Positions 1-64,000 of a DNA stretch of 64,000 nt are shown in pieces. Source of the stretch: Achromobacter pulmonis (GTDB lineage Bacteria > Pseudomonadota > Gammaproteobacteria > Burkholderiales > Burkholderiaceae_B); the NCBI RefSeq assembly GCF_902859765.1, contig NZ_CADIJV010000006.1, positions 124,001 to 188,000 on the forward strand, in the 5' to 3' direction. The position numbers and the translations under genes are program-made. The notes beneath the pieces are model-generated. The model worked only from the letters and a program-made list of their open reading frames with translations, was not told the DNA's origin and did not search any database. Position 1 is the first letter of the stretch, and each line of letters opens with the position of its first letter.

Positions 1-36
1 GGCCTGTGTGGGGCGCCTTGTCGATAGGAACCGGCC

Positions 37-1551
37 TTAGTCGCCGGCGGCGCCGGCGGGCTCGGCATAGAGTGGGAACACCAGGCGGATGCGGGTGCCC
101 GGCAGGTCGGAGTGGGGCGTCGGATGATCGCTGATGAGCACGGTCGCCTGGTGTTTCTGCGCGATCTCCCGGACGATCGCCAGGCCCAGCCCGCTGCCGT
201 CCGACAGGGTGCCCAGCACCCGGTAAAAACGGTCGAAGACGCGCTCGCGTTCTTCCGGGGCGATGCCAGGGCCGGAGTCTTCCACTTCCAGAATGCCCTG
301 TTCGCCCTGACGCTGCACGCGCACCGTGATGTGCCCGCCCCGCGGCGTATAGCGCAAGGCGTTGTCGATCAGGTTGTTGAGCAGCTCGGCCAGCAACAGC
401 GGGTTGCCGTTGATCTGCACCGGCGTTTCAGAGCCCTCGAAGCCCAGGTCGGTGCCGAGCGACAGCGCCAGCGGCACCCACTGCATCGCCTGCTCGTAGG
501 CGATGGCATTGAGGTCGGTCGCGGCCAGGCCGATGGCGCTGGGGTTTTCCGCCCGCGCCAGCAGCAGCAGTTGATTCACCAGCCGGGTGGCGCGTTCGGA
601 GCCGGTCACCAACTGGCGCAGGCTGGCCTGCATCTCTTCTGGGCTGGCATCGCGCAGCGCCAGCTCGGCCTGGGTGCGCAGCCCGGCCAGGGGCGTCTTC
701 AGCTGATGCGCGGCGTCGGCGACGAAGCGGCGTTGCGCCTGGACGTTGGCCGAGAGGCGGTCGAGCAGGTCATTCATGGCCGCCACCAGCGGCGCAATCT
801 CGGACGGCGCGGCGCGTTCATCGATGGGCGAGAGGTCGTCGGGCCGGCGCGCCCGCAAGCGCTGTTGCAGCGCGTTCAGCGGCGCCACGCCGCGCGACAG
901 GCCGAACCACACCAGCAGCACGGCGATCGGCAGGACCACGAACTGCGGGATGATCACGCCCTTGATGATGTCGTTGGCCAGTTGTGTGCGCTTTTCGACC
1001 GTCTCGGCCACGATCAGCAGCGCCGGCTGCGTATTGGGCAGGTTCAGATCGACCCAGGTGAACGCGAGCCGGACGCCGAAACCACGCAGGGTGTCGTCCT
1101 GGTACTGCACTTCGCCGGGGCGCGGCTGGCCGACCGAGGCCGGCAGAGGCAGAGCGCGGTCGCCGCCCAGGTACTCGCCGCGGCTGCCCAGCGCCAGCCA
1201 GAACACGCTGTCGGTCTCATCGGCGCGCAGTACGTCGCGCGCCGCATCGGTCATGCGCAGCACCGCGCGGCCGTCCTGCGCATGGACCTGGCGCGTCAGT
1301 ACATGCAGATTGTTGGCTAGCGCGCGGTCGTACGGCACGTTGGCGATGTTCTGCGCCACCACGTAGGTGATGGCGACGCTCATGGGCCACAGCAGGAACA
1401 GCGGCGCCAGCATCCAGTCGAGGATCTCGCCCAGCAGCGAACGCTGCGGCGGCGCAAAGCTGGGGCCGCGGGCCCCGGCCCGCATCACATCCAGCGCTTC
1501 CTGGTTGAGCGCCTCCGGCTGTGGCGGTTCAGCTTGCGAGGTAGGCCGCAC
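37..1551 (-). CDS. Two-component sensor histidine kinase (QseC/TctE-like)
   Basis: Inner-membrane sensor kinase of 504 residues that should phosphorylate the response regulator encoded just upstream. A membrane segment near residues 45-70 and a second near 195-220 flank a periplasmic sensor region, then a HAMP linker. The HisKA H-box reads FVADAAHQLKTPLAG with the phospho-acceptor at about His282; the ATPase part shows the N box (NNLIDNALRYTP), G1 (DSGPGIAP) and G2 (GSGLGLAIV). The start is GTG at 1551, and the reading frame overlaps the end of the regulator gene by 23 bases, so translation is probably coupled. The family resembles tricarboxylate (TctE) or QseC kinases; the signal sensed is unknown. 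Confidence 0.9.
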   Translation of the reverse strand: MRPTSQAEPPQPEALNQEALDVMRAGARGPSFAPPQRSLLGEILDWMLAPLFLLWPMSVAITYVVAQNIANVPYDRALANNLHVLTRQVHAQDGRAVLRMTDAARDVLRADETDSVFWLALGSRGEYLGGDRALPLPASVGQPRPGEVQYQDDTLRGFGVRLAFTWVDLNLPNTQPALLIVAETVEKRTQLANDIIKGVIIPQFVVLPIAVLLVWFGLSRGVAPLNALQQRLRARRPDDLSPIDERAAPSEIAPLVAAMNDLLDRLSANVQAQRRFVADAAHQLKTPLAGLRTQAELALRDASPEEMQASLRQLVTGSERATRLVNQLLLLARAENPSAIGLAATDLNAIAYEQAMQWVPLALSLGTDLGFEGSETPVQINGNPLLLAELLNNLIDNALRYTPRGGHITVRVQRQGEQGILEVEDSGPGIAPEERERVFDRFYRVLGTLSDGSGLGLAIVREIAQKHQATVLISDHPTPHSDLPGTRIRLVFPLYAEPAGAAGD

Positions 1552-2218
1552 CCTGGTCCCGTTCGAGGCAATAACCCAGGCCGCGCACCGTCACGATCTT
1601 CACGCCGCTGGGTTCGAGTTTCTTGCGCAGGCGGTGCACGTAGACTTCGATGGCGTTGGTGCTGACTTCCTCGCCCCATTCGCACAGGTGGTCGACCAAT
1701 TGGGTCTTGCTGACCATGCGGCCGCTGCGCGTCAACAGGATTTCGAGCAGGCTGACCTCGCGCGCGGACAAGTCGAGCGTCTGGTCATCGACCATGGCTA
1801 CGCGCCCGGTCTGGTCGAACACCAGGCGGCCATGCTTGAGCAGCGTGGCGCCGCCGCCGGCGCCGCGCCGGGTCAGAGCGCGCACCCGCGCCTCCAGTTC
1901 GGACAGGGCGAACGGCTTGGCCATGTAGTCGTCGGCGCCCAGGTCCAGCCCCTTGACGCGCTGCTCGATGCTGTCGGCGGCGGTCAGGATCAGGACGGGC
2001 AGGGCCGAATTGCGGGCCCGCAACCGGCGCAGGACCTCCAGGCCAGCCAGTTGCGGCAGGCCGAGGTCCAGGATGAGCAGGTCGAAGGCCTGGGCCGCCA
2101 GCGCCGAGTCGGCGGCCAGGCCGTCGCGCACGGCATCGACCGCATAGCCGTTGTGGCGCAACGAGCGTGACAGGCCGTCGGCCAGGATACTGTCGTCTTC
2201 CGCGATCAGGATGCGCAT
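1529..2218 (-). CDS. OmpR-family response regulator (QseB/TctD-like)
   Basis: DNA-binding response regulator of 229 residues. The receiver domain (1-115) has the acidic pair at residues 8-9, the phosphorylatable Asp51 in LILDLGLP and the conserved Lys in YMAKPF. The C-terminal winged-helix domain (about 125-220) carries the STNAIEVYVHRLRKKL recognition region typical of OmpR/PhoB proteins. It is first in a two-gene operon with the overlapping histidine kinase. The upstream region, shared with recA, contains a run of ten C on this strand about 80-90 bases before the start codon, which could make expression phase-variable. Target genes are not known. Confidence 0.92.
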   Translation of the reverse strand: MRILIAEDDSILADGLSRSLRHNGYAVDAVRDGLAADSALAAQAFDLLILDLGLPQLAGLEVLRRLRARNSALPVLILTAADSIEQRVKGLDLGADDYMAKPFALSELEARVRALTRRGAGGGATLLKHGRLVFDQTGRVAMVDDQTLDLSAREVSLLEILLTRSGRMVSKTQLVDHLCEWGEEVSTNAIEVYVHRLRKKLEPSGVKIVTVRGLGYCLERDQGAAYLAS

Positions 2219-2298
2219 GGGCTATCGAAAGAAGGAGAGCTCGCCGCGCCAGCGGCGCGCGTACGCCGCCCTGGGATGGATAGCCGGGGCGGCGGGCC

Positions 2299-2308
2299 GG
2301 GGGGGGGG
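2299..2308. repeat. Homopolymer of ten G (ten C on the minus strand)
   Basis: Ten uninterrupted G residues on the plus strand lie 81-90 bases upstream of the response regulator start. It is the longest mononucleotide run I noticed in the window. Poly-C tracts in promoter regions of Bordetella fim genes are known to slip and phase-vary; whether this one does is inference. No clear -10/-35 pair places it inside a core promoter. Confidence 0.8.
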
Positions 2309-2400
2309 CGCAATGGGGACATAGCGCCTGTTTTTTTCCCGATTCTGTCACACGGGGCCGGGCTTGCCCACTCAGGGAATACGTGGAAAACCCTGGCACA

Positions 2401-2416
2401 CTGTTTTTTTGTACAG
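2401..2416 (+). promoter_or_regulatory. LexA (SOS) box of recA
   Basis: The 16-mer CTGTTTTTTTGTACAG is a perfect match to the CTGT-N8-ACAG SOS operator. It ends 164 bases before the recA start and overlaps the expected -35 region of a promoter whose -10 would be CATAAT at 2430-2435, so bound LexA would block RNA polymerase. Confidence 0.9.
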
Positions 2417-2580
2417 TACAATCCGATGCCATAATCTGCGCTATCGCTTTCTGATCGCAGCCTGGATCCACCGCTTCGACACCGTTTCGATCAACCCCTT
2501 GCGACAACCCGCGCTGACCGGTACCCGTGCCGCGCCCCGACATCCGATACGTTACAGACTCAGACCCGACAGGACACTAC

Positions 2581-3645
<1,065 letters not shown>

Positions 3646-3694
3646 TCCCGCCACGGCATCACCGGATTGCACCGGGCCCGTCAGCCCGGCGGCC

Positions 3695-3734
3695 GCCAGC
3701 GGCAGGCTCCCGTTCCGGGAGACCTGCCGCTGGC
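3695..3734 (+). promoter_or_regulatory. Large hairpin between recA and recX
   Basis: GCCAGCGGCAGG (3695-3706) is perfectly complementary to CCTGCCGCTGGC (3723-3734), with an inner CTCCC/GGGAG stem and a GTTCC loop, giving about 17 base pairs with one bulged A. No U run follows, so it is not a canonical terminator. It ends only a few bases before the recX ribosome-binding GGAG, suggesting RNA processing, partial termination or translational control that keeps RecX far below RecA. Confidence 0.7.
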
Positions 3735-3749
3735 ACATGGAGTAAGTGC

Positions 3750-4367
3750 ATGAGCTGGAAACCGCCCGTCACGTCCGCCGACCGCTTGCGCGCCCGCCTG
3801 GACGATGAGTTCGAGACCGTGGCCAAGCCAGAGGGCCTGCGCCGCACGTCGGACCTGCGGCGGGCCGCCGACTCCACCGCGGCCGCCGACCAGGAGCCGG
3901 CCGCGGGCCAGTCACGCACGCCCCGCAAGGGGCCGTCGCTCAAGATGCGCGCGGTCGGCTATCTGTCGCGGCGCGAGCATGCCCGCGACGAACTGGCGCG
4001 CAAACTCGCGCCCCACGCCGAAGATCCCGACGAGGTCGGGCGCGTGCTGGATGCGCTGGAAAAAGAGGGATGGCTGTCGACCGAGCGCTTTGCACAAAGC
4101 CTGGTGCATCGGCGCGCTTCGCGCCAGGGCGCGGCGCGCATCGTGCGGGAACTGCGCCAGCACGGCGTGGATGACGCCCAGGTGTCCGAATTGCGCGAAC
4201 AATTGCGTGCCACGGAATACGAGCGCGCGCTCGAGGTCTGGCAGAAGCGCTTCGGGGCCAAGCCCGAGGATCGCGCCGCGTATGCCAAGCAGGCCCGTTT
4301 CCTGGCCAGCCGGGGGTTCGCGCACGACGTCATCCGCCGCATCGTGGGGGCGGGCGACGACGATTGA
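3750..4367 (+). CDS. recX: RecX regulatory protein
   Basis: RecX, 205 residues, binds RecA filaments and limits recombinase and co-protease activity. After a poorly conserved charged N-terminus (about 1-60) come the three-helix RecX repeats, recognisable from SLKMRAVGYLSRREHARDEL, DALEKEGWLS and RASRQGAARIVRELRQHGV. Its position directly after recA is the classic arrangement. It converges on metR, with 59 bases between the stop codons. The N-terminal extension is longer than in E. coli RecX (166 residues), as is common in Burkholderiales. Confidence 0.93.
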   Translation: MSWKPPVTSADRLRARLDDEFETVAKPEGLRRTSDLRRAADSTAAADQEPAAGQSRTPRKGPSLKMRAVGYLSRREHARDELARKLAPHAEDPDEVGRVLDALEKEGWLSTERFAQSLVHRRASRQGAARIVRELRQHGVDDAQVSELREQLRATEYERALEVWQKRFGAKPEDRAAYAKQARFLASRGFAHDVIRRIVGAGDDD

Positions 4368-4426
4368 GCCGCCCGCGCGCCCGGCGCGGCGCCAGGGTTC
4401 AGGCGCCGGTCGCTTCGGCTTTTCGC

Positions 4427-5344
4427 CTATTTCGCCGACTTGATGCCGTTCAGCGTCTTGAAGCAGACGTCACGCGTCAGCGTCAGGAACTCGCCGATAT
4501 ACGAGGCATCGGTGTCCTCGCTGCGCACGGTGGCGTACAGGGTACGCCACACCCCCTGCGGCCCCAGGCGGCACAGCCGCAGCCAACCCTGGTTCATGTA
4601 TTCGGTCAGGGCCCAGTTGGGCAGGGCCGCTACGCCGCGGTTGCTCGCCACCAATTGCGCGATGATCGGCGTCAATTCCGCCTTGCGGATGGCTGCCGGC
4701 TCGACGTCGGCGGGGTCCAGGAATGCGGTGAAGACATCCAGGCGCTGCTTGTCGACCGGATAGGTGATGAGCGTCTGGTCCGCCAATTGGTCCGGCATGA
4801 TGAACTTGTTGCCGGCCAGCGGATTGGATTCGGACACGGCCAGCACCAGTTCGTATTTGAACAGCGGCAGGTACTCGACGGCATCGAGCGGTTGGGGATC
4901 GGACGTAATGACCAGGTCCAGGTCGCCGCGCACCAGCGCCGGCAGTGGGGCGAACGAAAACGCGGCCGACAGGTCCAGCGCCACGTCCGGCCATTGCGCG
5001 CGGAAGGCGTCGAGCGCCGGCATCAGCCACTGGAAGCAGGAATGGCAATCGATGGCCAGGTGCAGGCGACCGGTGCGGCCGGCGGCCAGCCGCTGCAGTT
5101 CGCGTTCGGTGGCGCGGATGCGTGGCAGGACCTCATCGGCCAGCGCCAGCACGCGCAGCCCCGCGGTGGTCAGGCGGGCCGGCCGGGTGCGGCGGTTCAG
5201 CAGCGGCGTGCCGAGCCGGGTCTCCAGGTCTCGCAATTGATGCGACAGGGCCGACTGGGTCAGGTGCAGGCGTTCGGCGGCCTCTTGCAGGCTGCCCCCT
5301 TCTCGGATGGCGGTGAGCGTTTCAAGGTGGCGGATTTCCAGCAT
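4427..5344 (-). CDS. metR: LysR-type regulator of methionine genes
   Basis: MetR, 305 residues, activates metE and related genes with homocysteine as co-inducer in enterobacteria. The N-terminal winged HTH (residues 1-60) reads MLEIRHLETL then LHLTQSALSHQLRDLE, very close to E. coli MetR, and the rest is the LysR co-inducer domain. The ATG at 5344 gives the family N-terminus; an ATG 39 bases upstream would add 13 unconserved residues. It is divergent from metE with a 206-bp shared control region, the same arrangement as in enterobacteria. Confidence 0.9.
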   Translation of the reverse strand: MLEIRHLETLTAIREGGSLQEAAERLHLTQSALSHQLRDLETRLGTPLLNRRTRPARLTTAGLRVLALADEVLPRIRATERELQRLAAGRTGRLHLAIDCHSCFQWLMPALDAFRAQWPDVALDLSAAFSFAPLPALVRGDLDLVITSDPQPLDAVEYLPLFKYELVLAVSESNPLAGNKFIMPDQLADQTLITYPVDKQRLDVFTAFLDPADVEPAAIRKAELTPIIAQLVASNRGVAALPNWALTEYMNQGWLRLCRLGPQGVWRTLYATVRSEDTDASYIGEFLTLTRDVCFKTLNGIKSAK

Positions 5345-5445
5345 GGGGCGACGGCTGTGAAGGTGGCGCGGCAGGCCGGGCAAGACGGCGTGCGCGGGCG
5401 CCGGGGCTGTCCCGTCCCTGGGGGCGGGCGTGGAGCTTTATTGTA

Positions 5446-5458
5446 TGAGATTTGCTCA
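5446..5458. promoter_or_regulatory. Candidate MetR operator between metR and metE
   Basis: TGAGATTTGCTCA is an interrupted palindrome (TGAG-N5-CTCA) with the same spacing as the enterobacterial MetR site TGAA-N5-TTCA. It lies 93 bases before the metE start and about 100 bases before metR. The surrounding 60 bases are unusually AT-rich, as expected for divergent promoters. The assignment rests on symmetry and location only. Confidence 0.5.
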
Positions 5459-5550
5459 TATTATGGATGTAGACATTGATTTTGATTCATTTTGATTTGG
5501 CGGCAGAATAGCCTTCACATGAACAAATTTTGTACAACAACGGTGTTGCC

Positions 5551-7848
5551 ATGACTACGATTCATAATTTGGGGTTCCCCCGCATCGGTGCCCAGCGCGA
5601 ATTGAAGCGCGCGGTCGAAGCCTATTGGGCCGGCAAGCAGGGCGGCGATGCGCTGGAGCAGACCGGCCGCGAATTGCGCGCCCGGCACTGGCAGGTGCAG
5701 GCCGCCGCCGGCGTCAGGTTCGTCCCCGTGGGTGATTTCGCCTGGTACGACCAGATCCTGGAATGGACCACGCTGCTGGGCGCCGTGCCCGCGCGCTTTG
5801 GCCAGAAGGACAGCGAGCCGGTCTCGCTGGATACGCTGTTCCGCATGGGCCGCGGCCGCGCCCCGTCGGGCAAGCCCGCCGCGGCCTGCGAAATGACCAA
5901 GTGGTTCGACACCAACTACCACTACATCGTGCCGGAACTGGTGCCGGGCCAGACCTTCCGCATCGCCCGTGAATCGCTTTTCGAGCAGATCCAGGAAGCC
6001 CAGGCGCTGGGCCACGCCGTCAAACCGGTGATCCCGGGCCCGCTGACCTGGCTGTTCCTGGGCAAGGGCGATGCTTTCGCCGACGGCGCCGCCGACGCGG
6101 CCAAGCTGCAACTGCTGGCCAACCTGGTGCCGGTGTACCAGGAAGTGCTGGCGCGCTTTGCCAAGCTCGGCGTTGAGTGGGTGCAGATCGACGAGCCCAT
6201 CCTGGTACTGGACCTGCCGCAGGCCTGGCGCGATGCCTTCAAGCAGGTATATGCCTCGCTGTCGGCGAGCCCGGTCAAACTGCTGGCGGCCACCTATTTC
6301 GATGGGCTGAAGGACAATCTCGGCACCGCCCTGGGCCTGCCGGTGGCCGGCCTGCACGTGGATCTGGTGCGCGCCCCCGAACAGTTGGCCGGGGTGCTGG
6401 CCGGCCTGGGCGCGGACAAGGTGCTGTCCGCCGGCGTCATCAATGGCCGCAACATCTGGCGCACCGACCTGGACGCCGCCCTTGCCACGCTGGCTCCGGT
6501 CAAGCAGCAGTTGGGCGAACGCCTGTGGCTGGCGCCGTCGTGCTCGTTGCTGCATGTGCCGGTGGACCTGGCCAACGAAACCGAGCTGGACGCCGAGCTC
6601 AAGAGCTGGCTGTCGTTCGCCGCCCAGAAGCTGGAAGAATTGAGCCTGCTCGGCCGCGCCCTGGACAGCGCCACCGAGCCCGGCGTGCAGGACGGCCTGG
6701 CCAGGCAGCGTGCCGCCCTGGCCGCGCGCCGCTCGTCGACCCGCATCCACAACCCGGCCGTGGCGCAGCGCATGGCGGCGTCGGCCGGCGTTTCGCGTGA
6801 CCGCGCGCCGTTCGCCGGCCGCATCGCCCGCCAGCAGGAAGAACTGGGCCTGCCGGCATTCCCCACCACCACGATCGGCTCGTTCCCGCAGACCGCCGAG
6901 ATCCGCGCGCTGCGCCGCGACTGGAAGTCGGGCGCGCTGACGGACTCGGCCTACGAGAGCGCCATCCGCAAGGAAATCGAGGAGGTGATCCGCTTCCAGG
7001 AGAAGGTCGGCCTGGACGTGCTGGTGCATGGCGAGCCCGAGCGCAACGACATGGTGGAGTACTTTGGCGAGCTGCTGGCGGGCTTTGCCTTCACCAGGAA
7101 CGGCTGGGTGCAGAGCTACGGCTCGCGTTGCGTCAAGCCGCCGATCATCTTCGGTGACGTGGCCCGCCCCGCGCCGATGACGGTGGGCTGGTCCTCCTAC
7201 GCCCAGTCGCTGACCGACAAGCCGGTCAAGGGCATGTTGACCGGTCCGGTCACCATCCTGCAGTGGTCGTTCGTGCGCGATGACCAGCCGCGCGAACAGA
7301 CCTGCCGCCAGCTGGCGCTGGCCCTGCGCGACGAAGTGGTGGACCTGGAAGCCGCCGGCATCAACGTCATCCAGATCGACGAACCGGCCATCCGCGAAGG
7401 CCTGCCGCTGCGCCGCGCCGATTGGCAGGCCTATCTGGACTGGGCGGTGGACTGCTTCCGCCTGGCCACCGCCGGCGTGCGCGACGAGACGCAGATCCAT
7501 ACCCACATGTGCTATTCGGAGTTCAACGACATCATCGAGTCGATCGCCGCCATGGATGCGGACGTGATCACCATCGAGACGTCGCGCTCCAACATGGAAC
7601 TGCTCAAGGCGTTCGAGGACTTCCGCTACCCCAACGACATCGGCCCGGGCGTGTACGACATCCACTCGCCCAACGTGCCGGAAGTGGACTGGATGGTCGG
7701 CCTGATGCAGAAGGCGGCCGCCCGCCTGCCCAGAGAGCGCCTCTGGGTGAACCCGGATTGCGGCTTGAAGACCCGTGCCTGGCCCGAAACCGAAGCGGCG
7801 CTGATCGGCATGGTGCAAGCCGCTCGCGCGCTGCGCGAAGCCGTCTGA
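5551..7848 (+). CDS. metE: Cobalamin-independent methionine synthase
   Basis: MetE, 765 residues (E. coli 753), transfers a methyl group from 5-methyltetrahydropteroyltri-glutamate to homocysteine using zinc, without B12. The N-terminal half begins [13 protein letters not shown]; the C-terminal catalytic half contains [29 protein letters not shown], the zinc-ligand region [12 protein letters not shown] and a second cysteine in [11 protein letters not shown]. The ATG at 5551 matches the family start; 21 bases upstream is an alternative ATG. Likely activated by MetR from the divergent gene. Confidence 0.97.
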
Positions 7849-7928
7849 AACGCGGCGGCCGGCCGGGCCGCCGCACGGATGCCGCCCGGCGGTCGCGCCG
7901 CCGTGGCCGGACCAGCCCATCTCCCTCT

Positions 7929-7963
7929 GTGTCGCGCGCCATGCGCGGCACGGGGGTTTTTTT
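7929..7963 (+). terminator. Intrinsic terminator after metE
   Basis: A 9-bp stem GTGTCGCGC / GCGCGGCAC (7929-7937 with 7943-7951, one U-G pair) and a 5-base loop is followed by GGGGG and seven T. It separates metE from the downstream synthetase gene, which therefore needs its own promoter. Confidence 0.6.
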
Positions 7964-7984
7964 CGTCCGCGCCGGAACGAAATC

Positions 7985-10900
7985 ATGCGGCACGGGTCAA
8001 TAGGCGAACATCCCATTTCCCGGCGCTGCGCCGTACCTATGATTCTCCAAGGCCCCTATCGGCCGGATCTGCTGCAAGCGGAAACGTTGCCCGATATTCT
8101 GGAAGCCACGATCCTGCGGTGTCCCGCCGCCATCGCCATCCATTGGCTGGATCAATCCCTGACCTATGAAGACCTCGGACGCCGCGCCGACCTGGCCGCG
8201 CACCACCTGATCGAAGCGGGCGTGCGGCCCGGCGATATCGTTGGCCTGTGCCTGCCGCGCGGCGACGAACTGCTGGTGATGCAGGCCGCCATCGCCAAGG
8301 CCGGCGCCGCCTGGCTGCCGTTCGAGTCCGACACCCCGCCCGAGCGCATGCTGGTCTGCCTGCAGGACGCCGGTTCGCGCGGCCTGGTGGCCGGGGGAGA
8401 GGTGCGCCTGGACGGCTTGGCCACCTGGACACCCTGGGAACTGTCGGCGCCGGTCGAGGGCGCCCTGTGCCGCCGGGCGGGGCTGTCGCCCGACCATCCC
8501 GCCTATGTGATCTATACCTCGGGCTCCACCGGCAAGCCCAAGGGCGTGCCGATCAGCCAGGCCAGCATTTGCCATTTCCTGCGCAGCGAAAACGAAGTGC
8601 TGGGCGTGCGCCACGGCGACAAGGTCTACCAGGGGTTTTCGGTCGCTTTCGACATGTCGTTCGAGGAAATCTGGATCAGCTACCTGGTGGGCGCCACCTT
8701 GTGGGTGGCGCCCAAGATGCTGACCACCGACCCCGAGGCCTTGCCCGATGCCCTGGCGCGCGAGGGCGTGACGGTGTTGCACGCGGTGCCGACGCTGCTG
8801 GCGCTGTTCGCGCGTGACGTGCCGGGCCTGCGCATCGTCAACCTGGGCGGCGAGATGTGCCCGGAGTTTCTGGTGCAGCGCTGGGCCACGCCCGGCCGGC
8901 GCCTGTTCAACACCTACGGCCCGACCGAGACGACCGTGTCGGCCAGTCTGGCCGAACTGCTGCCTGGCCAACCCGTGACCATCGGCACGCCGCTGCCCAA
9001 CTACGGCATGCTGATCCGCGGCGAGGACGGCGCGGTGCTGCCGCAAGGCCAGACCGGTGAGCTCTGTATCACCGGCCCGGGCGTGGCCGGCGGCTACCTG
9101 GGGCGGCCGGAACTGACGGCCGAGAAGTTCCTGGCCAATCCCCGTCCCACGGGCGAGCACGACACCCGCATGTATCGCAGCGGCGACCTGGCGCGCATCG
9201 ACGAGAACGGCCAGATCCAATGCCTGGGCCGCAGCGATGATCAGGTCAAGGTGCGCGGCTTTCGTGTCGAGCTGGGCGAGATCGAGGCCGCGCTGTACCG
9301 GCAGGCTGGCGTCGGCGCGGCCGCCGTGGTGTTGCGGGATCTGGCCGGCATCGAGCAATTGGTGGCGTTCCTGACGCCGGAGGGCGATGCGCGGCTCGAT
9401 CCGCACGCGCTGCGCGCGGCGCTGGCGGCCGAACTGCCCGCCTACATGATCCCGGCCCGCTTCGAGCTGGTGGCCGACGTGCCGCGCCTGACCTCGGGCA
9501 AGATCGACCGCAAGGCCCTGAAGGCGCGCGAGCTGGCTACCGCGTCCGAGCCCAGCGGCGAGGACGACACCCCGGTTTCGCCCGCCGAACACGCCTTGTT
9601 CGAGGCCTTGCGGCCCTTGTTCCCGGGCCAGCCGCTGCGGCTGGCGAGCGATTTCTTCCGCGACCTGGGCGGCCATTCGCTGCTGGCGGCGCGGCTGGTG
9701 TCCTCGCTGCGCAAACATCCACAGTTCTCGGCGCTGACCATGCACGAGCTCTACCAGCATTCGGTGCTGGGGGCGCTGGCGGCCCGGCTGGACGCGCTGG
9801 CGGCCGAATCGGCGGTCGCGGCGGCGCCCGTCCAGCAGGCGCCGATCGAGCGCGTGCCGCAATGGCGCCGCTGGGCCTGTGGCCTGGCGCAGTTGGCGGC
9901 GTTGCCGCTGCTGATCGGCGTGCGCATGCTGATCTGGCTGACGCCATTCTTCACCTATCACTATTTCACCGGCGACGAGGGCGATTCGGTGTGGCGCGCG
10001 GTGGCGCTGTCGATCGCCAGCTACCTGGCCTGCAATCTGCTCAGTTTCGGCGTGGCGGTGGTCTGCAAATGGGGCATTCTGGGCCGGCTCAAGGCGGGCC
10101 GCTATCCGCTCTACGGCTGGACTTTCTACCGCTGGTGGCTGGTCGACCGCATCTTCGACATTCCGCCGGCGCACCTGCTGGCGGGGTCGCCGTTGCAGGC
10201 CTGGTATCTGCGGGCGCTGGGCGCGCGCATCGGCCGCGATACCGCCATCAGCCGCATTTCGGTGCGCGCCCCGGACCTGCTGACGGTGGGTGACGGGGCC
10301 AGCATCGGCGCCGCCGTGAACCTGGAGAACTTCGAGGTGCGCGGCGCGCACTGGGAAGTCGGGCCCATCACGCTGGGTGAGAATGCCTACGTCGGCTCCT
10401 ACGCGGTGCTGCAGGGCGACGTCGTGATCGAGGCCGACGGCCGGCTCGAGGGCCTGTCATCGCTGTCCGCCGGCTCCCGCATCCCGGCGGGCCAGATCTG
10501 GACCGGGGCGCCGGCGCGGCAGGATCCGCAGGCGCGCGCCCCGGAACTGCCGCCGCGTCCGGCGCGCGAAGACCGTTGGGCGCGCCTGGACGTGTTGGCC
10601 TACGCGGCCGGCGGCACGCTGATCGCGGCACTGTTCTTCATGCCGGTGTTCCCGAGTTTCGTGCTGATCGACTGGATCGACGCGCGCTGGCTCGACCTGA
10701 TGGGCTCACGGGTCTGGTGGCCCAACGCATTCCTGGCCTATCTGCTGCTGGCGCTGCCGGCCAGTGCTCTGCTGTTGTTGCTGACGGTGCTGGTGTCCGC
10801 GATGCTGCGCTGGGCACTGTTGCCGCGCCTGGCAAGCGGCCGCTGGCCGGTCTATGGCCAGATCTACCTGCGACGCTGGCTGACCAACCAGATCCAGGAG

Positions 10901-12010
10901 TCCAGCCTGAGCGTGCTGCACGGCCTGTATGCTTCCCTTTATGCCGGTACCTGGTACCGGCTGCTGGGCGCCAAGGTCGGGCGGGGTACTGAAATCTCTA
11001 CCGCCATGGGCATCGTGCCCGACATGCTGACGCTGGGCCGCGATAGCTTCATCGCCGACGGCGTGATGCTGGGCGACGAGGAGATCGACCGCGGCTGGAT
11101 GACCATGCGGCCCACCGTGATCGGCAACCGCAGCTTTGTCGGCAACGGCGCCTATGTGCCGGATGGCTCGGTGTTGCCCGACGACGTATTGATCGGGGTG
11201 CAGAGCCGGGCGCCGGCCAACGCCCGCATGGCCAGCGGCCAGACCTGGCTGGGCAATCCGCCGCTGGCGCTGCCGGCGCGCGAGCAGGCGGCGGGTTTTC
11301 CCCCGCACCTGACCTTCCGCCCCAGCCCGGGCCGCAAGGTGGCGCGCGGCGCCGTCGAGCTGATGCGCATGATCCTGCCGCTGGCGGTGGTCATCGCGGT
11401 GGGGTACCTGACGGTCATGAAGGTCATCCCGATCGCGGCGCGCGAGGGCTTCTTGGCCGCGTTCGACGAGTTGATGCTGGCCGGCGTGCTGTACGGGGTC
11501 GGCACCTTCCTGTTCCTGGTGTTGCTCAAGTGGCTGCTGATCGGCCGCTACCGGCCGCGCGCCGAGCCCATGTGGACGCCATTCGTGTGGAAGAGCGAAG
11601 CCGTCACCAGCCTGTACGAGTCGATTGCCGTGCCCAACTTCTTCAATTTCCTGCGCGCCACACCCTGGCTGCCGCTGGCGCTGCGCTGCATGGGCGCGCG
11701 CATTGGCAAGCGCGTGTTCATGGATACCACCGATGTCACCGAGTACGACTGCGTATCAATTGGGGACGATACTGTCCTGCATGCCTGGTCGGGGCCGCAG
11801 ACCCATCTGTTCGAGGACCGCGTCATGAAAATCGGGCAGGTCCGGATCGGCAACGGAGTCAACGTCGGTCCGCGCAGCACCATCCTGTACGACACCCGGG
11901 TCGAGGACGGCGCGCGGCTGGGGCCGCTGACCCTGGTGCTCAAGGGCGAGAGCATTCCGGCCGGGCAGGCCTGGATGGGCAGTCCGGCCACCCCGTGGAC
12001 GCAGCAGTGA
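7985..12010 (+). CDS. Pls/PosA-type membrane non-ribosomal peptide synthetase
   Basis: A 1341-residue single-module synthetase. The adenylation domain (about 30-515) has YVIYTSGSTGKPKGV at 174, YGPTETT at 311, YRSGDLARI, and the catalytic Lys506 in SGKIDRKAL. A carrier domain follows with phosphopantetheine Ser565 in LGGHSLL. Then three membrane pairs (about 628-700, 865-945, 1127-1187) alternate with three left-handed beta-helix hexapeptide domains. No thioesterase or HHxxxDG condensation motif is seen. This order and length match epsilon-poly-L-lysine synthetase Pls (about 1319 residues), which makes an isopeptide homopolymer at the membrane. Aligning the pocket to GrsA by eye gives D-M-E-H-N-G-T-V-S-K; the Asp binds the alpha-amino group, and Glu at the third position favours a basic side chain. 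Substrate and product are inference. ATG 8039 (1323 residues) is an alternative start. Confidence 0.88.
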   Translation: MRHGSIGEHPISRRCAVPMILQGPYRPDLLQAETLPDILEATILRCPAAIAIHWLDQSLTYEDLGRRADLAAHHLIEAGVRPGDIVGLCLPRGDELLVMQAAIAKAGAAWLPFESDTPPERMLVCLQDAGSRGLVAGGEVRLDGLATWTPWELSAPVEGALCRRAGLSPDHPAYVIYTSGSTGKPKGVPISQASICHFLRSENEVLGVRHGDKVYQGFSVAFDMSFEEIWISYLVGATLWVAPKMLTTDPEALPDALAREGVTVLHAVPTLLALFARDVPGLRIVNLGGEMCPEFLVQRWATPGRRLFNTYGPTETTVSASLAELLPGQPVTIGTPLPNYGMLIRGEDGAVLPQGQTGELCITGPGVAGGYLGRPELTAEKFLANPRPTGEHDTRMYRSGDLARIDENGQIQCLGRSDDQVKVRGFRVELGEIEAALYRQAGVGAAAVVLRDLAGIEQLVAFLTPEGDARLDPHALRAALAAELPAYMIPARFELVADVPRLTSGKIDRKALKARELATASEPSGEDDTPVSPAEHALFEALRPLFPGQPLRLASDFFRDLGGHSLLAARLVSSLRKHPQFSALTMHELYQHSVLGALAARLDALAAESAVAAAPVQQAPIERVPQWRRWACGLAQLAALPLLIGVRMLIWLTPFFTYHYFTGDEGDSVWRAVALSIASYLACNLLSFGVAVVCKWGILGRLKAGRYPLYGWTFYRWWLVDRIFDIPPAHLLAGSPLQAWYLRALGARIGRDTAISRISVRAPDLLTVGDGASIGAAVNLENFEVRGAHWEVGPITLGENAYVGSYAVLQGDVVIEADGRLEGLSSLSAGSRIPAGQIWTGAPARQDPQARAPELPPRPAREDRWARLDVLAYAAGGTLIAALFFMPVFPSFVLIDWIDARWLDLMGSRVWWPNAFLAYLLLALPASALLLLLTVLVSAMLRWALLPRLASGRWPVYGQIYLRRWLTNQIQESSLSVLHGLYASLYAGTWYRLLGAKVGRGTEISTAMGIVPDMLTLGRDSFIADGVMLGDEEIDRGWMTMRPTVIGNRSFVGNGAYVPDGSVLPDDVLIGVQSRAPANARMASGQTWLGNPPLALPAREQAAGFPPHLTFRPSPGRKVARGAVELMRMILPLAVVIAVGYLTVMKVIPIAAREGFLAAFDELMLAGVLYGVGTFLFLVLLKWLLIGRYRPRAEPMWTPFVWKSEAVTSLYESIAVPNFFNFLRATPWLPLALRCMGARIGKRVFMDTTDVTEYDCVSIGDDTVLHAWSGPQTHLFEDRVMKIGQVRIGNGVNVGPRSTILYDTRVEDGARLGPLTLVLKGESIPAGQAWMGSPATPWTQQ

Positions 12011-12078
12011 GCTGGCCGATGCCGCCGCGGGAGCGCCCGTGGCGCGCACGTTGACGGTCGGGGCAGGGCGGGCTGCGC

Positions 12079-12084
12079 TATACT
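12079..12084 (+). promoter_or_regulatory. Possible -10 box upstream of the DUF2889 gene
   Basis: TATACT lies 59 bases before the preferred start codon of the next gene. A TTGACG at 12051-12056 is 22 bases upstream, too far for a standard -35 spacing, so only the -10 element is suggestive. If real, it would start transcription of DUF2889-sucC-sucD. Confidence 0.3.
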
Positions 12085-12143
12085 TTGAAGGTTTTGTTGC
12101 CGCGCACCATACGCCGGCCGTCTCTGCCCCGCAGGCCCCAAGC

Positions 12144-12746
12144 ATGCCCTTGCCACCGCCGGATTGTCCTCGCCAGCCGCTGCACACGCGTTCCATACGC
12201 GTGCAGTCGTATGCGCGCGATGACGGCAACTGGGATCTGGAAGCCGAACTCATCGACGTCAAGGCGTACGATTTTCCCAAGCGCGACGGCGAGATGTTCA
12301 AGGCGGGGCAACCCATCCACCATATGCACCTGCGCATCACCATCGATGGCGATTTCACCATCGTGGCGGCGCAGGCCGTCTATGATGCCGCTCCCTATGG
12401 CGAGCATTGCATGGCCATCGAATCCGCCTACGCTGGCCTGATCGGCATGAACCTGCTCAAGGGGTTCCGCCGCCAGGTCAAGGAGCGCTTCGGCCATGTC
12501 GAGGGCTGTACGCACATGACCGAACTGTCGCAGGTGCTTCCCACCGCGGCGGTGCAGACCATGGCCAACCGCCGGCGGCAGGAAAGCAACCCGAACCGGC
12601 GTCCATTCCAACTGGACGGCTGTCATGCGCTGAGCACCGACGGCCCGGTGGTGGCTGAGCACTACCCCAAGTGGTACACCGGGGGCAGCGCTGAGGCATC
12701 GGCCGATTCGACCTCCGATTCACCTTCTCTTTCTCATACGTCCTGA
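12144..12746 (+). CDS. DUF2889 domain-containing protein
   Basis: A 200-residue cytosolic protein of unknown function. The recognisable DUF2889 core covers residues 12-150 and includes LHTRSIRVQSYARDDGNWD, the IDVKAYDFPKRDGE stretch, HHMHLRITIDGDF and GCTHMTELSQVLPTAAVQ with a His and Cys that could bind metal. The ATG at 12144 gives a compact protein that starts close to the domain; an upstream GTG at 12039 would add 35 residues overlapping a promoter-like element. Its stop is 10 bases before sucC, so it is probably co-transcribed with the succinyl-CoA synthetase genes. No signal peptide or membrane segment is visible. Confidence 0.8.
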   Translation: MPLPPPDCPRQPLHTRSIRVQSYARDDGNWDLEAELIDVKAYDFPKRDGEMFKAGQPIHHMHLRITIDGDFTIVAAQAVYDAAPYGEHCMAIESAYAGLIGMNLLKGFRRQVKERFGHVEGCTHMTELSQVLPTAAVQTMANRRRQESNPNRRPFQLDGCHALSTDGPVVAEHYPKWYTGGSAEASADSTSDSPSLSHTS

Positions 12747-12756
12747 CAGGTAACAC

Positions 12757-13917
<1,161 letters not shown>

Positions 13918-13922
13918 ATATA

Positions 13923-13998
13923 TGCCCCCACGCCGCGCCCCTTCGTGGCTTGCTGCCCCCCGAGGGGGCGCTTTGCACCTTGGGGCGGCCCGGCGGTA
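13923..13998. repeat. GC-rich intergenic repeat between sucC and sucD
   Basis: The sucC-sucD gap is filled by a palindrome-rich sequence with the cores CCCCTTCGTGGCTTGCTG and GCCCCCCGAGGGGGCGC. Similar elements are scattered between genes in Bordetella and Achromobacter type genomes (general recollection), and two related copies lie at 35120-35218 and 36610-36690. It sits inside an operon, so it must be transcribed as RNA hairpins. Confidence 0.55.
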
Positions 13999-14022
13999 CA
14001 AAGAAAATCCAAGGATTCACAA

Positions 14023-14904
<882 letters not shown>

Positions 14905-14922
14905 GGTTGTCTGCTTGAAGAA

Positions 14923-14948
14923 GGCCCGCCTTGGCGGGCCTTTTTTTT
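14923..14948 (+). terminator. Intrinsic terminator after sucD
   Basis: A perfect 8-bp stem GGCCCGCC-TT-GGCGGGCC (14923-14940) is followed immediately by eight T residues. It ends the DUF2889-sucC-sucD transcript. Confidence 0.92.
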
Positions 14949-15009
14949 GCCCGTTTCCTGCGGCTCCTAGGGAAATCCCGTGTCCATGATGCGGCCGATA
15001 AAACATACG

Positions 15010-15161
15010 GAAAGCTGAACGAAACTATAATGAAAGAAATTCAGCACGTACCCTGCAAGAATGCCGTCGGGCTCGCACCAAGACGGTCAGTACGTCTTTT
15101 TGTCTTTTCCACCCATTCATTTGGTTTGTCCTAGGGGGATCACGTCCTAGGAAAGAGAGGT
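15010..15161 (+). promoter_or_regulatory. Promoter and structured leader of the first terC gene
   Basis: GAAAGCTGAAC at 15010-15020 is followed by a perfect TATAAT at 15026-15031, giving a leader of about 120 bases. The leader can form CCGTC/GACGG (15064-15068 with 15082-15086) or a competing short GACG/CGTC stem (15082-15085 with 15093-15096) followed by TTTTTGTCTTTT, and then a 7-bp stem TCCTAGG/CCTAGGA (15129-15135 with 15146-15152) just before the ribosome-binding site. TerC genes are often under manganese riboswitches, but I cannot find the conserved yybP-ykoY core here. The structures are hand-drawn. Confidence 0.45.
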
Positions 15162-15860
15162 ATGGAACTCAGTTCAGCGGCATTCTGGTTAGCGTTGCTC
15201 CAGATCATTTGGGTCAACATTCTGCTGTCGGGCGACAACGCCGTGGTCATTGCGCTGGCGGCGCGCTCGCTGCCGCCGGCGCAGCAAAAGAAAGCGATCG
15301 TGATCGGCTCGGCCGCCGCGATCATCATGCGTATCGTGCTGACGCTGGTCGCCGCCAAGCTGCTGATGTTGCCGTGGCTCAAGCTCATTGGCGCGCTGCT
15401 GCTGGTGTACATCGGCGTGACGCTGCTGTTGCCGGAAGGCGAGGAAGAGGGCGGCGGCAAGAATCATGGCAACTTGCTGACCGCGATCCGCACTATCATG
15501 ATTGCCGACTTGGTCATGAGCCTGGACAACGTGGTGGCCGTGGCCGCCGCGGCGATGGGCGACACGACCCTGCTGGTGCTGGGCCTGGCGATCAGCATTC
15601 CGTTGGTCATTTTCGGCAGCACGCTGCTGCTCAAGGTCATCGAGCGCTTCCCGCTCATCGTCTGGGTGGGCGCGGCGCTGCTGGGCTTCATCGCCGGTGA
15701 ATTGCTGGTGGGTGATCCGGCCTTGCAGGAACCGGTGGCGCGCATCGACGCGGCGCTGGGCGTGACGCAGCACAGCTTTGCCCTCATGACTGGGGTGCTG
15801 GGCGCGGTGTTGGTGCTGGCGATAGGTAAAGTTTTGCTGATGCGCCAGAAAGCTGACTGA
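15162..15860 (+). CDS. TerC family integral membrane protein (first copy)
   Basis: A 232-residue polytopic inner-membrane protein of the TerC family, associated with tellurite resistance and, in several bacteria, manganese export or metalation of exported proteins. The first helix contains the conserved WVNILLSGDNAVVIALAARS motif and the second half repeats it as IADLVMSLDNVVAVAAAAMG; both paired Asp-Asn motifs probably bind metal in the membrane. About seven helices are predicted. An AGAGAGG ribosome-binding sequence precedes the ATG. A second paralogue follows directly, and both share an 11-base upstream motif. Confidence 0.9.
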   Translation: MELSSAAFWLALLQIIWVNILLSGDNAVVIALAARSLPPAQQKKAIVIGSAAAIIMRIVLTLVAAKLLMLPWLKLIGALLLVYIGVTLLLPEGEEEGGGKNHGNLLTAIRTIMIADLVMSLDNVVAVAAAAMGDTTLLVLGLAISIPLVIFGSTLLLKVIERFPLIVWVGAALLGFIAGELLVGDPALQEPVARIDAALGVTQHSFALMTGVLGAVLVLAIGKVLLMRQKAD

Positions 15861-15950
15861 AAGCTGAACTACAATAATAAGTGGTTTTGAAGTAGGCCCG
15901 CCGCGTGCCTGGCGCGCGGCGGGCTGGCCGGCACGGGGCCGGCTTTTATT
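15859..15950 (+). promoter_or_regulatory. Shared motif and hairpins between the two terC genes
   Basis: GAAAGCTGAAC at 15859-15869 repeats exactly the 11-mer upstream of the first terC and here overlaps that gene's stop codon; TACAAT follows at 15870-15875. Then come a 10-bp stem GCCCGCCGCG/CGCGGCGGGC (15896-15905 with 15915-15924) and a terminator-like hairpin GCCGGC-N5-GCCGGC with TTTTATTTT (15927-15951). The last may end the first terC transcript or attenuate the second. Confidence 0.5.
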
Positions 15951-15976
15951 TTGATAAATGCCTTCGGGGGTTCAAA

Positions 15977-16696
15977 TTGCTTGAGTTTTTCCAGACGCTG
16001 AGTTGGGCAGCGGTATTCCAGATCATCCTCATCGACATTCTGCTCGGCGGCGACAACGCGGTGGTGATTGCGCTCGCATGTCGCAACCTGGAGCCCAAGC
16101 AGCGCATGCAGGGCATTCTGTGGGGTACGGCGGGCGCCATCCTGTTGCGCGTGGTCCTGATCGCCTTCGCCCTGACCCTGTTGTCGATCCCGTTCCTGAA
16201 GGTGGTGGGCGGCGCGCTGCTGGTGTGGATCGGCGTCAAGCTGCTGATTCCGGAGGATGACGGCCACGGCAACGTCAAGGGCGGCACATCCATCATTGCC
16301 GCCATCAAGACCATCATCATCGCCGACTTCGTGATGAGCCTGGACAACGTCATCGCCATCGCCGGCGCGGCCCAGAACGCCCACGCCGACCATCAGATCG
16401 GTCTGGTGATCTTCGGCCTGGTCGTGAGCGTGCCCATCATCATCTGGGGCAGCACGCTGGTCCTGAAACTGATCGACCGCTATCCGCTGGTGGTGACTTT
16501 TGGCGCGGCGCTGCTGGGCTGGATCGCGGGCGGCATGCTGATCACGGACGTGTTTGTCGAAAGTCAATTCGGCGTTCAGCCCACTGCGGTTAAAATCGGC
16601 GTAGAAATTTTCGGCGCCTTGCTCGTTGTTGTCCTTGGACGGTGGCTGGCAAGCCGCAAAACCGCCTCCAAGGAATCCGTACATGAGTCTGCGTAG
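15977..16696 (+). CDS. TerC family integral membrane protein (second copy)
   Basis: Paralogue of the preceding gene, 239 residues from the TTG at 15977, which gives MLEFFQTLSWAAVF, a typical TerC start; a longer frame from 15905 would run through the GC-rich hairpins and is unlikely. It keeps both motifs, ILLGGDNAVVIALACR and ADFVMSLDNVIAIAGA. Compared with the first copy it has a longer loop between the halves and a C-terminal tail rich in Lys/Ser. Expected role: manganese or other metal handling in the inner membrane. Its last codons overlap a 40-codon gene by 14 bases. Confidence 0.88.
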   Translation: MLEFFQTLSWAAVFQIILIDILLGGDNAVVIALACRNLEPKQRMQGILWGTAGAILLRVVLIAFALTLLSIPFLKVVGGALLVWIGVKLLIPEDDGHGNVKGGTSIIAAIKTIIIADFVMSLDNVIAIAGAAQNAHADHQIGLVIFGLVVSVPIIIWGSTLVLKLIDRYPLVVTFGAALLGWIAGGMLITDVFVESQFGVQPTAVKIGVEIFGALLVVVLGRWLASRKTASKESVHESA

Positions 16697-16805
16697 ATCC
16701 GCCGATCCCCAGCAAACCGAATCAGGCCTGAGCCTTCTGCAGGGCCTGTTCGTGCTGGCCATCCTCGGGGTCGTGGCGACGGTCATCGTCTCCAACTTCG
16801 TTTGA
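16683..16805 (+). CDS. 40-residue single-span membrane protein
   Basis: A short open reading frame with ATG at 16683 and TGA at 16803-16805. It has an AAGGAA ribosome-binding sequence at about 8 bases, a hydrophilic first 15 residues containing Arg-Arg and Gln-Gln, and then one strong membrane helix from GLSLLQGLFVLAILG to the C-terminal VSNFV. It overlaps the second terC by 14 bases and ends 9 bases before hemC, so it is translationally coupled to both. No family recognised; it could be an accessory subunit of the TerC protein. Good coding signs, unknown function. Confidence 0.6.
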   Translation: MSLRRSADPQQTESGLSLLQGLFVLAILGVVATVIVSNFV

Positions 16806-16814
16806 TGGCGCGAC

Positions 16815-17759
16815 GTGTCGCTACCGCAACGCCTGGTCATCGCGACCCGCGCCAGCCGGCTTGCCTTGTGGCAAGCCGAGCATGTGCGCGATCGGCTGCG
16901 CACGCTGTACCCGGCGTGCGCGGTTGAACTTCTCACCCTGACGACCCGCGGCGACCAGATCCTCGACCGCACCCTGTCCAAGGTCGGTGGCAAGGGGCTC
17001 TTCGTCAAGGAACTCGAAAACGCCCTGCTCGATGGCCGTGCCGATCTGGCCGTGCATTGCCTGAAGGACATGCCGGTGGATCTGCAGGCGCCGTTCGAGT
17101 TGTGCGCCGTGCTCGATCGCGCCGATCCGCGCGATGCCTTCGTCTCCAATCGTCATGCCACGCTGGCCGACCTGCCGGCCGGCGCCGTCGTGGGCACCTC
17201 CAGCCTGCGGCGCGAATCGCAGATCCGCGCGCGTCATCCGCAGTTGGTGGTCAAGCCGCTGCGCGGCAACCTCGACACCCGTCTGGCCAAGCTCGACCGC
17301 GGCGAATACGACGCCATCGTGCTGGCGGCCGCCGGTCTGTACCGGCTCGGCCTGGCCGACCGCATCCGTGGCCTGCTCGATCCGGCCGATTGCCTGCCGG
17401 CGGCCGGGCAGGGCGCGCTGACCATCGAGATCCGCGATGACCGGGACGATCTGCGCGCCTGGCTGGCGCCGCTGAACGATGCAGGCGCCACGTCGATCGC
17501 GCTGGCCGAACGCGCGGTGTCGCGCCGCCTGGGCGGCTCCTGTCAGGTGCCGCTGGCGGCCTACGCCGAAATCGAGGGCGACCGCCTGAACGTGCGCGCG
17601 CTGGTGGCCTCGCCCGACGGCACGCGCATGCTGCGCGCTGAGCGTAGCGGTCCGGTGGTCCAGGCGCAGGCGCTGGGCGAAGCGGTGGCCGCCGAGCTGT
17701 TCGATGCCGGCGCCCAGGCCATCCTCGACGAACTGTTGCAAGACGCCGCGCCCGAGTGA
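16815..17759 (+). CDS. hemC: Porphobilinogen deaminase (hydroxymethylbilane synthase)
   Basis: HemC, 314 residues, polymerises four porphobilinogen units into hydroxymethylbilane in haem synthesis. Seen are the substrate-binding stretches [17 protein letters not shown] and [13 protein letters not shown], the catalytic [10 protein letters not shown] aspartate region, [14 protein letters not shown], and Cys243 in [11 protein letters not shown], which attaches the dipyrromethane cofactor. The start is GTG at 16815. It overlaps hemD by one or four bases depending on the hemD start chosen, and begins a hemC-hemD-hemX-hemY cluster. Confidence 0.97.
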
Positions 17760-18556
17760 TGGACGGGGCCGTCGCCCAAGCGCCGCGCGTGGCCGTCCTG
17801 ACCCGGCCCGCCGGTCGCAATGAGGCGCTGGCCCAGCGCCTGCGCGGCGCCGGCTGGACGACCTGCGTCCTGCCGGCCCTCGAAATCCAGCCGTTGCCCG
17901 CCGCCGCCGACCTGCCGCGGCCGGCGCACTTCGACCTGGTCATATTCGTCAGCGCCAACGCTGCGCGATGCTATCTCGATCAACTGGCGCAGGCCGGCGG
18001 TCCGCAAAGCTGGCCGCCGGCCGTCGTCGCCGCCACCGTCGGCCCGGCCAGCGCCGCGGGGCTGCATGAGTTGCCGGCTTTTGGCGCGAATACAACAGTG
18101 CTGCATCCAGGCGACCAGGCCCCCAGCCACGATTCCGAGGCGCTCTGGGACGTGCTTCGCGGCTTGCCGCGTCTGCCAGCCCGCGTCTTGCTGGTGCGCG
18201 GTACGCAGGGGCGCGATTGGCTGGGCGACCAGTTGCAGGCGCATGGCGTTGCCGTGACTCGTCATGCGGCCTATGCACGCCGGCCGGCGCCGTGGGACGC
18301 GTCCGAGTTCGCGCGCCTGCGGCGGTGGGCCGGGCAGGGGGTCAAGCCCACCTGGCTCATCACCAGTGGCGAGGGCGCCGACGCCGTGCGCAACCACCTG
18401 CTGGCGGCCGGGCTGGATGCCTGGTGGGCGGATTGCGGGTTCGTGCTGACGCATCCCTCCCTGGCCGGGCGCGTGCCTGACAGCGGTTCGCAAGCAATGG
18501 TAAAAATCTGCTTGCCCAACGACGAGTCGATTTTCCAGGCTTTTGTTGCCGCTTGA
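17759..18556 (+). CDS. hemD: Uroporphyrinogen-III synthase
   Basis: HemD, 265 residues, closes hydroxymethylbilane with inversion of ring D to give uroporphyrinogen III. Sequence conservation in this family is low; the recognisable parts are RVAVLTRPAGRNEALAQRL at the start, IFVSANAARCYLDQL, VLLVRGTQGRDWLGDQL and LITSGEGADAVRN. ATG 17759 overlaps the hemC stop by one base (TGATG); GTG 17756 is an alternative one codon earlier. Position between hemC and hemX makes the call secure. Confidence 0.92.
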   Translation: MDGAVAQAPRVAVLTRPAGRNEALAQRLRGAGWTTCVLPALEIQPLPAAADLPRPAHFDLVIFVSANAARCYLDQLAQAGGPQSWPPAVVAATVGPASAAGLHELPAFGANTTVLHPGDQAPSHDSEALWDVLRGLPRLPARVLLVRGTQGRDWLGDQLQAHGVAVTRHAAYARRPAPWDASEFARLRRWAGQGVKPTWLITSGEGADAVRNHLLAAGLDAWWADCGFVLTHPSLAGRVPDSGSQAMVKICLPNDESIFQAFVAA

Positions 18557-18593
18557 TTCGTTGCACCGCACGGACACCGAATACAATCGCGTC

Positions 18594-19787
18594 ATGACAG
18601 ACAAGACTCTCGCTACCGATCCGGCCGTTCAATCGGCCGCCCCGGGCGCCAGCGCCCCCGCATCGGCTCCGGCCGATGCCGTCAAGTCCCGTGCAGCCAA
18701 GCGGGGCAGTGGCCCGCTGCTGACCGCCCTCATCATCGTCATCCTGCTGGCCGTGGGCCTGGGCTATGCCCTGTGGCTGCAACGCACCCAGTTCGTGAGC
18801 GCCGGCCGTGAGGTCGCGTCGCGCCTGGAGACGCTGACGACCGATGTGGCGCAGGCGCGCAGGGACACCCGCGAGGCCCTGGCCCTGGCGCAGGCCCAGG
18901 CCGGCCGCCTGGCCGACCTCGAGCAAAGCGTGCGCGAGACCCAGAGCCAGTACAACGCCTTGCAACAGGCCTGGCAGAACTTCAACGACAGCGCCAGCGA
19001 CGAGCTGCTGGCCAACGACGTCGAGCGCCTGCTGACCATCGGCAGCCAGCAACTGCGGCTGGCCGGCAACGTCTCCAATGCCATTGTCGCGCTGGAGACG
19101 GCGCAATCGCGCCTGGCCCGCGCCGACCGTCCGCGTTTCTCCAGCCTGCAGCAAGCGATCAATGGCGACCTGGACCGCCTGCGCGCCGTGTCGACGGTCG
19201 ACATCCCCGCCCAATCGGCCCGCATCGAGCGTCTGACCGCGCTGGTCGGCAAGGCGCCGCTGCTGGTGCCGGACGCCGCCGCGCCGGGCATCGCGCCCGC
19301 CGGCCAGACCCGTCCGGCCACGCCCGCGCCGGCGGCGGTCGATCCGCAGGCCGCGCTGCCGGCCGATGCGCCCTGGTGGCAACGTTGGCGCGCCGAGGTG
19401 GCATCCTGGCCCGGTCGTGCCGGCGCGGCGCTGGCGCATGAGCTGGGGGGCCTGATCACCATCCAGCGCGTCGACGAACCGGCCGCGCTGCTGCTGTCGC
19501 CGGAACAGGCCGACCAGGTGCGTGGCACGCTGCGCCAGCGCCTGCTGACCGTGCAACTGGCCATGCTGATGCGCCAGCCCACGGTCTGGAAGAGCGAGCT
19601 CGACAACGTCGGCACCACGCTGGCCAAGTACTTCGACACTCGCTCTCCCGATACCGTCGCGGCCCAAAACCTGGCGCGCGAACTGGCGCAAACCGACATC
19701 GCCGTGCGCATGCCCGACGTGTCCGACAGCCTGAACGCCGTGGCCGCGCTGCGCGCCGCCGGCTTCAAGACCAGCGAGCAGGACTAA
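18594..19787 (+). CDS. hemX: HemX-type membrane protein
   Basis: A 397-residue protein with an Ala/Pro-rich cytosolic N-terminus (1-40), one membrane helix (GPLLTALIIVILLAVGLGYA, about 43-62) and a long periplasmic part that starts with a coiled coil (about 70-145). The family is often misnamed uroporphyrin-III C-methyltransferase, but no methyltransferase motif is present. ATG 18594 was preferred over an upstream ATG at 18543, which lies inside the end of hemD. Role in haem synthesis is inferred from its constant place between hemD and hemY. Confidence 0.88.
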   Translation: MTDKTLATDPAVQSAAPGASAPASAPADAVKSRAAKRGSGPLLTALIIVILLAVGLGYALWLQRTQFVSAGREVASRLETLTTDVAQARRDTREALALAQAQAGRLADLEQSVRETQSQYNALQQAWQNFNDSASDELLANDVERLLTIGSQQLRLAGNVSNAIVALETAQSRLARADRPRFSSLQQAINGDLDRLRAVSTVDIPAQSARIERLTALVGKAPLLVPDAAAPGIAPAGQTRPATPAPAAVDPQAALPADAPWWQRWRAEVASWPGRAGAALAHELGGLITIQRVDEPAALLLSPEQADQVRGTLRQRLLTVQLAMLMRQPTVWKSELDNVGTTLAKYFDTRSPDTVAAQNLARELAQTDIAVRMPDVSDSLNAVAALRAAGFKTSEQD

Positions 19788-19792
19788 GGCCC

Positions 19793-21421
19793 ATGCGTAC
19801 CTGGTTCTGGACTCTGCTGCTCGCCGTCATCGCCGTCACCCTGGCGGTGGTGCTGCGTTCCCATTCCGGCAATGTATTGCTGCTGGTCTGGCCATGGCGC
19901 ATCTCGATGTCGCTGACGTTGGCCGTGCTGCTGATCGTGGCGGCATTCGTGGTGCTGTACGTGGGCCTGCGCCTGCTGGCCTGGCTGCTTGCCATTCCCG
20001 ATCGTGTGCGCGCCTGGCGCGGCAAGCGGGCCCAGGCGCGCGATCACGAACTGCTCGAACGCGGCTGGATCGGCCTGCTCGAAGGCCGTTACTCGCACGC
20101 CGAGAAAGACCTGACGCGCCTGCTGGACCAGACCAAGGTGCAGACTCGCCGCGTGCTGGCCGCCCTGTCGGCCGCCCGCGCGGCGCATGGCCTGGGCGAA
20201 TTCGATCGCCGTGACCGCCTGCTGGCCACCGCCCAGGAACAGGCGGGCGCCGAGCCCGGACTGGTGGAGGCCACCGCCACGGTCTCGGCCGATATGCTCC
20301 TCGACCAGGGCCACGCCGAGCGCGCGCTGGCGGTGCTGGCGCCATTGGCCGACGGCGGCGCGCGCCATCTGCACACCATGCGCTTGCTGCTGCGCGCGCA
20401 TACCGCCCTGCGCCATGACGAACAGGTCTTCACGTTGGCCCGCGGCCTGTTGCGCCGCAATGCGCTGGCCCGTGGCGAAGGTGACCACCTGATCGACGTG
20501 GCGGGCGCGGCGCGGCTGCGCGCGGGCGCCGCCAACGGCGCCTGGCGCGCCGTCTGGAAGGATCTGAGGTCCGAGGAGCGCCTGCTGCCCGAGATCGCGC
20601 TGGCGGGCGCCGCCGCGTTCGAGGCGGCGGGCGAGGCCGGCGATGCGGCCAAGGTGCTCGAGGCGGCCATCGCCGTCAAGTTCAATCCCACCCTGGTGGC
20701 CGCCTATGCCCGTTGCGATGCCGAGCAGGTTTCGCGCCGTCTGGCCAAGGCCGAGACCTGGCTGCAACAGCGTCCCACCGACCCGGACCTGCTGACTGCG
20801 CTGGGCATGCTGTGCCTGAACGGCCAGCTGTGGGGCCAGGCCGAGCGCTATCTGCTGCGCAGCCTGTCGCGTCGCAATGATGCCCAGACCCATGCGCTGC
20901 TGGGCAGCCTGTACGATCGCCTCGACCGCCCGGCCGACGCCGTGCGCCATTGGCGCCTGGCAACCGCCGCCAGCATGGCATTGCCGGTGCTGGCCGCCGA
21001 CGCGGCGCTGCCGGCCGCCGACACGGGTTCTGATCCCTATCGCCTGGATGCCGAAGGCGGCTATGCGGTGGGGCTGTCCGATGGCGATGCCGAGATCGGC
21101 GGCGACTATCCCTCCCTGCCACCGGCCGTGGCGGCGTCCGCCTCGGACTACGTGCTGGATCCGGATGCCCGCGTCAGCAAGGAACAGCAGGCGCGCGCGC
21201 TGGCGCCCGAAGAAGCCCCGCTGGCCGGAGGCACGTCCGACATCGACGAGTATTTCGACAGCGCGCCGATTCCCGCGGCGGCATTCGACAACCCCGTGCC
21301 CACCTATTCAACGGCCAGCAGCCCGGCCGCGCCCAAGCCGTCGGCGCCCGCGCCGGCCACGCCGGCCGCCGTGCCGGTGCCGACCACCAAACCGCCGTTC
21401 AAGGACGACGGTTCGCTTTGA
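19793..21421 (+). CDS. hemY: HemY-type membrane protein with TPR repeats
   Basis: A 542-residue protein with two N-terminal membrane helices (about 5-22 and 40-68), the HemY N-terminal motif region including LLERGWIGLLEGRYSHAEKD, and tetratricopeptide-like helices to about residue 400 (LLTALGMLCLNGQLWGQAER). The last 140 residues are low-complexity, Ala/Pro-rich and probably disordered. Despite the name it is not protoporphyrinogen oxidase; its role in late haem synthesis is not defined. It begins 5 bases after hemX. Confidence 0.87.
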   Translation: MRTWFWTLLLAVIAVTLAVVLRSHSGNVLLLVWPWRISMSLTLAVLLIVAAFVVLYVGLRLLAWLLAIPDRVRAWRGKRAQARDHELLERGWIGLLEGRYSHAEKDLTRLLDQTKVQTRRVLAALSAARAAHGLGEFDRRDRLLATAQEQAGAEPGLVEATATVSADMLLDQGHAERALAVLAPLADGGARHLHTMRLLLRAHTALRHDEQVFTLARGLLRRNALARGEGDHLIDVAGAARLRAGAANGAWRAVWKDLRSEERLLPEIALAGAAAFEAAGEAGDAAKVLEAAIAVKFNPTLVAAYARCDAEQVSRRLAKAETWLQQRPTDPDLLTALGMLCLNGQLWGQAERYLLRSLSRRNDAQTHALLGSLYDRLDRPADAVRHWRLATAASMALPVLAADAALPAADTGSDPYRLDAEGGYAVGLSDGDAEIGGDYPSLPPAVAASASDYVLDPDARVSKEQQARALAPEEAPLAGGTSDIDEYFDSAPIPAAAFDNPVPTYSTASSPAAPKPSAPAPATPAAVPVPTTKPPFKDDGSL

Positions 21422-21450
21422 TCCTCTTTTCAGACTGACAAGGTTCAATC

Positions 21451-21981
21451 ATGAGTTATGACCGCGTGTCCCCCGGCAAGAAGCTGCCGGAAGACTTCAA
21501 TGTCATCATCGAGATTCCCATGAACGCCGACCCGGTGAAGTATGAGGTCGACAAGGAATCGGGCGCGATCTTCGTCGACCGCTTCATGCTGACGGCCATG
21601 CACTATCCGTGCAACTACGGCTACATCCCGCAGACCCTGTCGGAAGACGGCGACCCCGCCGACGTGCTGGTGCTGACCCCGTTCCCGATCCAGATCGGCG
21701 CCGTGGTGCGCTGCCGCGCCATCGGCGTGCTGGAAATGGATGACGAGTCGGGTGGCGACGCCAAGCTGCTGGCCGTGCCGATCGAGAAGCTGTATCCCCC
21801 GTACCGCAACATCAAGTCCTACGAAGACCTGCCGGCCGAAGACACGGCCCGCATCCAGCACTTCTTCGAACACTACAAGGACCTGGAAAAGGGCAAGTGG
21901 GTCAAGGTCAAGGGCTGGAAGGGCGTCGACGCCGCCCACGAGGAAATCGTCAAGAGCGCCGAGCGCTACAACAAGGCCTGA
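21451..21981 (+). CDS. ppa: Inorganic pyrophosphatase
   Basis: Family I soluble pyrophosphatase, 176 residues (E. coli 175). It hydrolyses PPi to phosphate and drives biosynthetic reactions. Visible are the substrate loop [35 protein letters not shown] with the metal-binding Asp cluster, and [17 protein letters not shown]. It begins 29 bases after hemY and may be co-transcribed. Its stop codon directly abuts the stop codon of the convergent IclR gene inside a 20-bp palindrome. Confidence 0.97.
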
Positions 21982-21991
21982 TCAGGCCTTG
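21972..21991. repeat. 20-bp palindrome spanning two abutting stop codons
   Basis: CAAGGCCTGATCAGGCCTTG is a perfect palindrome. Its central TGATCA holds the TGA of ppa (plus strand) and the TGA of the iclR gene (minus strand) with no base between them. Transcripts from either strand would form the same stem, but there is no U run for a classic terminator. Confidence 0.8.
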
Positions 21992-22821
21992 CCGCGCCGC
22001 GCCGGTGTCGCACCGGCGGGCGCTTTCTGGCGGCGCGGCCGCGACGGCATGATGCCGATCGCCGCCGCGCCGTTGTCTTGCAGGCCCTGCAGGTTCTGGG
22101 TGACCTGCGCCGCCGCGGCCTGGATGCGTTCCCGCAGCAGCGCCAGCCGCGCGGGCGGGGTGCGCGCCTGGGCGGCGATGAACACCAGGCTGCCCACCAC
22201 CTTCTGGTCCGGCGTGAAGATCGCCGAGCCGATGCCCATCAATCCCGGATCGACCTCGCCGTGCGACACGCACACGCCGGCCGCGCGCAACTGCTTGAGA
22301 TTGGCGCGAAAGGCATCCCAGTCTTCGCCCAGCCCGGCCTCGCGGATTTCGCTGGCGTGCCACAGCATCAGGTTGCGCAGCTGGTAGGGCGGCAGGTTGG
22401 CCAGGATGGGCTTGGCGGTGGCGCCCCGGAACATCGGGAAGGGGCGGCCACGCGCGTAGCTCGACTCGATCGAGTGGTCGGTCCAGTAGCGGTCCACGCA
22501 CATCACCTTGTCGCCGTAATAGCTGCACAGCATCAAGTTGGCGTTGAGCTCGTCGCCGGTGGCGCGCATCACCTCGCGCGCCGCGCGCATCAGCGGGTCG
22601 TGCTGGCGCAGGTGCCGGTCGAGCTCGATGATGCGTGAGCCGAGCACATAGGCGCCGCCCGCGGTGGGCGCCAGCAGGCCGCTCTCGGTCAGCGACTTGA
22701 GATAGCGGTAGGCCGTGGCGCGTGAGCAATCCAGATGCGCCATGACGTCCTCCTGGAACGCGGCGGTGGTGTCGTCGCGGAAGAGATCGAGAATGGACAA
22801 CATGCGATCGGGAGTGCTCAT
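21982..22821 (-). CDS. IclR family transcriptional regulator
   Basis: A 279-residue regulator. The N-terminal winged HTH (about 1-65) reads RMLSILDLFRDD, then LDCSRATAYRYLKSLTESGLL; the C-terminal IclR effector domain has the DPGLMGIGSAIF core near residue 205. The last 20 residues are basic and probably disordered. ATG 22821 gives a start just before the HTH. It is the last gene of a minus-strand operon (cupin, binding protein, dehydrogenase, regulator) and likely controls it and the divergent transporter operon. Effector unknown. Confidence 0.88.
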   Translation of the reverse strand: MSTPDRMLSILDLFRDDTTAAFQEDVMAHLDCSRATAYRYLKSLTESGLLAPTAGGAYVLGSRIIELDRHLRQHDPLMRAAREVMRATGDELNANLMLCSYYGDKVMCVDRYWTDHSIESSYARGRPFPMFRGATAKPILANLPPYQLRNLMLWHASEIREAGLGEDWDAFRANLKQLRAAGVCVSHGEVDPGLMGIGSAIFTPDQKVVGSLVFIAAQARTPPARLALLRERIQAAAAQVTQNLQGLQDNGAAAIGIMPSRPRRQKAPAGATPARRGKA

Positions 22822-22835
22822 TGCTGCTGACGCGC

Positions 22836-23600
22836 CTAGTGAATGTGGAAGCCGCCGTTGACGTCGACCACGATGCCGGTTGAGTAGGAGGACAGGTCCG
22901 AGGCCAGGAACAGAATGGCCCGCGCCACATCGGCCGGGGTGCCGAAGCGTTGCAGCGGAATGCCCTGTTTGAGTTCTTGCTCCCAATTTTCGCCGAATTT
23001 TCCCCGTGTCATGTCGGTCTCGATGATGCCGGGGGCGACGCAGTTGGCGCGCACCCCGCGCGGCCCCAGTTCCCGCGCCAGCGCCTTGGTGAAACTGATC
23101 ACCCCGCCCTTGGAGGCGGCATAGTGCGAGCCGCCCAGCAGCCCGCCGCCGCGCAGCGCCGCGGTCGAGCCCAGGTTGACGATGGCCGGGCCGCGGTCGC
23201 TCTCCAGCAGGCGTGGCAGGGCGGCGCGGGTGACGTTGTAGGTGCCGGTCAGGTTGACGTCGATCATGCGGCGGAACTCATCCTCGGGCAGTTCCCAGAT
23301 GCGGGTGGCGGCGACGATGCCGGCGTTGTTCACCAGCACGTCAATGCCGCCAAGCGCCTGCGCCGCCAGGCCGACGGCCTGTTCGCAGGAGGCGGCGCTG
23401 GCGATATCGCAATACAGGTTGACGCGGCCATGGGCAAGGGTGGCGTCGCCGGTTTCGGCATAGTCGCGGTCCAGCACGGCAACGCTGGCGCCTTGCGCCA
23501 GGCATTGCGCCACGACGGCCGCGCCGATGCCACGGGGGTTGGCGCCCCCTGTGACGACGGCCCGCTTGCCGGCCAGTAGTCCGAGCGGGCCGCCGCTCAT
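22836..23600 (-). CDS. Short-chain dehydrogenase/reductase
   Basis: A 254-residue classical SDR that should oxidise or reduce an alcohol/ketone with NAD(P). The cofactor motif is TGGANPRGIG (about 15-24; an unusual extra residue in TGxxxGIG), NNAG is present near residue 88, the catalytic Tyr-Lys in HYAASKGG, and the Ser in NLGSTAALRGG. The N-terminal acidic VLDRDY suggests NAD preference. Its start overlaps the stop of the upstream binding-protein gene as ATGA, so expression is coupled. Substrate unknown; probably the compound imported by the neighbouring transporter. Confidence 0.87.
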   Translation of the reverse strand: MSGGPLGLLAGKRAVVTGGANPRGIGAAVVAQCLAQGASVAVLDRDYAETGDATLAHGRVNLYCDIASAASCEQAVGLAAQALGGIDVLVNNAGIVAATRIWELPEDEFRRMIDVNLTGTYNVTRAALPRLLESDRGPAIVNLGSTAALRGGGLLGGSHYAASKGGVISFTKALARELGPRGVRANCVAPGIIETDMTRGKFGENWEQELKQGIPLQRFGTPADVARAILFLASDLSSYSTGIVVDVNGGFHIH

Positions 23601-24808
23601 CGTTTCACCAGCGCGCAGCCGCCCTGGTCCAGCGGGCGGAATGCCTGTTCGGCGGGGATCTTGCGCACCAGCTTGTAATAGTCCCAGTCGCGCTTGGATT
23701 CCGACGGCTTCTTCACCTGGAACAGGTACAGGTCGCGCATCACGCGGCCATCCTCTCGGATGCGGCCGTTCTCGGTCATGAAGTCGTTGATGGGCGTGTC
23801 GTGCATCTTTTTGAGCACCGCCTCGGAACCATCGGTGCCGGCGGCCTTGACCGCGTTCAGGTAGTGCATGGTGGCGCTGTAGTTGCTGGCCTGCACCATC
23901 GAAGGCATGCGGCCGGTGCGTTTGAAGAAGCGTTCGGACCATTGCCGCGCCTTGTCGTCCTGGTCCCAGTAGAACGGCTCCACCAGGTTCAGCCCCTGGG
24001 CGTATTCCAGCCCGACGCTGCGCACGTCGACGATGCTCATGAACAGGGCGGCGACGCGCTGCTTGCTGCCCATGATGCCAAACTCGAAGGCCTGCTTGAT
24101 GCTGTTGATGGTGTCGCCGCTGCCATTGGCCAGGCCGATCACCTGGGCCTTGGAGGCCTGCGCCTGCAGCAGGAAGGACGAGAAATCGGCGCTGGCGATG
24201 GGATGGCGCACACTGCCCACCACCTGGCCGCCGTGGGCCTTGACCACCGCCATGGCATCGCGTTCGAGCGAATGGCCGAAGGCGTAATCGGAGGTGATGA
24301 AGTACCAGCTCTTGCCGCCATCTTCCATCACGCCGTTGGCCACGCCGGTGGCGTAGGCGTAGGTGTCGTAGGTCCAGTGCATGCCGTTGGGCGAGCAGGC
24401 CTTGCCGGTCAGGTCGGCCGAGCCGGCGCTGGTGAAGATCACCACGCGCTTCATCTGCCGGGTCAGGTCCTGCACGGCCAGGGCGATGGCCGAGTTGGGT
24501 ACGTCCAGGATCAGGTCGACCTGGTCATTCTCGTACCAACGTCGGGCAATGGACACGCCGATGTCGACCTTGTTCTGGTGGTCGGCGGACACCACCTCGA
24601 TCGGCTTGCCCAGCACCGTGCCGCCGAAATCCTCGACGGCCATTTTCACGGCCTCGACGCCGAACTTGCCGGACAAGTCGGCCATCATGCCGGACTGGTC
24701 GCCCAGCACGCCGATCTTGACGACGTCGTCCGATACCTGGGCCTGGGCCGACAGGGCTACCGCGCCCAGCGCGCAGGCGGCCAGGCAATGCTTGAAACGG
24801 ATCTTCAT
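23597..24808 (-). CDS. Periplasmic substrate-binding protein (LivK-like)
   Basis: A 403-residue type I periplasmic binding protein for a branched-chain amino acid/urea/aromatic type ABC transporter. A signal peptide (1-23) ends LSAQAQ; the mature protein starts with VVKIGVLGDQSGMMADLSG and contains FGGTVLGKPIEVVSADHQNK, typical of this family. It pairs with the divergent LivG-LivF-LivHM genes, which lack a binding protein of their own. The WYFITSDYAFGHSLE stretch is seen in homologues for aromatic or amide ligands, but the ligand cannot be read from sequence. Confidence 0.88.
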   Translation of the reverse strand: MKIRFKHCLAACALGAVALSAQAQVSDDVVKIGVLGDQSGMMADLSGKFGVEAVKMAVEDFGGTVLGKPIEVVSADHQNKVDIGVSIARRWYENDQVDLILDVPNSAIALAVQDLTRQMKRVVIFTSAGSADLTGKACSPNGMHWTYDTYAYATGVANGVMEDGGKSWYFITSDYAFGHSLERDAMAVVKAHGGQVVGSVRHPIASADFSSFLLQAQASKAQVIGLANGSGDTINSIKQAFEFGIMGSKQRVAALFMSIVDVRSVGLEYAQGLNLVEPFYWDQDDKARQWSERFFKRTGRMPSMVQASNYSATMHYLNAVKAAGTDGSEAVLKKMHDTPINDFMTENGRIREDGRVMRDLYLFQVKKPSESKRDWDYYKLVRKIPAEQAFRPLDQGGCALVKR

Positions 24809-24887
24809 GGTTTTGTCTCCTCGGGGGCTTATGTCTGGGCGCGCCGCCCTGTGCCGGACGGTCGCGCGGGTCTTGCCGGGGCGATGC

Positions 24888-25286
24888 CTATTCCAGCGTC
24901 TGGCCGGCGTAGGCGTCGATGAACAGATTGGGTTTCAGGAAGAAGCTCAGCACCAGCGCGCCATGCGGCGCGCGCGCCACATGGCGGTTGCCGCGCGGGC
25001 GCCAGACGTAGTCTCCGGCGCGCACTTCGCCTTCGGCGTCGACGATCGAGCCTTCCAGCACATAGGTCTGCTCGACCTCGACATGCTCATGCAGCGGCAA
25101 CTCGGTGCCGGGTTGCCAGCGGAACAGGGCCGTCAGCAGTCCGGACTCCTTGTCCTGCATCAGCACCTTCATGTCGATGCCTTCGACCTGTGTGGGCTTC
25201 CAGGGCAGTTCGTCAACCTTCAGGAAGCGCGATGCCAGCGGCGGCAGCGCATTGGCCGCAGGGCAGCCAGGGGTTTCGAGGGCCAT
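24888..25286 (-). CDS. Small cupin-domain protein
   Basis: A 132-residue single-cupin protein of the ChrR-like or dihydroxyacetophenone-dioxygenase-like type. The first cupin motif is PGTELPLHEHVEVEQTYVLEGS with the metal-binding His-x-His and Glu, and the second is GDYVWRPRGNRHVARA with another His. It could be a non-haem metal dioxygenase or an isomerase acting on the imported compound. First gene of the minus-strand operon, divergent from the second dehydrogenase gene by 220 bases. Confidence 0.78.
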   Translation of the reverse strand: MALETPGCPAANALPPLASRFLKVDELPWKPTQVEGIDMKVLMQDKESGLLTALFRWQPGTELPLHEHVEVEQTYVLEGSIVDAEGEVRAGDYVWRPRGNRHVARAPHGALVLSFFLKPNLFIDAYAGQTLE

Positions 25287-25337
25287 GATGTCTCCTAGCC
25301 AAAACTCGTTATGGAAGAAAAGATAAAAATCTTGTTA

Positions 25338-25366
25338 TTGAGTGTTTAAAAAGAGTCGCGTATATT
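25338..25366 (+). promoter_or_regulatory. Promoter of the dehydrogenase-transporter operon
   Basis: TTGAGT (25338-25343) and TATATT (25361-25366) are separated by exactly 17 bases in an AT-rich patch between the divergent operons. Transcription would run toward the gene at 25507. The IclR regulator presumably binds nearby; I could not pick out its operator. Confidence 0.55.
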
Positions 25367-25506
25367 GAGATTTATGTCAATCACGTTTTCCCGCGATGAA
25401 AACGGAGCGACACGGGCCGGACCAGGGCGCCGCAATCTTCGGGATACCCCCCTTCCGAAAGCCGCGGCGCCGAGAGATCCGGTGCCTATAGAACAAGGAG
25501 ACAAGC

Positions 25507-26286
25507 TTGAATCAGGACTATCTGGGCCAGACCTTCGGGTTGGCCGGGCGCACCGCGCTGGTGACGGGCGGCGCGCGCGGGCTGGGGTATGCGATCGCCG
25601 CCGGCCTGGGCCGGGCGGGCGCGCATGTGGTGATCAATGACCTGTCGCGGGACGCCTGCGACGCCGCCTGCGCCCAATTGGCCGCGGCCGGGATCGATGC
25701 GCGCAGCGCGGTGTTCGACGTGGCCGACGGCGCCGCCGTGGCCGAGGCCATTGCGCGGCTGCAGGCCGATGGCATCGCCATCGACGTGCTGGTCAGCAAT
25801 GCCGGCAATCAGAACCGCAAGCCGGTGGTCGAGATGACGCCCGCCGAATGGCAGGCGTTGCAGAACGTCCACGTCAATGGCGCCTTCCATTGCGCCCGCG
25901 CGGTGCTGCCCGCCATGGCGGCGCGCGGCTTCGGCCGCATCGTGCTGATGTCGTCGGTCGCGGGCCAGGCCACCATGCCGAACATTGCTGCCTACGCCAC
26001 CGCCAAGGGCGCGATCGCCGCGTTCACGCGCGCGCTGGCGGTCGAGTATGGCGGCCAGGGCGTCACCTGCAACGCGCTCGCGCCCGGGTTCGTGCGCACC
26101 GATTTCACCCAGGGGCTGCAGGACAATCCGCAGTTCCAGTCGTTCCTGGCGACGGCGGTGCCGGTGGGGCGCTGGGCCACGCCCGAGGACGTGGCGCCCG
26201 CCGTGGTGTACCTGGCCTCGCCCGGCGCCGCATTCGTCAACGGCCACGTGCTGGCGATCGACGGCGGCCTGTTGGCCCGCATGTAG
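25507..26286 (+). CDS. Short-chain dehydrogenase/reductase (second copy)
   Basis: A 259-residue classical SDR. TGGARGLGYAIA (about 19-30) is the cofactor loop, followed by NDLSRD, which with the Asp suggests NAD(H). NAG is at about 97-100, the catalytic Ser in LMSSVAGQATMP and Tyr-Lys in YATAKGA. The closest general type is gluconate 5-dehydrogenase or 3-oxoacyl reductase. The start is TTG at 25507, supported by an AAGGAGA sequence six bases upstream. First gene of the operon with livG, livF and the fused permease. Confidence 0.87.
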   Translation: MNQDYLGQTFGLAGRTALVTGGARGLGYAIAAGLGRAGAHVVINDLSRDACDAACAQLAAAGIDARSAVFDVADGAAVAEAIARLQADGIAIDVLVSNAGNQNRKPVVEMTPAEWQALQNVHVNGAFHCARAVLPAMAARGFGRIVLMSSVAGQATMPNIAAYATAKGAIAAFTRALAVEYGGQGVTCNALAPGFVRTDFTQGLQDNPQFQSFLATAVPVGRWATPEDVAPAVVYLASPGAAFVNGHVLAIDGGLLARM

Positions 26287-26296
26287 GAGGACGGTC

Positions 26297-27057
26297 ATGA
26301 ACACCCAAGCGGTTCTGTCCGCCCAGGGGCTGGTCAAGCGGTTCGGCGGCTTCAACGCCGTCGACGGCGTGTCCCTGGCCCTGCGGGAAGGTTCCATTCA
26401 TGCCTTGATCGGCCCCAACGGCGCCGGCAAGACCACCTGCTTCAACCTGCTGACCAAGTTCCTGGCGCCCGACCAGGGCGTGATCCATTATCGCGGCCGC
26501 GACATCACCGCGCTGGCGCCGGAGCAGATCGCGCGCCTGGGCATCGTGCGCTCGTTCCAGATCTCGGCGGTGTTCCTGGGGCTGACCGTCTTGCAGAACA
26601 TGCGCGTGGCGCTGATGCGCCAGCACGGCGATGGCATGCGCTTCTGGCGCAGCCGCCGCAGCGTCGATCGTCTTAACGACCAGGGCCTGGCCTTGCTGGA
26701 GGCGGTCGGCCTGGCTGACCTGGCCGACACCACGGCGGCCTTGCTGCCCTATGGCCGCAAGCGCGCGCTGGAGATTGCCATGACGCTGGCCCTGGAGCCC
26801 GATGTGATGCTGCTGGACGAGCCCATGGCCGGCCTGGGCCAGGAGGACGTGGCGCGCATCGCGGCGTTGATCCGCCGGGTCTCGGCCAACCGCAGCATCC
26901 TGATGGTGGAACACAATCTGTCGGTGGTGGCGGACCTGTCCGATTCCATCACGGTGCTGGCGCGCGGCGCGGTGCTGGCGCAGGGTGATTACGCCACCGT
27001 GTCGCGCGACGAGCGCGTCATCACCGCCTACATGGGCGCCGACGAGGGGGATGACTG

Positions 27058-27058
<1 letters not shown>
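26297..27058 (+). CDS. livG: ABC transporter ATP-binding protein (LivG type)
   Basis: A 253-residue ATPase of the hydrophobic amino acid uptake family. Walker A is LIGPNGAGKTTCFN, the signature helix is degenerate (LLPYGRKRALEIA instead of LSGGQ, as usual for LivG), Walker B is VMLLDEPMAGLG and the switch His is in MVEHNLSVV. ATG 26297 follows a TAGGAGG ribosome-binding sequence. It overlaps livF by one base (TGATG). The symbol is for family only; the transported compound is unknown. Confidence 0.92.
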
Positions 27059-27750
<692 letters not shown>

Positions 27751-27763
27751 AGGGGAGAATCCT

Positions 27764-29641
27764 GTGTTCGAAATTTTTGGCGTGCCATCTTCGGCACTGT
27801 TCGGCCAGCTCCTGCTCGGCCTGATCAACGGTTCGTTCTATGCCTTGCTCTCGATCGGGCTGGCGGTGATTTTCGGCCTGTTGAACATCATCAACTTCGC
27901 CCACGGCGCGCAGTACACGGCGGGCGCCTTCCTGGCCTGGATGCTGTTGAACTACCTGGGCGTGAACTATTGGGCCGCGTTGGTGCTGGTGCCGCTCATC
28001 ATGGCGGCCTTCGCCATCGTGGTCGAGCGCGCGCTGATCTCGCGCACCTACCGCATGGACCACCTCTACGGTCTGCTGCTGACCTTCGGCATCGCCTTGC
28101 TGATCGAGGGGGGGTTGCGCCAGGCCTACGGCGTGTCGGGGCTGCCTTACACCATTCCCAAGGCATTGTCGGGCGGCATCAACCTGGGTTTCATGTTCCT
28201 GCCCTGGTACCGCGGCTGGGCGGTGGTGGTGTCGCTGGTGCTGTGCCTGGCGGTTTGGGTGCTGATCGAAAAGACCCGGGTCGGCGCGATGCTGCGCGCC
28301 GCCACCGAGAACCCGACCATCGTGCGTTCCTTTGGCATCAACGTGCCGCTGTTGATCACGCTGACCTATGCGCTGGGCGTGGCGCTGGCCTCGGTGGCCG
28401 GGGTGATCGCCGCGCCCATCTACCAGGTCAGTCCGATGATGGGCTCGAACCTGGTGGTGGTGGTGTTCGCGGTGGTGGTGATCGGCGGCATGGGATCGAT
28501 CATGGGGGCCATCGTCAGCGGTTTCGGGCTCGGCATCATCGAGGGGCTGACCAAGGTGTTCTATCCGGAGGCCGCCAATCTGGCGATCTTCCTCATCATG
28601 GTGCTGGTGCTGCTGTGCAAGCCGGCCGGCCTGTTCGGCAAGCCGCTGCAGGTGCAGAACGTACTGGCGGCCGAGGCCACGCGCGAGCCGGTGCAATTGG
28701 GCCGACGCGCCATGCGCGGGTGCATGGCGGGCCTGGCCGTGGTGGCGCTGGCCGCGCCCTGGTTCGTCTACCCCACGTTCCTGATGAAGGTACTGTGCTT
28801 CGCGCTGTTCGCCGCCGCGTTCAATCTGCTGGTGGGCTATGTCGGCCTGCTGTCATTCGGTCACGCGGCCTTCTTCGGCGCGGCGGCGTACGCCACCGGC
28901 ATCGTCATGAAGCTGCTGGGCGCCACGCCGGAGCTGGGCCTGCTGGCCGGGGTGCTGACCGGCGGCCTGCTGGGGCTGGCGTTCGGCGCCATCGCCATCC
29001 GCCGCCAGGGCATCTACTTCGCCATGATCACGCTGGCCCTGTCGCAGCTGGTGTACTTCATCGCGGTACAGGCCGGCTTCACCGGGGGCGAGGACGGTCT
29101 GCAGAGCGTGCCGCGCGGCAAGCTGTTCGGCCTGTTCGACCTGGACAGCGTGATGCCGATGTACTACTTCACGCTGGCGGTGTTCGCGTTGGGCTACGCC
29201 TTCGTGTTGCGGGTACTGAATTCGCCGTTCGGCGAGGTGATCCGCTCGGTGCGCGACAACGAGCAGCGCGCCCGGTCGCTGGGGTATTCGACCTCGCGCT
29301 ACAAGCTGCTGGCCTTCACGTTATCGGCTGCGGTGGCGGGCCTGGCCGGCGGCTTGAAGGTCCTGGTATTCGGCGTGGCGTCGCTGACCGACGTGCACTG
29401 GCACGCCAACGGCGAGGTGGTGCTGATGGCGCTGCTGGGCGGCATCGGCACGGTGTTCGGGCCGCTGGCCGGCGCGTTCACCTTCGTGTCGCTGCAGAAT
29501 TTCCTGGCGCCGCTCGGCTCCTGGGTGCTGATCGTGCAGGGCGCCATCTTCATCCTCTGCGTCTTGTTGTTCCGCGACGGCATCATGGGTCTGGTGTCGC
29601 GCGCCTGGCTGGCCATGGCCAGCGCGAAAAAGGAGTCGTGA
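27764..29641 (+). CDS. Fused LivH-LivM permease
   Basis: A 625-residue inner-membrane permease in which the two usually separate subunits are joined. Residues about 1-300 are LivH-like (LLLGLINGSFYALLSIGLAVIF is split here as LLLGLINGSFYALLS and GLAVIFGLLNIINFAHG), and residues about 325-620 are LivM-like (LLVGYVGLLSFGHAAFFG, AIRRQGIYFAMITLALSQ, VIRSVRDNEQRARSLGY with the ATPase-contacting loop). The start is GTG 27764 after an AGGGGAGAA sequence. It overlaps the next gene by one base. Substrate unknown. Confidence 0.92.
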   Translation: MFEIFGVPSSALFGQLLLGLINGSFYALLSIGLAVIFGLLNIINFAHGAQYTAGAFLAWMLLNYLGVNYWAALVLVPLIMAAFAIVVERALISRTYRMDHLYGLLLTFGIALLIEGGLRQAYGVSGLPYTIPKALSGGINLGFMFLPWYRGWAVVVSLVLCLAVWVLIEKTRVGAMLRAATENPTIVRSFGINVPLLITLTYALGVALASVAGVIAAPIYQVSPMMGSNLVVVVFAVVVIGGMGSIMGAIVSGFGLGIIEGLTKVFYPEAANLAIFLIMVLVLLCKPAGLFGKPLQVQNVLAAEATREPVQLGRRAMRGCMAGLAVVALAAPWFVYPTFLMKVLCFALFAAAFNLLVGYVGLLSFGHAAFFGAAAYATGIVMKLLGATPELGLLAGVLTGGLLGLAFGAIAIRRQGIYFAMITLALSQLVYFIAVQAGFTGGEDGLQSVPRGKLFGLFDLDSVMPMYYFTLAVFALGYAFVLRVLNSPFGEVIRSVRDNEQRARSLGYSTSRYKLLAFTLSAAVAGLAGGLKVLVFGVASLTDVHWHANGEVVLMALLGGIGTVFGPLAGAFTFVSLQNFLAPLGSWVLIVQGAIFILCVLLFRDGIMGLVSRAWLAMASAKKES

Positions 29642-29943
29642 TGTTCCTGCATGTGGTGATGTTGCAACTCTCCGGCGCCGCCGATGCGCGCTTCCATGAG
29701 CGGGTGCAGGGCTACTGCGCCCGCATCCTGGCGGAGTGCGACGGGGTGGCGATCTACGCTTTCCGGCCCAATGCGGCCAGCCGTTCGGATGGCCTGACCC
29801 ATGCCGTGGTGGCGGGCTTTCTTGACGCTGCCGCGCACGAGCGCTACCAGGTATCGCCCGCGCACCAGGACATGAAAGCCTATATGGCCGGCTTCATCGA
29901 GCGCATCGTGGTGTACGACGGGGAAATCCCTACAAATCCCTGA
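29641..29943 (+). CDS. Dabb (stress-responsive alpha/beta-barrel) domain protein
   Basis: A 100-residue protein with the dimeric ferredoxin-like Dabb fold: it starts MFLHVVMLQLSG, has a central THAVVAGFLDAAAHERYQ and ends with a conserved FIERIVVYDGEI strand. Family members include small hydrolases, cyclases and proteins of unknown function. Its start overlaps the permease stop, so it belongs to the transport/catabolic operon and probably acts on the same compound. Function not assignable. Confidence 0.78.
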   Translation: MFLHVVMLQLSGAADARFHERVQGYCARILAECDGVAIYAFRPNAASRSDGLTHAVVAGFLDAAAHERYQVSPAHQDMKAYMAGFIERIVVYDGEIPTNP

Positions 29944-30025
29944 ATATTCCCGTTTCCGGAAAGGGCTACACTCGCGAATGATTTTTTGCCACCGGACCGT
30001 TCCACCCGTCATAGGTTGATAGATC

Positions 30026-30721
30026 ATGGACTACGTATTGCCTCCCCAGCCGCAGACCGCGGTTCCCGTTGCCGGCAGCGCCGCATTGTTCCCGGTGCGC
30101 CGCGTCTACTGCGTCGGCCGCAACTATGCCGAGCACGCCAAGGAAATGGGTTTCACCGGCCGTGAAGATCCGTTTTTCTTCTGCAAGCCCGCCGACGCGG
30201 TGCTGAGCGTGGCCGACGGCGAGACCGGCAAGATGCCTTACCCGCCCAAGACCTCCAACCTGCACTACGAAATGGAGCTGGTGGTGGTGCTGGGCAAGGG
30301 CGGCCGCGATATCCCGGTGGAACAGGCCAACGACTGCGTCTGGGGCTACGCCCTGGGCCTGGACATGACCCGCCGCGACCTGCAGGGCGAAATGAAGAAG
30401 CAGGGCCGTCCCTGGGAAGTGGGCAAGGCCTTCGACCTGTCGGCGCCGCTGGGCCCGATCCATCCGCGCAGCGTGGTCGGCACGCTCGACAAGGGCGCCA
30501 TCTGGCTCGACGTCAACGGCCAGCGCAAGCAGGCCAGCGATATCTCGCAGATGATCTGGAATGTGCCCGAGAGCATTGCCTACCTGTCGGGTCTGTTCGA
30601 GTTGCAACCCGGCGACATCATCTTCACCGGCACGCCCGAAGGCGTGGGCGCCGTGGTGCAGGGCGATGTCATCACCGGTGGGGTGGAAGGCCTGGGCGAA
30701 CTTCGCGTCCAGATCGTTTAA
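30026..30721 (+). CDS. Fumarylacetoacetate hydrolase family protein
   Basis: A 231-residue single-domain FAH-family enzyme, closest to fumarylpyruvate/acylpyruvate hydrolases that split a C-C bond in aromatic-ring degradation products. The metal site is visible as [17 protein letters not shown], then [14 protein letters not shown] (two Glu) and the Asp in [24 protein letters not shown] is the typical C-terminal motif. It lies 82 bases after the Dabb gene and could either end that catabolic operon or be separate. Short FAH proteins can also act as oxaloacetate decarboxylases. Confidence 0.88.
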
Positions 30722-30762
30722 AGTACGCCCGGGAACTGTTTCTTCACTTCAGGAGCGCCAGC

Positions 30763-30894
30763 ATGCGCAGCAAGATCGTGCTGACCGCCTTCGTCGTGTT
30801 CGGCTTCGTGCTCGCCGGTTGCAATACCGTGGCGGGCATGGGCAAGGACATGTCGCGGGCCGGCAACGCCATCACCAACGCCGCCGACAAGTAA
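30763..30894 (+). CDS. Entericidin A/B family lipoprotein
   Basis: A 43-residue lipoprotein. The signal sequence MRSKIVLTAFVVFGFVLAGC ends at the lipobox Leu-Ala-Gly-Cys with Cys20; the short mature part has the NTVAGMGKDM and Asn/Ala-rich pattern of EcnA/EcnB. An AGGAG sequence is placed upstream of ATG 30763. In E. coli the pair forms a stress-linked toxin/antidote of the envelope; here only one member is present. A strong terminator follows directly. Confidence 0.88.
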   Translation: MRSKIVLTAFVVFGFVLAGCNTVAGMGKDMSRAGNAITNAADK

Positions 30895-30916
30895 TCGTCC
30901 GGCCGAGGCAATAAAA

Positions 30917-30945
30917 AACCCCTTGATCGCTCAAGGGGTTTTTCT
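30917..30945 (+). terminator. Intrinsic terminator after the entericidin gene
   Basis: AACCCCTTGA-TCGC-TCAAGGGGTT forms a perfect 10-bp stem (30917-30940) with an A run before it and T residues after it. The flanking A and T runs would let it act in both directions, which suits the convergent phoH gene. Confidence 0.9.
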
Positions 30946-31018
30946 TTGGCGGGCCCGGCGTTACAGCGTTTCCCCTTTTGGGGCAGCTAGTCCGCGGCTG
31001 TGGGCGCGGCGTGGGGGC

Positions 31019-32716
31019 TCACAGTACATCCCCCGCGTAGTCGGCCAGGCGCGAGCGTTCGCCGCGTTGCAGGGTCACGTGGCCCGAATGCGGCCAACCC
31101 TTGAACCGGTCGACCACGTAGGTCAGGCCCGAGCTGCCCTCGGTCAGGTAAGGGGTGTCGATCTGGGCGATATTGCCCAGGCAGATCACCTTGGTGCCGG
31201 GACCGGCGCGCGTCACCAGCGTCTTCATCTGCTTGGGTGTCAGGTTCTGGGCCTCGTCGATGATCAGGTACTTGTTCAGGAAGGTGCGGCCGCGCATGAA
31301 GTTCAATGACTTGACCTTGATGCGCGAGCGAATCAGGTCCATGGTGGCGGCGCGCCCCCAATCGCCATTGCCTTCGCCTTCGCCCATGTTGAGCACGTCG
31401 AGGTTGTCTTCCAGCGCTCCCATCCAGGGCAGCATCTTTTCTTCCTCGGTGCCAGGCAGAAAGCCGATGTCTTCACCGACCGGCACCGTGACGCGGGTCA
31501 TGATGATCTCGGTGTAGCGCTTGGTCTCCAGCACCTGGGTGATGCCGGCCGCCAGCGCCAGCAGCGTCTTGCCCGTGCCCGCCTGGCCCAGCAGCGACAC
31601 GAAGTCGCATTCCGGATTCATCAGCAGGTTCATGGCGAAGTTCTGCTCGCGGTTGCGCGCGGTGATGCCCCAGACGTTGTTCTTGCCGTGGGTGTAGTCA
31701 CGCAGCGTCGCCAGCACCGCCATCTTGCCGCTGACCTCGCGCACCTGGGCATACAGGGGCATCTGGCCTTCGAAATAGACGAACTGGTTGACGACGAACT
31801 GCGAACACAGCGGCCCATGGATGCGGTAGAAGGTGGTGCCGCCCTGTTGCCAGGATTCGACGTCCTTGCCGTGCTTGTTCCAGAAGTCCTCGGGCAACTG
31901 CATCACGCCCGAGTACATCAGGTCCGAGTCTTCCAGGACGTGGTCGTTGAAGTAGTCTTCGGCGGCCATGCCCAGGGCGCGCGCCTTCAGGCGCATGTTG
32001 ATGTCCTTGGACACCAGCACCACCTCGCGCTGCGGGTATTTTTCCTGCAGGGCCCGCACCACGCCCAGGATCTGGTTGTCGGCCTTGCCCATGGGCAGGT
32101 CCGAGGGCAGGGTGCTGTGGATGGCGGTGGTCTGGAACATCAGGCGCCCGGTGGCGTCCTTGTTGCCCAGCTTGGCCAGTTCCAGGCCTTCGTCGAGCTG
32201 GGTCGCGTCCTGTACCAGCGCGTCGAGCGAGCGGCTGACCTGGCGGGCGTTGCGCGCCACTTCCGACATGCCCTTTTTCTGGTGGTCCAGTTCTTCGAGC
32301 GTCATCATCGGCAGGAAGATGTCGTGCTCTTCGAAGCGGAACAGCGAACTGGGGTCGTGCAGCAGCACGTTGGTGTCCAGCACGAACAGCTTGCGCGGCT
32401 CGTTCTGGGCGCGCGGCTTGGCACGCCTGGCCGGGGCCGCGGCGGTCTTGGCCGGGCGTGCCTGGGCGCGCGGCGCCGGCGCGGCGGGCGGCGGCGGAAC
32501 CTGGCGGGCCGGGATCTGCGCCTTGCGGCCGGGGGCGGCCATGCCGTCGAGTTCGGGCTGCACCAGCAGTTCGTTCTCGTCGTCTTCGGCCAGGGCGGCC
32601 TGGGTGTTCGACCGCGCAGCGGCGGTCTTGGTCGTGCGGGCCTGCGCCCGGGCGTTATCGCCCGAGGGGAAGGTCAGGATGGCTGCGGGGCGGGTGGGCA
32701 ACTTCGGAAGCGGCAT
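31019..32716 (-). CDS. PhoH-family protein with PIN domain
   Basis: A 565-residue cytosolic protein (PhoH2 type) that couples a PIN ribonuclease domain to an ATPase/helicase-like PhoH domain. After a 105-residue Ala/Pro/Lys-rich linker the PIN domain begins LFVLDTNVLLHDP and has further acidic residues in VVLVSKDINMRLKA. The PhoH part shows Walker A LLGQAGTGKTLLALA and Walker B LIIDEAQNLTPKQMK. ATG 32716 was chosen for its GGAGAG ribosome-binding sequence; an upstream in-frame ATG at 32815 lies inside the bcp coding end. RNA unwinding and cleavage are known for PhoH2 relatives. Confidence 0.9.
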   Translation of the reverse strand: MPLPKLPTRPAAILTFPSGDNARAQARTTKTAAARSNTQAALAEDDENELLVQPELDGMAAPGRKAQIPARQVPPPPAAPAPRAQARPAKTAAAPARRAKPRAQNEPRKLFVLDTNVLLHDPSSLFRFEEHDIFLPMMTLEELDHQKKGMSEVARNARQVSRSLDALVQDATQLDEGLELAKLGNKDATGRLMFQTTAIHSTLPSDLPMGKADNQILGVVRALQEKYPQREVVLVSKDINMRLKARALGMAAEDYFNDHVLEDSDLMYSGVMQLPEDFWNKHGKDVESWQQGGTTFYRIHGPLCSQFVVNQFVYFEGQMPLYAQVREVSGKMAVLATLRDYTHGKNNVWGITARNREQNFAMNLLMNPECDFVSLLGQAGTGKTLLALAAGITQVLETKRYTEIIMTRVTVPVGEDIGFLPGTEEEKMLPWMGALEDNLDVLNMGEGEGNGDWGRAATMDLIRSRIKVKSLNFMRGRTFLNKYLIIDEAQNLTPKQMKTLVTRAGPGTKVICLGNIAQIDTPYLTEGSSGLTYVVDRFKGWPHSGHVTLQRGERSRLADYAGDVL

Positions 32717-32774
32717 ATGCGTCACTCTCCAGTATGGGCCGGCTATGGCACCTGACGGGTATTTCTGTGCACGG

Positions 32775-33242
32775 CTAACCGATGCTCTTGGCGGCCTGCA
32801 GGACTTCCTTGGCATGGCCCGGGACCTTCACCCCGCGCCACTCCTGCACCAGCACGCCATAAGCGTCGATCAGAAAGGTGCTGCGCTCGATGCCGCGCAC
32901 CTGCTTGCCGTACATGTTCTTCTGCTTGATGACGCCGTACAGATTGCACACGGTTTCGTCGGCGTCGGAGATGAGAGGGAAAGGAAGCTCGTACTTGGCC
33001 TTGAAATTCTCGTGCGACTTCAGCGAATCGCGCGAGATCCCGACCACCACGGCGCTGGCCGACAGGAAGTCGGCATGCAGGTCGCGGAAATCCTGGCTTT
33101 CGGTGGTGCAGCCAGGGGTGTTGTCCTTGGGGTAGAAATACAGGATCACGGCGCGACCCTGGCATTGCTCCAGGCTGATCGGCCCGATCGTGCTTTCAGC
33201 GGTGAACAGCGGGGCGGGCTTGCCGATGATGGGCATCATCAT
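32775..33242 (-). CDS. bcp: Thioredoxin-dependent peroxiredoxin (Bcp type)
   Basis: A 155-residue peroxiredoxin that reduces hydrogen and organic peroxides. The peroxidatic Cys is in YPKDNTPGCTTESQDFRD. The resolving Cys found five residues later in E. coli Bcp is replaced (Glu-Ser-Gln), so this is a one-Cys variant or uses another cysteine such as that in VCNLYGV. Three consecutive ATG codons (33242, 33239, 33236) are possible starts; the first overlaps the stop of the upstream gene as ATGA. Confidence 0.92.
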   Translation of the reverse strand: MMMPIIGKPAPLFTAESTIGPISLEQCQGRAVILYFYPKDNTPGCTTESQDFRDLHADFLSASAVVVGISRDSLKSHENFKAKYELPFPLISDADETVCNLYGVIKQKNMYGKQVRGIERSTFLIDAYGVLVQEWRGVKVPGHAKEVLQAAKSIG

Positions 33243-33700
33243 GTCTGGGGTTCTCCGTTGGGGGGGATGAGGGCGACGACGACGCGCCGGCCCTCCGCCA
33301 TCAGGATGTTGTAGGTGCGGGAGGCGGCGTGGGTGTCCATGATTTCCACGCCGATGCCCGCCGCCAACAGGGGACGCAGCACATCGGGACGCAGGAATTG
33401 CTGGCGGGCGCCCGTGCCCACCAGCAGCACTTCGGGCGCATTGGCCGGGCGGCTGGGGGTGGCTTCGGGTTCGTCCAGGAAAGCCAGCGGATCGCGCACG
33501 GGTTCGGACAAGCCGGCCGCCTGGCGCAAGAGGGTGGGGGTGATGTCGGCCGGCGACTGAACGGGCCAATGGGTCACTTCGCCTTCGGGGCCAAAAGCGA
33601 CCGAGGAGGAAAAACGTACCTGGTTGACCTCGATATAGCCATCACCATAAGCGGTGACGGTGTTCAGGGCGGCCGTCGCAGGATCGGTATGCAGCTTCAA
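33239..33700 (-). CDS. Mth938-like domain protein
   Basis: A 153-residue soluble protein of the Mth938/NDUFAF3-like family. It contains VTAYGDGYIEVNQVRFSSS near the start, EVLLVGTGARQQFLRP in the middle and VEIMDTHAASRTYNILMAEG near the end, all family hallmarks. The biochemical role in bacteria is unknown; the eukaryotic relative helps assemble respiratory complex I. It is translationally coupled to bcp through a 4-base overlap. Confidence 0.85.
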   Translation of the reverse strand: MKLHTDPATAALNTVTAYGDGYIEVNQVRFSSSVAFGPEGEVTHWPVQSPADITPTLLRQAAGLSEPVRDPLAFLDEPEATPSRPANAPEVLLVGTGARQQFLRPDVLRPLLAAGIGVEIMDTHAASRTYNILMAEGRRVVVALIPPNGEPQT

Positions 33701-33934
33701 TAAATACTCCGGCTTTATGGTTCCGATAATAGCGCATCAGGATGGCGGCATGTTGCACGGTTTCCACTGCGAAAATGGGGGCTTTTCCGTCCAATTTGCC
33801 GCCCAGGCGTCCTTGCGCTAGATTACAGGGTTTTGCTGCGCCGCAAACGTGTGCCGGCGCGGCTGTTGAGCCCGTTTCCCCTTCGCGCTGTCGCGCCCTG
33901 GATTTTTGCCCCTTCGCCCCTAAGGATTCCCATC

Positions 33935-35119
33935 ATGAGGAAGTTCTCTCGCATTGAGCGTTTGCCCCCGTACGTTTTCAACATTACCGGCGAGCTCAAG
34001 ATGGCAGCCCGTCGGCGCGGCGAAGACATCATCGACATGTCCATGGGCAATCCCGACGGCCCCACGCCCAAGCACATCGTCGACAAGATGGTCGAGGCCA
34101 CCATCCGCCCGACCACCCATGGCTATTCGGTGTCCAAGGGAATTCCGCGCCTGCGCAAGGCCATCTGCGACTGGTACCAGCGCCGCTATGCGGTCGAGTT
34201 CGACCCGGATTCCGAAGCCATCGTCACCATCGGTTCCAAGGAAGGCCTGGCGCACCTGATGCTGGCCACCCTGGACCGCGGCGACACCGTGCTGGTGCCC
34301 AACCCCAGCTATCCGATCCACATCTATGGCGCAGTCATCGCCGGCGCCAACATCCGTTCGGTGCGCATGACGCCGGGAGTGGACTTCTTCGAGGAACTCG
34401 AGCGCGCCGTGCGCGAGTCGATCCCGAAGCCCAAGATGATGGTGCTGGGCTTCCCCAGCAACCCGACGGCCCAGTGCGTCGACCTGTCGTTCTTCGAGCG
34501 TGTGGTGGCCCTGGCCAAGGAACACGACATCCTGGTGGTGCACGACCTGGCCTACGCCGACATCACCTTCGACGGCTATGTGGCGCCCTCGATCATGCAG
34601 GTGCCCGGCGCGCGCGATGTCGCGGTCGAGTTCTTCACCATGAGCAAGAGCTACAACATGGCGGGCTGGCGCATCGGCTACATGGTCGGCAACCGCGAGC
34701 TGGTCGGCGCGCTGGCGCGCATCAAGAGTTATCACGACTACGGTACGTTCACGCCGATCCAGGTGGCTTCCATCGCCGCCCTGGACGGCCCGCAGGATTG
34801 CGTGAGCGAGATCGTGGCGCAGTACCAAAGCCGCCGCGACGTGCTCGCGCGCGGCCTGCATGAAGCAGGTTGGAATGTGGAAATTCCCAAGGCGTCCATG
34901 TACATCTGGGCGCAGATCCCCGAACCCTACCGGGCGATGGGCTCTTTGGAGTTTGCCAAGCGTGTCCTGTCGGATGCGAAAGTGGCCGTGTCCCCCGGGA
35001 TCGGCTTCGGCGAGTATGGCGACGAATATGTGCGCTTCGCTCTTATCGAAAACGAGCAGCGCACCCGCCAGGCGGTGCGCGGCATCAAGGATATGTTCCG
35101 CAAGGACGGCTTGCTGTAA
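33935..35119 (+). CDS. alaC: Alanine/aspartate-type aminotransferase (AlaC-like)
   Basis: A 394-residue class I/II PLP-dependent aminotransferase, most like AlaC, which makes alanine from pyruvate and glutamate. It begins [16 protein letters not shown], has [12 protein letters not shown], and the Schiff-base Lys is about residue 238 in [14 protein letters not shown]; the substrate-carboxylate Arg is in [16 protein letters not shown] 33935 has a TAAGGA sequence upstream. It precedes hom and thrC and may share their transcript, suggesting a pooled role in aspartate/threonine-family metabolism. Confidence 0.9.
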
Positions 35120-35218
35120 GTCCCCCCGAAGCGCTGCGCGCTTCCCCCTCAGAGGGGCATGCCTGCGGACCGGCGGAGCCGGATCCGCGGCATCCCGCTC
35201 GGGGAGGGCGCCCGTGGA
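35120..35218. repeat. Intergenic palindromic repeat between alaC and hom
   Basis: Starts with CCCCGAAGCGCTGCGCGC and TTCCCCCTCAGAGGGGC, then a second hairpin CCGGCGGAGCCGG. The first part is nearly the same as the element at 36610-36690. It lies inside the apparent alaC-hom-thrC operon. Confidence 0.6.
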
Positions 35219-35298
35219 CTGTATGTAGCCGTTATTGCGTGAGTGTTTGGAGAAATGAAATGAATTCCCCTCAACGCCCGCCCGCCGAGGGCGCCGCG

Positions 35299-36603
35299 AT
35301 GAATCCCATGAAAGTGGGCTTGCTCGGCCTGGGCGTGGTCGGTGGCGGCACCTGGACGGTGCTGTCGCGCAATGCGGAAGAGATCGCGCGCCGCGCCGGT
35401 CGCCGCATCGAAGTGACCCGCGCCGCCGTGCGCGACGTGCCCAAGGCGCGCGCCCGCGTCGGCGACACGCTGCCGGTGGATACCGACGTGCACGCGCTGG
35501 TGCGCGATCCCGAGATCGACATCGTGGTCGAGTTGATCGGCGGCGACACCCTGGCGCGCGAGCTGGTGCTGGAAGCCATCGCCAACGGCAAGCACGTGGT
35601 CACCGCCAACAAGGCGCTGCTGGCCAAGCACGGCAACGAGATCTTCGCCGCGGCATCCGAGCGCGGCGTGATGGTGGCGTTCGAGGCCGCCGTCGCCGGT
35701 GGCATTCCCATCATCAAGGCGATCCGTGAAGGCCTGACCGCCAACCGCATCCAGTGGGTCGCCGGCATCATCAACGGCACCACCAATTTCATCTTGTCCG
35801 AGATGCGCTCGCGCGGCCTGCCATTCGCCGACGTGTTGGCCGAAGCCCAGCGCCTGGGCTACGCCGAAGCCGATCCCACCTTCGACGTGGAAGGCGTCGA
35901 CGCCGCGCACAAGCTGACGCTGCTGGCTTCGCTGGCCTTCGGTGTGCCGGTGCAGTTCGACCGCGCCTACATCGAAGGCATTTCGCAACTGGCGGCCGAG
36001 GACATCGAGCATGCCGAGCGCCTGGGCTACCGCATCAAGCTGCTGGGCATCACCAAGCGCCGTGCCGATGGCATCGAGCTGCGCGTGCACCCGGCGCTGG
36101 TGCCGGCCGAGCGCCTGCTGGCCAATGTCGAGGGCGCGATGAACGCGGTGCTGGTCAAGGGCGACGCGGTCGGCCCGACACTCTATTACGGCCAGGGCGC
36201 CGGCGAAGAGCCGACCGCTTCGGCGGTGGTGGCGGATCTGGTCGACGTGACCCGCCTGCATACCGCGGATCCTGGCAACCGCGTGCCGCACCTGGCGTTC
36301 CAGCCGGACGCCATGGCCGACACGCCGATCCTGCCGATCGAGCAGGTCAGCACCTCCTATTACCTGCGCCTGCGCGTGGACGACCAGCCGGGCGTGCTGG
36401 CCGACATCGCGCGCCTGCTGGCCGATCGCTCGATCTCGATCGGCTCGATGATCCAGCAGCCTTCGCATATCGGCGGCGCCGACATCATCTTCCTGACGCA
36501 CGAGGCGGTGGAAGGCAACGTCAACCAGGCCATCGAGCACATCGAGACCTTGCCGTTCGTGCGCTCCAAGGTCACGCGCCTGCGCGTGGAGCACTTGCTA
36601 TGA
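35299..36603 (+). CDS. hom: Homoserine dehydrogenase
   Basis: A 434-residue enzyme reducing aspartate semialdehyde to homoserine, the branch toward threonine and methionine. The NAD(P) loop is GLLGLGVVGGGTW at the start, the catalytic domain has GTTNFILSEM and GYAEADPTFDVEGVDAAHK, and a C-terminal ACT domain (about 350-430; YYLRLRVDDQPGVLADIARL) probably mediates threonine feedback. ATG 35299 gives the usual length; ATG 35260 with a GGAG sequence seven bases upstream would add 13 residues and cannot be excluded. Confidence 0.95.
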   Translation: MNPMKVGLLGLGVVGGGTWTVLSRNAEEIARRAGRRIEVTRAAVRDVPKARARVGDTLPVDTDVHALVRDPEIDIVVELIGGDTLARELVLEAIANGKHVVTANKALLAKHGNEIFAAASERGVMVAFEAAVAGGIPIIKAIREGLTANRIQWVAGIINGTTNFILSEMRSRGLPFADVLAEAQRLGYAEADPTFDVEGVDAAHKLTLLASLAFGVPVQFDRAYIEGISQLAAEDIEHAERLGYRIKLLGITKRRADGIELRVHPALVPAERLLANVEGAMNAVLVKGDAVGPTLYYGQGAGEEPTASAVVADLVDVTRLHTADPGNRVPHLAFQPDAMADTPILPIEQVSTSYYLRLRVDDQPGVLADIARLLADRSISIGSMIQQPSHIGGADIIFLTHEAVEGNVNQAIEHIETLPFVRSKVTRLRVEHLL

Positions 36604-36609
36604 AGCCCC

Positions 36610-36690
36610 AGGGTGAGCCCTTCCCCGAAGCGCCTGCGGCGCTTCCCCTCAAGGGGGCGCTCGCGGCGGCCTGGCTGTGCGGGCGCAGTG
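36610..36690. repeat. Intergenic palindromic repeat between hom and thrC
   Basis: Core CCCCGAAGCGCCTGCGGC then GCTTCCCCTCAAGGGGGCGC, closely matching the copy between alaC and hom. It fills nearly the whole hom-thrC gap and would form two hairpins in the mRNA. Confidence 0.6.
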
Positions 36691-36708
36691 CATTGTGGAG
36701 TCAATGAC

Positions 36709-38118
36709 ATGAAATACATTTCTACACGGGGGGGCATGGCGCCCCAGCCGTTTTCGGACATCCTGCTCGAAGGGCTGGCGCCGGACGGCGGCCTGGCCGT
36801 GCCGGAACAGCTGCCGCAGATCTCGGCCGAGACGCTCGAATCGTGGCGCGGCCTGCCGTATGCCGACCTGGCGTTCGAAGTGCTGTCGCGCTTTGCCACC
36901 GACATCCCGGCCGAGGACCTGCGCCGCCTGACCCGCGCCGCCTACACCTCGCAGATCTTCAACAGCGAAGACATCGTCCCGCTGCGTCCGCTGAACGACG
37001 GCCTGTCGCTGCTGGGCCTGTCCGAAGGCCCGACGCTGGCTTTCAAAGACATGGCGATGCAGTTCCTCGGGCAGGTGTTCGAGTACGTGCTGGCCAAGCG
37101 CGGCACCACGCTCAACATCGTTGGCGCTACCTCGGGCGATACCGGCTCGGCGGCCGAGTATGCGCTGCGCGGCAAGCGTGGCGTGGCCGTGTTCATGTTG
37201 TCGCCGCACGGCCGCATGAGCGCGTTCCAGCGCGCCCAGATGTATTCGCTGCAGGACGAGAACATCCACAACATCGCCGTGCGCGGCGTGTTCGACGAGG
37301 CGCAGGACATCGTCAAGGCGCTGGCCGGCGACCTGGCCTTCAAGGCCAAGTACCGCCTGGGCGCGGTCAATTCGATCAACTGGGCGCGCATCGCCGCCCA
37401 GGTGGTGTACTACTTCCACGGCTGGCTGCGCGCCACCGACAAGCCGGGCCAGCAGGTTTCGTTCACGGTGCCCTCGGGCAACTTCGGCAATATCCTGTCG
37501 GGCCACATCGCCCGCGGCATGGGCCTGCCAGTGCGCCGTCTGGTGCTGGCCACCAACGAGAACAACGTGCTGGAGGAATTCTTCCGCACCGGCATCTACC
37601 GTCCGCGTCCGGCCGAGCAGACCTACGCCACCTCCAGCCCGTCGATGGACATCTCGCGCGCCTCGAACTTCGAGCGCTTCGTGTTCGACCTGGTGGGTCG
37701 CGACGCCGACCGCGTCAAGGCGCTGTGGGCCGACATGGCGCGCGACGGTTTCTTCGATCTGTCGGCGCTCGAGCCGCAATTCGAGGCGCAGTATGGCTTC
37801 GTCTCGGGCGCCAGTTCGCACGAGGACCGCCTGGCTACGATCCGCTCGCTCTATGACCAGACCGGCGTGCTGGTCGATCCGCACACCGCCGACGGCGTCA
37901 AGGTCGCGCGCGAGCATGTCGAGCCCGGCGTGCCCATGCTCGTGCTGGAAACCGCCTTGCCGGCCAAGTTCTCGGAAACCATCGAGGCCGCGTTGGGCCG
38001 CCCGGCCACGCCGCCGGGCAACCTGGCCAACCTGGAATCGCTGCCGCAACGCGTCGAAGTCATGGATTGCGATGCCGCCGCGGTGCGCCGCTACATCGAG
38101 GCCCACGCCAAGGTGTAA
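36709..38118 (+). CDS. thrC: Threonine synthase
   Basis: A 469-residue PLP enzyme that converts O-phosphohomoserine to threonine. It starts MKYISTRGGMAPQPFSDILL; the PLP Lys is about residue 113 in TLAFKDMAMQFLG, and GATSGDTGSAAEYAL and VPSGNFGNILSGHIARGMG are the phosphate-binding and glycine-rich segments. ATG 36709 has a TGGAG sequence nine bases upstream. It follows hom across a 105-base gap filled by the repeat and ends at a strong terminator. Confidence 0.97.
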   Translation: MKYISTRGGMAPQPFSDILLEGLAPDGGLAVPEQLPQISAETLESWRGLPYADLAFEVLSRFATDIPAEDLRRLTRAAYTSQIFNSEDIVPLRPLNDGLSLLGLSEGPTLAFKDMAMQFLGQVFEYVLAKRGTTLNIVGATSGDTGSAAEYALRGKRGVAVFMLSPHGRMSAFQRAQMYSLQDENIHNIAVRGVFDEAQDIVKALAGDLAFKAKYRLGAVNSINWARIAAQVVYYFHGWLRATDKPGQQVSFTVPSGNFGNILSGHIARGMGLPVRRLVLATNENNVLEEFFRTGIYRPRPAEQTYATSSPSMDISRASNFERFVFDLVGRDADRVKALWADMARDGFFDLSALEPQFEAQYGFVSGASSHEDRLATIRSLYDQTGVLVDPHTADGVKVAREHVEPGVPMLVLETALPAKFSETIEAALGRPATPPGNLANLESLPQRVEVMDCDAAAVRRYIEAHAKV

Positions 38119-38145
38119 AGGCAGCTTGCGGTTGTATGGGGTTGC

Positions 38146-38180
38146 AACCCCTCGCCGGTGTGAACCGCGAGGGGTTTTTT
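38146..38180 (+). terminator. Intrinsic terminator after thrC
   Basis: AACCCCTCGC (38146-38155) pairs perfectly with GCGAGGGGTT (38167-38176), with further T residues to 38180. It closes the alaC-hom-thrC unit. Confidence 0.9.
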
Positions 38181-38272
38181 ACGTTCTTACGCATTTTGGC
38201 CACATGCGGTCACTTCTTCCGGGCTGGCATCCGATACAGTGAATTCACCATTCACACTCGGAGAACACGCCC

Positions 38273-38494
38273 ATGAATCTGAAGACCATGACGTTGGCCC
38301 TGGTGGTGACCGGAGTAGGGGTGCTGGCCGGATGCTCGTCGCCCTCGGTTATTCAGCAACGCGACGGAACCTCGACGGTGACGCCCGACGAGCCTACCTA
38401 CGACAAGCAGTCCGGCATGTACGAGTATGACAAGGACGGCAAGAAGGTCCAGATCAACAAGGACGATGTGAAGTCGATCGAAGAGGTCAAGTAA
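38273..38494 (+). CDS. YgdI/YgdR family lipoprotein
   Basis: A 73-residue lipoprotein with the lipobox VLAGC (Cys21) after a short signal helix, then a single small SH3-like domain containing IQQRDGTSTVTPDEPTYDKQ and the terminal KKVQINKDDVKSIEEVK, both diagnostic of YgdI/YgdR. Location: periplasmic face of the inner or outer membrane. Function unknown. It has its own gap upstream and a terminator downstream, so it is probably a single-gene transcript. Confidence 0.88.
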   Translation: MNLKTMTLALVVTGVGVLAGCSSPSVIQQRDGTSTVTPDEPTYDKQSGMYEYDKDGKKVQINKDDVKSIEEVK

Positions 38495-38515
38495 CCCTTC
38501 GCCAGACCACCATGA

Positions 38516-38540
38516 AAAACCCCGGCCGAGGCCGGGGTTT
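38516..38540. terminator. Bidirectional terminator between ygdI-type gene and fbp
   Basis: ACCCCGGCC-GA-GGCCGGGGT (38519-38538) is flanked by A residues on the left and T residues on the right, so it can stop both the plus-strand lipoprotein transcript and the minus-strand pepN-fbp transcript. Confidence 0.9.
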
Positions 38541-38557
38541 TTTGCTGGGCACGCGGC

Positions 38558-39577
38558 TTACTTGCCCGCATCCTCGGCGTGGTAGCGGCCCACGCGCTCG
38601 ACTTCGTTCTTCGAGCCCAGGATCACGCTGACGCGCTGGTGCAGCTTTTCCGGCTGGATGTCCAGGATGCGCTGGGTGCCGTTGATCGCCGCGCCGCCGG
38701 CCTGCTCGATGAGCAAGCTCATGGGGTTGGCTTCGTACATCAGGCGCAGCTTGCCGGCCTTGCCCGGCTCGCGCGCGTCCCACGGGTACATGAAGATGCC
38801 GCCGCGGGTCAGGATACGATGCACGTCGGCCACCATCGAGGCGATCCAACGCATGTTGTAGTCCTTGCCCAGGGGACCGGTGGCGCCGGCCAGGCAGTCG
38901 TCGATGTAGCGCTTGACCGGGGCGGCCCAGTGGCGCATGTTCGACATGTTGATGGCGAATTCCTTGGTGTCCTCGGGCACGCGGATGTTCTCGTGGGTCA
39001 GCACCCACGAACCCATTTCACGGTCCAGCGTGAAGCCCACCACGCCGTTGCCGATGGTCAGCACCAGCATGGTCTGCGGGCCGTAGACGGCGTAGCCGGC
39101 CACCACCTGCTTGTTGCCCGGCTGCAGGAAATCGGCCTCGCAGACGGGCGCGCCCGACACATTGTGGGGCGCATGCAGCACCGAGAAGATGGTGCCGATC
39201 GACACGTTCACGTCGATGTTCGACGAGCCGTCCAGCGGATCGAACAGCAGCAGGTATTCGCCCTTGGGATAGCGGTTCGGAATCAGGTGGATGGTCTCCA
39301 TCTCTTCCGACGCCATGGCCGCCAGGTGGCCGCCCCATTCGTTGGCTTCCAGCAGGATCTCGTTGGACAGCACGTCCAGCTTCTTCTGCACTTCGCCCTG
39401 CACGTTCTCGCTTTCGAGGCTGCCCAGCACGCCGCCGAGCGCGCCCTTGCTAACCGCGTGGCTGATCGCCTTGCAGGCGCGCGCCACGACTTCGATGAGC
39501 AGCCGCACTTCGGGGGCCAGGGCCTGCGCGGAGCGCTGCTGCTCCACCAGGTATTGGGTAAGTGTTTTACGTTTCAA
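38558..39577 (-). CDS. fbp: Fructose-1,6-bisphosphatase class I
   Basis: A 339-residue gluconeogenic enzyme removing the 1-phosphate of fructose 1,6-bisphosphate. The metal site is in [19 protein letters not shown], and substrate residues are in [17 protein letters not shown] and GGIFMYPWD. The start is TTG at 39577, supported by an AGGGAG sequence at the right distance; no ATG gives the family N-terminus. It lies 10 bases downstream of pepN and is probably co-transcribed with it. Confidence 0.96.
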
Positions 39578-39587
39578 AAGGTTCTCC

Positions 39588-42293
39588 CTATGCTGCGAAT
39601 TCTAATGCCTTGGACACGATTTCCTGCACGTTGCGCGACAGCCCTTCGTGGGCGCGCACCTGCTGCAGGGCTTGCTGCATGGGGCCGCGCAAGGCCGGCA
39701 CGTAGCGTGACCAGTTGTCCAGCGCGCGCGCCAGGCGCGCGGCGATTTCCGGATTGAGCGCGTCCAGCGCCAATACCTGGTCGGCCCAGAAGGCGTAGCC
39801 GGATCCGTCCGGATGGTGCATGCCGCGGGCGTTGTTCAGACAGAACTGGAAAATCAATGCCCGCGCCCGGTTCGGATTGCGCAGCGTGAACGCCGGGTGC
39901 GTCATCAGTTCGCGCGCCGTCTGCACCGTCGTGTAGCGCGCCGCCGCCTGCAGCGCGAACCACTTGTCCACCACCAGCGCGTTGTCGCGCCATTTGTCGT
40001 AGAACGCCGCCAGCGCCTGCTGCGGGAACTCGCCCTGGCCGTAGTTGATCAGGGCCGACAGCGCCGCCATGCTGTCGGTCATGTTGCCGGCGTGCTCGTA
40101 CTGCTGCTCGGCCAGACGCTGCGCCTCGTGCTCGCCGGCGGCCATAAGGTGGCTGAGCGCCAGGTTCTTCAGGGCGCGCTTGCCGGCCGGTACCGGCGCG
40201 GGGCTGTACGCGCCCGGCGTCTGGTTGTCATCGAAGGCCTGGCGGAATTCCACCGCGAGTTGGCGGCCCAGTTCGGCGCGCAGGAAGTCGCGCGCCACCG
40301 CCAGCGCCGGCGGATCGATGGCCAGCATGCGTTCGGCCAGGGTCTTTTCCGACGGCAGCGCCAGGGCGCGCGCGCGGTAGGCGGCATCCAGCGCCGGGTC
40401 GGTCAGCAGCGCGCGCCAGGCGGCGATGAAGGCCGGGTCGGCGTGCAGTGTGCGGCCTGCCTGGCGGGCCTCGGCCAGCGCCAGGATCTGGCGGGTGGCC
40501 AGTTCCTGGCCGGCTTCCCAGCGCGCGAACGGGTTGCCGTCGTGCGCCGACAGCAGCGCCAGTTCTGCGTCGGTCCAGTCGTAATCGACGATCACGGGCG
40601 CGGAAAAATCGCGCAACAGCGACGGCACTGGCATCTCGTCGATGTCGTCGAAATGCCATTGCTGGCTCTGGGTCGTCAGTTCCAGCAGCGCGGTGTCCTG
40701 GACCGCGCCGTCGTGGCGCAGAGGCAGGGCGCGGCCTTGGCGGTCGAGCAGGCCGATGGCGAAGGGAATGTGGTACGGCGCCTTGACGAAGCCGGCGGGG
40801 GCCTTCTTCTCGACGCCGACCGGCAAGCATTCCTGCGACAGGGTCACGGTGCAGCGGCGCGCGGCGGCGTCGTGCGTCAGCTTGACCGTCACGCGCGGCG
40901 TGCCGGCCTGACGGTACCAGTTGCGGAACACGGACAGGTCGCGGCCCGGGTGCTGGCGCGTATAGACCGATTCCATGGCGGCGACGAAGTCGTCGCAAGT
41001 CACGGCCTGGCCGTCGTGGCGGCGGAAATACTCGTCCATGCCGGCGCGGAAACCGGCTTCGCCCAGCAGCGTGTGCTGCATGCGGATGACCTCGGCGCCC
41101 TTCTCGTACACCGTGGCGGTGTAGAAGTTGCCGATTTCCTGGTAGCTGTCGGGGCGGATCGGGTGGGCCATCGGGCCCGCGTCCTCGGGGAACTGCGCCG
41201 CGCGCAGCGTCACCACGTCGTCGATGCGCTTGACCGCGCGGGCGCTGGCCGCGGCGGTATCGTCCATACCTTGCGCCATCATGTCGGCGCTGAATTCCTG
41301 GTCGCGGAACACCGTCAGGCCTTCCTTCAGGCTCAACTGGAACCAGTCGCGGCAGGTGACGCGGTTGCCGGTCCAGTTGTGGAAATATTCGTGGCCGATG
41401 ACCGATTCGATGCCCTCGTAATTGGCGTCCGTGGCGGTATCCGCGTCGGCCAGCACATAGGCGGCATTGAAGATGTTCAGGCCCTTGTTCTCCATTGCGC
41501 CCATGTTGAAGTCATGGACGGCCACCACCATGAAGCGGTCCAGGTCGAGTTCCAGGCCGAAGCGGGTCTCGTCCCAGCGCAGCGCGCGCACCAGGGAGTC
41601 CAGCGCCCATTCGGTCTTGGTCTCGGCGCCCGGGTCGCTATACACCTGCAACAGCACGTCGCGGCCGCTGGCTGTCTTGACGGTGGTTTCGCGGTGGGTC
41701 AGGTTGCCGCCCACCAGGGCGAACAGGTAGCAGGGCTTGGGGAACGGGTCTTCCCATTCGACTTCGTTGCGGCCGTCGGGCAACTGGCGCGAGGCGACCA
41801 GGTTGCCGTTGGACAGCAGCACCGGGTAGGCTGGTTCGGCGCGCAGGGTCACGCGATAGCGCGACATGACATCCGGGCGATCGGCGAACCAGGTGATGCG
41901 GCGAAAGCCCTCGGCCTCGCATTGGGTGAAGAAATTGCCGCCCGATACATACAGGCCCATCAGGGTCGAATTGGCGGCCGGTTTGCAGCGGCTGACGATC
42001 TCCACGGAGGCTTCGGCGGGCAGGCCGTACAGCGCCAGGCTCTGTTCGGACAGGTGGTAGCGGTCGGCCGGCAGGGCCTGGCCGTCCACGCCTACCGAGA
42101 CGAGTTCCAGTTCTTCGCCGTCCAGCACCAGGGCGGCGTCGGCGCTGGCGTCGGTCTTGCGCCGCACCTGCATGACGCAACGCACCTCGGTGCTGTCCGG
42201 CGCCAGGTCGAAGGTCAGGCAGACGTGTGGAATGTCGTAGGGGTAGGGCTGGTAATCCTTGCGATATACGGTAACGGGCGTGTCTGTGCGCAT
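39588..42293 (-). CDS. pepN: Aminopeptidase N (M1 family)
   Basis: A 901-residue zinc aminopeptidase that trims cytosolic peptides. The substrate N-terminus motif appears as [17 protein letters not shown], the zinc site as HEYFH at residues 301-305 with the third ligand in [14 protein letters not shown]. The C-terminal half is the helical PepN-specific region. ATG 42293 gives [20 protein letters not shown], the family start; an upstream in-frame ATG at 42401 would add 36 unconserved residues. First gene of a pepN-fbp unit. Confidence 0.96.
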
Positions 42294-42443
42294 GGGATTG
42301 CAGTCCTGTATGAACGAGAGTCCTATTGTAGTGGTTGGGCCGTGCCACGCCGACGCGGCCGGACGCGGCGGGCGTAAACTTTCGGCGGCCCATGTGGTCA
42401 AAGCTCAGTATGATGGGCGCCGTCGCGCAATGAGGAGTTGCAT

Positions 42444-43082
42444 ATGTTTCGTTCTTCCCCGCTCAATGCCGGCCGCTGGGCCGCCGTGCTGGCCGTTTTG
42501 GGGGCGCTTGTGCTGAGCGGATGCGCCACGCCCTCGGTCTCGGCGCGTGTCACCTCGTTCCAGCAATGGCCCACCGGCGTCGAAGGCCAGACCTACCAAT
42601 TCGTGCCGGCCGATCCTTCGCAGGCCAATAATCTCGAATACCAGTCCTACCAGGATATGGTCCGCGCGGGTATCGGCGCGACCGGGCTGGTGGAAGCGCG
42701 CGCCGGCACCAAGGCCCGTTTCGATGTTTCCTTTCGCTATGGCACGACCCAGACCCAGGTGATGGTGCGGCGGCCCTATGACCCGTATTTCAACGGTGGC
42801 TACGGTTATGGCGGCTTCTATGGTCCGCGGCCCTGGGGCGGATACTACGGTTATTGGGGGCCGGAATGGGTCGACGTTCCGGTCGTGGCCCAGCGCAATA
42901 CGCTCACCCTGCAGATCCACGACAATCAGCGCGGCGGGGCGGAGGTCTATCGTTCCAGCGCCTACATTCTCAGCGAGCAGGACAATTTCATGCGCATGAT
43001 GCCCTTCCTGGTGCGGGCAATATTTGACAATTTCCCGGGAAATAATGGCGCTGAACGTGAAATCCAGTTTCCGTTGCAGTGA
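42444..43082 (+). CDS. DUF4136 lipoprotein
   Basis: A 212-residue predicted outer-membrane lipoprotein. The signal helix (about 13-28) ends LVLSGCATP with the lipidated Cys; DUF4136 spans about 40-205 and contains TYQFVPADPSQANNLEYQSY and the C-terminal IFDNFPGNNG. A Gly/Tyr-rich loop (NGGYGYGGFYGPRPWGGYYG, about 120-140) interrupts the domain. ATG 42444 follows a GAGGAG ribosome-binding sequence; an upstream TTG at 42438 is in frame. Function unknown. A terminator follows. Confidence 0.85.
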   Translation: MFRSSPLNAGRWAAVLAVLGALVLSGCATPSVSARVTSFQQWPTGVEGQTYQFVPADPSQANNLEYQSYQDMVRAGIGATGLVEARAGTKARFDVSFRYGTTQTQVMVRRPYDPYFNGGYGYGGFYGPRPWGGYYGYWGPEWVDVPVVAQRNTLTLQIHDNQRGGAEVYRSSAYILSEQDNFMRMMPFLVRAIFDNFPGNNGAEREIQFPLQ

Positions 43083-43115
43083 ATTTTGCAGCCTTGCGCT
43101 GCAATCCTAAAATAA

Positions 43116-43145
43116 AAAAAGCGCACCATATTGGTGCGCTTTTTA
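43116..43145. terminator. Terminator between the DUF4136 gene and the H-NS gene
   Basis: AGCGCACCA-TAT-TGGTGCGCT (43120-43140) is preceded by seven A and followed by TTTTAT. The symmetric A/T flanks make it bidirectional between these convergent genes. Confidence 0.92.
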
Positions 43146-43168
43146 TCTTTCTTACTGAAAAATAGCTT

Positions 43169-43549
43169 TTATTCCTTGATCAGAAAACTGTCGCGCGTGG
43201 CGCCAGCGGCTTCTTCCGCGGCGAGCCAGCGCGGCGCCTTGCCGCGACCGCTCCAGGTTTCGCCGGTTTGGGGGTGGCGGTACTTGGGCGCCACAGCGCG
43301 CTTGACGGCGTTGGCGGGGCGGGCGGCGGCACCGGCCTTGCGGCGGCCACCTGCGGCGCGGACGGGTTTGCCGGCGCCATAGGCGGCGGCAATCTCTTCT
43401 GGGGTGATGTCGTATTCGCGCATGGAAGTGATGATCGAAGCGATCACCGGCTTACGGCGCTTGGTCTGTAGGACTTCAGCCTTCTTTTGGAGCTTGTTGA
43501 TTTCCTTTTCGATCTTTGCTTGCAGAGCTGCGTAGGTTTCTCGGGCCAT
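43169..43549 (-). CDS. H-NS family nucleoid protein (BpH3-like)
   Basis: A 126-residue histone-like nucleoid-structuring protein. Residues 1-60 form the coiled-coil oligomerisation region (LQAKIEKEINKLQKKAEVLQ); a basic Ala/Pro/Lys linker follows, and the C-terminal DNA-binding domain has YRHPQTGETWSGRGKAPRWL, the short-type H-NS motif with the AT-hook-like Gly-Arg-Gly-Lys. This type was described in Bordetella pertussis as BpH3. It should silence AT-rich and acquired DNA. The unusual AT-richer gap just upstream may contain its autoregulatory sites. Confidence 0.9.
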   Translation of the reverse strand: MARETYAALQAKIEKEINKLQKKAEVLQTKRRKPVIASIITSMREYDITPEEIAAAYGAGKPVRAAGGRRKAGAAARPANAVKRAVAPKYRHPQTGETWSGRGKAPRWLAAEEAAGATRDSFLIKE

Positions 43550-43718
43550 GGTTATTCCTGATTATGGAACTGCTTTAATCGCCGGCGGAGTTATGTTTAT
43601 TTGTTGTGCCTCGCATAATACAGAAATTACCGCCCGCTTGCCGCGGTTCGGGACTAATTACTTTGTATCAAAACCGCCGGAGAGTCTTTAGGCACGCGGG
43701 TTCGCGCCATGAACAAGT

Positions 43719-43739
43719 TTTGGGAAGGATATTCCCAAA
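43719..43739. promoter_or_regulatory. Inverted repeat in the gap upstream of the H-NS gene
   Basis: TTTGGGAA (43719-43726) and TTCCCAAA (43732-43739) form a perfect 8-bp dyad around GGATA, of a size typical for a dimeric repressor operator. The second arm is followed by TTTGGGACTAATT, a near-repeat of the first arm. No protein is known to me that binds this sequence. Confidence 0.45.
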
Positions 43740-44060
43740 TTTGGGACTAATTGAAACAAGGCTTGCTTTGGTTCATAGAACGGACGAATGCCGGGAATGT
43801 TTGTCTGATTTATAGGTCTTTGTTTCATGAAGTGAGCGGATGGCGGGCAGATCGAGAATTTTCAGCCCTAAGTCAGGACATTTTCCAGCAAGGCGGCAAC
43901 GCATGGCGGGATTTATCGAAACTCGCGCCAAGAGGTCGGATGACCTGGGTCGGGCGCGTATTGCAGCGGTTTGCCTGGCTATGCGTATTTTCATTCCCAC
44001 CCTTCGAGAATGTTATGCCGGCTTGCTTTCCCACATGTGAGGACCGGCTCGGGGCCTTGT

Positions 44061-44090
44061 TGCAGGCTTCGTTATTGCAGGCTTCGCTAT
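44061..44090 (+). repeat. 15-bp tandem repeat
   Basis: Two adjacent copies of TGCAGGCTTCGTTAT / TGCAGGCTTCGCTAT differ at one base. Such a short tandem pair is likely to have arisen by slippage and could vary in number between strains. Confidence 0.75.
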
Positions 44091-44341
44091 TTTTGTTGTC
44101 GAGTTGTATGACAAGTTTGCGGCCGGGGGGCGAAGTAAGACAGCGGGGGTGGATGGATATGCGCGGCGGAACAGCCGTATTTTGTCGCGCGCGCCGCTTT
44201 TAGTTTGGGACCAGTCCCCAATTGGTTAACTTGCTAGTAAATATGTGCGGCGCGCGACGTCGTGCCCGTGTCGGCGGTACGATATAGCCTTGAGCGTCAT
44301 GACAGCCGCGTGACCCCGCCGGCGCGCCCCAACAGAGTCCT

Positions 44342-45802
44342 ATGAAAATCATCGATCCCGCTATTGCATCCCTGGCCACCGCCAAATCGCTGTTGCTCGA
44401 CCCCTGGGGGCTGACCGAGGCCGACATGGCGCGCGCGCTCGGCGAAATCTTCACCCACAAGGTCGACTACGCCGATCTGTATTTCCAGTACACCCGCAGC
44501 GAAGGCTGGAGCCTGGAAGAGGGCATCGTCAAGACGGGCAGCTTTTCCATCAGCCAGGGAGTCGGTGTGCGGGCCGTGAGCGGCGAGAAAACCGCGTTTG
44601 CCTATTCCGATTCCCTGTCGCCCGAGGCCCTGCTGTCCTCGGCCCACGCGGTGCGCGGCATCGCCCGCCGCGGTGCCGGCAAGGTCAAGGTGGCAGCGCA
44701 GGTCGAGGCCGAAATCGGCCGCAGCCTGTATGCCGACATCGATCCGGTGGCGACACTGACCGCCCCCGAGAAGGTCGCGCTGCTCGAGCGCATCGAGCGC
44801 ATGGCGCGGGCCCGCGACCCGCATGTGATCCAGGTCATGGCCGGCCTGGGCGCAGAGTACGACGTGGTGCTGGTGGCCGGCAGCGATGGCCGCCTGGCCG
44901 CTGACGTGCGGCCCTTGGTGCGCCTGTCGCTGACCGTGATCGCCGAGCGCAATGGCCGGCGCGAGATGGGCCATGCCGGCGGCGGCGGCCGCCTGGGGCT
45001 GGCGTATTTCACCGACGAAATGCTGCAGGGCTACGTCGAGCGCGCGGTGCACGAAGCCATGGTCAATCTCGAGGCCCGTCCGGCGCCGGCTGGCGAAATG
45101 ACCGTGGTGCTCGGGTCGGGTTGGCCCGGCATCCTGCTGCATGAAGCGGTGGGCCACGGTCTGGAGGGCGATTTCAACCGCAAGGGATCGAGCGTGTTCT
45201 CGGGCCGCATCGGCGAGCGCGTCGCCTCCAAGGGCGTGACCGTGGTTGACGATGGCACCATTCCGGACCGCCGCGGCTCGCTCAATATCGACGACGAAGG
45301 CAACGCCACCCAGCGCAACGTGCTGATCGAAGATGGCATCCTGCGCGGCTACATGCAGGACACCCTGAATGCCCGCCTGATGAAGACGGCGGCCACCGGC
45401 AACGGCCGCCGCGAATCGTTCGCGCACCTGCCGATGCCGCGCATGACCAACACCTACATGCTGGCTGGCGACAAGGCGCCCGAGGAGATCATCGCATCCG
45501 TCAAGCGCGGCCTGTACGCGGCCAACTTCGGCGGCGGCCAGGTCGACATCACCAACGGCAAGTTCGTGTTCTCAGCCTCCGAGGCCTACATGATCGAGGA
45601 CGGCAAGGTGACGTATCCGGTCAAGGGGGCCACGCTGATCGGCAACGGCCCAGACGCCATGACCCGCGTCACCATGATCGGCGACGACCTGAAGCTGGAT
45701 TCGGGCGTGGGCACGTGTGGCAAGGATGGCCAGAGCGTGCCGGTTGGCGTGGGCATGCCCACGGTCCGCATGGAAGGCCTGACCGTGGGCGGCACCGCCT
45801 GA
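44342..45802 (+). CDS. tldD: Metalloprotease TldD
   Basis: A 486-residue peptidase (E. coli 481) that with TldE/PmbA forms a barrel complex degrading unfolded peptides and maturing some modified peptides. The zinc-binding HEAVGH is at residues 267-272 within [40 protein letters not shown] and the C-terminal [16 protein letters not shown] are family hallmarks. The partner TldE/PmbA gene is not in this window, though both are usually scattered. It is followed by the aroG leader. Confidence 0.95.
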
Positions 45803-45904
45803 CGCACCCGCCACGACTGCCCCGCGACCGGTCGGCGGGGGAGCGCTACGCCGCATTGAAAACCGGCGTGACGGTCCGAAAAAATTGTGCTAGAGTCTTT
45901 TTCC

Positions 45905-45988
45905 ATGAAATTTGCGTCCCCCGCCTTTTACTTTTACTTTTATGGTTTTCTGAAGCCGCTGGCGGAGGAAGGGACGCGCTCAATCTGA
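45905..45988 (+). CDS. Phe/Tyr-rich leader peptide of aroG
   Basis: A 27-residue open frame, ATG 45905 to TGA 45986-45988, that contains the run F-Y-F-Y-F-Y-G-F at codons 8-15: five Phe and three Tyr among the first 15 codons. It lies between tldD and aroG and is followed by a terminator, the layout of an amino-acid-sensing attenuator. The RNA covering its codons 4-7 pairs with a segment over codons 19-25. A weak AGAG precedes the ATG. Its role is to make ribosome stalling report low charged tRNA-Phe or tRNA-Tyr. Too short for routine gene calling. Confidence 0.85.
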   Translation: MKFASPAFYFYFYGFLKPLAEEGTRSI

Positions 45989-46041
45989 AGTTTGGAAAGA
46001 ATCCCCCCAAAAAAGCCGCCAGCGAACTGGCGGCTTTTTTT
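45914..46041 (+). promoter_or_regulatory. Transcription attenuator controlling aroG
   Basis: Four segments can be read. Segment 1 GCGTCCC+CCGCC (45914-45925) pairs with segment 2 GGCGG+GGGACGC (45961-45965 and 45971-45977), 12 bp with an AGGAA bulge. Segment 2 CGCTGGCGG (45957-45965) can instead pair with segment 3 CCGCCAGCG (46016-46024), 9 bp. Segment 3 otherwise pairs with segment 4 to make the terminator GCCGCCAG-CGAA-CTGGCGGC (46015-46034) with seven T. A ribosome stalled on the Phe/Tyr codons (45926-45949) masks segment 1 or its pairing, frees segment 2 and prevents termination. Confidence 0.85.
46015..46041 (+). terminator. Attenuator terminator in the aroG leader
   Basis: Perfect 8-bp stem GCCGCCAG/CTGGCGGC with a CGAA tetraloop, A residues before and seven T after. 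It is 65 bases before the aroG start and after the leader peptide stop. Confidence 0.92.
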
Positions 46042-46105
46042 GTGCCGTCAGCTTGAGGAACACCCCGGGACCGATCCCGGTGGCGGGAAACCCAGGAGCA
46101 GTACC

Positions 46106-47179
46106 GTGTCACACAATACCGACGACCTTCGCATCCGAGAAATCAAAGAGCTGAATCCGCCCGCGCACGTGATGCGCGAATTCGCCTGCACCCAGCAGGC
46201 CTCCGACACCGTGTTCGCTGCCCGGCAGTCGATGCACCGCATCCTGCATGGCATGGACGACCGCATGATCGTCGTGATCGGCCCGTGTTCGATTCACGAT
46301 ACCCGCGCGGCGATCGAATATGCGAAGCGGCTCAAGCCGGTGCGCGACCGCCTGAGCGCGGACCTGGAAATCGTCATGCGCGTGTATTTCGAGAAACCGC
46401 GCACCACGGTCGGCTGGAAGGGGCTGATCAACGACCCGGACCTGGACGGCAGCTTCGACATCAACAAAGGGGTGCGCGTGGCGCGCGAACTGCTGTTGGA
46501 CATCAACAGCCTGGGCCTGCCGGCAGGGTGCGAGTTCCTCGACATGATTACGCCGCAGTACATTGCGGACCTGGTGTCCTGGGGGGCGATCGGGGCGCGC
46601 ACGACGGAAAGCCAAGTGCATCGCGAACTGGCATCCGGCCTGTCGTGTCCGGTGGGTTTCAAGAATGGCACGGATGGCAATGTGAAGATCGCGGTCGACG
46701 CGATCAAGGCGGCCTCGCAGCCGCACCATTTCCTGTCGGTGACCAAGGGCGGACATTCGGCCATCGTCTCGACGGCCGGCAACGAGGACTGTCACGTCAT
46801 CCTGCGCGGCGGCAAGACGCCGAACTACGACGCCGCCAGTGTCGATGCCGCCTGCCAGGACATGGCCAAGGCTGGCCTGGCGCAGCGCATCATGATCGAT
46901 GCCAGCCACGCCAACAGCAGCAAGAAGCCCGAGAACCAGCCGCTGGTGATCGAGGACGTGGCGCGCCAGATGGAAGCCGGCGACGCGCGGCTGGTTGGTG
47001 TGATGGTCGAAAGCCACTTGCTGGGCGGCCGCCAGGACATGGTGCCGGGCACGCCCCTGGTGTACGGCCAGAGCATCACCGATGGCTGCATCGACTGGGA
47101 TGCTTCGGTGGCCGTGCTCGAACGCCTGGCGCACGCCGTGCGGGAGCGCCGCCGCGTCGCGCTGACCTCCGGCAAGTGA
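46106..47179 (+). CDS. aroG: 3-deoxy-7-phosphoheptulonate synthase (class I)
   Basis: A 357-residue DAHP synthase that condenses phosphoenolpyruvate and erythrose 4-phosphate in the first step of aromatic amino acid synthesis. VIGPCSIHDTRAAIEYAKRL, VMRVYFEKPRTTVGWKGLIN, GARTTESQVHRELASG and IDASHANSSKKPENQ with the metal and substrate residues are present. The start is GTG 46106 after CCAGGAG. The feedback type (Phe, Tyr or Trp) cannot be fixed by eye, but the upstream leader has Phe and Tyr codons and no Trp, so the Phe- or Tyr-sensitive isoenzyme is likely. Its symbol follows the family (aroF/aroG/aroH are alternatives). Confidence 0.93.
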   Translation: MSHNTDDLRIREIKELNPPAHVMREFACTQQASDTVFAARQSMHRILHGMDDRMIVVIGPCSIHDTRAAIEYAKRLKPVRDRLSADLEIVMRVYFEKPRTTVGWKGLINDPDLDGSFDINKGVRVARELLLDINSLGLPAGCEFLDMITPQYIADLVSWGAIGARTTESQVHRELASGLSCPVGFKNGTDGNVKIAVDAIKAASQPHHFLSVTKGGHSAIVSTAGNEDCHVILRGGKTPNYDAASVDAACQDMAKAGLAQRIMIDASHANSSKKPENQPLVIEDVARQMEAGDARLVGVMVESHLLGGRQDMVPGTPLVYGQSITDGCIDWDASVAVLERLAHAVRERRRVALTSGK

Positions 47180-47189
47180 GCCGGACGGG

Positions 47190-47219
47190 CCGCAAGCCGT
47201 CCGCACGGGCGGTTTGCGG
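47190..47219 (+). terminator. Hairpin after aroG
   Basis: A 13-bp stem with two G-U pairs and a GCAC loop, CCGCAAGCCGTCC / GGGCGGTTTGCGG. It lacks a U run, so termination would be inefficient or factor-dependent. Confidence 0.45.
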
Positions 47220-47277
47220 TGCAGCATGGCGGGCGGCGTAGAATAATCGGATTACCCAATCCGAGAATCCGCTGATC

Positions 47278-48687
47278 ATGAACGCTCCCTTGCACGCTGA
47301 ATCGCTGCGCCGCGCGGTGCCGGCCGCCTGTCTCGAGGCCTTGCGCGCCCGCTTTGGCGATCGTTTCTCCGAATCCTCCGCGGTGCGCGAGCACCATGGC
47401 CGCGACGAATCGCCATATCCGGCGATGCTGCCCGACGCCGTGGTCTTCGCCCAGAGCACCGAAGAGGTCGCCGAAGTCGCCAGGCTGTGCAACGAACACC
47501 GCGTACCGCTGATTCCCTATGGCGCGGGGTCATCGCTGGAAGGTCACATCCTGGCGATCCAGGGCGGCATCAGCCTGGATCTGTCGCAGATGAACAAGGT
47601 GCTGGCGGTCAACGCCGAAGACCTGACCGCCACCGTGCAGGCTGGCGTGCTGCGCAAGCAGCTCAATGAAGAGATCCGCAGCACCGGCCTGTTCTTCCCG
47701 ATCGATCCGGGCGCCGATGCCAGCCTCGGCGGCATGGCCGCCACGCGCGCCTCCGGCACCAACGCCGTGCGCTACGGCACCATGCGCGAGAACGTCATGT
47801 CGCTGACCGTGGTCACCGCCGACGGCCGCATCGTGCGCACTGCCGGCCGCGCCCGCAAGTCGTCGGCCGGCTACGACCTGACCCGCATCTTCGTCGGCAG
47901 CGAAGGCACGCTCGGCATCATCACCGAGGTCACCGTGCGCCTGTACCCGCAGCCCGAGGCCGTGTCGGCGGCGGTCTGCAACTTCCCCACGCTGGACGCC
48001 GCAGTGCAGAGCGTGATCGAAATCATCCAGATGGGCGTGCCGGTCGCCCGCGTCGAGTTCATGGACGCGGCCAGCGTGCGCGCCGTCAACCTGCATAGCA
48101 AGCTGACGCTGCGCGAGACGCCGCTGCTGGTGTTCGAATTCCACGGCAGCCCGGCGGGCGTGCAGGAGCAGGCCGAGACCGTTCAGGCCATCACCGCCGA
48201 GCACGGCGGCATGGACTTCGAATGGGCCGAGCGTCCCGAGGACCGCAGCCGCCTCTGGACCGCGCGTCACAATGCCTATTTTGCCGGCCTGCAACTGCGC
48301 CCGGGCTGCCGCGCCAGCACCACCGACGTCTGCGTGCCGATCTCGCGCCTGGCTGACTGCGTGCGCGAGACTGTCGAGGAACTGGACCGGGCCAGCTTCC
48401 CATACACCATCGTCGGCCATGTGGGCGACGGCAACTTCCACGTGCTGATGCTGCTGGATGCCGACAACGAGCGCGAATGGCAGGAATCCGAGACCATCAA
48501 TCACAACCTGGTGCGCCGCGCGATCGCCGCCGATGGTACCTGCACGGGCGAGCATGGCGTTGGCCTGCACAAGATGCAGTTCATGGCCGAAGAGCATGGC
48601 GATGACGCCCTCGACCTGATGCGCAGCCTCAAGCATGCGTTCGATCCCAATAACATCCTCAACCCGGGCAAGATCGTGTCCTGGTAA
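47278..48687 (+). CDS. FAD-linked D-2-hydroxyacid dehydrogenase (LDHD type)
   Basis: A 469-residue flavoprotein similar to D-lactate dehydrogenase (cytochrome) and mammalian LDHD. The PCMH FAD-binding domain (about 40-220) has VPLIPYGAGSSLEGH and GADASLGGMAATRASGTNAV; the C-terminal FAD-oxidase domain has VGHVGDGNFHVLML (metal/substrate His) and CTGEHGVGLHKMQF. It should oxidise D-lactate or a related 2-hydroxyacid and pass electrons to the respiratory chain. A terminator follows, so it is separate from glcDEF although functionally allied. Confidence 0.9.
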   Translation: MNAPLHAESLRRAVPAACLEALRARFGDRFSESSAVREHHGRDESPYPAMLPDAVVFAQSTEEVAEVARLCNEHRVPLIPYGAGSSLEGHILAIQGGISLDLSQMNKVLAVNAEDLTATVQAGVLRKQLNEEIRSTGLFFPIDPGADASLGGMAATRASGTNAVRYGTMRENVMSLTVVTADGRIVRTAGRARKSSAGYDLTRIFVGSEGTLGIITEVTVRLYPQPEAVSAAVCNFPTLDAAVQSVIEIIQMGVPVARVEFMDAASVRAVNLHSKLTLRETPLLVFEFHGSPAGVQEQAETVQAITAEHGGMDFEWAERPEDRSRLWTARHNAYFAGLQLRPGCRASTTDVCVPISRLADCVRETVEELDRASFPYTIVGHVGDGNFHVLMLLDADNEREWQESETINHNLVRRAIAADGTCTGEHGVGLHKMQFMAEEHGDDALDLMRSLKHAFDPNNILNPGKIVSW

Positions 48688-48710
48688 GTCGCCGTCAGGG
48701 CGCACGGAAG

Positions 48711-48741
48711 AGGCCGGTGGGGCAACCCACCGGCCTTTTTC
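48711..48741 (+). terminator. Intrinsic terminator after the LDHD-type gene
   Basis: AGGCCGGTGGG-GCAA-CCCACCGGCCT (48711-48736) is a perfect 11-bp stem followed by TTTT and C. Confidence 0.93.
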
Positions 48742-48772
48742 GTCGGCGCGTCGCGCGGCCCGCGGTCGCGGT

Positions 48773-48787
48773 TGACAATCATTCTCA
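48773..48787. promoter_or_regulatory. Candidate Fur box upstream of glcD
   Basis: TGACAATCATTCTCA matches the 7-1-7 Fur consensus TGATAATNATTATCA at 12 of its 14 defined positions. It overlaps a TTGACA (48772-48777) that could be a -35 box; the matching -10 is poor. It lies 170 bases before glcD, with no iron-related gene in between. Confidence 0.4.
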
Positions 48788-48956
48788 AGCGATGGGAATG
48801 GGCTGGCCGCCCGGCCCAGCGCGTGCCGGTGCCCTCCGTTCACCCGATGCTTTACGGCTGGTTACGTCTGCGGCACCGCGCGGCCGTTGGATGTACGCAA
48901 GGATGCGGGTAAATCCCGGCCTGCGTCCAGCCTGCGGTCGCGCTATTGTTGCGCTC

Positions 48957-50456
48957 ATGAATTCACTGGTCGAAACCGGCCTGGCACAAGTGCAGGCGCC
49001 TTATTCGTTGCAGCAACTCGTCGAGGCGTTGGCGGCCGCGCTGCCGTCGCATTGCGTGCTGTTTCGTGAAGAGGATACCCGTCCGTACGAGTGCGACGGG
49101 TTGTCGCTGTACCGCGCCTTGCCCGCCGTGGTGGTGCTGCCCGAGACCGAGGAGCAGGTACAGGCGGTCATGCGGATCTGCAAGCGCTTCAACGCGCCGC
49201 TGGTGGCGCGCGGCGCCGGCACCGGCCTGTCGGGCGGCGCCATGCCGCACAGCCAAGGCGTGCTGCTGGGCCTGTCCAAATTCAATCGCATCAAGCATAT
49301 CGACCTGGCCAGCGCCACCGCGGTGGTCGAGCCGGGTGTGCGCAATCTGGCCATTTCGGAAGCCGCGGCCCCCTACGGGCTGTATTACGCGCCCGATCCG
49401 TCGAGCCAGATCGCCTGTTCGATCGGCGGCAACGTCGCCGAGAACTCGGGGGGCGTGCATTGCCTGAAGTACGGCTTGACGGTGCACAACGTGCTGCGCG
49501 TGCGGATGATCACGATCGATGGCGAGGTGGTGGAGCTCGGCTCCGAGGCGCCGGACGCGCCGGGGCTGGATCTGCTGTCGGTGTTCATCGGTTCCGAAGG
49601 CATGCTGGGCGTGGTGACCGAAGTGACGGTCAAGCTGATTCCCAAGCCGGCCTGCGCGCAGGTGGTGATGGCGAGCTTTGCCAGCGTCGAGGCCGCGGGC
49701 AATGCGGTGACGCAGGTGATCGCGGACGGCATCATTCCCGCCGGCCTGGAGATGATGGACCGGCGCGCGACGCACATGGTCGAACCCTTTGTGCGCGCCG
49801 GCTACGACATGGACGCGCAAGCCATCCTGCTGTGCGAGTCGGATGGCACGCCCGAGGAAGTGGCGCACGAGATCGCGCGCATGGAAGCTATCTTCCGCGC
49901 GGCCGGCGCCACCCGCTGCCAGGTGTCGGCGTCGGAAGCCGAACGGCTCAAATTCTGGGCGGGGCGCAAGAATGCGTTTCCCGCCGCCGGGCGCGTGTCG
50001 CCCGATTACTACTGCATGGACGGCACGATTCCGCGCCGTCATCTGGCCCGGGTGCTGGGCGCCATCGAGCAAATGGAAGACGAGTTTGGCCTGCGTTGCG
50101 CCAACGTGTTCCATGCGGGCGACGGCAACCTGCATCCGCTGATCCTGTTCGATTCGAATAAACCGGACGAAGTGGAACGCGCCGAGAAATTCGGCGCGGC
50201 CATCCTCGAACTGTGCGTGCAGGTAGGAGGAACCGTGACTGGAGAGCACGGTGTGGGAATGGAGAAAATAAATCAAATGTGCGTGCAATTCTCTCGCGAA
50301 GAACTCGACGCGTTCCTGGCGGTCAAGCGGGCATTCGATCCGCCGTGCCTGCTCAATCCCGAAAAGGTCATACCTACGCTGGCCCGTTGCGCGGAATACG
50401 GCAAGATGCACGTACACGCGGGCGAGCTGCGCTTCCCGGATCTCGCTCGCTTCTAG
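48957..50456 (+). CDS. glcD: Glycolate oxidase subunit GlcD
   Basis: A 499-residue FAD-binding catalytic subunit of membrane-associated glycolate dehydrogenase, which oxidises glycolate to glyoxylate. The PCMH domain has APLVARGAGTGLSGGAMPH and ACSIGGNVAENSGGVHCLKYG; the C-terminal domain has NVFHAGDGNLHPLILFD and VTGEHGVGMEKINQMC. ATG 48957 gives the usual length. It starts glcD-glcE-glcF, each separated by 5-12 bases. Confidence 0.95.
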   Translation: MNSLVETGLAQVQAPYSLQQLVEALAAALPSHCVLFREEDTRPYECDGLSLYRALPAVVVLPETEEQVQAVMRICKRFNAPLVARGAGTGLSGGAMPHSQGVLLGLSKFNRIKHIDLASATAVVEPGVRNLAISEAAAPYGLYYAPDPSSQIACSIGGNVAENSGGVHCLKYGLTVHNVLRVRMITIDGEVVELGSEAPDAPGLDLLSVFIGSEGMLGVVTEVTVKLIPKPACAQVVMASFASVEAAGNAVTQVIADGIIPAGLEMMDRRATHMVEPFVRAGYDMDAQAILLCESDGTPEEVAHEIARMEAIFRAAGATRCQVSASEAERLKFWAGRKNAFPAAGRVSPDYYCMDGTIPRRHLARVLGAIEQMEDEFGLRCANVFHAGDGNLHPLILFDSNKPDEVERAEKFGAAILELCVQVGGTVTGEHGVGMEKINQMCVQFSREELDAFLAVKRAFDPPCLLNPEKVIPTLARCAEYGKMHVHAGELRFPDLARF

Positions 50457-50468
50457 GACGTCTCCCCT

Positions 50469-51572
50469 ATGGACTTCGTCCTGTCGGAATTGTGCGACCA
50501 GGTCATGACGGCCCGCGCCGGTCACAAGCCGCTGTTCGTCATGGGCGGCGGCAGCAAGGCGTTCTATGGCAACTATCGGCCGGTGACGCCGCAGGATGGC
50601 CATTGCCTGCTGGATATGACTCCGTATCGCGGCATTGTCAGCTATCACCCGTCGGAACTGGTGGTGACGGTGCGGGCCGGTACGCCCTTGGCCGAACTGG
50701 AAGCGGCGCTCGCCGAGCGCGGCCAGATGCTGGCTTTCGAGCCGCCGCATTTCTCTCCCGCCGCCACCGTTGGCGGCTGCGTGGCCGCGGGCCTGTCGGG
50801 GCCGCGCCGCATGAGCGCGGGGGCGTTGCGCGATTTCGTGCTGGGCGCGCAACTGCTGGATTCGGATGGGCGAGTGCTGTCGTTCGGCGGCGAGGTCATG
50901 AAGAACGTGGCCGGCTATGACGTCTCGCGCCTGCTGGCGGGCTCGCACGGCATCTTCGGCGCCATACTGGAAGTGTCGCTGAAGGTCGTTCCCCGGCCGC
51001 AGGAGGAACTGACGCTGGCGCTGCCGGCGACGCAGGCGCAGGCCTTGGCCAGCTTTGCCCTGTGGCGCGGCAAACCCCTGCCGATCTCGGCCACCAGTTG
51101 GGCGGGCACCGCCGGCCAGGAAGGCCTGATGCATGTACGCCTGTCCGGCGCGCCCCCCGCCATTGCCAGCGCGCGGCAGGTGATTGGCGGCGATGCGCTG
51201 GCGCCCGAGGCGGCCGAGTCCTGGTGGGCCGGATTGCGCGAACAGACCCACGCTTTTTTTGCGCCGGGCCAGCCTGTGTGGCGCCTGGCCTTGCCGCCAA
51301 CCGCGGCCGCGCTGGGCAGCGGGCAGGCCCTGGTGGAGTGGGGCGGTAGCCAGCGCTGGCTATCGGGCCCGCAGGATGCGGCCGAACTGCGCGAACTGGC
51401 GCAGCGGTTGGGCGGGCACGCGACGCTGTTCCGTCCGGCCGGCATCAGGCCGCCGGCCGATGGCGTGTTCCATCCGCTGTCGCCGGGCGTGGCGTTGATC
51501 ACGCGCCGTCTCAAGCAAGAACTCGATCCGGCCGGGCTGTTCAACCCGGGCCGGTTGGTCCTGGAGCTATAG
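50469..51572 (+). CDS. glcE: Glycolate oxidase FAD-binding subunit GlcE
   Basis: A 367-residue second flavin-binding subunit. It has a shortened PCMH domain with HKPLFVMGGGSKAFYG, RGIVSYHPSELVVTVRAGTP, TVGGCVAAGLSGPRR and GGEVMKNVAGYDVSRLLAGS, then a truncated C-terminal domain lacking the His-rich motif, as normal for GlcE. It begins 12 bases after glcD. Confidence 0.94.
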   Translation: MDFVLSELCDQVMTARAGHKPLFVMGGGSKAFYGNYRPVTPQDGHCLLDMTPYRGIVSYHPSELVVTVRAGTPLAELEAALAERGQMLAFEPPHFSPAATVGGCVAAGLSGPRRMSAGALRDFVLGAQLLDSDGRVLSFGGEVMKNVAGYDVSRLLAGSHGIFGAILEVSLKVVPRPQEELTLALPATQAQALASFALWRGKPLPISATSWAGTAGQEGLMHVRLSGAPPAIASARQVIGGDALAPEAAESWWAGLREQTHAFFAPGQPVWRLALPPTAAALGSGQALVEWGGSQRWLSGPQDAAELRELAQRLGGHATLFRPAGIRPPADGVFHPLSPGVALITRRLKQELDPAGLFNPGRLVLEL

Positions 51573-51577
51573 GCATC

Positions 51578-52807
51578 ATGCAAACCAATCTCGCGGCCTG
51601 GGCCCGCGATACCGATCTGGGCAATGAGGCCGATGCGATCCTGCGGCGCTGCGTGCATTGCGGCTTCTGCACGGCGACCTGTCCCACATACCAGGTGCTG
51701 GGCGATGAACTCGACAGTCCGCGCGGCCGCATTTACCTGATCAAGCAGGTGCTGGAAGGCGCCGAACCGACCCGCTCGACCCAGCAGCATTTGGACCGAT
51801 GCCTGACTTGCCGCAATTGCGAAACCACCTGCCCGTCAGGCGTGCAATATGGCCACTTGGTGGATATCGGCCGCCAGGTCGTCGAAGAACGGGTGCCGCG
51901 CCCCTGGGCCGAGAAGGCCAAGCGCAAGATGTTGCGCCGGGCCATGCTGTCGCCGCTGTTCGGGCCCGCCATGCGGGTGGGGCAGGCGGTACGCGGCGCC
52001 TTGCCGGAAGCGCTCCGGCGCAAGGTGCCGCAGCGTCGTCCCGTCGGCGCCTTGCCGCCGGTGGCGGGACATGCGCGGCAGGTGCTGATGCTGGCTGGCT
52101 GCGTGCAGCCGTCGATGATGCCGACGATCGATGCCGCCACCATCCGGGTATTGGACGCCATCGGCATCGGCGCGCGCATCGCGCCGGGCGCGGGTTGCTG
52201 CGGCGCGGCCAGTTTCCATCTGGACGCGCAGGCGGCGGCGCTCGACCAGATGCGCGCCAATATCGATGCCTGGTGGCCATTGGTGCAGGATGGCGCGATC
52301 GAGGCCATCGTCATGAATGCATCGGGTTGCGGCGCCATGGTCAAGGAATATGCGCATCACCTGCGCCATGACCCGGCCTATGCCCAGCGCGCCGCGGACA
52401 TCGTGGCGCGGGTCAAGGACGTGGCGGAGATCGTCGCGCCGCATGCGGGACAACTGCGCGCCCGGTTGGCCGACAAGGGCACGCGGGCGGCGTTTCATCC
52501 GCCCTGCACGCTGCAACATTGGCAGGGGCTGCGGCCGTTGTCCGAGCAATTGCTGGTCGACCTGGGCTTCGCGCTGCAGCCGTTCGCCGAGCCGCACCTG
52601 TGCTGCGGCTCGGCGGGCGCGTATTCGGTGCTGAACCCCGAGATCGCGCTGGCGCTGCGCGACCGCAAGCTGAGCGCCATCGCGCCGGGCGCGCCGGACG
52701 TGATCCTGTCAGCCAATATCGGCTGCATCGGTCATTTGCAGAGCGGTACCAGCACGCCGGTGCGGCACTGGATCGAAGTGGTGGACGAGCGGCTGGCTGC
52801 CCCCTAG
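51578..52807 (+). CDS. glcF: Glycolate oxidase iron-sulfur subunit GlcF
   Basis: A 409-residue electron-transfer subunit. Two 4Fe-4S clusters are coordinated by CVHCGFCTATCPTY and CLTCRNCETTCPSGV near the N-terminus; the C-terminal part has two CCG-type domains (GAGCCGAASFHLD and PHLCCGSAGAYSVLN) that bind another cluster or quinone-reactive site. It passes electrons from GlcD/E flavins to the quinone pool. Begins 5 bases after glcE. Confidence 0.95.
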   Translation: MQTNLAAWARDTDLGNEADAILRRCVHCGFCTATCPTYQVLGDELDSPRGRIYLIKQVLEGAEPTRSTQQHLDRCLTCRNCETTCPSGVQYGHLVDIGRQVVEERVPRPWAEKAKRKMLRRAMLSPLFGPAMRVGQAVRGALPEALRRKVPQRRPVGALPPVAGHARQVLMLAGCVQPSMMPTIDAATIRVLDAIGIGARIAPGAGCCGAASFHLDAQAAALDQMRANIDAWWPLVQDGAIEAIVMNASGCGAMVKEYAHHLRHDPAYAQRAADIVARVKDVAEIVAPHAGQLRARLADKGTRAAFHPPCTLQHWQGLRPLSEQLLVDLGFALQPFAEPHLCCGSAGAYSVLNPEIALALRDRKLSAIAPGAPDVILSANIGCIGHLQSGTSTPVRHWIEVVDERLAAP

Positions 52808-52855
52808 TGGGCAACGGCGTCAGGCCCGTCGGGCGCGCCGGCGCATCGCGGGCAT

Positions 52856-52883
52856 GCCCCGCGAGGCCCGGGCCTCGCGGGGC
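52856..52883. terminator. 28-bp perfect palindrome between convergent glcF and pntB
   Basis: GCCCCGCGAGGCCC and its exact complement GGGCCTCGCGGGGC are joined with no spacer. RNA from either strand would form a very stable GC stem (with a few bases opening as the loop). No U run is present on either side, so it may block or process both transcripts rather than act as a classic terminator. Confidence 0.55.
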
Positions 52884-52890
52884 TGGCGCC

Positions 52891-54326
<1,436 letters not shown>

Positions 54327-54330
<4 letters not shown>

Positions 54331-54644
54331 TTCGCATCCTCCTTGGCCGCCTTCTTTTCCTTCTTCTTGAACATCTCCAGCATGCGTCGCGTGACCAGAA
54401 AGCCGCCGAACACGTTGACCGCGGCCAGCGCCACGGCAAACACGCCCATGCCGCGCGCCAATCCGCCTTCGGTCAAAGCCGCTGCCAGCATGGCGCCGAC
54501 GATGATGATGGCCGAGATCGCGTTGGTCACCGCCATCAGCGGGGTGTGCAGCGCGGGGGTGACGTTCCAGACCACGTGGTAGCCGACGTAGATCGCCAGC
54601 ACGAAGATGATGAGATTCATCAGGGTAGGGTTGATCGCTTCCAT
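54327..54644 (-). CDS. pntAB: NAD(P) transhydrogenase alpha subunit, membrane part
   Basis: A 105-residue membrane polypeptide with three to four helices (NLIIFVLAIYVGYHVVW, then LMAVTNAISAIIIVGAMLAA and GVFAVALAAVNVFGGFLVT) and a Lys-rich C-terminal tail (FKKKEKKAAKEDAK). It corresponds to the C-terminal membrane part of E. coli PntA, here encoded separately, as in Rhodospirillum. It begins 4 bases after pntAA. Confidence 0.93.
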
Positions 54645-54648
54645 GCCT

Positions 54649-55767
54649 TTAGCTCCCGCGCGTCACAATGCCGCCTTCGCATACCAGGCAGGCCGCCACG
54701 ATTTCATCGTCGCGCTGGATTGCCAGCGCGCCGTCCGCATTGATGATGAGTTTCAGGAAGTCGAGGACGTTGCGGGCGTAGAGCGCCGACGCGTCGGTCG
54801 CCACCAGGCCGGGCAGGTTGGTCAGCCCCACCAGGGTCACGCCGTGCTTCTCGACCACCTTGCCTTTCTCGGACAGCGGGCAGTTGCCGCCGCGCTCGAC
54901 CGCCAGGTCCACCAGCACCGAGCCGGGCTTCATGGCCGCGACGGTCTCGGCCGACACCAGCGTGGGCGCGGGGCGGCCGGGGATGAGGGCGGTGGTGATG
55001 ACGATGTCGGCCTGCTTGCAGCGTTCCGACACCAGCGCCGCCTGCCGCGCCATCCAGGCCGGCGGCATGGGGCGCGCGTAGCCGCCCACGCCTTGGGCGA
55101 TCTCGCGTTCTTCGTCGGTCTCGAACGGCACGTCGATGAACTTGGCGCCGAGCGATTCGACCTGCTCGCGCGCGGCGGGCCGCACGTCGGAGGCCTCGAC
55201 CACCGCGCCCAGGCGCTTGGCCGTGGCGATGGCCTGCAGGCCGGCGACGCCGGTGCCCAGCACCACGGCGCGCGCGGCCTTGAGCGTGCCGGCGGCGGTC
55301 ATCATCATGGGGATCAGGCGGCCGTAGTGGTGGGCCGCCAACAGCACCGCCTTGTAGCCGGCCAGGTTGGCCTGCGACGACAGCACGTCCAGGCTCTGGG
55401 CGCGCGTGATGCGGGGCGCGGCTTCCAGCGCGAAGCCGGTCAGGCCGGCGGCGGCCATCTGCGCCAGGCCGTCGGCGTCGAACGGGTCGAGCATGCCGAT
55501 GACCACCGCGCCGGCTTTCATCTGCGGCAGTTCGGACGCGGAGGGGGCGCGAACCTTCATGACCAGCTCCGCCCCGAGCGCCTCCTGGGCGCTGCCGAGC
55601 GTCGCGCCCGCGGCCTCGTAGGCCTCATCCAGATAGCGTGCCGCGCTGCCTGCGCCACGCTCCACGACAACGGTGTGTTTGCCGCCTACGTACTTCTTGA
55701 CGGTTTCCGGTGTTGCTGCGACACGGGTTTCCCCGTCTCGGGTTTCCTTTGGTATCCCGATGTGCAT
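54649..55767 (-). CDS. pntAA: NAD(P) transhydrogenase alpha subunit, NAD-binding part
   Basis: A 372-residue soluble domain I of the transhydrogenase. It opens MHIGIPKETRDGETRVAATP, has the NAD-binding loop VLGTGVAGLQAIATAKRLGA with VEASDVRPAAREQVESLGA, and TALIPGRPAPTLVSAETVAAM, all shared with alanine dehydrogenase-like proteins. Alanine dehydrogenase itself is excluded by the adjacent pntAB and pntB. First gene of the operon. Confidence 0.95.
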   Translation of the reverse strand: MHIGIPKETRDGETRVAATPETVKKYVGGKHTVVVERGAGSAARYLDEAYEAAGATLGSAQEALGAELVMKVRAPSASELPQMKAGAVVIGMLDPFDADGLAQMAAAGLTGFALEAAPRITRAQSLDVLSSQANLAGYKAVLLAAHHYGRLIPMMMTAAGTLKAARAVVLGTGVAGLQAIATAKRLGAVVEASDVRPAAREQVESLGAKFIDVPFETDEEREIAQGVGGYARPMPPAWMARQAALVSERCKQADIVITTALIPGRPAPTLVSAETVAAMKPGSVLVDLAVERGGNCPLSEKGKVVEKHGVTLVGLTNLPGLVATDASALYARNVLDFLKLIINADGALAIQRDDEIVAACLVCEGGIVTRGS

Positions 55768-55840
55768 CGACGCCTCTCCTCAGAAGGTTCGCCGTAGTTA
55801 TAACGGATATACGCCCGGGACAGGAGTTTCCACGCCGCCC

Positions 55841-55874
55841 AAAAGAAAGCCCCATGGGGTTAACCATGGGGCTT
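55841..55874 (-). terminator. Terminator of the N-formylglutamate amidohydrolase gene
   Basis: AAGCCCCATGG (55847-55857) and CCATGGGGCTT (55864-55874) form an 11-bp stem. Read on the minus strand, it is followed by TCTTTT, so it stops the transcript coming from 56825. Confidence 0.75.
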
Positions 55875-55949
55875 GGGGCTTGCGCCCCGGTCACACCGGC
55901 CAGACTGACAACGGACTGCTGGCCGGCACTGGCGCGCAGGCGTCCGGCG

Positions 55950-56825
55950 TCAGGCCGTCTGCGCGCGAGTCCAGTCGATCAGCGCGGCGGTCAGGTCGCG
56001 CAGGTCGGCTTTGAGGCGGCCGTAGTTGGCCGATGGACGCAGGCTGACCTCGTCCATGTAGAGCTTGCGGTTGATCTCGATCTGCAGGCTGTGGCGGCCT
56101 TGTTCGGGGCGGCCGAAGGCGCGCACCAGTTCGACACCCTTGTAGGGATCGTTCACCGTCACGTCGTAGCCGCGTTCGCGCAGCCAGGCCGCGACGAATT
56201 CCCGGAATGCCGGATCGCTGGTGCTGCCGTCGCGGTCGCCCAGCACGAAGTCCGGGTGGACCAGGCCGGGGCGGTCGGTGGCGTAGGCGCCGGCGACGCT
56301 GGGCATGGAGTGGCAGTTGATGTGCCAGACCTTGCCGAACTTCTGGTGGGCGCTGTCGAGCACCTGGCCGAGCGCCGCATGGTACGGCTTCCAGCAGGCC
56401 TCGATGCGGTGCGTCACTTCTTCGACGCTCAGCTTGCGGTCGTACAGCGGCGTGCCGTCGTCCAGCATGCGCCAGATCAGGCCCTTGCCCAGCTTGACCT
56501 TGGGCGAGGCGTTGACCGCGCCGGGCCACGACTGCTCCAGCAGCAACTCGTCGATTTCATCGGGGGCGCGATTGGCATCGATGTAGGCGCGCGGAAAGCT
56601 CGCGGCGACCATGGGCACGCCCATGTCGATGGCGTCGCCCCACAGATCGTCAACCCAGGTGTCCTCGGCCGTGCGCAGTGCGCCGAAATCCACCGCGGGC
56701 GCGAAGTCGGGCGGATAGGTGGTGCCGCTGTGCGGGGAGTCCAGCACGAGCGGGGCCGAAGGCGCCGAGTTCGGGTATTGCAGCGGAAGGTCGAGCCGGT
56801 AGGACAGGGGTTGGGTGATTCGCAT
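55950..56825 (-). CDS. N-formylglutamate amidohydrolase
   Basis: A 291-residue zinc hydrolase of the HutG/FGase family that releases formate from N-formyl-L-glutamate, the last step of one histidine-degradation route. LVLDSPHSGTTYPPDF, FPRAYIDANRAPDEID, VWHINCHSMPSVA and HSLQIEINRKLYMDE are family motifs with His, Asp and Glu positioned for metal binding. No other hut gene is near, so it may serve another formyl- or acyl-amino acid. Single-gene unit with its own terminator. Confidence 0.88.
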   Translation of the reverse strand: MRITQPLSYRLDLPLQYPNSAPSAPLVLDSPHSGTTYPPDFAPAVDFGALRTAEDTWVDDLWGDAIDMGVPMVAASFPRAYIDANRAPDEIDELLLEQSWPGAVNASPKVKLGKGLIWRMLDDGTPLYDRKLSVEEVTHRIEACWKPYHAALGQVLDSAHQKFGKVWHINCHSMPSVAGAYATDRPGLVHPDFVLGDRDGSTSDPAFREFVAAWLRERGYDVTVNDPYKGVELVRAFGRPEQGRHSLQIEINRKLYMDEVSLRPSANYGRLKADLRDLTAALIDWTRAQTA

Positions 56826-56895
56826 ATGGGGGTGTTGCGTTCGTGAATCGGAGCCCCCCGCGCGCCGCGCGGGCGCGGCGGGGGTCGAAGATCGC

Positions 56896-57885
56896 TTAGT
56901 CGATCTTCACGTTGGCTTCTTTGGCGATGCGCTTGTTCTTGGCGATTTCAGCCGAGATCTGCTTGGCGAACGCTTCCGGCGTGTTGGCGGCGGGTTCGGC
57001 GCCCAGCGCTTGCAGGCGCGACTTGACGTCGGCTTCGGCGCTGACCTTCTGCACGGCGGCGTTCAGCTTGGCCAGGATCGGCGCCGGCAGCTTGGCCGGG
57101 GCGACCAGGCCGAACCACGAGGCGTCGTTGACGGCAGGCAGGCCGACTTCGGCGAACGTGGGCACGTTCGGCAGGCTGGCCACGCGCTTGGGAGCGGCCA
57201 CGGCCATGGCGATCAGGCGGCCGGACTGTACGTGCGGCAGGGTCGAGGGCAGGTTGTCGTACATGACATCGACTTGGCCGGCCAGCGCGTCGTTCAGCGC
57301 CGGGCCCACGCCGCGGTACGGCACGTGCATCAGGTCGGTGCCCGACGCCATCTTGAACAGTTCGCCCATCATGTGCGAGACCGAGCCGTTGCCGGCCGAG
57401 GCGTACGTCAGCTTGCCCGGCTGGCTCTTGGCCAGCTTGATGAACTCGGCCATGTCCTTGGCCTGCACCTTCGGGTTGATGGTCATGATGTTCGGCACGG
57501 CGGCCAGGTTCGAGATCGGCGTGAAGTCCTTCTCGCCATCGAACGGCAGGTTCGGATAGATGGCCGGGTTGATGCCGTGCGTGCTGACGGTGGCGATGCC
57601 CAGGGTGTAGCCGTCCGGCGCGCTGCTGGCGACGAAGGCGCTGCCGATCGAGCCGCCGGCGCCGCCGCGGTTTTCCACCACGACGGTCTGGCCCAGTTCC
57701 TTGCCCAGCTTGTCGGCGAACAGGCGGCCGACGATGTCGGTGGTGCCTCCCGGCGGGAACGGCACGATCAGGCGGATCGGCTTGCTCGGATAGGCGTCGT
57801 CGGCATGGGCGATGCCCGAGGTCAGCGGCGTGGTCAGCGTCGCGACGGCGACGCAAAGACCCAGGACTACATTACGGCGTTGCAT
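56896..57885 (-). CDS. Bug-family (TctC-like) periplasmic binding protein
   Basis: A 329-residue tripartite tricarboxylate transporter receptor. The signal peptide (1-28) ends GIAHADDAYP; the mature protein has YPSKPIRLIVPFPPGGTTDI, VENRGGAGGSIGSAFVA, LTYASAGNGSVSHMMGELF and MHVPYRGVGPALNDALAG, diagnostic of Bug proteins, which are hugely expanded in Bordetella. No TctA/TctB partner is adjacent. ATG 57885 gives a proper signal peptide. Its divergent LysR neighbour probably controls it. Ligand unknown. Confidence 0.92.
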   Translation of the reverse strand: MQRRNVVLGLCVAVATLTTPLTSGIAHADDAYPSKPIRLIVPFPPGGTTDIVGRLFADKLGKELGQTVVVENRGGAGGSIGSAFVASSAPDGYTLGIATVSTHGINPAIYPNLPFDGEKDFTPISNLAAVPNIMTINPKVQAKDMAEFIKLAKSQPGKLTYASAGNGSVSHMMGELFKMASGTDLMHVPYRGVGPALNDALAGQVDVMYDNLPSTLPHVQSGRLIAMAVAAPKRVASLPNVPTFAEVGLPAVNDASWFGLVAPAKLPAPILAKLNAAVQKVSAEADVKSRLQALGAEPAANTPEAFAKQISAEIAKNKRIAKEANVKID

Positions 57886-58074
57886 GAATTCCCCTATGAA
57901 TTGAAACGCGGATGCGCAAAAGGCAGACGCAAACAGGCAGATTCTTTCTTGCAAGGCCAGTTTGCACAAACGAAAGTTTCTCCTTAAGCTATGACTTTTT
58001 TTCATGCCTCTTTTGCGGCGAAGTTTCATTATGTAACTTCAGGCCCGTCGAACCCGGCATCGAGGCCCGCTTCC

Positions 58075-58995
58075 ATGAGACGCTTCTGTCCTTCACTCAC
58101 CGACCTGCAGGCCTTCGAAGTGGCCGCCAGGCACAGCAGTTTCACCCGCGCCGCGCAGGAGCTGTGCGTGACGCAGGGCGCGGTGAGTAAGCAAGTGAAA
58201 CACCTGGAGGAGTTCGTCGGCGTCGAACTATTCCTGCGCATCAGGCAAGGCCTGGTCCTGACCGAGGCCGGCCGTGGCTACCTGACCAAGATTCAGGCCG
58301 GGTTGGGCCAGATCGAGGCGGCCACGGTCGAGCTGATCGCGCATCAGGGGCAGGGGGGCACTCTCAACCTGACCTGCATGCCGACCTTTGGCGCGCGCTG
58401 GCTGATCCCGCGCCTGACCGCCTTCATGCGGTTGCGCCCGGACATCCATGTGGAATTCCTGCCGCACCGCCAGGGCTACGATTTTTCGTCGCCCGAACTG
58501 GACGCCGCGGTCCGTTTCGGCGAAGGCATCTGGCCGGGCAGCGGCGCCGATTACATCGTCGGCCGCGAGATCCTGCCGGTCTGCAGCCCGCGCCTGATCC
58601 CGGGGGGCTGTAGCACGCCGGCGGACCTGCTGGCCTACCCCCTGCTGCACCACACTTCGGCCCTGGAAGGCTGGCGCGACTGGTTCGAGCAGGCTGGCTG
58701 CGATACCCGGCGCAGCCTGGAAGGCGCGCGTTTCGACCAGTACGCGCTGCTGTCGCAGGCGGCCGCGGCTGGTTTCGGCGTGGCGCTGATCCCGCGCTGC
58801 CTGATCGAGGACGAACTGCGTGACGGCAAGCTGATGGTGGCGATCCAGTTGCCGATCCGCGCGCGCATGGGCTATTACCTGTGCTATCCCGACCAGAAGG
58901 CCAACCTGCCCACCTTGCAGGCATTCCGGACCTGGTTGATGGAGGTCTCGCGGGCGGCCGAGCCGCAACCCGAGGCAGAGGCCAGCCCGCAGTAA
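58075..58995 (+). CDS. LysR-family regulator (GcvA-like)
   Basis: A 306-residue regulator. The HTH (about 1-60) reads LTDLQAFEVAARHSSFTRAA and LCVTQGAVSKQVKHLEEF, and the rest is a LysR effector domain with LNLTCMPTFGARWLIPRL and GFGVALIPRCLIEDEL. ATG 58075 gives a start nine codons before the HTH core. It is divergent from the Bug-protein gene across 189 bases, the usual arrangement of a LysR activator and its target. Followed 12 bases later by mnmA. Confidence 0.9.
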   Translation: MRRFCPSLTDLQAFEVAARHSSFTRAAQELCVTQGAVSKQVKHLEEFVGVELFLRIRQGLVLTEAGRGYLTKIQAGLGQIEAATVELIAHQGQGGTLNLTCMPTFGARWLIPRLTAFMRLRPDIHVEFLPHRQGYDFSSPELDAAVRFGEGIWPGSGADYIVGREILPVCSPRLIPGGCSTPADLLAYPLLHHTSALEGWRDWFEQAGCDTRRSLEGARFDQYALLSQAAAAGFGVALIPRCLIEDELRDGKLMVAIQLPIRARMGYYLCYPDQKANLPTLQAFRTWLMEVSRAAEPQPEAEASPQ

Positions 58996-59007
58996 AATGG
59001 CGCAATC

Positions 59008-60126
59008 ATGAGTCAAAAATCCACCAAGAAGGGCCGCGTTGTCGTCGGCATGTCCGGCGGGGTCGATTCTTCGGTCACCGCCTGGCTGCTCAAGCAGCAA
59101 GGCTATGAGGTCGTCGGCCTGTTCATGAAGAACTGGGAAGACGACGACGATTCCGAATACTGCTCCACCCGGCAGGACCTGCTGGACGCGGCCAGCGTGG
59201 CCGACCTGGTCGGCGTCGAATTCGAATATGTCAATTTCGCCGCCGAATACAAGGACCGCGTATTCGCCGAGTTCCTGCGCGAGTACTCGGCCGGCCGCAC
59301 GCCCAACCCCGACGTGCTGTGCAATGCCGAAATCAAGTTCAAGGCGTTCCTCGATCACGCCATGGCGCTGGGCGCCGAGCACATCGCCACCGGCCACTAT
59401 GCCCGCGTGCGCGAAGTGTCGGCCGAAGGGGGCGGTTCGCGCTTCGAATTGCTCAAAGCGCTGGACGGTTCCAAGGACCAGAGCTATTTCCTGCATCGCC
59501 TGAACCAGGCGCAACTGTCGCGCACCCTGTTCCCGCTAGGGGAGATCCACAAGACCGAGGTGCGGCGCATCGCGCACGAGATCGGCCTGCACAACGCCGC
59601 CAAGAAGGACTCCACCGGCATCTGCTTCATTGGCGAGCGGCCGTTCCGCGAGTTCCTCAATCGCTACCTGCCGACCGAGCCGGGCCCGATCCTGACGCCC
59701 GAAGGGCAACAGGTCGGGCGCCACGAGGGCCTGTCTTTCTACACGCTGGGCCAGCGTAAGGGTCTGGGCGTGGGCGGCGTGAAAGGCCGCCAGCGCGATG
59801 ACGGCACGGCCGAGGCCTGGTACGTGGCGCGCAAGGACCTCGAACGCAACGTGCTCTATGTGGTGCAGGGGCATGACCATCCCTGGCTGCTGTCCGGCTC
59901 GCTGCGGGCGCAGGACGCCAGTTGGGTCGCGGGGCAGGCGCCGGCCGCCGGGATGTACGGCGCCAAGACGCGCTACCGTCAGGCCGACGCGGCCTGCCGG
60001 CTCGGCGATGCCACCGACGCGGGCTTCGCGCTCGACTTCACCGAGGCGCAATGGGCGGTCACGCCCGGGCAGTCGGCGGTGCTCTACGATGGCGACGTCT
60101 GCCTGGGCGGCGGCATCATCGTCTAG
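59008..60126 (+). CDS. mnmA: tRNA 2-thiouridylase MnmA
   Basis: A 372-residue enzyme that thiolates the wobble uridine of Lys, Glu and Gln tRNAs. The PP-loop ATP motif is [14 protein letters not shown] near residue 14; catalytic Cys105 is in [11 protein letters not shown] and Cys206 in [13 protein letters not shown]. The D-type loop [15 protein letters not shown] and the C-terminal beta-barrel are intact. A 12-bp hairpin follows the stop. Starts shortly after the LysR gene and may be partly co-transcribed. Confidence 0.97.
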
Positions 60127-60185
60127 GGGCGGTTCGCCCGGCAAGACGCCTTCGGGCGGGCCGCGCTACCGATAGCCGTGCCAGC

Positions 60186-60218
60186 CAGGCCCCGCGGGCA
60201 TCGCGTCCGCGGGGCCTG
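60186..60218 (+). terminator. Hairpin after mnmA
   Basis: CAGGCCCCGCGG (60186-60197) pairs perfectly with CCGCGGGGCCTG (60207-60218) around a 9-base loop. No U run follows; termination is plausible but not certain. Confidence 0.5.
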
Positions 60219-60262
60219 ATTCATGAAAAAGCGGCACAAAAGCCGGCAACGAGGAGAGGGAA

Positions 60263-61081
60263 GTGGACGTAACGATGGTGGTTTGCCTGCTGGCGCTGGG
60301 TGCGCTGGCAGGCTTCGCGGCGGGCTTGCTGGGGATCGGCGGTGGCATGCTGCTGGTGCCGTTCCTGACGATGCTGTTCACCTGGCAGGGCATGCCGGCC
60401 GACCTGGTGGTGCACGCCGCCATCGCCACGTCGATGACCTCGATCCTGTTCACCTCGATTTCCAGCGTGCGCGCGCACCAGCAGAAGGGCACGATCAAGT
60501 GGCGCATTGTCTGGGCCATGGCGCCCGGCATCATCCTCGGCGGCCTGTTGTCCGGGGGCGCGGTGTTCGCGGCGCTGAGCACTTTGTGGCTGTCGCTGTT
60601 CTTCGCGCTGTTCGTCGGCTATTCCGGCTGGAACATGCTGCGCAACAAAAAGCCCAAGCCCAGCCGCCAGATGCCGGGCGTCCTGGGCACCAGCGCGGCC
60701 GGGGCCGGCATTGGGTTCCTGTCGGGGTTGGTGGGGGCGGGCGGAGGCTTCCTGTCGGTGCCGTTCATGGTCTGGTGCAACGTCGCGCTGCACAACGCGG
60801 TGTCGACCTCGGCGGCGCTCGGCTTTCCCATCGCGCTGGCCAACAGCATCGGCTACGTGGTCTCGGGGTTGAACGAAGGCGCCACGCGGCCCGGCATGTT
60901 GGGCTACATCTATTGGCCGGCCCTGCTGGCATTGGTGTGCGTCAGCGTCCTGACCGCGCCGCTGGGCGCGCGCATGGCGCACCGGCTGCCGGTGCAGACG
61001 CTCAAGCGCGTGTTTGCCTGCCTGTTGTTCGCGCTGTCGGCTTACATGCTCTTCAAGGCGGCGCAGGCAGTGCTGGCCTGA
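60263..61081 (+). CDS. TauE/SafE family sulfite/sulfonate exporter-like permease
   Basis: A 272-residue polytopic inner-membrane protein with two homologous halves: AGLLGIGGGMLLVPFLTML near residue 20 and LSGLVGAGGGFLSVPFMVW near residue 155, each with the conserved Gly cluster. Eight helices are likely. Members move sulfite, sulfoacetate or other organic anions. The start is GTG 60263 after a GAGGAGAGGGAA sequence. No sulfur-metabolism gene is adjacent, so substrate is open. Confidence 0.88.
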   Translation: MDVTMVVCLLALGALAGFAAGLLGIGGGMLLVPFLTMLFTWQGMPADLVVHAAIATSMTSILFTSISSVRAHQQKGTIKWRIVWAMAPGIILGGLLSGGAVFAALSTLWLSLFFALFVGYSGWNMLRNKKPKPSRQMPGVLGTSAAGAGIGFLSGLVGAGGGFLSVPFMVWCNVALHNAVSTSAALGFPIALANSIGYVVSGLNEGATRPGMLGYIYWPALLALVCVSVLTAPLGARMAHRLPVQTLKRVFACLLFALSAYMLFKAAQAVLA

Positions 61082-61094
61082 GCCGGAAGCGAAA

Positions 61095-61115
61095 CCGGCC
61101 GCGCGAGGCGGCCGG
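61095..61115. terminator. Hairpin between convergent TauE/SafE and GST genes
   Basis: CCGGCCGC (61095-61102) pairs with GCGGCCGG (61108-61115) around a five-base loop. GC-rich, without a U run; may terminate both strands weakly. Confidence 0.4.
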
Positions 61116-61141
61116 AGCGGGATCCGGGGTGCCGGAACGCC

Positions 61142-61753
61142 TCAGGCCGTCTTGGGAACGGTGTCCAGGAACGATTGGCGCTGCGACAGCTTGTCGTACA
61201 GGCGCGCCAGATTGGCGTGGTCGGCGCGCCAGTCCAGTTCGGCGAAGCGCAGGTCGAGGTAGCCCAGGGCACAGCCCACGGCAATGTCGGCCAGGCTGTA
61301 GTTGATGCCCATGCAATGGGCGTTCTCTCCCAGGCTCTTGTTCATGGCATCCAGGCTGGCGTGGATCTTGCCGTATTGGCGCTCGATCCATTCCGGACTG
61401 CGCTGCGCCTCCGGGCGCTGCTTTTCCTTGACGATGGTGACGCAGGCGTCCAGCACGCCATCGGCGATGGCTTCCCAGCACTTGACGGCCGCGCGGTCGC
61501 GGCCCGGCTGCGGAATCAGGCGGGCGACGGGCGACAAGGTGTCCAGGTATTCGACGATAACGCGCGAGTCGAACAGGGCGCCGCCATCTTCCATGACCAG
61601 GCAGGGCACTTTGCCCAGCGGGTTGTACGTTTGGATCTGCGTGTCGGCGGACCAGACGTTTTCGAGTTCAAGCCGATAATCCAGCTTTTTCTCGGCCATG
61701 ACGATACGCACCTTGCGCACGTATGGACTGGTAAGCGAGCCGATCAGTTTCAT
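61142..61753 (-). CDS. Glutathione S-transferase
   Basis: A 203-residue GST. The thioredoxin-like N-terminal domain starts MKLIGSLTSPYVRKVRIVMA, with Ser/Tyr at the glutathione-activating position, the conserved cis-Pro in NPLGKVPCLVM and the gamma-glutamyl-binding LFDSRVIVEYLD. The helical C-terminal domain contains YSLADIAVGCALGYLDLR (N-capping box). ATG 61753 gives a proper start; the longer frame upstream lacks conservation. Likely detoxification or stress-related; specific substrate unknown. Confidence 0.9.
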   Translation of the reverse strand: MKLIGSLTSPYVRKVRIVMAEKKLDYRLELENVWSADTQIQTYNPLGKVPCLVMEDGGALFDSRVIVEYLDTLSPVARLIPQPGRDRAAVKCWEAIADGVLDACVTIVKEKQRPEAQRSPEWIERQYGKIHASLDAMNKSLGENAHCMGINYSLADIAVGCALGYLDLRFAELDWRADHANLARLYDKLSQRQSFLDTVPKTA

Positions 61754-61803
61754 GGATTCACAAGCGGAGTCGGAAAGCGGCCGAAGTATAGCAGGCCGCA
61801 TGA

Positions 61804-63291
<1,488 letters not shown>

Positions 63292-63347
63292 TCGCCTTGC
63301 CGCGCGCGCTGCGCGCGGCATTCTTGTCGTACTTACGGGAGATTGCA

Positions 63348-63806
63348 ATGAAGAAGTTGTCCACGCTCGCCGCGCTGGCCTGTATGACCGTCGGGTCGCT
63401 GCTGGCGACCTCGGCCCAGGCGCAGTTCGCCAAGCCCGAAGATGCCATCAAGTACCGCCAGTCGGCACTGACGCTGATGGCATCGCACTTCGGCCGCATG
63501 GTGCCGGTGGTCAAGGGCCAGGCGCCCTACGACGCGGCCCAGATCAAGGCCAACGTCGAGGTGCTCAAGACCTTGTCGGCGCTACCGTGGACGGCTTTTG
63601 GCGCGGGGACCGAAGGCGGTGACGCGCGTCCGGAAATCTGGAGCGATGCGGCCGGCTTCAAGCAGAAGCAGCAGGCGTTCCAGGACAATATCGTCAAGCT
63701 GTCGGCCGCCGCGGATGCCGGCGACCTCGACAAGCTGCGCGCCGCTTTCGGCGACGTGGGCGCGAGCTGCAAGGCCTGCCACGACAGCTATCGCAAGAAG
63801 AAGTAA
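63348..63806 (+). CDS. Cytochrome c'
   Basis: A 152-residue periplasmic c-type cytochrome with a signal peptide ending SAQAQFAKPED (cleavage near residue 24). The mature four-helix bundle includes YRQSALTLMASHFGRMVPVV and ends with the haem-binding CKACHDSYRKK close to the C-terminus, diagnostic of cytochrome c'. These proteins bind NO and may protect against nitrosative stress. A strong terminator follows. Confidence 0.93.
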   Translation: MKKLSTLAALACMTVGSLLATSAQAQFAKPEDAIKYRQSALTLMASHFGRMVPVVKGQAPYDAAQIKANVEVLKTLSALPWTAFGAGTEGGDARPEIWSDAAGFKQKQQAFQDNIVKLSAAADAGDLDKLRAAFGDVGASCKACHDSYRKKK

Positions 63807-63830
63807 GCCGGCCCACGCGCGGGACATGCA

Positions 63831-63865
63831 AAAAAGCCCTTCAGGATCGCTGAGGGGCTTTTTCA
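63831..63865. terminator. Terminator after the cytochrome c' gene
   Basis: AGCCCTTCAG-GATCG-CTGAGGGGCT with six A before and TTTT after. One T-G pair interrupts an otherwise perfect 10-bp stem. The A/T flanks make it bidirectional against the convergent gene at the window end. Confidence 0.85.
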
Positions 63866-63898
63866 TTGGGCGCCCGCGCGGCTGCGGTCGCTGCCGGG

Positions 63899-64000
63899 CT
63901 ATGAGAATGACATGTCGGCCGCGATCTCGAGCGAGCGGATCCAAAGCACCAGCCCGGTGACACAGGCGCCCAGCAGCAGCGCGCGCAGCCACACCGCCAG
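63899..64000 (-). CDS. C-terminal end of a membrane protein cut by the window edge
   Basis: The last 33 codons of a minus-strand gene are visible, ending at TAG (63899-63901). They encode a hydrophobic helix (VWLRALLLGACVTGLVLW) and a short hydrophilic tail ending Asp-Met-Ser-Phe-Ser. The frame is open to the window edge. Too little remains to name a family; in this type of genome, a cytochrome b561-like partner next to cytochrome c' would be plausible but is a guess. Confidence 0.5.
   Translation of the reverse strand: MAVWLRALLLGACVTGLVLWIRSLEIAADMSFS

Follow-up and report, generated by a model that had tools for sequence, protein, structure and literature searches.

Locus, neighbours and reading frame

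The window (the whole stretch of Achromobacter pulmonis DNA that was analysed, 64,000 nucleotides) holds a stand-alone synthetase gene downstream of metE, with the following features at and around it:

4427-5383, - strand: metR, divergent from metE
5530-7848, + strand: metE, the upstream neighbour, a housekeeping gene
7924-7956, + strand: hairpin resembling a terminator, with 15 pairs and a T run, between metE and the gene
7972-8002, + strand: conserved upstream element (AACGA ... GTCAAT-like), a promoter candidate
8039-12010, + strand: PosA-like synthetase CDS, 1323 aa plus stop; the listed ORF opens at 7985
12039-12746, + strand: DUF2889 protein ORF, the downstream neighbour, in a conserved DUF2889-sucC-sucD-terC-terC block
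12757-13917, + strand: sucC
13945-14904, + strand: sucD

The ORF at 7985-12010 (+ strand, 1341 aa in the ORF list) was found to be real, as an earlier note on this DNA had it. Since a methionine stands at the place of Met19 in all 23 congener loci read (MILQGPYRPDLL in the window, genomic position 8039), and the reading frames of these loci part upstream of it, the CDS is most likely 8039-12010. Differences of 8.6/5.7/30.5% by codon position among 25 orthologues indicate purifying selection, and this pattern, together with a family match of 701 bits (see below), excluded chance. There was no sign of a recent plasmid or island origin, as the GC content of the gene (0.68-0.71) is like that of metE (0.67-0.70) and above that of sucCD (0.63-0.64).

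The hairpin after metE had the longest stem of the three terminator-like sites found in the stretch, where 2.2 are expected by chance. A consensus scan gave no sigma-70 match upstream of the gene. The conserved element was present in all 25 upstream regions compared, and TTGAACGA was found upstream in 18 of the 25 sequences; the window has CCGGAACGA and is one of the 7 that depart, which makes expression in its strain uncertain.

Regarding the position between metE and sucCD given in the earlier note, the three genes are there as described, but sucC is not the direct neighbour, as the DUF2889 gene lies between. Neither a diaminobutyrate (Dab) transaminase nor an exporter was present among the adjacent genes identified. 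The Achromobacter flanks (recA-recX-metR/metE and DUF2889-sucCD-terC-terC) do not differ between genomes that carry the gene and those that lack it; thus, they say nothing on its function and the neighbours were rejected as a clue.

Outside Achromobacter, members of one gene cluster lie within 34 bases downstream in 26 of 62 proteobacterial relatives, and 12 of these members were scanned: 10 matched a phosphopantetheinyl transferase (PPTase) above the Pfam cut-off, one did so below it (L141) and one had no match (L162). The next downstream clusters covered 4-9 loci each among the 62. Their scanned representatives (Maf, DUF2189, an impB/mucB/samB polymerase, AMP nucleosidase, a GGDEF/EAL protein and a further protein with no match in Pfam) were taken as unrelated neighbours; three small clusters fall outside the scan. 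The genome of the window itself has four PPTase-superfamily matches.

Domain architecture and the C-terminal repeats

The protein matched TIGR02353, the NCBIfam model of the Pls/PosA family, with 701.1 bits against a cut-off of 423.1 and over positions 2-695 of 695, and its Pfam matches were AMP-binding, AMP-binding_C, the PP-binding carrier and hexapeptide repeats. Pfam, hhalign and a simple hydropathy scan, with hydrophobic stretches at 634-655, 675-699, 868-895, 920-938, 1119-1148 and 1163-1181, agreed with the arrangement described in the earlier note, namely adenylation (A) and carrier (T) domains, three beta-helix domains and six membrane helices. The absence of condensation and thioesterase domains also held, since neither family was among the Pfam matches of the protein and a motif search found no HHxxxDG and no match to the single GxSxG-like pattern tried. 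The parts are as follows:

8108-9502, + strand: adenylation domain, P0001 residues about 42-506 (Pfam PF00501/PF13193; alignment to 8G95)
9632-9790, + strand: carrier (PP-binding), LGGHSL (Pfam PF00550)
9677-9679, + strand: carrier Ser565, invariant in 90 aligned rows
9887-11989, + strand: putative C-terminal polymerisation region with the six hydrophobic segments (family match and hydropathy)
10049-10525, + strand: repeat 1, beta-helix-like, residues 689-847 (hhalign; beta-helix match, E 4e-5)
10790-11272, + strand: repeat 2, beta-helix-like, residues 936-1096 (hhalign; YrdA match, E 3.4e-9)
11495-11992, + strand: repeat 3, beta-helix-like, residues 1171-1336 (hhalign; weak gamma-carbonic-anhydrase matches, best E 0.003)
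11804-11806, + strand: His1274 in QTHL-x2-DR of repeat 3

Each of the three soluble segments is homologous to the other two, with hhalign probabilities of 99.6, 97.4 and 99.2 and identities of 32%, 20% and 27% for the pairs 1-2, 2-3 and 1-3, respectively. Parts of each repeat matched solved beta-helices of the gamma-carbonic-anhydrase/YrdA type (best E about 4e-5, 3e-9 and 0.003), and no solved structure of a Pls C-terminal region came up in a phmmer search. All 90 aligned rows, A-code and F-code enzymes among them (see below), have His1274; at the aligned position, repeat 1 has Phe and repeat 2 has Glu. An Arthrobacter row (L181), with 867 aa before a stop, was excluded from this count and from the tree. 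Perhaps His1274 acts as the catalytic base, for which it is a candidate, and the repeat-3 motif gives a concrete point at which C-terminal polymerisation can be tested.

An acyltransferase-like C-terminal region could also add one or a few ornithines to some other amine, such as an envelope lipid or a polyamine, and no free homopolymer would then be made. The repeats are indeed related by sequence to hexapeptide and gamma-carbonic-anhydrase beta-helix proteins, the adjacent genes identified include no exporter, and we know of no such product in Achromobacter. On the other hand, the region is of the same family as that of PosA from A. baumannii and 53% identical to it, and purified full-length PosA makes delta-poly-L-ornithine in vitro as 7-12-mers (PMC10522769). 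We consider such a transfer very unlikely.

Pocket code, clade and predicted substrate

Read against PosA (8G95), the pocket code is D-M-E-H-N-G-T-V-S-K at residues 223, 224, 227, 266, 286, 288, 310, 318, 319 and 506, which is the code that the earlier note had given, and all ten residues are those of A. baumannii PosA. The two proteins are 53.8% identical over 99% of the length (A, 60.0%; T, 55.3%; C-terminal region, 53.1%), and the A. baumannii A-core compared is the crystallised one, letter for letter (412/412). That adenylation domain was crystallised with L-ornithine; PosA also binds L-Lys in the crystal and is modestly active with it, with a preference for Orn over Lys of > 160-fold, and with the M218A change its kcat/KM for Lys was almost ten times higher (PMC10522769).

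Among 81 rows (the window and the best 80 of 520 loci), 77 have DMEHNGTVSK and 4 have DMEHNGSVSK (L107, which is an Achromobacter, L121, L126 and L138), counts that are biased to the M code and give no estimate of frequency, because FDMSFEE was one of the two peptide patterns in the scan of contigs and only the best 80 loci were kept. Enzymes with Ala at position 2 (A-code) form the Lys-type group and those with Phe (F-code) the Dab/diaminopropionate (Dap)-type group. The published rule reads the substrate from M, F or A at this position (PMC10522769), and the neighbouring genes of two rows agree with it: a diaminobutyrate transaminase follows the F-code row L177 and an M1 peptidase follows the A-code row L179.

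A quick full-length tree, built without bootstrap, had 25 rows, namely the window, 15 of the best 80 loci and 9 of 10 further loci. PosA and the window fell in one clade (SH-aLRT 100) that has 17 rows, all proteobacterial, and excludes the A-code (DAESIGTVVK) and F-code rows; PosA was flagged for unusual letter composition, and both Sphingomonas and L177 for long branches. Within the clade, PosA and the Achromobacter sequences are on separate branches. The Sphingomonas row has nearly the same code (DMEHNGTVTK) at only 39% identity and lies outside the clade; thus, orthology cannot be read from the code alone.

As both code and clade match PosA and not the A-code or F-code rows, the choice among lysine, ornithine and diaminobutyrate left by the earlier note could be narrowed to L-ornithine. 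The same class of enzyme with L-Lys or 2,4-diaminobutyrate as the main unit, giving epsilon-poly-lysine or gamma-poly-Dab, is quite improbable in our view. The family makes all such polymers, and the behaviour of PosA and M218A towards Lys is in its favour; Met at position 2, the place in the PosA clade, the preference of PosA for Orn and the adjacent genes identified, with no Dab transaminase among them, speak against it. A minor or mixed substrate is possible because the A domain shares just 60% identity with that of PosA, which is itself modestly active with L-Lys.

The family match, domain order, code and full-length identity of 54% thus bear out the reading as a Pls-like enzyme that builds a homopolymer of a cationic amino acid. 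With the domain order, pocket identity, homology, conservation and one fixed locus in the genus observed, we propose from sequence, at a probability of roughly 0.85, that the gene encodes a PosA orthologue, a membrane-bound delta-poly-L-ornithine synthetase; substrate, linkage, length, release and the catalytic part of His1274 are what we infer. The adenylation domain would activate L-ornithine with ATP; the alpha-amine would be held by Asp223 and the delta-amine by Glu227, Thr310 and Ser319, and Met224 would limit the side-chain length. The ornithine thioester would form on Ser565 once a PPTase encoded at another locus had added the phosphopantetheine arm. In the membrane-embedded C-terminal region, predicted as pseudo-threefold beta-helices in place of condensation and thioesterase domains, the delta-amine of one ornithine would attack the thioester of another, and repeated attack would give a short cationic isopeptide oligomer.

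Distribution in Achromobacter and comparison with known systems

The family was present in 29 of 43 Achromobacter genomes, and in all 24 loci read the gene lies between metE and DUF2889-sucCD, while in 11 genomes without it the site is empty, with no remnant detectable. Parsimony needed six gains or losses, five of them forced by well-supported branches, in a loss count without G029 and G034 (contig end, incomplete) and with six congeners (G174, G518, G614-G617) outside the tree placement. These repeated changes indicate that the gene is dispensable. A broken copy in G615 was rejected, as its short match stops 44 bases from a contig end; the truncation comes from the assembly and is no evidence of a broken gene.

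It is improbable that the gene of the window strain is intact but silent or without use, a relict heading to loss. The presence/absence changes (at least five forced), the gene-free sites without remnant and the departure from TTGAACGA would fit a relict; the full-length frame, the keeping of all code and carrier residues and the purifying signature of the 25 orthologues would not. As this concerns expression, it is compatible with a PosA orthologue and its odds stand outside the common sum.

The posA of Bordetella ansorpii is 81-88% identical in DNA to six Achromobacter sequences compared, about as its neighbours are (metE region, 78-83%; sucC region, 86-87%). Thus, shared descent fits as well as a recent transfer into B. 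ansorpii, which was set aside.

Some Achromobacter species are opportunists in cystic fibrosis lungs. If the proposal holds, Achromobacter species can make such a polycation, which might inhibit fungi or other competitors or change biofilm. Presence or absence at one site gives natural species pairs for direct tests of whether the gene matters in competition, in biofilm or for tolerance to host peptides. More speculatively, and with the odds clearly against it, many betaproteobacteria, Achromobacter among them, may use one stand-alone gene to produce an ornithine isopeptide polycation that is secreted or associated with the envelope. On this view, the gene would have been acquired once from a Chitinibacteraceae/Neisseriaceae-like source before the split of Achromobacter and B. 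ansorpii, and would have stayed at a single place in the chromosome while being lost again and again; it would thus be a species-level switch in competitive or biofilm behaviour so far unseen in this genus.

The novelty is smaller than the earlier note had claimed, because the product and code of PosA are published (PMC10522769) and an NCBI family model exists; for Achromobacter, neither enzyme nor product was found in the titles and abstract openings of the papers listed. In the literature found, such a polycation outside actinomycetes is reported only from A. baumannii (PMC10522769) and, going by the opening of an abstract, from a fungus (PMC7179176).

The closest known system is PosA of A. 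baumannii (PMC10522769; PDB 8G95-8G98), which has the same domain order, ten-residue code and family C-terminal region and is likewise a single gene without clear operon partners. The Achromobacter gene differs in its position (metE / DUF2889-sucCD), and its enzymes, known here from sequence, form their own subclade with Iodobacter (69% identity) and Crenobacter (65%) as the nearest. Pls, the Streptomyces epsilon-poly-L-lysine synthetase (A domain 7WEW), shares the A-T-C-terminal architecture and Glu at code position 3, whereas its stand-ins, the A-code rows L179 and L180, have about 34% identity and DAESIGTVVK and lie outside the PosA clade, L179 with an M1 peptidase next door, unlike the Achromobacter gene. 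The poly-diaminobutyrate/poly-diaminopropionate synthetases (F-code rows L176-L178) are of the same family and architecture; in contrast, their code begins D-F-E, their identity is 36-38%, and L177 adjoins a diaminobutyrate transaminase.

Gene start, domain order and C-terminal region

The ORF listing of the window contains a frame at 7985–12010 (+), whose product is here referred to as P0001, with residues counted from the opening of the frame. The start codon was placed at 7985 in an earlier note; translation more likely starts at 8039, giving a most likely product of 1323 aa, since the Met19 position is Met in 23/23 congener loci read (MILQGPYRPDLL or a close variant). The Pls-like architecture proposed in the same note was supported, as NCBIfam TIGR02353 ("Pls/PosA family non-ribosomal peptide synthetase") scored 701 bits against a cut-off of 423 bits, with the whole profile covered. 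The Pfam matches of P0001 are an AMP-binding domain plus the C-terminal subdomain that belongs to it, a carrier domain, and hexapeptide repeats; neither a condensation nor a thioesterase domain is among them.

Six hydrophobic stretches, arranged as three pairs, were found in the C-terminal part, and the three soluble segments there were mutually homologous (probabilities of 99.6, 97.4 and 99.2 in profile comparison). Parts of all three have matches among solved left-handed beta-helix structures of the gamma-carbonic-anhydrase/YrdA kind (a weak one for the third), in line with the predicted three beta-helix units and six membrane helices. The motif QTHL-x2-DR around His1274 was invariant in 90 aligned rows, including enzymes with the Lys-type (A-code) and Dab/Dap-type (F-code) pockets; in the repeat alignments, its counterpart is Phe in the first repeat and Glu in the second. 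His1274 is a candidate catalytic base.

Upstream region and genomic site

Two features precede the gene:
7924–7956, terminator-like hairpin with a long stem, after metE
7972–8002, conserved upstream element (AACGA, about 13 bases, GTC(A/C)AT)

The element was present in 25/25 upstream regions, amid variable surroundings. Together with the metE hairpin, of a type that is no more frequent in the window stretch than expected by chance, it indicates that the gene probably has its own promoter. The left end of the element reads TTGAACGA in 18/25 regions; the window, with CCGGAACGA, is among the seven that depart from it, a difference that may weaken a promoter. The upstream element of another homologous locus (L044) also reads GGAACGA.

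TIGR02353 was above cut-off in 29/43 Achromobacter genomes, in 13/200 genomes of a family draw (nine from other genera) and in 17/399 of an order draw. P0001 is 95% identical to the proteins of A. ruhlandii, A. dolens and A. insuavis. The earlier placement between metE and sucCD was right for metE upstream, but a DUF2889 gene separates the synthetase gene from sucC. In the window and in all 23 congener loci read, the gene is flanked by metE on one side and DUF2889-sucCD on the other, a count that leaves aside five other gene-bearing genomes (four not read, and G615 cut by a contig end). In 11 genomes without the gene, metE is followed directly by DUF2889-sucCD, and no stretch similar to the gene was found at these 11 empty sites (best E 0.28). 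When mapped on a quick tree of 36 genomes built from six flanking genes, the presence pattern takes six changes, at least five of them forced by starred branches, with gain and loss not separable by the tree alone.

Bordetella ansorpii carries a posA-like gene at the same site. Outside Achromobacter and B. ansorpii, the nearest proteins among the best 80 of 520 matches were from Iodobacter (69%) and Crenobacter (65%), and further Iodobacter or unnamed records showed 67% identity. Because these are closer than the Oxalobacteraceae and Comamonadaceae rows (56–60%), an old horizontal transfer into the Achromobacter line, followed mostly by losses, is suggested.

Two side observations concern this neighbourhood. 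The B. ansorpii locus (L090) has an extra open frame of 249 codons (4858–5604) between metE and the posA-like gene. After sucCD, the window has tandem genes for YjbE/TerC-family membrane proteins (15162–15860 and 15905–16696), the second about 45% identical to the first in congener loci.

Pocket code, proposed mechanism and comparison with PosA

The closest solved adenylation domain is that of the Acinetobacter baumannii delta-poly-L-ornithine synthetase PosA (8G95–8G98), characterised by Patel and Gulick (PMC10522769). The pocket residues in P0001 are:
Asp223, Met224, Glu227, His266, Asn286, Gly288, Thr310, Val318, Ser319, Lys506

The code read earlier, D-M-E-H-N-G-T-V-S-K, stands, and all ten positions are identical in PosA, where D217 to S313 equal P0001 numbering minus six. 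Full-length identity to PosA is 53.8% over 99% of the query (adenylation part 60.0%, carrier 55.3%, C-terminal region 53.1%), the A. baumannii sequence compared being identical to the crystallised PosA across 412 residues. Code position 2 fixes side-chain length, with Phe for Dap/Dab, Met for Orn and Ala for Lys (PMC10522769).

In a quick 25-row full-length tree, in which PosA and four other rows were flagged for odd letter make-up and two for long branches, PosA and P0001 fell inside one clade (SH-aLRT 100) made up of 17 proteobacterial rows. Outside it lay the rows with the A-type (DAESIGTVVK) and F-type codes, one of the former adjoining an M1 peptidase and one of the latter a diaminobutyrate transaminase; their placing and neighbours agree with the position-2 rule. 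A Sphingomonas plasmid enzyme (L175, 2962–6969), also outside the PosA clade, has the near-identical code DMEHNGTVTK at 39% identity, possibly a convergent ornithine specificity; its gene adjoins a PPTase and an N-acetyltransferase.

In the mechanism that we propose, L-ornithine would be adenylated and loaded onto carrier Ser565, which is invariant in 90 rows, and the C-terminal region would couple the delta-amine to the thioester. Carrier priming would require a PPTase encoded elsewhere in the genome, where four PPTase-superfamily matches were found. One gene cluster is represented at most 34 bases downstream in 26/62 non-Achromobacter relatives; of 12 members scanned, 10 were PPTases above the Pfam cut-off, one was below it and one had no match. 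The Rhizobium and Sphingomonas loci have a PPTase at the corresponding place.

No paper on this enzyme in Achromobacter was found in the mostly open literature searched, the supplementary list of PMC10522769 not included. What was already known is the class of enzyme, together with the ornithine code and the probable product; to these are added a firmer substrate call, a corrected gene start, the repeat-3 motif, the fixed-site presence/absence pattern in Achromobacter and the downstream PPTase in relatives.
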